Source: Candidatus Sumerlaeota bacterium
GTDB taxonomy: Bacteria; Sumerlaeota; Sumerlaeia; SLMS01
Reading direction: 5' to 3'
Length of the DNA: 43,481 nucleotides
Assembly (NCBI GenBank): GCA_007133495.1
Contig: SLMS01000120.1
Coordinates: 1-43,481 of the forward strand
The translations under genes and the position numbers were made by a program. This document shows positions 1 to 43,481 of the stretch, piece by piece. The notes beneath the pieces were generated by a model. It had not been told where the DNA came from and made no database searches. It saw nothing but the letters and a program-made list of their open reading frames with translations. Positions within the stretch are counted from its first letter, which is position 1. Each line of letters opens with the position of its first letter.

Positions 1-87
1 CCGCTGACCCTGCCAGCCTACCTCGCTCCGAACCTGCTGATCGGAGCGGTGGGACTGTTTCTCTTCTGGAAGGTGCAGCGATCATGA
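1..87 (+). CDS. C-terminal fragment of an LptF/LptG-family (YjgP/YjgQ) permease, cut by window start
   Basis: Frame 1 reads PLTLPAYLAPNLLIGAVGLFLFWKVQRS*, resembling the C-terminal TM segment of LptF/G ('PN...G..L'). Stop overlaps the purC ATG (ATGA). Confidence 0.5.
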   Translation, partial: PLTLPAYLAPNLLIGAVGLFLFWKVQRS

Positions 88-995
88 CCGCACCGGTACT
101 TAGACCGCTCTATCGTTCGGAAATCCCCGGCTATCCGGTTCACCGGGGCAAAGTGCGCGACGTGTACGACCTTGGGGACCGGCTCCTGATTGTCGCCACA
201 GACCGCATCTCCGCCTTCGATGCCGTCTTCCCCGATCCGATTCCGGACAAGGGGGCCGTGCTGAGCCGGCTCTCCGAATGGTGGTTCCGGCGGACCGAGC
301 CACTCGCGCCCAATCACTTCATCACGGCGGACTTCGAGGAGTTCCCCGCCGGCCTGGAGCCCTACCGCGATCAGCTCGCCGGCCGCTCCATGCTCGTCAA
401 GCGCACCAAACCCCTGAGGGGCGAGTTCGTCGTTCGCGGCTATCTCGACGGCTCGGCATGGACGAGCTACCAATACAACAAACACGTCTGCGGGATCGTG
501 CTGCTGGCGGGTCTGCGCAAGCGGGCCTGCTTCGGCTCGCCGCTCTTCACACCCACCACGAAGGCGGACGAGGGGCACGACTTACCCATCGACTTTGCCG
601 AGCTGTCCCGCCTGACCGGCAGCGAGGAAGCCCGCACGGGGCGCTCCTACACCCGCGCGCTCTACACCTACGCGCACAACTACCTATACGACCGCGGGCT
701 CATCCTCTCGGACACCAAGTTCGAGTTCGGGCTGACCGGCGACGGCACGCTGCTCCTTATAGACGAGGTCCTTACGCCGGACAGCTCCCGCTTCTGGATC
801 AAGGAGACGTACACCCCCGATTCGGACCGGGCCGTCTCGCTCGACAAGCAGTACGTCCGCGACTACGTCGAAAAAAGCGGCTGGGACAAGGAGCCCCCGG
901 CGCCGGAACTGCCGGAGGAGGTCATCCAGCAGACCTCCGCGCGGTACCGTCAGGCTTACGAGATGATCACCGGGGAGCCGTTCGACCAGCAGTAG
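84..995 (+). CDS. purC: Phosphoribosylaminoimidazole-succinocarboxamide synthase
   Basis: 303 aa; YPVHRGKVRDVYDLGDRLLIVATDRISAFD, VVRGYLDGSAW, SDTKFEFGL, TPDSSRFW are SAICAR synthase motifs. Confidence 0.96.
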   Translation: MTAPVLRPLYRSEIPGYPVHRGKVRDVYDLGDRLLIVATDRISAFDAVFPDPIPDKGAVLSRLSEWWFRRTEPLAPNHFITADFEEFPAGLEPYRDQLAGRSMLVKRTKPLRGEFVVRGYLDGSAWTSYQYNKHVCGIVLLAGLRKRACFGSPLFTPTTKADEGHDLPIDFAELSRLTGSEEARTGRSYTRALYTYAHNYLYDRGLILSDTKFEFGLTGDGTLLLIDEVLTPDSSRFWIKETYTPDSDRAVSLDKQYVRDYVEKSGWDKEPPAPELPEEVIQQTSARYRQAYEMITGEPFDQQ

Positions 996-1007
996 CGCGC
1001 CGCCGGG

Positions 1008-1679
1008 TCAGGCTTGCTCCACACCGAGCAGCTTGAGGACGCCCGCAAGCACCTGCTCGTGAACTTCCCCGCGCGGGAGCGAGGAGTCCGCCCGCACGAC
1101 ACGGCCGGCGATCGGCTCCAGGATGCGGTCATAGGCCTCCATCACGCGGCTCAGCTCCTCGCGCTTTTCGTAAAGTTCCAAGTGCGGGCGGCTGTTGAGC
1201 CGGCGGAGGAGTTCCTCAACCGGGCAGGAGAGGTAAACGACGGCCTCGGGGAGCGGAAAGTCGCGGTTTAGCCGGTCGATCAGCTCAAACTGCTCTTCGG
1301 TCCGGGCGTTGTAGGCATAGGAGGAGAAGAAGTACCGGGTGGAGAGGACGACATTCCCCTCGGAGGTCAGCTTGGCCAGTCCCTCGTCCCGGTGATAAAG
1401 GTGGTACTGGCGGTCGGCAGCGAACAGGTGGGCCAGTAGGCGCTCGGTCTCGCGGAAGCCGATGCAGCCGGGCTCCTCGCCGCGGAGGATGCGCTTGATG
1501 AGCTGGCCGACGGGGCCGCCGGTCGGCTCCAGGGAAACATGGCAGCCGATGCCGCGGTGGCGGAGCGCCTCGGCCAGCAGGCGGGTCTGCGTGCTGGTCC
1601 CCGAGCCGTCTGGCCCTTCGACCGCAACGAAGCGGGGAAGGGTACCACCAGAGTAGGAAGGGGCAGGCCGGATTGTCAT
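1008..1679 (-). CDS. tmk: Thymidylate kinase (dTMP kinase)
   Basis: RFVAVEGPDGSGTSTQTRLLAEAL...EPTGGPVGQLIKRIL...LSTRYFFSSYAYN; ORF open to 1724, start chosen at MTIRPAP (1679). Confidence 0.9.
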   Translation of the reverse strand: MTIRPAPSYSGGTLPRFVAVEGPDGSGTSTQTRLLAEALRHRGIGCHVSLEPTGGPVGQLIKRILRGEEPGCIGFRETERLLAHLFAADRQYHLYHRDEGLAKLTSEGNVVLSTRYFFSSYAYNARTEEQFELIDRLNRDFPLPEAVVYLSCPVEELLRRLNSRPHLELYEKREELSRVMEAYDRILEPIAGRVVRADSSLPRGEVHEQVLAGVLKLLGVEQA

Positions 1680-1856
1680 GGGATGAGAAAGCTGGGCTTG
1701 CGGGCCGGGGGGTGCAAGTGCCAACGCGTGCGGGTGCGCCGGGAGAAGACTGGACGCGCAAAAGCTGCATTGTTGGCTTGCCGCCGTTGAAAACGGGCAA
1801 CTAGCTTCAATGATTCTCGGCTGGACCGTGTTGTCTCATTTCGGGAAGAGGCTTTC

Positions 1857-3113
1857 ATGCCGGAACTGATCCTCAAACTGGGTGAGCGGATCATCCAGAG
1901 CTACCCACTGGACAAGGACGAGCTGCGCATCGGCCGTGCGCGGGACAATGACATCGTCATCGACAACATCTCGGTTTCCAGAAATCACGCCAGAATAAAC
2001 CGCGAGGAGGGGGAGAAATATTTCCTCACCGACCTCAACTCCTCGAACGGGACGTTGGTCAATGGCGTGCGTGTGGCCACCTCGGAGCTGCTCCACGAGG
2101 ACCAGCTCACCGTGGGCAAGCACGTGATTCAGTTCCTCAATCCGCAGCAGGAGCAGCCCTCCTCCGCCTCGCAGGAGGAAATGCTGCGGACGAAGGCCCC
2201 CGTGCTCGAGGTCGTGAAGGGCAAGCAGCAGGGGGCGTCCTTCCGCCTGCAGGGGGACGAGGTCTTCATGGGCCGGTCGAGCGAGAACCGCATACGCATC
2301 CACGACTGGTTCGTGTCCAAGCGCCACGCGTTACTGCTCCAGTCGCGCGGGGGGTACGTGATCCGCGACCTGGACTCCTGGCGGGGGACCGCCGTCAACG
2401 GCGCCAGCACCCGCGAGGCAAAGCTCAACGACGGCGATGAGATCGTCGTCGGCACGACGACGTTGCGCTTCCGCATGGTGCCGGTGGAGGACCTGCCGCC
2501 CGAGTCGGACGCCTCTGTCCCGGCAGCAGCCGGCGGCGGCGACGCGCGGCAACCCTCCGAGGCGTCCGATATCTCGCAGCACGACGACGAGTTTGCGCCC
2601 CTCACAGACGAGGAGATGCGCGCCCTCGAAGAAGAGGCCGACATGCACGAGGGCACTCCCGAGGAAGAAGCACAGGCACGCCGCGCACACTGGGAGTTTC
2701 AGGAGGCGGAGGAGGAATTCCTCCACGAACAGCAGGACCCCAAGGCCGCTGCACGCCGCGACAGCGAGGAGATGATCTCGCTCGACGGCATCATGACCGG
2801 TGACATCGAGCAGCGCGCGGAGGGAAAGCTCGAACAGCAGGCCGTGGAGGAAATCGACAAGGAGGAAGAGCAGGCCCTGTTTGATGGAGAAATGCCCGAG
2901 GAGGACCCCGGGACCGCGGAACTGGAGGAGGCCGCTACGGGAACGCCCGCGGAAAAAAAAGATACGGAGGAGGGTAAGGATGGCACGGAGGTTGCCCTCT
3001 GGACGCGCGCCCTCTCCAACCGCAGTCCCGTGATTAGAAAGTATGCCGCAACCAGGCTAAAAGTGCTAACTGGACAGGACTATGACTGGGAATCCCAACC
3101 CGAAGGACAGTGA
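1857..3113 (+). CDS. Protein with two N-terminal FHA domains and an acidic C-terminal region
   Basis: 418 aa; LRIGRARDNDIVIDNISVSRNHARI...DLNSSNGTLVNG and a second FHA (FMGRSSENRIRIHDWFVSKRHALL...DLDSWRGTAVNG), then an E/D-rich tail. Confidence 0.9.
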   Translation: MPELILKLGERIIQSYPLDKDELRIGRARDNDIVIDNISVSRNHARINREEGEKYFLTDLNSSNGTLVNGVRVATSELLHEDQLTVGKHVIQFLNPQQEQPSSASQEEMLRTKAPVLEVVKGKQQGASFRLQGDEVFMGRSSENRIRIHDWFVSKRHALLLQSRGGYVIRDLDSWRGTAVNGASTREAKLNDGDEIVVGTTTLRFRMVPVEDLPPESDASVPAAAGGGDARQPSEASDISQHDDEFAPLTDEEMRALEEEADMHEGTPEEEAQARRAHWEFQEAEEEFLHEQQDPKAAARRDSEEMISLDGIMTGDIEQRAEGKLEQQAVEEIDKEEEQALFDGEMPEEDPGTAELEEAATGTPAEKKDTEEGKDGTEVALWTRALSNRSPVIRKYAATRLKVLTGQDYDWESQPEGQ

Positions 3114-3861
3114 GATCAAGCAGGCCCCCAAACGTGTGGGCATCATCTCCGACATACACGGCAATTTCCATGCGCTGGAAGCCGCCCTTGCTGAATTGGA
3201 CCGCGAGTCGCTCGATGCCATTATTTGCTGCGGTGACGTGGTCGGCTACGGTGGCAATCCAAACGAGTGCGTCGAAACCCTTCGCGAGCGAGCCATACCC
3301 ACCATCGTCGGCAATCACGATCACGCCGCGCTCATGCTCACCGACATCAGCAACTTCAACGATATTGCCCGTGCCGCCGTCGTCTGGACGAAGAAAGTCC
3401 TCCGCGAGGAGAACGCCGAGTTCCTCCGCCAGCTACCCCTCACCATCCGCGACCCGAAGAACGGTGTGTATTACGTTCACTCCTCCCCCAAGGAACCCGG
3501 CGAGTGGCATTACGTCCTCACCATGGGCGAGGCGCGCACCAACTTCAGCTACTTCACCGAGAGAGTCTGCTTCATCGGCCACAGCCATCAGCCGTTCATC
3601 ATCGAGAACAACGACGGGGACCTGTCCTGCCCGAGCCGGCCGGAAGTGGAGCTGCGCAACGGGTGCCGGTACCTGGTGAACGTCGGTTCGGTCGGCCAGC
3701 CGCGCGACCACAACCCCAGGGCCTGCTTCGCCGTGCTCGACCTCGAGGAAGACCGTCTGGAAATCCGCCGCTGCGACTACGACCTCGATGGCGCCCAGAG
3801 GGCCATCATGGATGCCGGCCTCCCGCGGGAGCTGGCGGAGCGCCTCGCCCACGGCATGTAG
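3082..3861 (+). CDS. Calcineurin-like metallophosphoesterase (YfcE/MJ0936-like)
   Basis: 259 aa; GIISDIHGNFHAL, CCGDVVGYGG, GNHDHA, GHSHQP metal-binding motifs; overlaps end of the FHA gene by 32 nt. Confidence 0.92.
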   Translation: MTGNPNPKDSEIKQAPKRVGIISDIHGNFHALEAALAELDRESLDAIICCGDVVGYGGNPNECVETLRERAIPTIVGNHDHAALMLTDISNFNDIARAAVVWTKKVLREENAEFLRQLPLTIRDPKNGVYYVHSSPKEPGEWHYVLTMGEARTNFSYFTERVCFIGHSHQPFIIENNDGDLSCPSRPEVELRNGCRYLVNVGSVGQPRDHNPRACFAVLDLEEDRLEIRRCDYDLDGAQRAIMDAGLPRELAERLAHGM

Positions 3862-3889
3862 TTCCCGGCTGTATAGACAGGTACCGGCC

Positions 3890-5521
3890 TCACCCCGCGC
3901 CCCAGCACGAAAGCGACAGAAACGTGCAGTCGCTGCACGAACGTTCGTTGTGCGCGCAGCAGTCGGCGAAGACCTTCAGCAGCGCCTGCTGGTAAAGCTC
4001 GCGCTTGTCCAGCCCGCGCGGAGCGCCCGCCTCCCCGAACAGCCGGCGGTCCATGAACCGCGAGACGGAATTGCGTTCCAGCACCGGGAAGCACCGCATT
4101 GCGTCCCACGCGTTGTTCGCCAATCTGCGGTCCTTATCCTCTTCTGCCTGAAGCACCAGCAGCGGCAGGAACGTATTGAACAGGAGGGATCGCGCCGCGG
4201 GCTCGCCCAGCAGCGCCGTCTGCCGGCCCTTCTTTCCCCCGAACGTGAACCGGCTTCCGAAGTAATGGTCCTCCCCGGCGACGATCAGCGGTTCAGCCAG
4301 CTTCTTCCAGAACGCGCGCAACTCCTTGGCGCCCAATGATGAAGGCTTGCTCTCCCGCACCTGTGCGGCCAGCCGGGTGAACAGCGGCCGGTCCGGGTCC
4401 GCGAGCCGGCCGAGCAGTACCGCCACTGCCGCGAGCCGGCGTGTCGGGAATCCGGCCGGGCGCATTCCGGCGTACCAGCGCTTGGTCGGCGGCAATAGCC
4501 GGTCGCTGAAGTACGGCCGCAGGCGCCGCCAGTGCCTTTTGAGCCGCGCCATGAATGCCGCTGTTTCCTCGCACGGAGCGGCCTCGTCCACGATGTCGCG
4601 CTGCTCCGGCACGAGCCTGGCCGTATAGACAAGCGCCGCGAAGCAGAGGTCCACCCGCTCACCAGCCGGGACGTCCTTCATGTGTGAAAGCAGCTCCTCG
4701 AACGGGACACGCTTGCTCAGCAGGAAGTACAGTGTCTTGGAGGAACGGAACCCCTGCCCGGTGAGCAATGCCTGATGGATGAGCTGTGCGAAGGGGGCGG
4801 ACCGGCGCTGGGCGCGCAGCCGGGCGAGCTTCTGCTCGAGCCGCGCCGTGCCGGACAGGGTGAGGAACTCCGTCAGTTGTTCTTCCGGCAGGCGGAGGAA
4901 CTCCTCGTGGCACAGGCCCAGGTCCTCCGGCCGGCCATACGGATAGTCCGAAACGTTGACCGTCTGGCGGATTGTCTCCAAGTCCGGCTCAAGATGTGGG
5001 CGCAGGACGAGGCGCTCGAGCCGCTCGCCGTTTTGCTTCTCCTCGTAGGGCCGGTCGTCGCCCGCTTCAAGCACTGCATGAAGCACGACGCGATTGTACT
5101 CGAAATCCTGGTGGTGGCCGTGCCGAGTCCATCCGGAGGAATCGACGTGGATTTCCACGTCACCGTGAAGTGTCTCACCTGCCACGCGCAGCCGCGCGCC
5201 GAGGAAGTCCGGTCCGCGGCCGGTGTTCCAGCGCCCGGGCTCCAGCACCTCCACGTGTTTGCCGCTGGCGGTAGTCAGCTCCTCCGCCCGGTACATACGG
5301 TCGGCCCAGACCGCCTGCACGAGCCGTTCGTCCGGCCGCGCAGGGGCCGGCGTGCCGGAGCTTTCGCGCAGGTGCAACGAGGACTGAAGCTGGCGCGCAA
5401 ACGCAGCATGTAGTTCGCGCCAACGCTCCTGGGCCGTGGAGGTGTCCACCATGCTCATCGTTTGCCACCCGGTCCGGGGAATGCCCGCATCCACGGCCGT
5501 GCGGCGCTCCGGGTCAAGCAA
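3890..5521 (-). CDS. DUF2851 family protein
   Basis: 543 aa; GRWNTGRGPDFLGARLRVAGETLHGDVEIHVDSSGWTRHGHHQDFEYNRVVLHAV; Cys-rich C-terminus (DCCAHNERSCSDCTFLSLSC). Actual start may be MSMVDTS (~5458). Confidence 0.85.
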   Translation of the reverse strand: MLDPERRTAVDAGIPRTGWQTMSMVDTSTAQERWRELHAAFARQLQSSLHLRESSGTPAPARPDERLVQAVWADRMYRAEELTTASGKHVEVLEPGRWNTGRGPDFLGARLRVAGETLHGDVEIHVDSSGWTRHGHHQDFEYNRVVLHAVLEAGDDRPYEEKQNGERLERLVLRPHLEPDLETIRQTVNVSDYPYGRPEDLGLCHEEFLRLPEEQLTEFLTLSGTARLEQKLARLRAQRRSAPFAQLIHQALLTGQGFRSSKTLYFLLSKRVPFEELLSHMKDVPAGERVDLCFAALVYTARLVPEQRDIVDEAAPCEETAAFMARLKRHWRRLRPYFSDRLLPPTKRWYAGMRPAGFPTRRLAAVAVLLGRLADPDRPLFTRLAAQVRESKPSSLGAKELRAFWKKLAEPLIVAGEDHYFGSRFTFGGKKGRQTALLGEPAARSLLFNTFLPLLVLQAEEDKDRRLANNAWDAMRCFPVLERNSVSRFMDRRLFGEAGAPRGLDKRELYQQALLKVFADCCAHNERSCSDCTFLSLSCWGAG

Positions 5522-5773
5522 AGGCGCGAACAGGTGCAGAGCGTTCTCTTTCCCGCCATGCCTTCGTTGCGCTGCGGCTTCGGGTCCCGGTCATGTACGA
5601 AGCGGCACTCTGCTTGGGTTCCTGCCCTGCGGCGCCTCGATTCTGGCGCCAAGCAGGACGCCCTGCCGGACTCTGAGAATATTCTGGGGTTTCGGCCTTT
5701 GGTGCGCTCCTGCCGGGTGCCAGGGCGCGGAAGTCCCCCCTGTATAGACGTTGCAGACTGGCTGCAGCGGGGG

Positions 5774-7000
5774 TCAGCCCTCCTCCGGTTCTCCGAAGCA
5801 CGTGCCGACGGCGCGGGCTGCGGCGATGAGCGGATCGTCCACCGGCACCTGCTTGAGCTTCTGAATGCCTTTCTCCAGCGGCACGTCCACGATTTCGTTG
5901 CCATGGAGCGCCACCATGCGCCCGAACCTGCCCCGCACGGCGAGTTCCGCCGCGTGGTAGCCGTACTTGGTGGAGAGGATGCGGTCCACGGCCGTCGGCG
6001 TGCCTCCGCGCTGAAGGTGCCCGAGCACGGTGGCCCGCGCCTCCAGGTGCGTTCTCCGGGAAATCTGGTCCGCCAGAAGATGGGCGATGCCGCCAAGACG
6101 CACCGGGTCGTGCGAGCCTTCGATCATTTTCGCCACCGTCACGTCCCCGCCGACGGGTTTTGCGCCTTCGGCAACGACGACGATGGAGAACCGTTTCCCC
6201 GCGCGTGAACGCCGCACCACCTCCTTGCACACGGCGTCTATATCGTAGGGGATTTCCGGGATCAGGATGATGTCGCCGCCGCCGGCAACCCCGGCCTCCA
6301 GGGCAAGATGCCCCGTATAGCGCCCCATCATCTCCACGATCATGACGCGGTGATGGCTCATCGCGGTCGTGTGGAGCTTGTCTATCGCCTCAACGGCGGT
6401 CTGTACGGCGGTGTGGAAGCCGAACGTATAGTCGGTGGCGCTCAGGTCGTTGTCGATCGTCTTCGGCACGCCGATGATGGGCACGCCCTTTTTCGCGAAC
6501 TGCGCCGCCATCGCCAGCGTCCCGTCCCCCCCGATCGCGACAAGGCAGTCCCAGCCCATCTGGCGTATATACTCCACGCACTCGCCGGAGAGGTCCACCG
6601 TCTGGGTCTTTCCGTTGATGAGCATGGTGTGGCTGAACGGGTTGTCCTTGTTGCTGCTGCCGAGAATGGTGCCGCCGAGGGTCAGGATGCCGGAGACGTC
6701 CTCCATGCGCAGGGCTTGCGCCCGCCGGTAGATCAGCCCGTGGAAGCCCTCCTCGACGCCATAGCACGCCACTCCGTACTTGTGGATGCAGGTCTTGGTG
6801 ACGGCGCGCAGGACCGCGTTGAGCCCCGGGCAGTCGCCCCCTCCGGTCAGCATGGCAAGCCGGCGTATCTTCGGCCGCACACCCTTTTTCGGCACCGGCA
6901 CTGGATCGGCGCTGCATTCGGCAGCCTTGATGTCCCCCGGCGTGGGACCGGACACACCGTCCTTCTTTCTTTTTGTCGTCCCTTTGCTCTTCGCCGCCAT
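5774..7000 (-). CDS. pfkA: 6-phosphofructokinase (ATP/PPi mixed-type family)
   Basis: 408 aa; LTGGGDCPGLNAVLRA, GGDGTLAMA, PKTIDNDLSATDYTFGFHTAV, MGRYTGHLAL. Confidence 0.93.
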   Translation of the reverse strand: MAAKSKGTTKRKKDGVSGPTPGDIKAAECSADPVPVPKKGVRPKIRRLAMLTGGGDCPGLNAVLRAVTKTCIHKYGVACYGVEEGFHGLIYRRAQALRMEDVSGILTLGGTILGSSNKDNPFSHTMLINGKTQTVDLSGECVEYIRQMGWDCLVAIGGDGTLAMAAQFAKKGVPIIGVPKTIDNDLSATDYTFGFHTAVQTAVEAIDKLHTTAMSHHRVMIVEMMGRYTGHLALEAGVAGGGDIILIPEIPYDIDAVCKEVVRRSRAGKRFSIVVVAEGAKPVGGDVTVAKMIEGSHDPVRLGGIAHLLADQISRRTHLEARATVLGHLQRGGTPTAVDRILSTKYGYHAAELAVRGRFGRMVALHGNEIVDVPLEKGIQKLKQVPVDDPLIAAARAVGTCFGEPEEG

Positions 7001-7218
7001 GATGGAGGAACTCCCTGGAACCGAGATTCTGACGTCATTCTGTTGCCGCCACTGTGCGTCCCGCCGGGGGCGGTGTGAAGGCCAAACACGGCCCGGCGTC
7101 CCGGTGCGCCCGCCGAAGCCCTTGCCAGCAGGGCGGGGTTGTCCCCATACTTTCCCGTGAACGGGCCGGGCCGGCCTTTGCCGGCCTCAGGAGCCCGCAG
7201 CCAACGGGACCGCAGAGG

Positions 7219-8079
7219 ATGGATTACGACAGCATACTGAAGGGCCGCCGGCGTAACTGGGACCCGCTCAAGCCGGACGAAGTCCGCGAGCGGGAAAAGG
7301 AGGAAGTACGCCGGAAGAAGCGCGAAGAGCAGGAAAAACGCGCCATGAAGCCTGGAAAGCTCGGCAGCTTCAGCATCCTGCGCCAACGCCGGCGCGAGCG
7401 CGAAATGGCCGAGGACATGGAGCGTTTCCGCCGCGCCCTCTGGCAGGGCGGTTTCCTCATGACCGGTTTTCTCCTGTTGTTCGGGAGCTGGATGGCGGTC
7501 AACGCATGGCTGGACGCGCGCGAGCAGGCCCGCTTCGAGGAGCAATTCACCCAGTATCAGGAGATCGTTACGGGGGGCGAGAAGGTCGAGGACCTGTCCA
7601 ACCCCTCCGCTGCCTTCGCCACCTGGCAGGGCGCCTGGGTCCGGGAGGACATTCCCCGGGTCGTCTCGCTCTTCTCACCCACGTATTTTGAGTCCCTTAC
7701 CTCGGCCGGCCAAACCCGCAGGGACCTGGTCGAGGAGTACACCCGCATGCGCCAGCGCGGCCTCCTGCAGAACCAGGTGGACCTGGCGAACAGCTTCGGC
7801 AACGCGGAGGTGGTGCGCGCCCCCGGCCGGCCGTGGGGCGATGGGGACCTGGCGATCTTCCGCAGCGAGGCGCTCCTGCGGCCCGGCGCCGGGCCCGACG
7901 GTGTCCGCTTCATCGTTGCCTTCAGCTACGACGCGGAAAGCGGCGAGTGGCGCTTCGCCGACATGCGCGAGGCACCGTATTTCAACGTCCGATGGGAGCG
8001 CGAGTCCCAGATTCTCCCCGTACGCGGCGGCACCAGAGCTGTCCGCTACGATGAGGACGGCAATCGTATAGAGAACTAG
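7219..8079 (+). CDS. Single-TM membrane-anchored protein with a SnoaL/NTF2-like extracytoplasmic region
   Basis: 286 aa from MDYDSIL; charged N-terminus, TM (GFLMTGFLLLFGSWMAVNAW), then WQGAWVREDIPRVVSLFSPTYFESL. Confidence 0.65.
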   Translation: MDYDSILKGRRRNWDPLKPDEVREREKEEVRRKKREEQEKRAMKPGKLGSFSILRQRRREREMAEDMERFRRALWQGGFLMTGFLLLFGSWMAVNAWLDAREQARFEEQFTQYQEIVTGGEKVEDLSNPSAAFATWQGAWVREDIPRVVSLFSPTYFESLTSAGQTRRDLVEEYTRMRQRGLLQNQVDLANSFGNAEVVRAPGRPWGDGDLAIFRSEALLRPGAGPDGVRFIVAFSYDAESGEWRFADMREAPYFNVRWERESQILPVRGGTRAVRYDEDGNRIEN

Positions 8080-9425
8080 ACGCTGGCGGAGGCGGCCAGG
8101 CGCTCGAACTCCTCCAGCTCGGCACGCAGTTTCTCCCGCACCGGCCCGGAAAAATTCCCCTCCCGGATGCGTTCGGACGCCTCGTCCAGTATCTCCCGCG
8201 TGCGCTCCCCGTCTATCTGCGTGAACTGGCCGCAGCCCTTGCACGCCTCAAGATAGTTTCCCTCGGTGAAACTCCTCCGCAGGTCCACCGCGGCGCCGGA
8301 GTTGAACTGCTCCTCCATCGGCCGCTCCGCGCTGTTGCCCAGCGAGGTGTCCAGGTAGCAGCACGGCTTGAGGTTCCCGTCACGCTCGACGATAAGCTGC
8401 CGCCATGCGGACGGGCAGCCGTAACGCACCCCGCCCCGCGGTGGGGGAGCCTGCTCCTCCCTCCACGGGAAGGGCTTCTGGTAGAAATAGACGCATTCGA
8501 GCCCGAGCCGGTCCGCCTCCCGCATTGCCCGCCGCAGGTTGAACCGGAATATACGCGTTCCCGCCACCGAGGCGTGGGCGTGCTCCTTGTGGTCCAGCAC
8601 AAGGTTGCTGAACGCCAGCTTGTCCGCCCCCATTTCGTGCGTCAGGCGGACCATTGCCTTCATCTGCCAGACATTGTATTTGCTCACGGCGCAGGCGATA
8701 TGCACGCGGGGGGCGCGCTTCCCGGCCTCGTTGCGCCGGCGCAACAGCTCGGACACGTTCCGCACCACCGTGTGGAAATCCGCCCCGGAGCGCAGGTAGG
8801 CGAAGGTGCGCGGTGTGGCACCGTCTATCGAGATACACAACTCGTCCAGCTCCGACTCGATCACCCGGCCGATCATGGCCTTGTTGAGCGTCATGCCGTG
8901 GCTGGAGGTCATGCAGTACGTCCCGCGTTCCTTGGCGGCACGCAGGAACGGGAAGAAGCGCTTGTTCAGGAATGGCTCGCCCAGCCCGTATAGCCCCGTG
9001 CGCTGGCTCACCTCGAGGTGCGGGACGATCGGGTTGTAGTGCTCCTCCTTCATCAGGCCGGAGACGACCTCGTCGCCGAAGGTCTGACGGGGGCAGAACG
9101 GGCACTTGATGTTGCAGACGACCGAAACGGCGACGTCGTAGTGGGTTGGGCGCGCGCGGGTCTTCGGACTCAGCCAGGTGGAATCCAGCAGCGCCAGCAC
9201 GTCGTTGATCGCCCGCGGGTGGTCCAGCGGCCAGGCCCTCTCCGCCGTGGCCCGGGTGGAAGTCGGGTCGGGGAGCGGCTCTGCGGCGGTTTTTTCTTCG
9301 GTGACGGTCATGGTGGGGCCGGGGTGGCTCAATTCCTCCCGCGGGATGGCGGTCCTGCTGCCCATGCAGAGGATGGACCAAGGGGGAGCGGACGCGTCAA
9401 CCCGGAGGCAGAGAAAAACCCCCAC
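8076..9425 (-). CDS. Radical SAM protein with SPASM-like C-terminal domain
   Basis: CNIKCPFC (CxxxCxxC), then YGCPSAWRQLIVERDGNLKPCCYLD...ACKGCGQF. Start likely downstream of 9425 (e.g. 9311, MTVTEEK). Stop overlaps the convergent gene stop (CTAG). Confidence 0.92.
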   Translation of the reverse strand: MGVFLCLRVDASAPPWSILCMGSRTAIPREELSHPGPTMTVTEEKTAAEPLPDPTSTRATAERAWPLDHPRAINDVLALLDSTWLSPKTRARPTHYDVAVSVVCNIKCPFCPRQTFGDEVVSGLMKEEHYNPIVPHLEVSQRTGLYGLGEPFLNKRFFPFLRAAKERGTYCMTSSHGMTLNKAMIGRVIESELDELCISIDGATPRTFAYLRSGADFHTVVRNVSELLRRRNEAGKRAPRVHIACAVSKYNVWQMKAMVRLTHEMGADKLAFSNLVLDHKEHAHASVAGTRIFRFNLRRAMREADRLGLECVYFYQKPFPWREEQAPPPRGGVRYGCPSAWRQLIVERDGNLKPCCYLDTSLGNSAERPMEEQFNSGAAVDLRRSFTEGNYLEACKGCGQFTQIDGERTREILDEASERIREGNFSGPVREKLRAELEEFERLAASASV

Positions 9426-9479
9426 AGCCAGACCGGAAGCGGGCTGGCGCGGGGGCGGGAAGTCCTGAGCCGGGCGCGG

Positions 9480-9788
9480 TTACTTCTTCGGAGGGGTCAC
9501 CGCGTCCTTGGCCTGCTTGGCCAGCCGGAACTTGAGGGCCTTCTTCGCCGGAATCTTGATGGCTTCACCTGTCTGCGGGTTCCGGCCCGTGCGGGCCTTG
9601 CGCTTGGTGACGACCAGTTTGCCAAGCCCGGGGAAGGTGAACCCGTGCTCTTTCTTCGCTTCCTTGTAGGCGACAGCAAGTAGTTCGTTGAACAGTTCGT
9701 CGATCTGCTTTTTGGGCAGATCGGTTTTGCTGGAAAGGTGCGTGAGGAGCTGGTTCTTGGTCATTGCTTTGGAAGCTGCTTTCGCCAT
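9480..9788 (-). CDS. HU family DNA-binding protein
   Basis: 102 aa; MTKNQLLTHLSSKT...FTFPGLGKLVVTKRKARTGRNPQTGEAIKIPAKKALKFRLAKQAKDAV; RBS aaggaga upstream. Confidence 0.95.
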   Translation of the reverse strand: MAKAASKAMTKNQLLTHLSSKTDLPKKQIDELFNELLAVAYKEAKKEHGFTFPGLGKLVVTKRKARTGRNPQTGEAIKIPAKKALKFRLAKQAKDAVTPPKK

Positions 9789-9926
9789 TGGTACTCTCCT
9801 TGGGCGGAGTGTGGTATGGAGCGGGGCTGCTTCTGCAAACCGCTGGTGCAGGATTGACCCTGTTCTGGTGTCGAGATGGGGGTGTGAGTTCGTTGTCCGT
9901 CAAACGAAAACTGTTAAAAGTTGTGG

Positions 9927-9950
9927 AAAAATCGGGTTTTTTTAGCCCGA
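9927..9950 (-). terminator. Intrinsic terminator of the histidine kinase gene, overlapping its stop codon
   Basis: Minus strand TCGGGC-TAAAAAAA-CCCGA-TTTTT: 5-bp stem then T-tract; TAA stop lies in the loop. Confidence 0.65.
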
Positions 9951-11228
9951 AGAGCCATCCTGGCCCCTTCTTGAGGGCTCCCCGCCCTTTCGAGCCCCTT
10001 CGGAAGGCTCTGCGAGAGGCTCCTCAAGCGGCGGATCGACCTGCGCTTCGAGCATCCGCACCGGCCTTTCGTCCACCGGCAGGGCGATGCTGAATATCGT
10101 CCCCTGCCCCGGCTGGCTGTTCAGCCCGATCGCTCCCCGGTGCGCCCGCACGATGCGGTAAACGACCATCAGCCCGAGGCCCATGCCGCCGAACTTAGTC
10201 GTGTGATAGGGCTCGAAAATCCGAAGGCGCTCCTCCTCCGAAATGCCGCAGCCGTTGTCCTCGACCTCAATCAGGACGTGATCGCTCTTCAGAAGGGTGC
10301 GCAGGACCACCCTCCCTTCCTTCTCGTCGATCGCCTCCATTGCGTTCTTCACGATGTTGAGCAGCGCCTGCTGCACCTGCTTGCGGTCGATCAGAACGTT
10401 TGGAGTCTCCGGGTCCAGGTTCAGCACCAGCTCGATGCCGCGCTCCTGGCACTCCGGGGCGATCAGCTCCGCCACACCGACGAGCACCTCCTCCAGGCTC
10501 TCCTTCTTCAGCTCCGGGCGCACCGGCCGGACGGCATCGCGGAACCCGTCCACCACGCGCGCAAGGCGCTGATTCTCATCCAGGATGATCTGGAGCGACT
10601 TCTCCGTGCGCTCGAACTCCGGCGAGCCCTCCGGCACGTACCGCCGCAGTTCCCGCAACCCCTTTGCCGCCAACTGTGCATGGATGTTGAGCGAATTGAG
10701 CGGATTCTTCACCTCGTGGGCCACGCCGGCGGTCAGCGCTGCCAGCGATTCGATGTTGTGCATCTGGCGGGCTTCCTCCGCGCGCCTCAGCGCCTCGGTC
10801 CGGTCCCCGACGATCCACACCGAGTGGGTCGCCAGACCCTCCTCATTCTCGATCGGGACCACGGTCAGGGCGAAAACCCGCGGCATCTTCTGGCGCAGCG
10901 TGACCTGCCGCTGGCGGATCGGCCGGCCCCTTAGCTGGAACTCCTCCGCCACCGGACGGAACTCCTCCGCCGGGAAAAGCTCCATCAGCGGCTCGCCGAT
11001 CGCCTCGCGGTTGCCCAGCGAGAGGAACTGCCGCGCCGCGTCGTTGAGAAACACCACGCGCATGTCCTGCTCGGTCACGACGATGCCCTCGGTAATCGAA
11101 TCGAAGATCACCTCCAGGAACGCCTTCTCCCGCAGGACCTGGGAAAGGAACGCTTCGATCTGATCCGTGTCGATTTTCTTGATATTGCGGAGGAATTTCC
11201 CCGCAAAGGACGATTCTCCTGCCGGCAT
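9942..11228 (-). CDS. PAS-domain sensor histidine kinase
   Basis: PAS-like region, H-box HEVKNPLNSLNIHAQL, N-box NIVKNAMEAI, G boxes VEDNGCGISEEERLRIFEPYHTTKFGGMGLGL. ORF opens at 11315; start taken at MPAGESS. Confidence 0.94.
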   Translation of the reverse strand: MPAGESSFAGKFLRNIKKIDTDQIEAFLSQVLREKAFLEVIFDSITEGIVVTEQDMRVVFLNDAARQFLSLGNREAIGEPLMELFPAEEFRPVAEEFQLRGRPIRQRQVTLRQKMPRVFALTVVPIENEEGLATHSVWIVGDRTEALRRAEEARQMHNIESLAALTAGVAHEVKNPLNSLNIHAQLAAKGLRELRRYVPEGSPEFERTEKSLQIILDENQRLARVVDGFRDAVRPVRPELKKESLEEVLVGVAELIAPECQERGIELVLNLDPETPNVLIDRKQVQQALLNIVKNAMEAIDEKEGRVVLRTLLKSDHVLIEVEDNGCGISEEERLRIFEPYHTTKFGGMGLGLMVVYRIVRAHRGAIGLNSQPGQGTIFSIALPVDERPVRMLEAQVDPPLEEPLAEPSEGARKGGEPSRRGQDGSSG

Positions 11229-11434
11229 CGGCCGTATCCGATCCTTCCGCAGACGATATCCCCTCTCCCCGCTCTCCGGGCGCGCCAATGCACCACAAGC
11301 CGTGCTCCGCCGCAAGACCCAGCTCCGCGCCGCAGGCGCATCGAGGCTGCCGCCGGAAAAACCCGCGCTTTGGGCTTGAACCCGGCCTGCCTCCTCCGCA
11401 AATTCCCCCCCGCCTCCGGCCGGAGGCTTTGCGT

Positions 11435-11510
11435 GCCTCGTTAGCTCAATTGGTAGAGCAGCGGACTCTTAATCCGTTGGTTCTAGGTTCGAGTCCTAGA
11501 CGGGGCACCA
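11435..11510 (+). tRNA. tRNA-Lys (anticodon CTT), encoded CCA
   Basis: GCCTCGTTAGCTCAATTGGTAGAGCAGCGGACTCTTAATCCGTTGGTTCTAGGTTCGAGTCCTAGACGGGGCACCA folds as a cloverleaf; 7-bp acceptor stem, loop CTCTTAA. Confidence 0.96.
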
Positions 11511-11622
11511 CTCTTCTTCGCGGCAATCCAACAATCGACCGGTAGTATTTGGCGCTTGCACCGGGGCAGTCCGGGTTGGAGCGTAGAGCGGACTCTCAGA
11601 GTGGGCGCAGGGAGCGGAGCCG

Positions 11623-12150
11623 ATGCCGGACTTTCCGCAGGACCCTCCACCTTATCCAGCCAGTGAAGCCGTAGAGGTGACCGGCCGGAGCCCCTCCACG
11701 GGGCTCGTGGTGATCGGCGTCCTCAACATCATGTGGGGGACTCTCGGGCTTTTTTGCTGCGGGATGTTGGGGATATTCGGTATGGCGGCGGCGGTCACCG
11801 GCGCAGCCCCGCCACAGTTCGACTGGACGATTGTGGACTTCCTGGTGCCCGTTTCTCATTTCTGCTTCTCGCTGCTGCTGATCGTGGCAGGAGGTGGCAT
11901 CATGAAGCTGTGCACATGGGCGCGGGGCCTGACGGTTGTGGCCTGCTCGGGTATTCTGATTACGGTCGCCGTGAATATTCTCTTCGGTGGCTGGCGCACC
12001 GGAACGGGCTTCAGCACGGAGGAGGCCGTGGGGGCGTTCTGCGGGGCGCTGGCGGCCGTTTCCTACCCTGCCTTTGCCGTTGTCTATATGAGCAGAGGGG
12101 CTGTGCGCGCCATGTTCGAGCCGCCGCCCACCGAACTGCTGTCCAGATAG
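11623..12150 (+). CDS. Small multi-TM membrane protein of unknown function
   Basis: 175 aa with about four hydrophobic segments (VVIGVLNIMWGTLGLFCCGMLGIFGM, FCFSLLLIVAGGGIM, LTVVACSGILITVAVNIL, VGAFCGALAAVSYPAFAVVYM). Confidence 0.7.
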   Translation: MPDFPQDPPPYPASEAVEVTGRSPSTGLVVIGVLNIMWGTLGLFCCGMLGIFGMAAAVTGAAPPQFDWTIVDFLVPVSHFCFSLLLIVAGGGIMKLCTWARGLTVVACSGILITVAVNILFGGWRTGTGFSTEEAVGAFCGALAAVSYPAFAVVYMSRGAVRAMFEPPPTELLSR

Positions 12151-12228
12151 ACGGCGGCTGTCTATACGAATGCCGGAGGCGGGATCAGGTCAGCAGTCCG
12201 GCCCCTGGCCCCAGTTTTCCAGCAGGGC
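12058..12228. repeat. Direct duplication copy A (partner 14055-14225)
   Basis: 171 nt, ungapped against 14055-14225 with 8 mismatches by eye; spans 3' end of the membrane-protein gene and 3' end of the kelch gene. Confidence 0.95.
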
Positions 12229-13755
12229 ATTGAAGTCTTCGAATCCCATTGGGATGCCGTCTATCATCTCTCCCCAGTTTTGCAGCAGAAAGATGAAGTC
12301 TTCGAAGTCCACGCACCCATCGTTGTTGAAGTCGCCGATCTGGCGCCACTCGCTTCGTACTGGTCCGTACACTCCCGGCTGATCAAGTGAGTCACTGCCG
12401 GCCACCCAGGTCCACTCCTCTGTTGAAGTGTCGTACCGCCAGAGGTCATTGAGCCGGCCGCGGTCCTCGTCATTGTATCCGCTGCCGCCGAAGAGCCACA
12501 AGCCGCCGTCGTTGCCGGTCCATGAGACGGCACCGTAGCGCGCGCCCGGGGTGTTGGCGGGGTCTGCCTCGCCCTGCGTGCCGTAGTTGCCCGTTGCGTT
12601 TCGCCAGGCTGCGCCGCTCATCCAGGTCCATTCGTTGGAGGTGGGGTCATATCTCCAAAGGTCGTTGAGTCTTCCACGGTCCCCTTCCTCATCGTATCCA
12701 AAGCCGCCGAAGAGCCAGAGGTTGCCGGCGTCATCCGTCCAGCTTGCGGAGTAATCACGTGCGCCGGGCATGTTGTCGGGTGCGGGGACGCCACGGACCC
12801 CGTATTCTCCCGATTCACGCCGATAGGGGCTTCCTTTCACGAAAGTCCACTGGTTGGCGCCTGTATCGTATTTCCAAAGATCGGCGAGCCTCCCGCTCCT
12901 TTCCTGGCTGTCTATCCCGTCACCACCGAAGAGCCAGAGCTCTTCGCCATTTCGCGTCCAGTGAGCCGGTGCGAGACGGGCGCCGGGCCTGTACGCGTCG
13001 CCCGGGGTGCCGGCATCGCCATACGCACCCGGTTCGCTATTGAATTGAGAACCCGCCATCCAGGTCCACTCCTCCGATGCAGGGTCATATCTCCACAGGT
13101 CGTTTAGTCTGTCCCAGTCCCCCTGGGAATCGCGACCCCCGCCGCCGAAGAGCCAGATTTCGCCGGACGCTGTGGCCCAGCTTGCGGGTCTGTAGCTCCT
13201 GCCGCCCGGCACGTTTTCGGGGTCCGGCTCGCCGAGTGTGCCGTAGTGGCCCGCCTCGTTGCGTTCGTTGGTTCCGCCTACCCACGTCCATTCCCCCGTG
13301 GCCGGATCATACTGCCAGAGGTCGTTCAGGTCGGCACTCCACGATGACCCTGCAAGGCCCACGCCTCCGAAGAGCCAAATCTCGCCGGCATCCCCTGTTA
13401 CGGAGATACCGTCATAGCGTGCGCCCGGCTGGTTGTCCGGGTGGGGGACGCCCCGGTCTCCGTAGGTGCCTTCATGGTCTCCGGTGTCCGAGCCGTGCTG
13501 CCAGGACCACTCCCCGGTGTCCGTGTCGTACCTCCAAAGGTCGTTGAGCATGTCACGGGAGCCCTCCTCGTAGTACCCATCGCCGCCGAAGAGCCAAAGC
13601 CCTCCCTCGTCGTCGCTCCAGCCGGCCGCCTGCTGGCGTGCGCCGGGAGTGAATTCGTTTTCTGCCATTATCTGGACGGCGGCAGGGGGTGCGGCTGAGA
13701 TCAGAAAAGCCGCAATCAGAGGGGTTGCACTGCGTGTTGCTCGGTTACGGATCAT
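12190..13755 (-). CDS. Secreted kelch-repeat protein with C-terminal dockerin-like module
   Basis: Repeats of NDLWRYD..T.EWTW..G...PGAR....W....G.LWLFGG.G; C-term GDFNNDGCVDFEDFIFLLQNWGEMIDGIPMGFEDFNALLENWGQGPDC; signal-peptide-like start MIRNRATRSATPLIAAFLISAAPPA. Confidence 0.88.
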   Translation of the reverse strand: MIRNRATRSATPLIAAFLISAAPPAAVQIMAENEFTPGARQQAAGWSDDEGGLWLFGGDGYYEEGSRDMLNDLWRYDTDTGEWSWQHGSDTGDHEGTYGDRGVPHPDNQPGARYDGISVTGDAGEIWLFGGVGLAGSSWSADLNDLWQYDPATGEWTWVGGTNERNEAGHYGTLGEPDPENVPGGRSYRPASWATASGEIWLFGGGGRDSQGDWDRLNDLWRYDPASEEWTWMAGSQFNSEPGAYGDAGTPGDAYRPGARLAPAHWTRNGEELWLFGGDGIDSQERSGRLADLWKYDTGANQWTFVKGSPYRRESGEYGVRGVPAPDNMPGARDYSASWTDDAGNLWLFGGFGYDEEGDRGRLNDLWRYDPTSNEWTWMSGAAWRNATGNYGTQGEADPANTPGARYGAVSWTGNDGGLWLFGGSGYNDEDRGRLNDLWRYDTSTEEWTWVAGSDSLDQPGVYGPVRSEWRQIGDFNNDGCVDFEDFIFLLQNWGEMIDGIPMGFEDFNALLENWGQGPDC

Positions 13756-14040
13756 GATGCCTTCCTTTCCCTGTGTTGCTCCTGCACGGCCGGGTACGGG
13801 ACCATGTGGGGTCTGTGATGAACAGGCACGCACAGGAGAGGTCTTAAGCGCAGGCGCCGAATATGGCCTTCGCGGTGCTTTTGCGCTTGAAACAGCGGTA
13901 AAGTGGGTTCCGGGATCGGTCAAGCATCATCTTGGACCCTCCCCAATTTGAGGCTTTGAATTGCCCGGCCCTTTGGGTTCGAACGGTCTTCCCAGCCCTT
14001 GAGCTGGGAGCGCCCAGCTTCGCGGAGTGCCTGGTGGTAT

Positions 14041-14147
14041 GGGGCCTGACGGTTGTTTCCTACCCTGCTTTTGCCATTGTCTATATGAGTAGAGGTGCTG
14101 TGCGCGCGAGGTTCGAGCCGCCGCCCACCGGACTGCTGTCCAGATAG
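14041..14147 (+). pseudogene. Truncated duplicate of the 175-aa membrane-protein gene (11623-12150)
   Basis: WGLTVV|SYPAFAIVYMSRGAVRARFEPPPTGLLSR* matches RGLTVV[40 aa]SYPAFAVVYMSRGAVRAMFEPPPTELLSR*. Confidence 0.88.
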
Positions 14148-14225
14148 ACGGCGGCTGTCTATACGCATGCCGGAGGCGGGATCAGGTCAGCAGTCCGGCC
14201 CCTGGCCCCAGTTTTCCAGCAGGGC
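14055..14225. repeat. Direct duplication copy B (partner 12058-12228)
   Basis: 171 nt, ~95% identical by eye to 12058-12228. Confidence 0.95.
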
Positions 14226-16427
14226 CACGAAGTCTGCGAAGCTCATTGCCTCGCCGTCAATTACCTCCCCCCAGTTTTCGAGAAGGAAGACGAAGTCAGG
14301 AAAGCCGGTGCATCCGCTTGCGGAGAAGTTGCCGATCGCGCGGGCGCCCGGGGGTATCTGGAAATCGGGGCCAAGGAGCCAGGCGTCGCCAAGGTACTCC
14401 TGCTCCTCGCCCCAGCCGCCGAAAATCAGGCTCTGGCCGCTATACGGATGATAGACCATCCCGTGTCCGTAGCGTGGTTCCGGGCGAGGGGTGGGCGTCC
14501 CGAACGAGAGCCATGCCGTGCCGTCGAATTGCCAGACGTCGCCAAACGATTCCGACTGATCGTGCCCGCCGAACAGGACAACCCGTTCGTCGAAGGTGTT
14601 GAAGACCACCGTGGCCCTGCCACGCGGGGAGGGGGCGTTCTGTCCTGCGGGAGATATCTCTGTCCAGTCCGTCCCGTCCCATTCCCACATGTCGTTTACG
14701 TATTCGGGGACTCCACTCGCCGTTGTATGGCCGCCGAACAGGACAATGGTGCCGCGGTTTTGGTCGTAGACCATTGCGTGGTGCTCGCGGAGAGAGGGAG
14801 CGCTGGTGGGGTCCATGGCGTGCCAGTTGTTGCCATCCCACTCCCAGGTGTCGTCGAGCAAGATGGAGCCGTCCCGTCCACCGAAGAGCACTGTCCGTTC
14901 GCGCGAGGGGTCGTAGGCCATCGCGTGGTTTATGCGCCCGATGGGCTTGGCGGCGGGCTCTGCCTCCTGCCACTGAGTCCCGTCCCACAGCCATGTTTCG
15001 TCGGAAAAGAAGACGATCCCGGCGGGCTGGCTGGTGTCTTCTCCCGCCTTGATTATGTCATCGAGCATTCCGCCGAAGAGGACTACCTGCTCACGTTGCG
15101 CGTCGTAGGCCGCCGCGGCTCCTTCTCCGGGCCTGGGAGTTTCGCCTTCTCCCTCGTCTGCAAGGAACCACTCCGTGCCATCCCACTCCCAAGTGTCGCG
15201 CAGACCTCCGGTGGCTCGCTTCAGAAGAATGTCTCCGTTCAGCTGTCCGCTGCCGCCGAAGAGAACGGCGCGCTCCCGCGTCGAATCCCACACCATTACG
15301 TGGTTTCTCCGCGCTGAGGGGAAAAGCGGCGTCGTGTCCTCCCATTCGCTGCCGTCCCATTCCCAGAGCCGGTCCTTCTGCTCGGGCTGGGGCAGGAACC
15401 CTTTGAGCACGATTACATCGTCGTCCATGCCGGTGTAGAGCACGACCTTCTCGCGCTCACCGTCATAGGCCATGGCGCGGCCGGAGATTGTGGTGGGCGG
15501 CCCTTCGGCCTCGATTTCATGCCACTCGGTGCCGTCCCACTCCCAGACGCTCTGGTCGTGGTCGCGCTTTATGCCCGGATCGGTGAAGCCGCCTGCCAGG
15601 ACAGTGCGCTCCCTTGCCTTGTCGTAGGCCATCGTGGCCGCGAAACGGGCGGACGGGCCTGTGGTGGCGACCTGGTGCCAGTCCGTGCCGTCCCATTCCC
15701 AGGTGTCCCCGACCGGGATGTCCCTGTCCTCTGATCCGCCAAAGAGGACGATCCGCTCGCGGGCGCTGTCATAGGCCATGGCCGCTCCCTCGCGGGGGGG
15801 CGGGCCGCCGGTGGCCACCTGCTCCCACTCGGTGCCGTCCCATTGCCATGTTTCCCCCACGGGTGGGATGCTTGTTGTCGAGGCTACATAGAGGACGGTG
15901 ACCTCTCGCGCCTCGTCGTATGCCATGACGGGTTCCCCCTCGGGCACCGGGCCGTCGAGGGATGCCTCCTGCCATTCGGAGCCGTCCCATTCCCAGGTGC
16001 CGGTACTGGCTGCCCCCTTGATCACGTCTTCCCGGCCACTAAAGTACACCGTTCGCTCGCGGCCGCTGTCGTAGACCAGGGCAAAGGACCTGCTGGCCGG
16101 GGGACCGGTGGTGGCAGCCTGTTCCCACGCGGTGCCGGTCCATTCGTAGGTGTGCCCGGTGGCCGCGCCGCGTTCAGGCATTCCGTCGTAAAGCACGAGC
16201 CGGTCCCGCGCCTCATCGTACACCATGCCCGGGAAGGTGGAGAGGACCGAGGGCCCGGTGAGTTCCTTCCAGTAGAGCGGCAGCCCCGGGAAGCCCCCTT
16301 CGGGGAGGGCCTCCTGCGGGGCTGCGGAGGGCCCGGCGTGTGCCTGTCTCTCAGGGAAATGGCCTCCCCAGCCGAGGAGTATCGTCAGTAAAATCAGCGT
16401 GCTGCGGATCATGGCAAACTGTCTCAT
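14187..16427 (-). CDS. Secreted kelch-type repeat protein with C-terminal dockerin-like module
   Basis: Start MRQFAMIRSTLILLTILLGWGG; many TWEWDGTEW....TGP..R..HAMAYD..RERTVLFGG repeats; C-term GNFSASGCTGFPDFVFLLENWGEVIDGEAMSFADFVALLENWGQGPDC. Confidence 0.88.
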   Translation of the reverse strand: MRQFAMIRSTLILLTILLGWGGHFPERQAHAGPSAAPQEALPEGGFPGLPLYWKELTGPSVLSTFPGMVYDEARDRLVLYDGMPERGAATGHTYEWTGTAWEQAATTGPPASRSFALVYDSGRERTVYFSGREDVIKGAASTGTWEWDGSEWQEASLDGPVPEGEPVMAYDEAREVTVLYVASTTSIPPVGETWQWDGTEWEQVATGGPPPREGAAMAYDSARERIVLFGGSEDRDIPVGDTWEWDGTDWHQVATTGPSARFAATMAYDKARERTVLAGGFTDPGIKRDHDQSVWEWDGTEWHEIEAEGPPTTISGRAMAYDGEREKVVLYTGMDDDVIVLKGFLPQPEQKDRLWEWDGSEWEDTTPLFPSARRNHVMVWDSTRERAVLFGGSGQLNGDILLKRATGGLRDTWEWDGTEWFLADEGEGETPRPGEGAAAAYDAQREQVVLFGGMLDDIIKAGEDTSQPAGIVFFSDETWLWDGTQWQEAEPAAKPIGRINHAMAYDPSRERTVLFGGRDGSILLDDTWEWDGNNWHAMDPTSAPSLREHHAMVYDQNRGTIVLFGGHTTASGVPEYVNDMWEWDGTDWTEISPAGQNAPSPRGRATVVFNTFDERVVLFGGHDQSESFGDVWQFDGTAWLSFGTPTPRPEPRYGHGMVYHPYSGQSLIFGGWGEEQEYLGDAWLLGPDFQIPPGARAIGNFSASGCTGFPDFVFLLENWGEVIDGEAMSFADFVALLENWGQGPDC

Positions 16428-16657
16428 GATGCAATCTTCCCCTTTGGGTCCTCTTTTCTGCAGGCCGTGTGACCTCATTGGAACTTATTCCACGATAGGG
16501 ACCTTGGTCTTCCATTGCCTGATGGTCAACGGGTTTTGTCGCTGCCGCGGTGGCTCCGGGCAGGCGTCTATACCAAGCATCCTGGCTTGGGGTTGCCCCG
16601 CCGGACGGATGTGCGTGCTCTTCCCTGGAGAGAGTCCGCCCACGGGAGAACGGAACC

Positions 16658-17587
16658 ATGCGTTGCGCTGTAACGGGGGCATTCGGGTACTCGGGAAGGT
16701 ACATCGCCGGGCGGCTGCTCGGGCGCGGCGACGAGGTGATCGCGCTGACGAACTCGGTCCGGCGCCAGAGTCCCTTCGGGGAGAAGGTGCGCCCCTGCCC
16801 GTTTCATTTCGACGAACCGGAACGGCTGGTCGAGACGCTTCGCGGCATCGAGGTTCTCGTCAATACGTACTGGGTGCGGTTCGATTACAAGACGTTCAGT
16901 CATGCCGATGCGGTGCGCAATACGCTGACGATGTTCGAGTGCGCCCGGCAGGCGGGCGTGCGCCGCGTCGTGCACGTGAGCATCACGAACCCGTCGAAAG
17001 ACTCGGACCTCGGTTATTTTCGCGGGAAGGCGGAGCTGGAGGAGGCGCTCATGCGTTCCGGCCTGCAATACGCGATTGTGCGGCCGGCGGTGCTCTTCGG
17101 CGGGGAGGACATCCTGATCAACAACATCGCGTGGCTGCTGCGGAGGTTTCCGATGTTCGGCGTCTTCGGGGACGGGCGGTACAAGCTCCAGCCCATCCAC
17201 GTGGCGGACCTGGCGGAGCTGGCCGAGCGGGAAACCGGCCGGGAGGAGAACGCCGTCATCGAGGCGATCGGGCCGGAGACATTTGAGTATAGACAGCTCG
17301 TGTCCACCCTTGGCGAAATAATCGGGAAGCGCCGGCCGGTCGTTTCCGTGCCGCCCTGGCTGGGCTATCTCGCGGGCAAGGGCATCGGCATGTTGAAAAA
17401 CGACGTTGTGCTGACCCGCGACGAAATCACCGGGTTGATGAGGAACCTGCTCCACGTGGACGCGCCGCCCGCGGGGGAAACGAAGCTTACCGACTGGGCA
17501 CGGGAGAACGCGGAGACGCTCGGTACCCGCTACGCCAGCGAACTCGCCCGCCGGCGCGACAGGGAAAAGCCGTACCGGTTTACATAG
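16658..17587 (+). CDS. NAD(P)-binding epimerase/NmrA-like (SDR) protein
   Basis: 309 aa; MRCAVTGAFGYSGRYIAGRLLGRGDEVIALTN, VRRVVHVSITNPS, YFRGKAELEEAL, IVRPAVLFGGEDILINN. Confidence 0.88.
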   Translation: MRCAVTGAFGYSGRYIAGRLLGRGDEVIALTNSVRRQSPFGEKVRPCPFHFDEPERLVETLRGIEVLVNTYWVRFDYKTFSHADAVRNTLTMFECARQAGVRRVVHVSITNPSKDSDLGYFRGKAELEEALMRSGLQYAIVRPAVLFGGEDILINNIAWLLRRFPMFGVFGDGRYKLQPIHVADLAELAERETGREENAVIEAIGPETFEYRQLVSTLGEIIGKRRPVVSVPPWLGYLAGKGIGMLKNDVVLTRDEITGLMRNLLHVDAPPAGETKLTDWARENAETLGTRYASELARRRDREKPYRFT

Positions 17588-17614
17588 TCTCTTTGCGTCC
17601 AGACACCCGGCCGG

Positions 17615-19642
17615 TCAGCAGCCCGCGCCCTGCCCCCAGTGTTCGAGCAGGTTGACGAAATCGTCGAACCCGAGCGGCTCACCGTCGATCTCCTCGCCCC
17701 AGTGCTCGAGCAGGAAGACGAAATCGTCGAAGCTGGTGCATCCGGTGCCAGTGAAATCGCCCACAGCGCGGTCGTCGGGGTGAATCTCATACTCCGGCCC
17801 ATACTGCCACGTATCGGAAAGCCGTGTGCCCTCCGCCGACCCGCCGAAGAGCAGCACACGGCCGCGTGTCCCGTCGAAAGCCATCGCCGGATTAATGAGT
17901 GTCGCGGGGCGCGTGAAGGACGTCTCGATATCATTCCACTGCGAACCGTCCCACTCCCATGTTTTCGGATCCTCTTCCAGACCTCCGGCCATGACCACCC
18001 GCTCGCGCAGGGGGTCGTAGGCCATTGCGTGTGCGCTCCGCCCGTCTGGTCCGGTGGAAGCGGCCGGGTGCCATTGAACACCGTCCCACTCCCAGGTATC
18101 CACAAGTGACTCGAACGACCCGCCGAGTTGCCCAAAGCCCCCGAAAAGCACCACCCGCTCGCGGGCACCATCCCATGCCATGGCGTGACCGCTGCGGGGG
18201 ATGGGGCCGCCGGTGGCCGCCTGGTTCCACTCGGTTCCGTCCCAGACCCACGTGTCGCCGAGGCGCGTGCTGCCGTCATTTCCGCCGAAGAGCACCACCT
18301 GCTGGCGGACGCTGTCATACGCCATGGCATGGTTGTTCCGCGGGGAGGGACCGATCGCATTCTTAATCGTCCACTCGTTGCCGTCCCATTCCCAAGTGTC
18401 ACCGGCCCTGCCAGCCAACGTGAAGCCGCCGAAGAGCACCGTGCGCTCGCGGTCGTTATGGTATGCCATGGCGTGGCCTGTGCGGGAAGGTGGCCCGCCG
18501 GCAGACGCTGCCGGATGCCATGCCTCCCCGTCCCACTCCCACGTGTCGCCGAGGTTGCTCTGGAAGTCGAACCCTCCGAAACCTCCGTAGAGGACCACGC
18601 GTTCGCGGGCGCTGTCCCAGACCATTTCGTGGAATTCCCGGGGCGGAGGAATCTCCGGGAACACCTCCTCCCAATCGGTGCCGTCCCATGCCCATTTGTC
18701 GTCCGAGATGTCCTCCTCGCCGCTTCCGGCGAAGAGGAGGACTTGCTCGCGCGCCTCGTCGTACACCATGTTGTGCCATCTGCGCGCGGCGGGTCCCTGC
18801 TCGCTGGTTTTCGTCCAGCTTGTTCCATCGTATTCCCAGGTATCAGCGAGGCGCTCCGAGCCGTCCCAGCCGCCGAAGAGCACCACTCGTTCACGCTCGC
18901 TGTCGTACGCCAGGCCAAAACCGCTGCGCGCCTCGGGGCCGATGGCTATTACCTGTTCCCATTGTACGCCGTCCCACTCCCATACCTCATCCGACCAACC
19001 GGTGGAGTCTGCGCCTCCGAAGAGCACCACACGCTGGCGGGCACTGTCGTAGGTCATGGAAAAATCGGTGCGGCCGGAGGGACCTTCCACGTCCATCTCC
19101 TCCCACTGCGTGCCGTCCCACTCCCACGTGTCGTCAAGACGAGTGAGTGAGCCGTCTTCCCGCGTGCTGCCGCCGAAGAGGACAGTGCGCTCGCGCGCCT
19201 CGTCGTAGGCCATGGCGTGCGCGTTGCGCGGAGGGGGTCCGCCGGACGCGGCCTGCCCCCACCCCGTTCCGTCCCACTCCCACGTGTCGCCGGCTTGCTC
19301 GCCCCCCAGCATGCCGCCGAAAAGGACCACGCGGCCGCGGGCGCTGTCGAACACCATCTGGGAACTGGAACGTTGGCCTGGGCCGCCGATGGCAACGCGC
19401 TCCCAGCGCGTCCCGTCCCACTCCCAAGTCTGGCCGCCGGCCCCCGAGCCGCCGAAAAGCACCACGCGTTCGCGGGTAGTGTCATAAGCCATCGAATGGT
19501 TCCAGCGGGCCGAGGGAATGACCTCAATCCCCTGCCAGACAAGGTCCGGCTCCTCGTTTGTTCCGGCTGAAGTGCTGGCTCCGTTGCCGAGACCCAACAT
19601 GAGTAAAATCAACGAACAAAAGGCGATGCGTGGCTTGCCCAT
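17615..19642 (-). CDS. Secreted kelch-type repeat protein with C-terminal dockerin-like module
   Basis: 675 aa; start MGKPRIAFCSLILLMLGLGNGAST; about 11 WEWDG-type repeats; C-term GDFTGTGCTSFDDFVFLLEHWGEEIDGEPLGFDDFVNLLEHWGQGAGC. Confidence 0.88.
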   Translation of the reverse strand: MGKPRIAFCSLILLMLGLGNGASTSAGTNEEPDLVWQGIEVIPSARWNHSMAYDTTRERVVLFGGSGAGGQTWEWDGTRWERVAIGGPGQRSSSQMVFDSARGRVVLFGGMLGGEQAGDTWEWDGTGWGQAASGGPPPRNAHAMAYDEARERTVLFGGSTREDGSLTRLDDTWEWDGTQWEEMDVEGPSGRTDFSMTYDSARQRVVLFGGADSTGWSDEVWEWDGVQWEQVIAIGPEARSGFGLAYDSERERVVLFGGWDGSERLADTWEYDGTSWTKTSEQGPAARRWHNMVYDEAREQVLLFAGSGEEDISDDKWAWDGTDWEEVFPEIPPPREFHEMVWDSARERVVLYGGFGGFDFQSNLGDTWEWDGEAWHPAASAGGPPSRTGHAMAYHNDRERTVLFGGFTLAGRAGDTWEWDGNEWTIKNAIGPSPRNNHAMAYDSVRQQVVLFGGNDGSTRLGDTWVWDGTEWNQAATGGPIPRSGHAMAWDGARERVVLFGGFGQLGGSFESLVDTWEWDGVQWHPAASTGPDGRSAHAMAYDPLRERVVMAGGLEEDPKTWEWDGSQWNDIETSFTRPATLINPAMAFDGTRGRVLLFGGSAEGTRLSDTWQYGPEYEIHPDDRAVGDFTGTGCTSFDDFVFLLEHWGEEIDGEPLGFDDFVNLLEHWGQGAGC

Positions 19643-19775
19643 GATGCCATCCTGCCCTTGTGGGGGTTACCCCGGTGAAGGGGATAGAACCTTGGTAGGA
19701 GGTCGGGTGCGGAATAGTCAACCCGTTCCCGAAGGGCGTGTCGGAGGTTGGAGAAAACCCGGAAGTTCGGAGAGG

Positions 19776-22064
19776 TCAGCGGTGGTGTTGCTCGAACAGG
19801 TCCGGCTGGCCGGGCCGGCGGGTGGTGGCAGAGGAGCGCCGTGGTTTTTTCCGTGGCGGCGGGTCCGTCTCGTCGAGTGTCACTCCCGCGGGCCAGAGCA
19901 CCGTGTTCGCGGCGCGGCGGAGCAGGCGTATATACGCGCGGGGGTCTGGAGAGGTGTCCGCGTCCGCCAGCGCCGTCAATCGCACGCGGCGCGAGCGGTC
20001 CCGGTCTCCAGCGGACGTCAGGATATACGAGAGCGTTTCCCCGGCGTGGAGGTTCAGGCCCGCCTGGGCGGCCTGGCGGGCGGCAAGAGACTGCGCGCCG
20101 TGTCCCGTGTAGTCCTCTGGGTCCTGGGAGAGCGATTGCCGGATGACGAGCTGCTCCATCGGCACCTCGCCCTCGCGGAGCTGGCGTTCCCACTCCTCTA
20201 TTTTCGCGAGGAAGTCCGGCACCATTGTGCGGTATCCCGCCGCGTCCGGCGCCGTGGCGGCGTGCTCCAGCAGGGCAAGCTGCGCCGATTTAATATAGAC
20301 GGGATAGTCGCTCCGCCGGCACTCGATGCCGCGGTACTTGAGCGTGCCGTCCCGGAAGGCGCCGAAATAGCGCGTCGGCACGGGCCGGTCCGGCACCTGG
20401 CGCGAGGGCAGGAAGGCGAGCCATTTGTAGATACCCTCCAGTGCGATCGGCAGGTCCGTTTCGCTGGCGATTTCCTCACTCAGTGCGGGAATCTCCTCCT
20501 CCCGGAAATCCGGCTTCACGATCCACACGCAGTCCACGTTGGAGTGAAGCATGTGCCAGCCGCGTGCCTCGCAGATTTCGCGCGTCCGGAGGATCATTTC
20601 GCGCGACCAGGCGGAGACCGCCTCGTGGGCCTCGATGCGGCCGAAGCGTGCGTTGCGGTAGCCGAGATAGCCAAAGCAGCAGACGAGCATCCACTTGAGC
20701 GCGTCCTGCCGGGCGTGGAAGCGGCCGTAGGCGCCCTTGTCGCCTGTGCGGGCCGCCTCCGCACGGAGCGCCTTGTAGTGCACCCGCTTTTCAATGATGG
20801 GCCGGAGGGCGCGCGAGACGAGTCCCGCCCGCCGCTCGCAAATCGTATAGCCGATTTCCGGCACGCGTTCGTTCCGGCAGCACGGACAGTTCACCGTCTC
20901 GGGCGAGACGTTGAACCGCGACATGATGCTCGGGTACATGGCGACGAAGTCCAGCTCCACCACGTTCTCGTAAAAGCCCGTCTCCGGCGCATAGACAAGA
21001 CCGCCGCGGTCGGACTTGAGCAGTTGGCGGGCGCTCTTCCATGCCTCCGGGGCGGTTTTCTTCCATGGAATCAGGATGCCCTCGCGCCAGGCCATGCCGA
21101 GCTGGATGGAGGAAATACCCGTGCCGATGCTGCGGCGGGCGATGCGCTGGACGGGAATGCGCGCCAGCCGCGCCACCTCGAAAAGCCCCTCCATTCCATC
21201 GTGCGCCAGCGTGAAGGAATTCTTCCGGTCGAGATGCCAGCGTCCGAAAAGCGGATACTCCGGCGCCTGATAGAGAATCCGCCCGTAGGAGAAGAAGGAC
21301 CGCCCGTCCGTTCTCACTTCTCGCGGCTGCGGCAGCGGGTCGCGGTCCGGGCGGAAGGGGAACTTCGTGCGCTCCGCCAGCGCGAAAAGCACCGGGAAGA
21401 GGAACGAATCGCCGCCGCTGGTCAGGATGACGTCCGGGTCCAGCTCGTCGAGTGCGCGCTGGAGTCCGCCGAGCATCTCGCCTGGCTCGTCCCAGGTCAC
21501 CGTGCGGCCCTCGTGTGCAAGGGTCAGCGACCGCAGGCGCGGCCGGCTGCCAAGAAGCGACCCCTCACCGGACAGCTCCGCCGTGCGGAGTGGCGGCGCG
21601 GCGTAGTCCACCGCCCAGCGGCCGTCCTCCGGCGCGAGCGAGAGCAGCCGGCCGGCCTCGTGCTCCACCCGGCAGCGCATGAGCGGATAGACGTCGCGCT
21701 CGAAGCAGTAGCACTGCTCCGGCAGCAGGTCCGCATTGTACCATGCCACGCGGGGGAAGCGCTCCGCATGGCGGGGGAGGGTGCGGGTCCAGCTTTCCGC
21801 GCGGAGCACTCGTATAGACGCAACGGGGCGGGGCCGGCCGGTCCAGAAATCGGTCCGCTCCGTCCAGCCCTCCGGTGCTGCATCGCCCCGGCGCCCGAGT
21901 TCGCGCAGGCAGGCCGCGGCATCCTCCGCCGGGCCGCCGAGGAAGGCGCGTGGCTCGAACGGGTCCACGAGACGCAGCCGCCCGCCCCCTTCCTCCGCGA
22001 ACCACAGCACCATCTCATTCCCGCGGGCGTATAGATCAAACAGCCAGCCGGTGGTGGTACTCAC
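19776..22064 (-). CDS. Divergent family B DNA polymerase, PolB2-like
   Basis: 762 aa, GTG start; motif A LDFVAMYPSIMSRFNVSPETV, motif B LKWMLVCCFGYLGYRNARFGRIE, motif C region LHSNVDCVWIVK; GTGA overlap with upstream small ORF. Confidence 0.85.
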   Translation of the reverse strand: MSTTTGWLFDLYARGNEMVLWFAEEGGGRLRLVDPFEPRAFLGGPAEDAAACLRELGRRGDAAPEGWTERTDFWTGRPRPVASIRVLRAESWTRTLPRHAERFPRVAWYNADLLPEQCYCFERDVYPLMRCRVEHEAGRLLSLAPEDGRWAVDYAAPPLRTAELSGEGSLLGSRPRLRSLTLAHEGRTVTWDEPGEMLGGLQRALDELDPDVILTSGGDSFLFPVLFALAERTKFPFRPDRDPLPQPREVRTDGRSFFSYGRILYQAPEYPLFGRWHLDRKNSFTLAHDGMEGLFEVARLARIPVQRIARRSIGTGISSIQLGMAWREGILIPWKKTAPEAWKSARQLLKSDRGGLVYAPETGFYENVVELDFVAMYPSIMSRFNVSPETVNCPCCRNERVPEIGYTICERRAGLVSRALRPIIEKRVHYKALRAEAARTGDKGAYGRFHARQDALKWMLVCCFGYLGYRNARFGRIEAHEAVSAWSREMILRTREICEARGWHMLHSNVDCVWIVKPDFREEEIPALSEEIASETDLPIALEGIYKWLAFLPSRQVPDRPVPTRYFGAFRDGTLKYRGIECRRSDYPVYIKSAQLALLEHAATAPDAAGYRTMVPDFLAKIEEWERQLREGEVPMEQLVIRQSLSQDPEDYTGHGAQSLAARQAAQAGLNLHAGETLSYILTSAGDRDRSRRVRLTALADADTSPDPRAYIRLLRRAANTVLWPAGVTLDETDPPPRKKPRRSSATTRRPGQPDLFEQHHR

Positions 22065-22336
22065 GGCGGCCGGTCCCCGTCCGCGGCGCGCAGCTCCTCC
22101 ACCTCGCTGCGCAGGCGCTCCAGTTCAAGCTCCTGCTCAAGGAGGATCGCCATCAGCACCGCATCGAATGGAATCGGGCGGGCTGCGTTCGCCGCCTCGG
22201 CCGTGTGCCGGCGCGCCTTGGTGAACAGGCGGTCGAAGGCCGTCTTCTGCTCCGCCCTCAGCGCCCGGCGGAAGGGCCTCCAGGAGTCGATCTCCTCCTG
22301 CAAGAAGGTGTTGAATGTCGGTACTGTCCGTCCCAT
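22061..22336 (-). CDS. Small conserved-looking protein encoded with PolB2 (resembles DUF8156-type proteins from memory)
   Basis: 91 aa MGRTVPTFNTFLQEEIDSWRPFRRALRAEQKTAFDRLFTKARRHTAEAANAARPIPFDAVLMAILLEQELELERLRSEVEEL; stop overlaps polB GTG start by 4 nt. Confidence 0.75.
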   Translation of the reverse strand: MGRTVPTFNTFLQEEIDSWRPFRRALRAEQKTAFDRLFTKARRHTAEAANAARPIPFDAVLMAILLEQELELERLRSEVEELRAADGDRPP

Positions 22337-22940
22337 TGCCGTATCCTTCGATGGTGAACTCGCCCTTGGCGGTGCCCGGGCGGACCGCACTCCGTACCGT
22401 GCCGAACTCCAGCATCGGTCTCCAGAAGCGCTCGCGCGGCGGAGGGCGCTCGTAGGTCACGAGCAGCCGCGTGTCGGTGCGCTCCAGCCCCCGCAGCCGT
22501 GCCATCACTGCCGCCAGCACCCGCCCGCGCTCGGCGGCGCGCAACGTCTCCTCGCGGAAAAGGTGGTCCAGCCCGAGCATCGCCACGACCGGCCCACTCG
22601 CCTCCCCGCCGCGCGGGGGGAGCATTTCCTCCACGACGGCCTGTAGCTGGTGGATCGTGAACGTCCGCGTCACGAAAACGCGGTCCAGGATACGCTCACC
22701 GGAAAGCCCGCGCACGCGGGCCGCCTGGCTGAAGGCGTAGGGGTCGAAGACGTTCGCCCCGTCCACGCAGTAAAGCTCGCGCTCGTGGAGGAACGCCCGC
22801 GCCAGCCCGCCAAGCACCGCCGAGGCCGCCCGGCGCGGCATTTCGAGCGACAGGGAGCTTCCCGCTGGCGGGGCGCTGGTGGCGGCGTCGCGGAGGCTGC
22901 TTGGCCGTTGGGGGAGAGGATGTGGGCTCGCGCTGCTCAT
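22137..22940 (-). CDS. RecA/RadA-fold-like protein without a visible Walker A motif
   Basis: YCVDGANVFDPYAFSQAARVRGLSGERILDRVFVTRTFTIHQLQAVVEEML...GPVVAMLGLDHLFREE...LLVTYERPP; RecA-like core pattern. The segment after EGYGN overlaps the next gene out of frame. Confidence 0.65.
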   Translation of the reverse strand: MSSASPHPLPQRPSSLRDAATSAPPAGSSLSLEMPRRAASAVLGGLARAFLHERELYCVDGANVFDPYAFSQAARVRGLSGERILDRVFVTRTFTIHQLQAVVEEMLPPRGGEASGPVVAMLGLDHLFREETLRAAERGRVLAAVMARLRGLERTDTRLLVTYERPPPRERFWRPMLEFGTVRSAVRPGTAKGEFTIEGYGNGTDSTDIQHLLAGGDRLLEALPPGAEGGAEDGLRPPVHQGAPAHGRGGERSPPDSIRCGADGDPP

Positions 22941-23048
22941 GGGCGAAATAAAAGCGAAACAAGCCGCGCGTGTCAACAGCATATCCCACATTCCGCCGCC
23001 CAAGCCAGGGCGTTTCCGTTCTCGACTATCCCCATCCCCTGGTTCGAT

Positions 23049-23170
23049 GGCCACAGACTTTGGTGTTATCCGCAGATTCCGCAGATTCTCACAGATTCAG
23101 CCTCCCTTGGCACACGGCACCAGGCATCAACCCCCATCGGCGTGAATCGGTGAAATCGGCGGATGATTCC
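23049..23170. repeat. Dispersed intergenic repeat-like sequence (ATCCGCAGATTCCGCAGATTCTCACAGATT ... GTGAATCGGTGAAATCGGCGGATGATTCC)
   Basis: Sequence type recognised from memory as a recurrent intergenic element in environmental bacterial genomes; internal CGCAGATTC iterations. Confidence 0.5.
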
Positions 23171-23314
23171 CTACGGCCGCAGCCCACCACGTGGTCGAGC
23201 AGCGGAACGAAAGCCCCCCGCCCTCCGGGCAGAAAATCAATCGGTGCCCTTGACTTACGTCCGCCCCCGCGGTCTCTGGGCGCGACACTGCGACGCGAGC
23301 CTCTCTCCACCAAC

Positions 23315-24394
23315 ATGAGTCACCCTCCCTCCTGGATACCCGAAGCCGAGCGGCAGAGTGGCAATCTTGTCTATTACACCGGCGATGACCTGCGGTTTGT
23401 CTGGGGAAATGCGCTCTTCGACCGGTTCGCCGCGGAAAACGGCGCGGAGGGAATGGGAGAGGCGCTGCGTGGGCGGGTGCTGACCGATGGCTTCTCGGGA
23501 AGTCATCGCTGCCGTTGGCAGGCCATCTACGCGAAGATACTCTCCGGCACGCTTGCCTCCTACTGCGAACGGTTCGCCTGTCCCTCTCCGCGTGTCCGCC
23601 GGGAGCTGTTCATGCAGGTGGAACCGGTCTGGCACGAAGGGAAGCGGTATCTCCGGCACGAGACGATTCCGATTTCGGAGAAGCCGGGCCGGAGCGGCGA
23701 AAAGACATCAGTGAGGACGCAGGACGGCCGCAGCGATGGGATCGAGTTCTCCGGCTTTCTCCGTTCGCTGAAGCCGGAATCGGGAGACGCCTATTGGACG
23801 AGGGCGCTGGAGGATGGCCGGACGGCACTGCTCGTAGCCGACGCGATGGGCTCGGGTCCGGCCGCTGCGCGTGCAACCGAGTGCCTGCTGGACGTGCTCG
23901 CCTCCCTGCCTCTCGTGGACCTGCAGCAAGCCGTCACCACCGCAAACCGCGAGTTCATGAACCGCATGGGGGGAATTCCCGGGGAGACACCCTTCGTGAC
24001 CGGAATCCTCATGACAGTGGATCCACCGGCGACGCGGCTGGACGTGGTCTGCTTCGGTCACCATGGGCTGATCTTCACCCCCGGCGGGCCGGTCGAGGTA
24101 AGTGGCGGCCTGCCGATCGGCGTCCTGGAGGACAACGAGGAGTGGGCTCCGGCCAGGCTGGAGTTGGGCACACTGGGCCTGCGCGGACTCGCCTATACCG
24201 ATGGCATCGTCGAGCAGTTCGACTCCTCCGGCATGATGTACGGCACGCAGAGCCTGGAGCAGAATTTCCACCTCACTGCCCGCCTTCCGCTCTCTCAAAC
24301 CCTCTCTGCCCTTGTCCTCAGCCTCGACGACTGGCGCGGCGATGCCATGATCAAGGATGACCAGACGCTTCTCGGCTTTGAGCTGTTGTCCTGA
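23315..24394 (+). CDS. PP2C/SpoIIE-type serine phosphatase with N-terminal PAS-like region
   Basis: 359 aa from MSHPPSW; ESGDAYWTRALEDGRTALLVADAMGSGPAAARAT, FGHHGLIFTPGG, YTDGIVEQFDSSGMMYG, IKDDQTLLGFEL. Confidence 0.82.
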   Translation: MSHPPSWIPEAERQSGNLVYYTGDDLRFVWGNALFDRFAAENGAEGMGEALRGRVLTDGFSGSHRCRWQAIYAKILSGTLASYCERFACPSPRVRRELFMQVEPVWHEGKRYLRHETIPISEKPGRSGEKTSVRTQDGRSDGIEFSGFLRSLKPESGDAYWTRALEDGRTALLVADAMGSGPAAARATECLLDVLASLPLVDLQQAVTTANREFMNRMGGIPGETPFVTGILMTVDPPATRLDVVCFGHHGLIFTPGGPVEVSGGLPIGVLEDNEEWAPARLELGTLGLRGLAYTDGIVEQFDSSGMMYGTQSLEQNFHLTARLPLSQTLSALVLSLDDWRGDAMIKDDQTLLGFELLS

Positions 24395-24512
24395 GGCGAA
24401 CCCCCGGCAACGCCTGCCCGCCGGCTCCAAACGCAAAATGCCCACTTGACACCTAACACCCCGCGGCGGCGGATTCTGCCAAGATATCCGTACTCCGAAA
24501 GGACACAAACCC

Positions 24513-25136
24513 ATGAAACACCTCACCCGCCGGGCTGTTGCCGGCACTGCCGCTCTGGCGCTTGGAGGATTCCTTGCCGCCGGTTGCGCCCATATTCCCG
24601 AGGACCTGGAGGGCACCGCCGCGGACCTTCGCGCCGAGGCGGCTCCGGGCCAGCAGGAGGCGGCCCAGCCAGCCCCCGCCGCTCCACAGCAGCAGCCCGC
24701 TGAGGAGGCGGAGACCTATCCGGACGTGACGAGCCCCGTCCGCGTCACTCTCGACGGTGTGCCCGAACTCGCCGTCGACCAGTGGGGCAACTACTGGAAC
24801 ACCGAGCGGCCGGTCTCCGCCGATCCCGAGTTCGTCCTGACGATGTCTCCCGAGCTGGGCGATTTCGAAATGCTCATTATCAACGTTCACGAAACAGACG
24901 ACGAGGGAGTGGAGGCCGGCCGTAGCTGGGCCATCACGGACTTCGGCGGCGAGCGGGTCCTTGCTCCGGACCGGACGGTCAACCTTGCCACCCCCGAAGG
25001 TGCTTCGATCATAGCTCCGGACGGTGGGGGGCTGGGCCGGGTGCCGCTTGAGTCCGGCGAGACCTACGTCGTGCTCTTCGTCGTCCGCGGCAGCGAAGAC
25101 AGCCACACCCACAAGGTGCGCTTCACCGTGCGTTGA
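24513..25136 (+). CDS. Secreted lipoprotein of unknown function
   Basis: 207 aa; lipobox ALALGGFLAAGC|AH. Confidence 0.8.
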   Translation: MKHLTRRAVAGTAALALGGFLAAGCAHIPEDLEGTAADLRAEAAPGQQEAAQPAPAAPQQQPAEEAETYPDVTSPVRVTLDGVPELAVDQWGNYWNTERPVSADPEFVLTMSPELGDFEMLIINVHETDDEGVEAGRSWAITDFGGERVLAPDRTVNLATPEGASIIAPDGGGLGRVPLESGETYVVLFVVRGSEDSHTHKVRFTVR

Positions 25137-25137
25137 G
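25085..25137. repeat. 53-bp direct repeat copy A (3' end of the lipoprotein gene)
   Basis: ccgcggcagcgaagacagccacacccacaaggtgcgcttcaccgtgcgttgag; 51/53 identical to 26042-26094. Confidence 0.95.
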
Positions 25138-25303
25138 GGCCCATGGGGGAGAGCTTGCGGGGGGCATCCTCTGCGGGCGGTGCCTGGCTGGTCCCGCCGG
25201 AAGGCTTGCGGAGGCTGCATGTTGGCGTTGCCGCGGGGAGCCCCCGTGCGCATAACCCGGCATGGGGGCCCGCCCTCAGGAGGCCGATCGCGGAGGTTTA
25301 CCG

Positions 25304-25525
25304 ATGAGCAAGCACCCTGGTATCACGATAGAAGCTGGCAAGCGCGGCGGCCAGCCCACCGTCCGCGGGCTGCGGATTACCGTGGCGGACGTGCTCGGAT
25401 GGCTGGCCGCCGGCATGACGGAAGCCGAAATCCTGGAAGAGTACCCCGAACTGACCCGCGAGGACATCCGCGCCTGCCTGGCGTTTGCTGCCGATCGCGA
25501 ACGCCGTTCCATAACGATTGCGTGA
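25304..25525 (+). CDS. DUF433 family antitoxin-like protein
   Basis: 73 aa MSKHPGITIEAGKRGGQPTVRGLRITVADVLGWLAAGMTEAEILEEYPELTREDIRACLAFAADRE. Confidence 0.9.
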   Translation: MSKHPGITIEAGKRGGQPTVRGLRITVADVLGWLAAGMTEAEILEEYPELTREDIRACLAFAADRERRSITIA

Positions 25526-25526
25526 A

Positions 25527-25814
25527 ATGACGGCGCGGCTACTCTTCGACGAGAATCTCAGCGTGAGACTTGTCGAGCGTCTCAAGGACGTTTTTCCTGA
25601 CTCCGCACACGTCATGGAGTTGGGGCTTGCTCAATCGCTGGACTCCGATTTTGCCGACATGGCAGCGGTCCTTGGAGCACCCCCCAAGGTGCTATGGCTG
25701 AGATGCGGAAACAAGGCGACTTCTATTGTCGAAGAGCTGCTTCGACGACATGCTGAGTCTGTGCGTTCCTTTGCCGAGGACCCGGAGGCGCTCTGTCTTG
25801 AGCTCTACGCGTGA
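25527..25814 (+). CDS. DUF5615 PIN-like toxin, apparently internally deleted
   Basis: 95 aa LLFDENLSVRLVERLKDVFPDSAHVMELGLAQSLDSDFADMAAVLGAPPKVLWLRCGNKATSIVEELLRRH; 1 nt downstream of the DUF433 stop. Confidence 0.82.
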   Translation: MTARLLFDENLSVRLVERLKDVFPDSAHVMELGLAQSLDSDFADMAAVLGAPPKVLWLRCGNKATSIVEELLRRHAESVRSFAEDPEALCLELYA

Positions 25815-25844
25815 TGGAGGCGGGGGGCGAAGGTCTCACCCCGT

Positions 25845-25876
25845 CTTTCCTCCGTGTCTTCGTGTCTCAGTGGTTC
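25845..25876. repeat. Dispersed intergenic repeat-like sequence (CTTTCCTCCGTGTCTTCGTGTCTCAGTGGTTC)
   Basis: Reverse complement GAACCACTGAGACACGAAGACACGGAGGAAAG, a recurrent intergenic sequence in environmental bacterial genomes (from memory). Confidence 0.5.
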
Positions 25877-26041
25877 AGTATGCATCTATATGGCACTGTC
25901 TATCCAGTTGGGCGGTGAGGGCATCTGGCAGACAAGGTCCCCGCGTGCCGCCGTCCGCTGCCTTGCCACCTCCTGAGGCCCCAGCGTCCCTCCGGGCCGC
26001 GCACCAGGGGACTCACGGTAAGTCCGGGACTTCAATGCCAC

Positions 26042-26094
26042 CCGCGGCAGTGAGGACAGCCACACCCACAAGGTGCGCTTCACCGTGCGTTGAG
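26042..26094. repeat. 53-bp direct repeat copy B
   Basis: ccgcggcagtgaggacagccacacccacaaggtgcgcttcaccgtgcgttgag; duplicates the lipoprotein 3' end (25085-25137). Confidence 0.95.
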
Positions 26095-26243
26095 GACGGG
26101 AACGAGCGGCCAGCGGCCACAGCGCGCCAAAAAGGGTGCATCGGCGAGCGGCCGGACGGACTGGCCGCCACGGTTCCGTTTGCCCTCCGGCCACCGGTGC
26201 AGGCAAACGCTCCCCACCTGCCGGAGAGTAACCCCAGTTTTCC

Positions 26244-26813
26244 ATGACCGAAGAGAAGAAAACGCCGGAAGACGAGGAACAAACATCCCCGCCGACACCC
26301 TCCGAGCGGCTGTCGTTCTGGCCCGTCAGCCTTGGCCTGTTCGTTTTCTGGCTCGTGGCGGACCAGTTGACCAAGTTGTGGGCCATCGCGGCGCTGCGGC
26401 CGGAATGGTGGGGGAGCGAGTTCGTCACGCGCGAGCAATGGGAGGCCATGCGCGTCATCGAGATCATCCCCGGCTTCCTGCAACTGCGCTACGCGGAGAA
26501 TCCCGGCGCGGCGTTCTCGCTGCTGGACGGGCACACGGGGCTGCTCACTGCCGTGAGTGTCGTCGCCTCCCTGGCCCTCATGATATACTGGTGGTTTCTG
26601 CCGCCAGCGGAAAAGTGGGCGCGCGGCGCCGTGGCGCTCATTCTGTCCGGCGCAGTGGGGAACCTCATAGACAGGGCCGGGCGCGGCGCAGTCGTGGACT
26701 TTATAGATGCCTATATCGGGCAGTACCACTGGCCGACGTTCAACGTCGCGGATTCGTGCATCGTCGTCGGTGCGGCGATCCTCGCCATCCGGTTCATCCA
26801 AGGCAAAATATAG
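26244..26813 (+). CDS. lspA: Signal peptidase II
   Basis: 189 aa; VADQLTKLWA, LRYAENPGAAFSLL, GAVGNLIDRAGRGAVVDFID, FNVADSCIVVG. Confidence 0.95.
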   Translation: MTEEKKTPEDEEQTSPPTPSERLSFWPVSLGLFVFWLVADQLTKLWAIAALRPEWWGSEFVTREQWEAMRVIEIIPGFLQLRYAENPGAAFSLLDGHTGLLTAVSVVASLALMIYWWFLPPAEKWARGAVALILSGAVGNLIDRAGRGAVVDFIDAYIGQYHWPTFNVADSCIVVGAAILAIRFIQGKI

Positions 26814-26841
26814 ACGGCGGAGGAGCGCCTCCGGCCCGGGA

Positions 26842-27993
26842 TTACCGGTCCGCGGCCGGTTCCGCGGGCAGGTCTGTGTAGACTGAAAAGAACCGCGCCT
26901 TGTACCCCTCCCATTTCCCGGCCGCAAGCGCCTCGTGCATCTCCTCGCACTGGCGGAGCAGCACCCGCAGGTTGTGCAGCGTGCACAGCGTTCCCCCAAG
27001 GTGCTCTCCGCACTGCTGCAGATGATGCAGGTAGCCGCGCGAGAAGCCGCCCACGCACGCCGGGCAGTCGCACCCCTCCTGAATTGGCAGCGGGTCTTCC
27101 CTGAAGCGGCTGTTGCGCAGGTTCAGGACTCCACCGGGGACGAACACTCGGGCGTGGCGCGCGTTGCGCGTCGGCAGAACGCAGTCGAACATATCCGCCC
27201 CACGGTCCACCGCCCAGACAAGGTCCTCCGGCGTGCCTATGCCCATCATGTAGCGCGGCCGGTCCTCCGGCAGCTCGGCCACCGACGCCTCCAGCATTCG
27301 ATACGTCAGCGCCCGCTCTTCCCCCACCGAAAGCCCCCCCACGGCGTAGGCCGCCGTGTGCGGTGCCAGGGCCACCGTCCGGCGCGCCGACTCCCCCCGC
27401 AGGGCGCTGTCCATCCCGCCCTGCACGATCGGCAGCAGGCTCTGGTGCGGTTGCATTTCGACCGACAGACAACGCTCCAGCCAGCGCAGAGTGCGCTCGG
27501 TGCTTTCGCGCAGTGCGCTGCCTTCCATCTCCGCCGGAGGGCACTCGTCGAAGGCCATGGCGAAGTCGGGTCCGAGCGCCCGCTGGATTTCCATCGCCTT
27601 CTCGGGAGAGAGAAAACACTTCGCCCCGTCCACAGGGGAGCGGAATGCCACGCCCTCTTCGGTAAGTGAACGTATATCCGTGAGCGAAAATACCTGATAG
27701 CCGCCCGAGTCCGTCAGGATCGGCCCGTCATAACGCATGAACCCGTGCAGGCCGCCGAGCCGCTCCACTGTCTCCTCCCCCGGCCGCAGGTGCAGGTGAA
27801 ACGTGTTGGCGAGAATGATCTGTGAGCCAATGGAGCGCAGTTGCGAGGGAAGTACACCTTTCACCGCCGCGCGTGTCCCCACGGGCATGAAACACGGCGT
27901 GCGCACGGTGCCGCGGCCGGTCTGCCACTCGCCGGCGCGGGCCTGCCCGCAGGCGGCGCGGATGTGAAACTGGGGTCTGGTCATGGTTTCCAT
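26842..27993 (-). CDS. tgt: Queuine tRNA-ribosyltransferase
   Basis: TPCFMPVGTRAAVKGV, LANTFHLHLRPGEE, DSGGYQVFSL, GGLSVGE, YMMGIGTPEDLVWAVDRGADMFDCVLPTRNAR, zinc-site C.C..C region. ORF opens at 28059. Confidence 0.95.
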   Translation of the reverse strand: METMTRPQFHIRAACGQARAGEWQTGRGTVRTPCFMPVGTRAAVKGVLPSQLRSIGSQIILANTFHLHLRPGEETVERLGGLHGFMRYDGPILTDSGGYQVFSLTDIRSLTEEGVAFRSPVDGAKCFLSPEKAMEIQRALGPDFAMAFDECPPAEMEGSALRESTERTLRWLERCLSVEMQPHQSLLPIVQGGMDSALRGESARRTVALAPHTAAYAVGGLSVGEERALTYRMLEASVAELPEDRPRYMMGIGTPEDLVWAVDRGADMFDCVLPTRNARHARVFVPGGVLNLRNSRFREDPLPIQEGCDCPACVGGFSRGYLHHLQQCGEHLGGTLCTLHNLRVLLRQCEEMHEALAAGKWEGYKARFFSVYTDLPAEPAADR

Positions 27994-28111
27994 GTACTCC
28001 CGGTGTGCTGGGTAGGTGCCCGGCCCCGGCGGGGCCATCGAAAACCCCTTGCGCGGCACGCTTTACCTGCATAGGGGGGAAACATGTGTTTGTGAAGCCG
28101 GAGCGAACTGG

Positions 28112-29029
28112 ATGGACCGGGGTTTGGAAATGAAGGTGTTGATAGTGGACGACGACCCTGGCGTTGGCCTGCTCCTCGATACGCTGGTGCGTGACTCGGG
28201 GCACGAGCCGCTTCGGGCCACAGACGGGGAGGAGGGATTCCGCGTTTTCCGGGCCGAATCGCCGGACCTCGTCCTCTCTGATATCTCCATGCCCCGGCAC
28301 GACGGGCTCCACCTTCTCGAGCAGGTGCGCAGCGTCGACAGCGAGGCGGTCTTCGTCGTCATGACCGGCATCGGTTCCGAGCAACTCGCCACAAGGGCGC
28401 TCGAACTGCGTGCCAACAACTACCTCCGCAAGCCCGTGGAGCTGAAGGTCCTCCGCGGCCTGCTGGACAAGTACGCCCGCCTTCAGGAGCGCCGGCGCAT
28501 AAGCGAGGAGGTAAAGCGCCTGGCCGTCGAGAAGGAAATCCGGATCGAACTGCCCAACCGGCTGGAGCTTATCCCCGAGGTCGTGAGTCTGCTGCTGTCG
28601 GAGGTTGCCCACCTGTTCCGGCGGGAGGAGTTGCTCGATCTGCAGCTTGGTCTATACGAGCTGATCGTCAACGCGGTGGAGCATGGCAACCTCGGGATCG
28701 GGTTTGAGGAAAAACGTTCCCTGCTCGCGGTCTCCCCGCAGGAGTGGACCTCCAGCATCGAACGGCGCGCGAAGGAGGAGCGCTACCGCACCCGCAAGGT
28801 CCGGGTGGGTTTCAGGCAGGAAGACGGGCGGTGTGAATGGGTGATAGAGGACATGGGCGAGGGGTTCGACCCCGAGGCCGTCCCGGCCTGTTTTGGCGAG
28901 GGGATCGAGGAGCTTTCCGGGCGCGGGATTTTCCTCGCCCAGCTTCAGTTCGACGAACTCGAATTTCTGGACAAGGGGAACCGCGTCCGGGCGGTGAAAT
29001 ATACTTCGCCTGCAAACCCGCAAGCCTGA
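28112..29029 (+). CDS. Response regulator receiver fused to an RsbW-like HATPase domain
   Basis: MKVLIVDDDPGVGLLLDTLVRDSG...LVLSDISMPRHDG...YLRKP; then LGLYELIVNAVEHGNLGI...VIEDMGEGFDPE...GRGIFLAQ. Confidence 0.85.
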   Translation: MDRGLEMKVLIVDDDPGVGLLLDTLVRDSGHEPLRATDGEEGFRVFRAESPDLVLSDISMPRHDGLHLLEQVRSVDSEAVFVVMTGIGSEQLATRALELRANNYLRKPVELKVLRGLLDKYARLQERRRISEEVKRLAVEKEIRIELPNRLELIPEVVSLLLSEVAHLFRREELLDLQLGLYELIVNAVEHGNLGIGFEEKRSLLAVSPQEWTSSIERRAKEERYRTRKVRVGFRQEDGRCEWVIEDMGEGFDPEAVPACFGEGIEELSGRGIFLAQLQFDELEFLDKGNRVRAVKYTSPANPQA

Positions 29030-29117
29030 CCGCCTTCGTCTATACGGTCCTGGTTCACCCGCCGCGAGCCCCCGCGCAGCTCCCGCGGCAAATTCCATCA
29101 CGCACGGCAGCGGCGAT

Positions 29118-30182
29118 ATGACGAGAAAACACCTCGCGGATATACACGTGCCCCCCGTGGGAACAATTCTGCCGGAGGAGGTGGGCCGCTTTCTGGGCGC
29201 TCTTCCGGTGGAGGGCCGCGGCGAGGTGCGGGAGATCGGCCGCTCGCGCGAAGGCAGGCCGCTCCACGCGCTCCGTCTCGGCAGCGGCGCGGTTCGTGTC
29301 TCCATCGTGGCGGGAGCCCATGCGGACGAGCCCGGCGGGCCGCTCGGGGCGCTCGCGCTTGCCCAGTGGCTCCTTGAACCCGCACAGGCCGATTTGCTGG
29401 AGCATACCTCCTGGGCCATCTGCCCCAACGTCAATCCGGATGGGACGGTCCGCAATGAAGCCTGGCTCGACGTGCTGCCCCGGCTCGAAGAGTACGCCCT
29501 GCACGCCGCGCGCGAACTGCCCGGCGATGATGTGGAGTTCAACTATCCCCCCGCCGGTCCTGAAGGGCAGGAACCTCGGCCGGAAAACCGCGCGGTGGCC
29601 CGTTTCCTGGAGGGCTTTGGCCCTGTCAGCCTGCACGCGTCACTCCATGGCATGGCTTTCGGCTTCGGGGCCTGGTGGCTGATCGAGGAGAGCTGGGTGG
29701 ACCGCACGGCGCCACTCCGTCGCCGCCTGCGCCGGCTGTTCGAGCAGGCCGGCTGGGGGCTCCACGACATGGACCGCCGCGGCGAGAAGGGTTTCCACCG
29801 TATCGAGGAGGGCTTCTGCACCACGCCCTCCGCCCGTGCCATGCGCGAGCATTTCCAATCCACGGGCGAGCCGGAGACCGCGGCACTTTTCCTCCCATCG
29901 AGCATGGAGTTCGCCCAAAGCCTCGGCGGCGATCCGCTCTGCATGGTGAGCGAGCTGCCGATTTTCCTGATCGACCGCAAGGACGCGGACCCAACCGCTG
30001 CGTGGGAGGAGTTCCGCGCCGCCTCGCGTGCCGCGCGCGAGCAGCTCATCATGTCCGGCGACGATGCAGCGCTGCGGGAGGCCGCCCGCCGCTGGAACCC
30101 GCGGCCTGTGGCCCTGGACCACCACGCACGAACGCTTGTTGCCGGCGTGGCCGAAGCGGCGAAATTCTTGCTCCCGCGCTGA
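29118..30182 (+). CDS. M14-like zinc carboxypeptidase family protein
   Basis: 354 aa; IGRSREGRPLHALRLGSG, AGAHADEPGGPLG (HxxE), WAICPNVNPDGTVRNEAW. Confidence 0.78.
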   Translation: MTRKHLADIHVPPVGTILPEEVGRFLGALPVEGRGEVREIGRSREGRPLHALRLGSGAVRVSIVAGAHADEPGGPLGALALAQWLLEPAQADLLEHTSWAICPNVNPDGTVRNEAWLDVLPRLEEYALHAARELPGDDVEFNYPPAGPEGQEPRPENRAVARFLEGFGPVSLHASLHGMAFGFGAWWLIEESWVDRTAPLRRRLRRLFEQAGWGLHDMDRRGEKGFHRIEEGFCTTPSARAMREHFQSTGEPETAALFLPSSMEFAQSLGGDPLCMVSELPIFLIDRKDADPTAAWEEFRAASRAAREQLIMSGDDAALREAARRWNPRPVALDHHARTLVAGVAEAAKFLLPR

Positions 30183-30234
30183 TCCGGCCGTTTCCTCGCC
30201 GAAACGGGACACCACACACCGGAGTGGATAGTCA

Positions 30235-30573
30235 GTGAACGAGAAAAACGTGCAGGACTGTACCCCCGAAGAACTCAAGGAGCGCTTGGACAACGGCGAC
30301 CGGCCCGTGCTGCTCGACGTGCGCGAGGACGACGAAGTCGCCATCTGTGCGCTGCCCGGCGCCGTTCATGTCCCGATGGGGGACGTCCCCTCCCGCCTTA
30401 CCGAACTTGAAAAACATGCAGAGGACGAGGTCGTGGTCTATTGCCACCACGGAATCCGTTCCGCCTCGGTGCGCGATTTCCTGCGCAAACACGGCTTCGA
30501 GCACGTCCGGAACCTGAGCGGCGGCATCGAGGCGTACTCCGTCCGCTGCGACCCGCAGGTCCCCCGTTACTGA
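30235..30573 (+). CDS. Rhodanese-like domain protein
   Basis: 112 aa, GTG start; PVLLDVREDDEVAICALPGAVHVPMGDVPSRL, VVYCHHGIRSASVRDFLRKHGFEHVRNLSGGIEAY. Confidence 0.93.
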   Translation: MNEKNVQDCTPEELKERLDNGDRPVLLDVREDDEVAICALPGAVHVPMGDVPSRLTELEKHAEDEVVVYCHHGIRSASVRDFLRKHGFEHVRNLSGGIEAYSVRCDPQVPRY

Positions 30574-30606
30574 ATCACCATTGAAGCCACCCTCCTGGAG
30601 AGACGC

Positions 30607-31467
30607 ATGACATCCACCCACGCCCCGGCGCACACCCACGAGCACAGCCACACGCACGAACCCGTTCCGCAATCCAGACGGGTTACGATTCTTTACGTGG
30701 ATCCGGTGGCGGGTGCCTCGGGGGATATGTTCCTCGGGGCGCTTGTGGACCTCGGGGTGGACTTCGAGGAGCTTCGCGAAGGACTCAGGGCGCTCCGCGT
30801 GCCGGGCTTCGACTTGCGGCAGCACGCCACAAAGCGCCACACGATCGCCGCCACGAAGGTGGATGTCGTGGTGGAGGATGTGGAACATCCGCACCGCCAT
30901 GTGGGGGATTTGCTGGCGATTGTGGAGGCGGCGGACCTGCCCGGCCGCGTCAAGGAACGGAGCCGGCGCGTGCTGACGCTGCTGGCCGAAGCGGAATCGC
31001 GCGCCCACCGCATGTCCGTGGAAAAGGTCCACCTGCACGAGGTGGGCGGGCTGGACTGCCTTGTGGACGTGGTGGGGACGTGCCTCGGGCTGGAACTGCT
31101 GGGCATGGACCGTCTATACAGCGGCCCGGCGGCGCTCGGCACGGGCCATGTCTCCTGCGCGCACGGCCGGATGCCCGTGCCGGCGCCGGGCACGCTCGCC
31201 ATTTTGCACGGCTTCCCTGTCCGCAAGACCACCTTCGAGGGCGAGATGACCACCCCTACCGGGGCGGCGCTTCTGGCAGGATTGTGCACCGGCGTGCTGA
31301 CGCCGTTTACGATGATTCCGAAGCGGACCGGTTACGGCGCCGGCACAAAGGACAAGCAGGCGCTCGCGAACATGCTCCGCATCGTGGTGGCGGAAACGGA
31401 AACGCGGTTTCTACCTGCTGAGGAGCAGGCGGGGCACTCCCAACACCACCATCATCACCATCACTGA
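30607..31467 (+). CDS. larC: LarC-type (DUF111) nickel insertion protein, N-terminal portion only, His-rich ends
   Basis: 286 aa; His-rich N-term (HAPAHTHEHSHTHE), YVDPVAGASGDMFLGALVDLGV, VHLHEVGGLDCLVDVVG, TPTGAALLA, GYGAGTKD; C-term ends HSQHHHHHHH. Confidence 0.88.
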   Translation: MTSTHAPAHTHEHSHTHEPVPQSRRVTILYVDPVAGASGDMFLGALVDLGVDFEELREGLRALRVPGFDLRQHATKRHTIAATKVDVVVEDVEHPHRHVGDLLAIVEAADLPGRVKERSRRVLTLLAEAESRAHRMSVEKVHLHEVGGLDCLVDVVGTCLGLELLGMDRLYSGPAALGTGHVSCAHGRMPVPAPGTLAILHGFPVRKTTFEGEMTTPTGAALLAGLCTGVLTPFTMIPKRTGYGAGTKDKQALANMLRIVVAETETRFLPAEEQAGHSQHHHHHHH

Positions 31468-32696
31468 CCCCTGTCTATACCCGCCGGAGCGGGGTAGGGG
31501 GGCATCTGTCCGCCCTGGGCGATTGTCAGGTGCTGCTGGGCTGTGTGGCGGATGCCGGCGCCCGGGTCTATCTGTGCAGCGGCGGACAGGTGCACCAGCG
31601 CCGAGGTGCGGTCGCCCCCGCGGTGAAGCGCCGCGCCGAGGTAGTAGTGTGCCTGCGCATCGTTCGGCACGACGGCCACGTAGTCTATCAGCGCGTCGGC
31701 CGCCTCGCGGTACGCGGCCAGATGGTACAGCGCCATGCCGCGGGTGAGGTCCACCGTGTACTCCTCGTCGCGCCAGATGGTCTGGGGCGGGCGGAGCCGG
31801 TGGGCGCGGCTGGCAAGGGCGAGCGCCGCCAGGTACTCCTCCTGGCCGAGCAGCCTCACTGCTTCGGCCGCATCGCGCACGCTCTGGCGTTCGTCGCCGG
31901 GAGCCCTGTGGCGGGGCCGGTAAACGTCCTCGGGGCGGAATTCGCTCCGCCGGTGCGCCAGGTCCCAGGCGTTGAACAGCGGCTCCATCGCCTCTTCCCA
32001 GGGGACGCGTCCATGGTAACGCACCACGTCCCCCAGCCCGAGCGCGCCATTGGTCGGGTCGTATATTTTCCACCGTGGATCGTCGCCCGTCTGGGCGAAA
32101 CGTGCCAAGGGGTGCGCCGGTGGCCCGTCCATCGGGACACCCGGCAGGCCGAGTTCCTTCACCCCGGACTGCCCGACGCTGGCGAGCAGTACCCCGCGGT
32201 CGCGCACGGCCACCCAGCGCATCGGATTGCGCGCGGGGTGGAACGGGTCCCGCGGAGCCCGGAGGTCCTCCATGGAGGTGCCCTCCTGAATTCGGCCCTG
32301 CGCGTCTGCGTAGGGGAGTACGGTTTCCCCGTCCAGCTCGGGATAACGGCCGTGCCGCTCGTAGTATTCGTCTATCAGGGGCACGAGCCGCTCCATTGCC
32401 TCATCTATCGTGCGGTACATGTCGGCTGTCTGGGCGGCGCGGCGGGCCTCCAGTTGATCGTAGCGGACTTCCTGCACGATTGGAAGATAGATTGGCAGAA
32501 GCGCCAGGTTCAGTGCCATGAACGCCGCCACGCGTCCGCTGACCGGGTGCTGTTCCGGCGGGGCGAACATGGCCACGACGAAAAGAAAGCCAACGATCGC
32601 AATCGGGATGAAGGAGAGCACTTCCAGGCCGGCGAAGTAGAAGATAACCGAGAAGCAGGCGATGGCGAAGGCAAGAGTCGGGGAGTTGGAAGACAT
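31461..32696 (-). CDS. Membrane protein with a region resembling the T2SS pseudopilin C-terminus and TPR-like C-terminus
   Basis: N-terminal TMs (FAIACFSVIFYFAGLEVLSFIPIAIVGFLFVVAMF), DEYYERHGRYPELDGETVLPYADAQG, then TPR-like repeats. ORF opens at 32789; start taken at MSSNSP. Confidence 0.65.
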   Translation of the reverse strand: MSSNSPTLAFAIACFSVIFYFAGLEVLSFIPIAIVGFLFVVAMFAPPEQHPVSGRVAAFMALNLALLPIYLPIVQEVRYDQLEARRAAQTADMYRTIDEAMERLVPLIDEYYERHGRYPELDGETVLPYADAQGRIQEGTSMEDLRAPRDPFHPARNPMRWVAVRDRGVLLASVGQSGVKELGLPGVPMDGPPAHPLARFAQTGDDPRWKIYDPTNGALGLGDVVRYHGRVPWEEAMEPLFNAWDLAHRRSEFRPEDVYRPRHRAPGDERQSVRDAAEAVRLLGQEEYLAALALASRAHRLRPPQTIWRDEEYTVDLTRGMALYHLAAYREAADALIDYVAVVPNDAQAHYYLGAALHRGGDRTSALVHLSAAAQIDPGAGIRHTAQQHLTIAQGGQMPPYPAPAGIDRGQ

Positions 32697-32709
32697 CTCG
32701 GGCCGGTGG

Positions 32710-34509
32710 TCACTCCTGGGGAATTGGATCCAGCAGCGGCAGAATACACGCTTCGAGGCGATGAAGTTCCGGAGGGGCGCTGCTGTCAAGCGGACGATGA
32801 GTCCAAACCTGCCGTGCCGCTGCTCCCGCCCCCAGGTTGAACGTGTGGCGGGTGCGCGCTTCGGGTGTGGCCACCTCCACCGAATGCACGGTTTCTTCCC
32901 CGGCGGCCAGCGCCGGCAGGTGCCAGTTCCGCGCCTCTGTCAGTTCCAGGGTGGCCATGGCATAGTATTCCCGCGCGGGCGGGTGTTCGGCCTCCCAGTC
33001 CGCCAGGAGCGCCGGGAAATCCGCACCTGCCACCGGGTTCATCTCCCGGCAGAAGGGCTCCGCCGCAAGCCACGAGGTCACCTCCGGCGCCGGTCCCATC
33101 GAAATGACGGAGAGGACCATCGGCTCCTCCGGCAGGCCGCCGCCCTTGCCCCAGAGAATCTCGTGCCGGCCGCGGGAGTGCCGGTACACGGCCCATTTGG
33201 CCTGGTCCCAAGGAAGAATCTTCGCCCCGGGGGCATTGCGCTGGAGGGGTCCCTGCGTATAGACGGCGAAGTCCATGTCCTCATGCACGGCAAGGTGTGG
33301 CCGGTCCGGGTGGCGGTCCGATGCGGCGGTGAGCGCCTCCGCAATCCGGTGTGTGGCCTGCCCGGCGTCCCGCCACGCGAAATCGTACCGTGTATAGCTG
33401 TGTAGTGACAAAAGCACGAAGGCCCCCGCCGCGCCCAGCACGAACGAGGCTCCCCGGACGTCCGACCCCGCACGGACCACGCCCGCAAGCGACACTGCCA
33501 GCGCCAGCCCGGAGATATACAGCAGCCGGCCCTCCTCCACCATGTGCAGGGGGATATAGACGATGGGTACGGCCGCGAGCAGCCAGATGGCCGCTCCGCC
33601 GGCCGCCGCTCGCCAGCCGGTCCTGCCTCCCGCCGCCGCCGCCCACACTGCTGCCAACGCCAGCGCCCCCCACGCCACGGCCTGCGGCGCCCCCGCGAGC
33701 CAGAACGAGTGCCGCACGTATGAGCGCAGCCACCGCACGCTGTCGCCCAGTGGCCGCTGTGCGATCTGGTCGCCGTAGCCTCCCAGCCCTCCGAGGAAAT
33801 ACCAGCGCCAGCCGAAGACCAATACCGCCCCGGCGGCGCACGCTGCCAGCCCCCCCCACCAGTCCAGCCGTTTCTGCTCCCCTCCGCGCGGGAAGAACAG
33901 GAGCAACGCCCCCACGAACAGCGGCGCGAAAAAACCGCTCTCCTTGGACAGGCACGCCAGCACGGTCGTGATGAAGACGGCAGGATAGCGCCACCGTGCC
34001 CTCCAGGGCGCCACCGCCGCGTGCATGGCCAGCAGCAGGAAGAACGTCGCGAGCAGGTCCGTCCGGCCGCTCACCCAGCCGACCGCTCCCGCCCCCGGAG
34101 GGTACCAGAGGAACGCCAGCGTTCCGCCTCCCGCGGCAACGAGGCTCCCCGGGCCCAGCCATCTCAGCAGCAGCATCAGAAGCAGGAACCCGTTCGTGCC
34201 GTGGATCAGCCGGTTTGTGAGGTGGTAGCCCCAGGGCTGGTCCAGGCCGAAAACCCAGTCGTTGGCCAGGTGCACCATCCGCGGGATCGGGCGCAGCCAT
34301 CCTCCTTGGCCGCGGGCCCCGGTCAGCCAATCGCCGGTGAAGGCTTCCGCGATGGAGCACACGCCCTCGCCGCCCGGGATTTCGCCGTAGCCGGCGAACC
34401 AGTAGTCGTCCGAGGTGAAGTGATAGCCCCTTGGAGCGAAAAGAAAGGGAAGCGCCCCCACCAGCACGCTGGCGGCAAGCAACACCCACAGGGGGACGGG
34501 CGCTCTCAT
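32710..34509 (-). CDS. Multi-TM GT39/PMT-like membrane protein
   Basis: HFTSDDYWFAGYGE...HLTNRLIHGTNGFLLLMLLLRWLG; many TMs, then a soluble C-terminal region. Start taken at MRAPVPLW; ORF opens at 34614. Confidence 0.65.
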   Translation of the reverse strand: MRAPVPLWVLLAASVLVGALPFLFAPRGYHFTSDDYWFAGYGEIPGGEGVCSIAEAFTGDWLTGARGQGGWLRPIPRMVHLANDWVFGLDQPWGYHLTNRLIHGTNGFLLLMLLLRWLGPGSLVAAGGGTLAFLWYPPGAGAVGWVSGRTDLLATFFLLLAMHAAVAPWRARWRYPAVFITTVLACLSKESGFFAPLFVGALLLFFPRGGEQKRLDWWGGLAACAAGAVLVFGWRWYFLGGLGGYGDQIAQRPLGDSVRWLRSYVRHSFWLAGAPQAVAWGALALAAVWAAAAGGRTGWRAAAGGAAIWLLAAVPIVYIPLHMVEEGRLLYISGLALAVSLAGVVRAGSDVRGASFVLGAAGAFVLLSLHSYTRYDFAWRDAGQATHRIAEALTAASDRHPDRPHLAVHEDMDFAVYTQGPLQRNAPGAKILPWDQAKWAVYRHSRGRHEILWGKGGGLPEEPMVLSVISMGPAPEVTSWLAAEPFCREMNPVAGADFPALLADWEAEHPPAREYYAMATLELTEARNWHLPALAAGEETVHSVEVATPEARTRHTFNLGAGAAARQVWTHRPLDSSAPPELHRLEACILPLLDPIPQE

Positions 34510-34639
34510 GGCCTCGGGCCGTGCACAGGTTGGCATCTCCTCAGGCGGGGGACATCGCAATTGACACCTGTTCCCTCCAGCCCGCAATTCATTCCCCGGC
34601 CCAAGCGGCCGCAACGTTTATCCAGGTCACATCACGAAC

Positions 34640-35740
34640 ATGGGAATCAACTACAAGGCTTTACTCGCAGGGGCGGTGAAGAACCGTGCCTCCGACGTTC
34701 ACATCCTCGAAGGACTGCCCCCCTACCTCAGAATCAACGGCGATCTGAAGAAGATCGAAGCCCCCCCCGTTTCCCATGACGACATGCGCAACCTCGTCCA
34801 GGAGGTCATGCCCGAGCACCTCAAGAGCGACCTCGAAGCGAACTACCACGTGGACTTCTCCTACGAGATCCCAGACGTGGCCCGCTTCCGTGTCGTGCTT
34901 TTCTTCCAGGGGGGGCGGCTCGCGCTGGCCTTCCGCGCCATCCCCATCGAAATCCCCACCCTCGATGACCTGTACATGGACCCGGTGGTGCCCAGCATCG
35001 CCGAGGAACACCGCGGCCTCGTCCTGGTGACCGGCGTCACCGGCTGCGGCAAGTCCACCACCCTGGCCTCCATGATCAACCACATTAACAAACTCCAGGC
35101 ACGGCGGGTCATCACCATCGAGGACCCGATCGAATTCCGGTACGACACCATGCGCTCGGTCATCTCCCAGCGCGAAGTCGGCACAGATGTGGGCTCCTTC
35201 GCCGACGCGTTGCGGGCCGCTCTCCGTGCCGACCCGAACGTGATCCTGGTCGGCGAGATGCGCGACGTGGAGACCATCCGCATCGCCATCAAGGCCACGG
35301 AAACCGGCCACCTTGTTTTCTCCACGCTCCACACCCGTGGCGCCGTACATACCATCCAGCGTATCCTCGGCAATTTCGAACAGAACGAGCACGAGATGCT
35401 GCGCGATCAGCTCTCCTTCAACATGCTCGCCTCGATGACCCAGCGCCTCGTCAAAACCGCCGACGGCAAGGGCCGGCGTGCCGCCATCGAGATCATGTAC
35501 AACAACGGCGTGGTCGCCAAGCTCCTGCGCGAAAACCGCATCTCCGATATCCACGGCGTGCTGATGAGCCGCGAGGATGGAATGCGGACCATGGACCAGG
35601 CCCTCGCTGACCTGGTGCGTGCCAAGATCGTCAGCGTCGAGGAAGCTCGCTACCACTGCAACGACTTCTACGCCCTGAAGCGCTACATCGCGGGCATCGC
35701 CTCCTCCGGCGACAAAGGCGCCATCATCGGCGGCGCCTGA
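34640..35740 (+). CDS. pilT: Type IV pilus retraction ATPase (PilT/PilU family)
   Basis: 366 aa; NRASDVHILEGLPPYLRINGDL, LVTGVTGCGKSTTLASMI, ITIEDPIEFR, ALRADPNVILVGEMRDVETI, ATETGHLVFSTLHT. Confidence 0.95.
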   Translation: MGINYKALLAGAVKNRASDVHILEGLPPYLRINGDLKKIEAPPVSHDDMRNLVQEVMPEHLKSDLEANYHVDFSYEIPDVARFRVVLFFQGGRLALAFRAIPIEIPTLDDLYMDPVVPSIAEEHRGLVLVTGVTGCGKSTTLASMINHINKLQARRVITIEDPIEFRYDTMRSVISQREVGTDVGSFADALRAALRADPNVILVGEMRDVETIRIAIKATETGHLVFSTLHTRGAVHTIQRILGNFEQNEHEMLRDQLSFNMLASMTQRLVKTADGKGRRAAIEIMYNNGVVAKLLRENRISDIHGVLMSREDGMRTMDQALADLVRAKIVSVEEARYHCNDFYALKRYIAGIASSGDKGAIIGGA

Positions 35741-35792
35741 AACGCCGGAGCACCGGCCCAGAAAGCCTCAATCCCAACTGGAGGACCCCACG

Positions 35793-36944
35793 TTGAGCCA
35801 CTCCAGCCAGCACCCACTCGGCCTGGACCCTGCGGATTTCCCCGCAAGGGACCACCTGATCTACCTCAATCACGCCGGCACGTCGCCCATCAGCGGGCCC
35901 GCCGCGTCCGCAATGAAGCAATTCGCAGAGGAGTGCGCCAACCACGGCGCCGCCGCCTACGCGGGCTGGACCGCAGGCGCCCGGGCCACCCGCAGCTCCG
36001 CCGCCCGTCTCCTCGGCGCCGCGCCCGAGGAGGTCGCCTTCACCAAGTCCACCACCCAGGGCCTGAACCTCGTCGCCCTTGGGCTGGACTGGAATCCCGG
36101 CGATGTCATTGTGGCGGAAGAACTGACCTTTCCCGCCAACTGGCACCCCTGGAAGATGGCCGAAAACCGGGGCGCCACCCTGGCCGTCTGGCCGGAGCGA
36201 AACTTTCGCTACGAGCTGGAGGACCTTGAGGCGCTGCTCAAGAAGGGCAACGTCCGCATGGTCGCCGCCACCTCCGCCAACTTCGCCACCGGCTTCCGTC
36301 AGGACATGGAGGCTGTCGGCAAGCTCTGCCGCGAGTACGGCGCCCTGCACTGCGTGGACGGCATCCAGACGCTCGGCGTCCACCCCATCGACGTGAAGCG
36401 CTGCAACATCGACTTCCTCTCCGCCGACAGCCACAAGTGGCTACTCGGCCCCGAGGGGAGCGCCATCTTCTACGTCGCGCGCGACCGCGTTCCCCTCTTC
36501 CGCGAGGACCTGATCGGCTGGATGGGGCGCCAGCGTTACTGGGAGTTCGAAAAGCTCGACCTGCCGCCGGACCCCACCGCACGCCGCTTCGAGGAAGGGA
36601 GCCCCAACATCGCCGGCATCCTCTCCATGGGAGCCTCCCTGGACCTGATCCAGAATACCGGCGTGGAGAGCATCTTCCCGCACAACCGCACCCTCTGCCG
36701 CCGGCTGGAGGGACACCTCGAGCGCAACGGCTGGGAGATCGTCACCCCGCGGGAGGACGCCTCCGCCGCCTCGATCGTCAGCGCCCGCAAGGAAGGCGCC
36801 GACCCGGCAGCCGTGGCCAAACAGCTCTGGGAAAGATGCAAGGGCTGGTGCGTGGCACGGCGCGGCTTCCTGCGCCTCTCGCCCCACTTCTACCAGACGG
36901 TGGAGGACATGGACCGCGTGGGGGAGGCGCTCGAAGGACTCTGA
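35793..36944 (+). CDS. Aminotransferase class V / cysteine desulfurase-like protein
   Basis: 383 aa, TTG start behind GGAGG; YLNHAGTSPIS, VDGIQTLGVHPIDVKRCNIDFLSADSHKWLLGPEGSAIFY (PLP Lys). Confidence 0.92.
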   Translation: MSHSSQHPLGLDPADFPARDHLIYLNHAGTSPISGPAASAMKQFAEECANHGAAAYAGWTAGARATRSSAARLLGAAPEEVAFTKSTTQGLNLVALGLDWNPGDVIVAEELTFPANWHPWKMAENRGATLAVWPERNFRYELEDLEALLKKGNVRMVAATSANFATGFRQDMEAVGKLCREYGALHCVDGIQTLGVHPIDVKRCNIDFLSADSHKWLLGPEGSAIFYVARDRVPLFREDLIGWMGRQRYWEFEKLDLPPDPTARRFEEGSPNIAGILSMGASLDLIQNTGVESIFPHNRTLCRRLEGHLERNGWEIVTPREDASAASIVSARKEGADPAAVAKQLWERCKGWCVARRGFLRLSPHFYQTVEDMDRVGEALEGL

Positions 36945-36978
36945 GCGCTCCATCACACCCTCGTACATACATATAGAC

Positions 36979-37010
36979 GAGAGGCCCGCCGGTTTCCCGG
37001 CGGGCCTCTC
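36979..37010 (+). terminator. Strong hairpin downstream of the aminotransferase gene
   Basis: GAGAGGCCCGCCGG-TTTC-CCGGCGGGCCTCTC, perfect 14-bp stem; no T-tract on + strand. Confidence 0.7.
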
Positions 37011-37125
37011 CGCCCCCCGAAGGGGCTTGGCTGGTCCTGGTTCGTGCCGGCGGTGATGCCGGCTGGTGCCGGACAGGGCGCCCCGCACGCCCCGGTCCGT
37101 GGTTGCCTCAATCAGTCGTCAATCA

Positions 37126-38712
37126 TCACGGCCACTGGCGGATGTACTCCAGTATGATTGCCTCGAACTCGTCGAGAATCTCGGCTTCAGCCTCATCCTC
37201 GGCTTCTTTGCAGACTACCGCATGGGCGATCACGTAGATATCGCCTTCGAGACCATCGACCGTGACGGACTCACCGGTGTTGCCGTATTGTCCGGGAGCC
37301 ACCGTGTCCCTGCCCCGCGGGTTCTTGGGTAGCGGGGCGTCTCCGATGTACACATGTGTCGCCGCAAGCTCGTACTCGGCGTCCACCCAGAAGGTCACCG
37401 TGGCCACACCGTCTTCGTAGTCAACGGTGACAGATCCGGCGAGTTCGCCCCTCGACAGGTCACACCTGCCAGCGGCAGCCCAAATGTCCAACGTGTAGCT
37501 TCCTTCCTCGATCGGGCCAACTGTCCAGCCCCAATTGCCGAAGCCGAGTTCGGTGAAGCAGGTGCTCTCCAGTTCCTCGCCACCATGGGCATAGGCCGTC
37601 TCACAGGTCCGCTCCGGGTCCGGGTCATCACCAGGCGGTTCGGTCGGATCATCACCATCACCAGGCGGATCGGTTCCCGGGTCATCAGATTCGAATCCGC
37701 AGACCACCGCATGCGCGATGATGTAGATTTCGCCATCCAGACCCTCGATGAAGTACACGTCGTCCTGGCCCGGCGGATCGAGTTCGTTCTGGTACGGATA
37801 CTGCCCGGGGGCGACGGTAGGATTGCCCTGGCGGTCCACCGGCAGGGGGTCGTTCCCCACGTAAAGGTGCGTTTCGGTCAGCTCATACGGATCGTCGAGA
37901 AGATAGACGACCGTTGCGGCACCGTCGGAGTAGAGCACGTGCAGCGCCCCGACGTAGGTCCCCTTGGTGAGGTCGCACTGGCCAGCGCCCGCGTACAGGT
38001 CGAACTCGTAGCCACCTTCGTCGAGCGGGCCGATCGTCCACCCCCAGCGCTTTGCAGTCAGCTCATCGATATCAAGGAAGCAGGTGCTGTCGTCCTCGCC
38101 GCCATGGGCGAAGGCCGTCTCGCAGGCGTACTCGGGCTCGTCCTCTTCTTCAGGGACGCAGACGGGGCCGAGGATGCAGGCGTAACCGGGATCCACGCTG
38201 CCCGCCTTCGTTACAGCATCCACCCAGCCGGTGCCGAGTGTGTAACCCTCCGTGAGGACGGAAGTGTCGAAGGTGATCGTGTACGTGTGGCATTCACGGT
38301 CGTCGAAGTACTCGTCGAGATCGTCGAACTTGACGCCGAAGAACCCGGTGCTTCCGTCCGTACCGACCTTGAGGATTGCGGGTTCACCGTCCACGGTGCC
38401 CCCGACGACGAGGTCTTCAAGATCAATCCCCTCCAGCAGGCAGTCAATCTGCAGCAAATCGATGCTCCAGTGGCTGAGGGCTGGGTTCTCCGGGCCGCCC
38501 TCTTGGGAGACCTGACAAACTTCGTAGGAAAAGGTGACAAGGTCACCGTCGGCCGTAATCCCATTGAATTCAATGGTGAACAATCCGTTGTCGGTGAGGG
38601 CGGGATTGTCGCATGCCCCCGGCTCGGGCCCATTCTCGGCAGTTGCAAGTTGCGGCGACAGGTGAAGGAATAACGCTACAGCGATCAGAAACAGCAGGCT
38701 ATACTTTGGCAT
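37126..38712 (-). CDS. Secreted protein with two tandem ~150-aa CETA(F/Y)AHGG domains
   Basis: 528 aa; signal peptide MPKYSLLFLIAVALFLHLSPQLATA; two copies of CETAxAHGGE...CF...WGWT(I/V)GP..EG.Y..D..A.AG.CDL..G....; P/D/G-rich linker. Confidence 0.82.
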   Translation of the reverse strand: MPKYSLLFLIAVALFLHLSPQLATAENGPEPGACDNPALTDNGLFTIEFNGITADGDLVTFSYEVCQVSQEGGPENPALSHWSIDLLQIDCLLEGIDLEDLVVGGTVDGEPAILKVGTDGSTGFFGVKFDDLDEYFDDRECHTYTITFDTSVLTEGYTLGTGWVDAVTKAGSVDPGYACILGPVCVPEEEDEPEYACETAFAHGGEDDSTCFLDIDELTAKRWGWTIGPLDEGGYEFDLYAGAGQCDLTKGTYVGALHVLYSDGAATVVYLLDDPYELTETHLYVGNDPLPVDRQGNPTVAPGQYPYQNELDPPGQDDVYFIEGLDGEIYIIAHAVVCGFESDDPGTDPPGDGDDPTEPPGDDPDPERTCETAYAHGGEELESTCFTELGFGNWGWTVGPIEEGSYTLDIWAAAGRCDLSRGELAGSVTVDYEDGVATVTFWVDAEYELAATHVYIGDAPLPKNPRGRDTVAPGQYGNTGESVTVDGLEGDIYVIAHAVVCKEAEDEAEAEILDEFEAIILEYIRQWP

Positions 38713-39120
38713 TTTACGGCACCCCCTTTCAGGGTTTCGTTTGGGTCAGGGTGTGCTCTTCCATCTCCGGCGCGGGAGTGGACTCCCGGTGCGCCGGCGG
38801 ACCGGATTAGGGATGGGAGCGGGGGCCCCATCAGCTAGCTGGAGTTGGTCTTTTTCCTCGCTATTTCCAAATCCTGAGTCTGTTATGAAAGCCTTACATT
38901 CCACCCTTCATACTACGAGCTCTCCCACCGCGCCCAAGGGCGCAAGCGAAATCTGCGCGGTTTCAATAAAAATGGAGAAGCACCCCCCATTTATCACGGC
39001 CAGCCCCGAGGGGGCTTCTTCCGCCAAGGGTCCAGACGTGCTGCGCAAGCCCATCAAAAGCCCGCCGGTCCTACCCGGCGCGCGGCTCCTCCTCTCCAGC
39101 CCTCCAGCTCATCAGCGGCG

Positions 39121-41313
39121 CTACTCTGATCCTCCTTCTGGAATGCGCGAGGCAATGTAGTCCGGCTCCACCCGTTCGACCGGGTACTCGAAGACCTCGA
39201 TGATGACCGGCATGCCGGGGGGCGGCTCCGAGCGCCTCAGCGAATCGTCCCATCGGTAATCGCGCTGGGGCGGGTTGTAGTAGCCCTGCTCTGTATTGAA
39301 ACTGTGCCAGTAGCGCGGGCCTGCCCGGTTGTGCAGCACGGCCACCTGGCTGGGGAACAAGACGATGATCGACCCCTCGAAGGTGTGGCGTCTGCCGCTC
39401 CAGTTCTCAAGGTAACGGATCACGTTATGGGCGCCGCCGCTTTGGTGGCGATACTGCAGGGGGTTGTTGGGGTTTTCGACCGAGGGCGCGTTTCCCATCA
39501 GCAGGATGGCGTTGGTGGTGGTATTGTCGGCGCGGACGGCGGCATGCCGGCCATCGGTCTGGTTGTTTGCCTCCCAGTTGTACGCACCCTGATTCCACCA
39601 TTGGCGGTGGTTGCCGATGTTGGTGTCCCAGCGGTTGCCCATGTCGCGCGTGTGGCCTTGGGCGATGTGATGCCCGTCGTCCGTGGCGGTCAGTACGCCA
39701 CTGTCGTTGAGGTCAACGGTGGCAAGCTCCTGCTTGTAGGCCGTGACCGTGATGGCGTCGCCGCCAAGGACCGCCGTGACAGGTTGCTGGGTATTGAAGT
39801 CGCCGGTGACGTACATCGGCCGGTCCGTATAGAACGCGAAGCCGTTGCCGGCGTTCCGGGGCAGGCGCTGGGCGTTGTGCAGGCGCACCGCCGGCATGTA
39901 GTTGTTCCGTCCCGGGTTGCGCCAGCCGGGCGTTATCGTGCGCGGATAGCCCCAGTCGTCGAAAAGCACGTTCCCATCGGAGTCCCGCATCCATTCGGGA
40001 TCGGAGTTTCCTGGTTCGAGCGAGTATTCGTCGTGGATTCCCGGTGTCGTGCTGATATAGACGACGCCTTCCCCGTCCTCGAAGTCCACCGGTGTGAGCT
40101 GCCACAGCCGCCTGACGTCGATGTCTATCGTCTTGACGACGCTGAGCTGCTGGCCGTCGTAGAACTCTCCCACGTCCACGATCTCATCCCTGACCGCAGG
40201 GTCGAGCTCCTGCACGCCGGTGATTTCGCCGCCGGCGTTTTTCTCCGGTATATACATGCGGATGGTTTCCGGCCGGCCGGGGTCGCCGCTGACGATCAGG
40301 TCGGCCATGTATTCGAACTTGGTGGCGCGGAGCGCCGGCACGTCGTCCTCCGTGGCGCGGCGGATCAGCACCTCCGCGCCGGAGCCCGGCGGCAGGGGCG
40401 GTTCGATGGGCGTCACGCCATGCGCCATGTCCCGCACATTGCCGTCCCAGGCATCGAGCGCCGCCTGGAACCAGTTCGGCACCAGGTGAGTCAGCCAGTC
40501 GGCCGTCACTTCCGGATGTGCATCCCCCCGCATGGAGACGAACTGGGGGTTGGGTGTGCTCCGGTCGAGAATTTGCACGTCCCCACTCTGGTTCTCCGAA
40601 GTGAACCGCATGAAGCGCCCGGCTGAGGTCACCCGCTCGTGAAAGTGGATATCTCTCACCGCAGAGAGCTCGATGTCCGTGTTCGAGTGCACCCGTCCGC
40701 GTATATCCATCACCGGGCCGGGGTGCAGTTCGAGGTCCGGGTCGTAGAAGATTGCGAACTGGTACAGAGGGATGTAGTCGATCACTACGCGGCTCTTCGT
40801 CCCGACGCCGGGGAAGCCCATGTTTCGGGCCACGTTGGTGTCCTCGGACACGAGCGAGAGCACCTCGAAGTCCAGCCGAGCGGTGGAGTAACCGAACCAG
40901 TGATCGGCCGGGTCGGTGATCTCTCGATACTGGAAGTCGTTCGGTCCTGCGTCGAGAACGAACGCCAGGGGTGTCCCATCCCCGGCAGTGTGTATCCGGT
41001 ACCCGGGCGGCGGAACGGCCGCGATCTCACGGATTACCGAGGAGAGGTTCTCGATGATACCCCCCGTCTGCTGGGGCGGCCGGCTGCGCGCCACGTGCAG
41101 CACGTTGTTTTGCATCTGAGCCAGCGTTGCCTTCGAGCCGGCCAGCGAGTTGGTCAGTACACGTGCGCGGTGCGTCTGCCGTGTTTCCTGCACGACGCCG
41201 CTCAGCACCGCGCCGATCACGATGGCGGTCACAAGCACCATGACCATCACCAGTACAAGCGCGGTTCCTTTCCCGCGGGGACGCCACCTTATGGAGTGGA
41301 TTCTGTTCTTCAT
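39121..41313 (-). CDS. PilX-like type IV pilus-associated protein
   Basis: 730 aa; N-term RPRGKGTALVLVMVMVLVTAIVIGAVLSGV resembling PilX N-terminal helices; upstream of pilin-like genes. Confidence 0.6.
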   Translation of the reverse strand: MKNRIHSIRWRPRGKGTALVLVMVMVLVTAIVIGAVLSGVVQETRQTHRARVLTNSLAGSKATLAQMQNNVLHVARSRPPQQTGGIIENLSSVIREIAAVPPPGYRIHTAGDGTPLAFVLDAGPNDFQYREITDPADHWFGYSTARLDFEVLSLVSEDTNVARNMGFPGVGTKSRVVIDYIPLYQFAIFYDPDLELHPGPVMDIRGRVHSNTDIELSAVRDIHFHERVTSAGRFMRFTSENQSGDVQILDRSTPNPQFVSMRGDAHPEVTADWLTHLVPNWFQAALDAWDGNVRDMAHGVTPIEPPLPPGSGAEVLIRRATEDDVPALRATKFEYMADLIVSGDPGRPETIRMYIPEKNAGGEITGVQELDPAVRDEIVDVGEFYDGQQLSVVKTIDIDVRRLWQLTPVDFEDGEGVVYISTTPGIHDEYSLEPGNSDPEWMRDSDGNVLFDDWGYPRTITPGWRNPGRNNYMPAVRLHNAQRLPRNAGNGFAFYTDRPMYVTGDFNTQQPVTAVLGGDAITVTAYKQELATVDLNDSGVLTATDDGHHIAQGHTRDMGNRWDTNIGNHRQWWNQGAYNWEANNQTDGRHAAVRADNTTTNAILLMGNAPSVENPNNPLQYRHQSGGAHNVIRYLENWSGRRHTFEGSIIVLFPSQVAVLHNRAGPRYWHSFNTEQGYYNPPQRDYRWDDSLRRSEPPPGMPVIIEVFEYPVERVEPDYIASRIPEGGSE

Positions 41314-41403
41314 TACTGATCTCCCGAGTGCTTTACGGTATCGTCGGGGTCGAGGGCCTGCCGCCGGGATTAGCCCGGCGGCATGATGACAGTTGGCAAC
41401 GTT

Positions 41404-42087
41404 TCAGGAACCTCCCAGTCCGGGAAGGTTGTTCGGGGCCAGGACCGTCCGGATGGTCACGCCTTGGTAACCCTGCCCGGTGAGCCTGTCCCACTGGTCC
41501 TGCGACGGGTTCGTCCGGTCCCCGATCTGGAGCTGCATTTCCACGAAGTTGCGTAGCGAGCCGGCGTCCTCGCTGCGGAAGAACCGGAAGACGGGCTGGT
41601 CTTCGCCGTCCACGATCAGTGGGGAGACCATCTCGAGGATCGTCCGCTCCGATTCTTCCACCACGGTCCCCTCGGGGCCGCGCACCTCGCGCCGCTCGAC
41701 CAGGAAGTTGTTCTGGATCGTATCGGGGTTGTCGTCCTCGTCCAGATAGACAAGGTCCGTCAGCACTGTCAGCAGTTCGTAACGCTGGCCGGAGATATCC
41801 CCGGCATCAGGCACGAAGCGCCCTCTGGTGGCGGCGATGCGGATGTGGTCCTCGTCGATGAAGGTGATCGTGTGGGTCTGTGTCAGTTCAAGGCTGAGCC
41901 GCTGGAGGAACAGGCTCGCCTGCTGCTGGAAACGCTGCTGGGACTGGACGCCCTTGATCGCCCGGGCGTAGCCGGTCATCGCCGGGACCACGAGCACCAC
42001 CAGCAGCAGGGCGATCCCGGTCACCACGAGCATTTCGGTCAGCGACATGCCGCGCCTGAGGGGGGGTGTTACGGGCCGGTTTTTCAA
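41404..42087 (-). CDS. Prepilin-type N-terminal cleavage/methylation protein (minor pilin)
   Basis: RRGMSLTEMLVVTGIALLLVVLVVPAMTGYARA; G|xxxxE prepilin motif. Confidence 0.85.
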   Translation of the reverse strand: MKNRPVTPPLRRGMSLTEMLVVTGIALLLVVLVVPAMTGYARAIKGVQSQQRFQQQASLFLQRLSLELTQTHTITFIDEDHIRIAATRGRFVPDAGDISGQRYELLTVLTDLVYLDEDDNPDTIQNNFLVERREVRGPEGTVVEESERTILEMVSPLIVDGEDQPVFRFFRSEDAGSLRNFVEMQLQIGDRTNPSQDQWDRLTGQGYQGVTIRTVLAPNNLPGLGGS

Positions 42088-42123
42088 GGGTCTTCGTCTC
42101 CTTTCCGGGCGGAGGGCCGGGTG

Positions 42124-42834
42124 TCATTGGCCGAGCGGGATGTACACCGTCCGCTGGATACGCCGGTGGCGCTCTCCGTTCCCCCACTCGATCTCGATGT
42201 CGACTGTTCTGGAGTTGTTGATGGCAAAACGGGAGGTGCTGTCCGGCTGGCGGTCCCATCCCACGTCGGATAGTCCTGTCAAGTCCCCGGTCACGGTGAG
42301 GGTGTCGCCGGTATTGCTGGTGATACGCATGATTTGCCCGGCGCCGCGTCCGCTGGTGATAGTGACGTAGCTTCCCACCCACCGGCCGGGTTGCCATTCG
42401 TTCTGATTGTCAGGTATTTCGGCTTGGAGCGTATTCCCGCCGGCATCCTGGACGCGGCCCCAACCGGTGAACTCGAAGGAGATGCGGAACTCCTCGCCGG
42501 GCCGCCCTTCTTCGGGGTGGGAGCGGACGGTCAAGGGCGCCTCGCGCCGGTGAGCAAAGCGTGCCTCGAACTCCCCGTCCGCAAGGTCGGGAGCCCCAAG
42601 CCTCTGCGGGCGTGCCGCGGCCAGAAGTCCCTGATGGAACTCAAGGACCTGGAGCGCCTCGTAGTGCGTCCGGTTCTCTGCATTCTGATGGAACATGAAC
42701 ACGATGGCGCCCATGAACCCCAGGATGACAAAGGAGGCGATGGCCATGGCGACGACCACTTCCACCAAGGTCGCGCCGTAGCGCCTGTTTCGCCACCTGC
42801 AGGTGGGGCTGCTTTCTGCCCTGCGCACGTTCAT
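42124..42834 (-). CDS. Prepilin-type protein (minor pilin)
   Basis: From MNVRRAESSPT: RRYGATLVEVVVAMAIASFVILGFMGAIVFMFHQNAENR; G|ATLVE motif. Confidence 0.8.
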   Translation of the reverse strand: MNVRRAESSPTCRWRNRRYGATLVEVVVAMAIASFVILGFMGAIVFMFHQNAENRTHYEALQVLEFHQGLLAAARPQRLGAPDLADGEFEARFAHRREAPLTVRSHPEEGRPGEEFRISFEFTGWGRVQDAGGNTLQAEIPDNQNEWQPGRWVGSYVTITSGRGAGQIMRITSNTGDTLTVTGDLTGLSDVGWDRQPDSTSRFAINNSRTVDIEIEWGNGERHRRIQRTVYIPLGQ

Positions 42835-43023
42835 GGGGGATGAGAGGGGGCCGGGAGGGCCTCTGTTCCAGTATCGTGAGGCGTCTCCCTTCTCCCTCCT
42901 CTCTCCTTCCTGTGTCAACCCTGTTTTTTTCGATTTTTTCCAGATACTCAAAATCGGGCGGAAAAGAAGGGAGGGGCAAGGAGAAATGCGCTGCTGGTCC
43001 CGCCCCGGGGGGGGGTAAAAGGA

Positions 43024-43052
43024 GACCGGGTCCCTCTGGGAGGGACCCGGTC
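43024..43052 (-). terminator. Intrinsic terminator reading on the - strand
   Basis: GACCGGGTCCCTC-loop-GAGGGACCCGGTC perfect 13-bp stem; minus strand continues TCCTTTTA. Confidence 0.65.
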
Positions 43053-43481
43053 CAATCGTCTGGTGGCTGTAAGCGAGGGAACTAGGTGGGATAAGGAGAA
43101 ACTGCTTGGAGGGAGACTGTCCCGTTATCGGGAGCGAGGAATGTCTCGGTGGGATAAGCCCGGGGGTTTTACGCCCCGGAGACTCGCCTCGTCTTACAGT
43201 TTGGTCCACCACGACTGAGCAAATCGTTGTGGGCTTTCCGGGTTTTGTTGATCCTCCTTGATCAAGTGCTGTCTGTCCGAACTGACTGGGCACCGGAGTT
43301 TCAGGTTTGGCATCCCGGCCATCCGGGTACGGTTCTCACGTGCTGTGAGAAGCTGTTTCCGTGCCAACTCCTAGTGTCCGGTCAACGTCCAAGAGGGTAG
43401 TCCGGTCCCGTGGGCGAGATCAAGGGCAGAAGCGCGGCCGGGCGGGCGATTTTGACGTGCACGAGAGCGCAGGCGTTGCGC

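Follow-up and report, generated by a model that had tools for sequence, protein, structure and literature searches.

In 2014 the iRadA, PPB2 and PolB2 genes were linked as an operon that occurs in archaea and in certain bacteria, some of which have lexA within the predicted operon as well (PMC4104785), and in 2025 the three products were modelled as a 1:3:1 complex of PolB2, PPB2 and iRadA, the PolB2 mutasome (PMC11791011). In that model the N-terminal MGRT arm, the hallmark of PPB2, contacts both PolB2 and iRadA; the order iRadA-PPB2-PolB2 is the only one reported for bacteria, clamp motifs occur on either PolB2 or iRadA, more often on iRadA, and fusions of iRadA and PPB2 are described, the word overlap not being used (PMC11791011). 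Dpo2 of Sulfolobus, an archaeal PolB2 whose motif C is substituted and which lacks proofreading, actively extends mismatches (PMC8764526); no experimental study of a bacterial PolB2 was found in the literature. The published comparison for the PolB2 mutasome is the Pol V mutasome of E. coli (UmuC, UmuD'2 and RecA), with which the present locus shares a multi-part translesion complex, a RecA-superfamily partner and SOS control (the complex and its control being predicted here), whereas Pol V has a Y-family polymerase and an active RecA, and UmuD' is not known to be related to PPB2. ImuA-ImuB-DnaE2 systems likewise combine a RecA-superfamily adaptor that lacks an ATP site with an error-prone polymerase in an SOS operon.

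The window, the whole stretch of 43,481 nucleotides of Candidatus Sumerlaeota DNA that was analysed, contains a genuine operon of three genes that encode a predicted damage-tolerant complex for DNA copying, a kind already described in archaea and bacteria. The three overlapping minus-strand ORFs listed in a first-pass annotation, and the GTGA common to the PPB2 stop and the PolB2 GTG start, were confirmed (Table 1), and the genes are adjacent and co-oriented in the order iRadA-PPB2-PolB2, which is also that of an Ignavibacteriae locus and of every Sumerlaeota locus whose upstream region is intact. As judged from sequence, the locus is a member of the PolB2 mutasome, with every defining feature that was tested present: the gene set and order, the MGRT arm, the D(K/R) motif, the losses in motif C and the exonuclease, and a RadA-like partner without an ATP site. 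The annotation had regarded the cassette as an under-described system, a view superseded by the two earlier descriptions (PMC4104785, PMC11791011), though the Sumerlaeota are not named in the main text of the latter; the locus confirms that this archaeal-type translesion complex has reached a deep, uncultured and little-studied bacterial phylum. The new elements, all of them computational predictions, are an SOS box, a clamp-like motif on PolB2, an out-of-frame iRadA/PPB2 overlap of 200 nt and copies in Leptospira LE1 phages. The first three set the locus apart from the published mutasome, in which the clamp motif is more often on iRadA; here lexA is not beside the operon but on another contig, with a candidate LexA box at the operon promoter instead. 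The locus is very probably an operon under LexA control that encodes a bacterial PolB2 mutasome, which would act as a translesion extender.

Table 1. Features of the iRadA-PPB2-PolB2 locus, in window coordinates
Feature	Position	Strand	Basis
Predicted -35 element TTGACA, 17 nt before the -10	22971..22976	-	conserved upstream block
Candidate LexA/SOS box TTCGC-TTTTAT-TTCGC, over the -10	22943..22958	-	same repeat upstream of lexA and recA
Predicted -10 element TTTTAT, ending 7 nt before ATG	22953-22948	-	conserved upstream block
iRadA, inactive RadA/Rad51-like, 267 aa	22137..22940	-	profile against PDB, AF2, Foldseek
Out-of-frame 200-nt overlap, iRadA tail codons with PPB2 codons 1-66	22137..22336	-	ORF coordinates
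PPB2 (arCOG07300 family), small helical partner, 91 aa, start MGRTVPTFN	22061..22336	-	13-sequence alignment, AF2
PolB2 (bacterial group G2) DNA polymerase, 762 aa, GTG start	19776..22064	-	Pfam PF00136, motifs
Degenerate ExoI region LTLAHEG, acidic D-I-E pair gone	21507..21527	-	inspection against family-B ExoI, manual placement
D(K/R) motif region HLDRKNS	21216..21236	-	alignment; role as PPB2 contact from PMC11791011
Motif A DFVAMYPS, intact	20928..20951	-	alignment
Motif C as NVDCVW, Asn for first Asp of DxD	20523..20540	-	aligned to DTD of P. abyssi Pol
Beta-clamp-binding-like motif QPDLF, C-terminal	19794..19808	-	read by eye

The first gene product, iRadA, is an inactive RadA/Rad51 homologue with a RecA-superfamily fold. 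Single-sequence searches gave a weak match to RadA (E 0.0088), and a profile of 11 members matched RadA in the PDB at E 9.4e-10, its matches being to RadA/Rad51 and DMC1, with no bacterial RecA among them. The AF2 model, with a confidently folded core at approximately residues 29-200 and a tail (201-267, pLDDT<50) predicted to be disordered, aligned by Foldseek to RadA/Rad51 structures (E 8.8e-11, probability 1.00), the best 50 matches all being of RadA/Rad51/DMC1 types, and the best Pfam family among the members was Rad51. The fold is present without the N-terminal domain and the ATPase residues: the Walker A loop (GxxxxGKT) is absent from all 11 aligned members, the alignment with RadA begins downstream of the Walker A position, and LGLDHLF in the Walker B region is aligned with VDSLTSHF. 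The RecA-superfamily partner without a nucleotide site that had been proposed from the letters alone is thus borne out by the Foldseek comparison and the missing Walker A, as is the small accessory gene in the same operon, identified as PPB2. The 91-aa PPB2 ORF is a real gene, since its relatives keep the MGRT start and P6 among 14 invariant columns across 13 aligned sequences; its AF2 model is all-helical.

PolB2 matches Pfam PF00136 (DNA_pol_B; E 2.3e-27) and solved archaeal B-family polymerases (E 1.4e-43), and shares 32% identity, across 95% of the query, with a Haloarcula polymerase whose gene adjoins an MGRT-bearing PPB2 gene. Identities run from 38 to 87% with bacterial relatives, which are mostly Candidatus Sumerlaeota/Sumerlaeia MAGs (56-87%) followed by Hinthialibacteria, Ignavibacteria and Coatesbacteria (38-44%), and from 30 to 34% with haloarchaeal homologues. 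Motif A and the last motif-C Asp are conserved among the relatives, the first motif-C Asp is missing in them as in the window, and some have other residues after the D of D(K/R). The ExoII Asp of the window polymerase is kept although the ExoI acids are lost, and these losses, the NVD of motif C and the Pfam match uphold the original call of a PolB2-like polymerase. Because the first motif-C Asp is missing, activity is attributed to PolB2 by analogy with Sulfolobus Dpo2, likewise a B-family polymerase that does not proofread and whose motif C is substituted (PMC8764526); Dpo2 differs in being archaeal and working with PCNA-type clamps, and its activity has been shown, whereas that of the window PolB2 is presumed. 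The protein ends in QPDLFEQHHR, and a Q-x-x-hydrophobic-hydrophobic motif was read by eye in most Sumerlaeota PolB2, with QMDLF, QPDLF, QLDFL, QMDFL, QLSFL and QLTLW at the equivalent C-terminal place in relatives and, in one locus (L005), QLDML on PolB2 together with QEELPLFG at the end of iRadA.

The long overlap between iRadA and PPB2 appears to be constrained mainly by the latter. Within the overlap, 11 of the 16 differences between the window and its closest relative (L002) fall on PPB2 third positions, and residues change at 15/65 positions in the iRadA frame and at 3/66 in PPB2, so that the long iRadA tail looks like tolerated read-through. The tail is poorly conserved, and among relatives the position of the iRadA stop varies, the extremes being a site upstream of PPB2 and one 200 nt within that gene. 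A functional tail in the overlap is disfavoured by the third-position differences and the predicted disorder. For one pair of loci (L003/L004), the changes are fewer within the overlap (5/102) than after it (33/141), and some constraint is therefore possible there.

In most of the Sumerlaeota loci iRadA is preceded by a conserved block, TTGACA-N17/18-(TTTCGCTTTTATTTCGCC)-ATG, which in the window ends 7 nt upstream of the ATG at 22940 and so supports that start; from the same spacing of the -10 element, the operon mRNA is probably leaderless. A direct repeat, TTCGC-N6-TTCGC, with a period of 11 nt is located on the -10 element, and its position (22958-22943) is that of the single strict box match in the window. 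The consensus of the direct-repeat box at the iRadA, lexA and some recA promoters is TTCRC-N6-TTCGY. Strict boxes occur in seven of the 11 iRadA upstream regions and are missing from the other four (mononucleotide shuffles: mean 0.008, max 1), in 16/24 lexA upstream regions (shuffle mean 0.022) and in 3/18 recA upstream regions (shuffle mean 0.010), counts that overstate independence because the genomes are related. The direct repeat follows TTGAC at the lexA promoters of all 11 genomes examined in the two nearest families and is also found at lexA in several more distant genomes, as well as upstream of recA in three (G000, G001 and G005). This recurrence suggests that the TTCRC-N6-TTCGY repeat is a candidate LexA box, to which LexA would bind, and ties PolB2 to the SOS response through promoter sequence and not only gene neighbourhood. 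A genome pattern search allowing two mismatches returned eight matches against three in a reversed control, with no obvious repair gene among them besides iRadA and recA, and the upstream stretch of dinB that was read contained no box. Within Sumerlaeota (L024, L026 and relatives) the box is a lineage-wide candidate at the promoters of lexA and, in some cases, of recA; a limited literature search, which does not prove absence, surfaced no paper on LexA in this phylum.

Co-occurrence of the three genes among relatives is near-strict, in agreement with their proposal as a coupled cassette. Searches of 61 genomes detected 12 with PolB2, 13 with PPB2 and 12 with iRadA, and the genome sets are identical except for G005, which has PolB2 and PPB2 fragments on contig ends and no iRadA found, and G027, in which iRadA is truncated where its contig begins and PolB2 was not found. 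Within the two nearest families the majority of genomes have the operon, and the Ignavibacteriae locus (L009), outside the Sumerlaeota, has all three genes. Other arrangements were seen further afield: in a Coatesbacteria locus (L010 2322-8070) a DUF5131-like gene directly precedes PPB2 at the place of iRadA, and PPB2 is followed by a regulator resembling AlbA, then PolB2, then a DUF72-like gene (the partners of PPB2 and PolB2 being assigned by eye), and in Hinthialibacteria OLB16 and an Ignavibacteria MAG (L008 and L011) PolB2 has no adjacent iRadA or PPB2. Two Leptospira LE1 phages (L101 4198-7454, KF114879.1; L102 4207-7259, KF114878.1) carry, in this order, genes resembling iRadA (profile E 4e-17 and 1e-13), MGRT-bearing PPB2 (E 1e-14 and 3e-16) and PolB2; in both phages the PPB2 gene is annotated with too late a start. 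These copies suggest a route by which the module may move between bacteria.

The most likely role of the products is that of an SOS-induced translesion extender complex, and the earlier suggestion of a damage-tolerance module is probably right. Upon DNA damage, RecA would be activated and LexA released from the promoter box (TTCGC-N6-TTCGC); translation of the near-leaderless transcript would yield iRadA, PPB2 and PolB2 and would be coupled via the two overlaps. The proteins would assemble as in the published model, from one PolB2, one iRadA and three PPB2, with iRadA docking on PolB2 like a RadA protomer unable to use ATP and the MGRT arm of PPB2 inserted between the two, next to the DNA. PolB2, lacking proofreading, may then extend mismatched or lesion-ended primers, and its C-terminal QPDLF may tether it to the beta clamp. 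A more far-reaching version is tentative and on balance doubtful: that in Sumerlaeota the whole mutasome is a core SOS-regulon operon with a leaderless promoter and a lineage-specific LexA box (TTCRC-N6-TTCGY), that translational coupling through the long out-of-frame overlap fixes the ratios of the subunits, and that the clamp tether sits on PolB2 and not on iRadA.

Alternative explanations were weighed against this SOS-induced extender. The first-pass annotation had likened the cassette to an ImuA-type adaptor module, and the functional analogy with ImuA-ImuB-DnaE2 stands, as in either case a RecA-superfamily protein devoid of an ATP site is encoded next to an error-prone polymerase, together with a candidate LexA box. 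It is scarcely credible, however, that the locus is such a mutasome with its polymerase swapped for PolB2 and with a true, bacterial RecA-derived ImuA as its first gene: an ImuA identity of the 22137-22940 product was rejected on profile, Pfam and fold, which place it with RadA/Rad51 types and return neither RecA nor ImuA among the best matches, so the idea holds as analogy only. The polymerase is of family B, the small protein is PPB2, and the sole Y-family gene found in the genome is DinB-like; ImuB and DnaE2 were not found, an absence that is provisional in a genome of 344 contigs and 88.7% completeness.

A catalytically dead PolB2, within a complex that is structural or regulatory at stalled forks, would fit the loss of the first motif-C Asp and of ExoI and was the original reading in 2008 (PMC2527604), but is unlikely given the conserved motif A and last motif-C Asp and the active extension by Dpo2 despite its own substituted motif C (PMC8764526). 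Still less probable is an operon belonging to a mobile element or phage and serving replication of the element instead of host repair; the Leptospira phage copies and the patchy distribution (12/61 genomes searched) are in keeping with it, whereas the operon's presence in the majority of genomes from the two nearest families, the candidate host-type LexA box, a viral_contigs search that found no relative, and neighbours that are not typical phage genes argue for a host function.

Those neighbours are a 675-aa Kelch-repeat beta-propeller protein downstream of PolB2 (17615-19642, minus strand), whose C-terminal repeat 'FDDFVxLLEHWG' resembles a dockerin-like domain (by eye), and a SpoIIE-type phosphatase with a possible PAS domain divergent from the operon (22970-24394, plus strand), whose true start is probably near 23315. 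Elsewhere in the assembly (L106 1525-4812, minus strand, G000:C196) lies a second DnaE homologue of 1095 aa, degenerate, with a degenerate PHP start and no recognisable DxDxD active site, which is not beside ImuA or ImuB.
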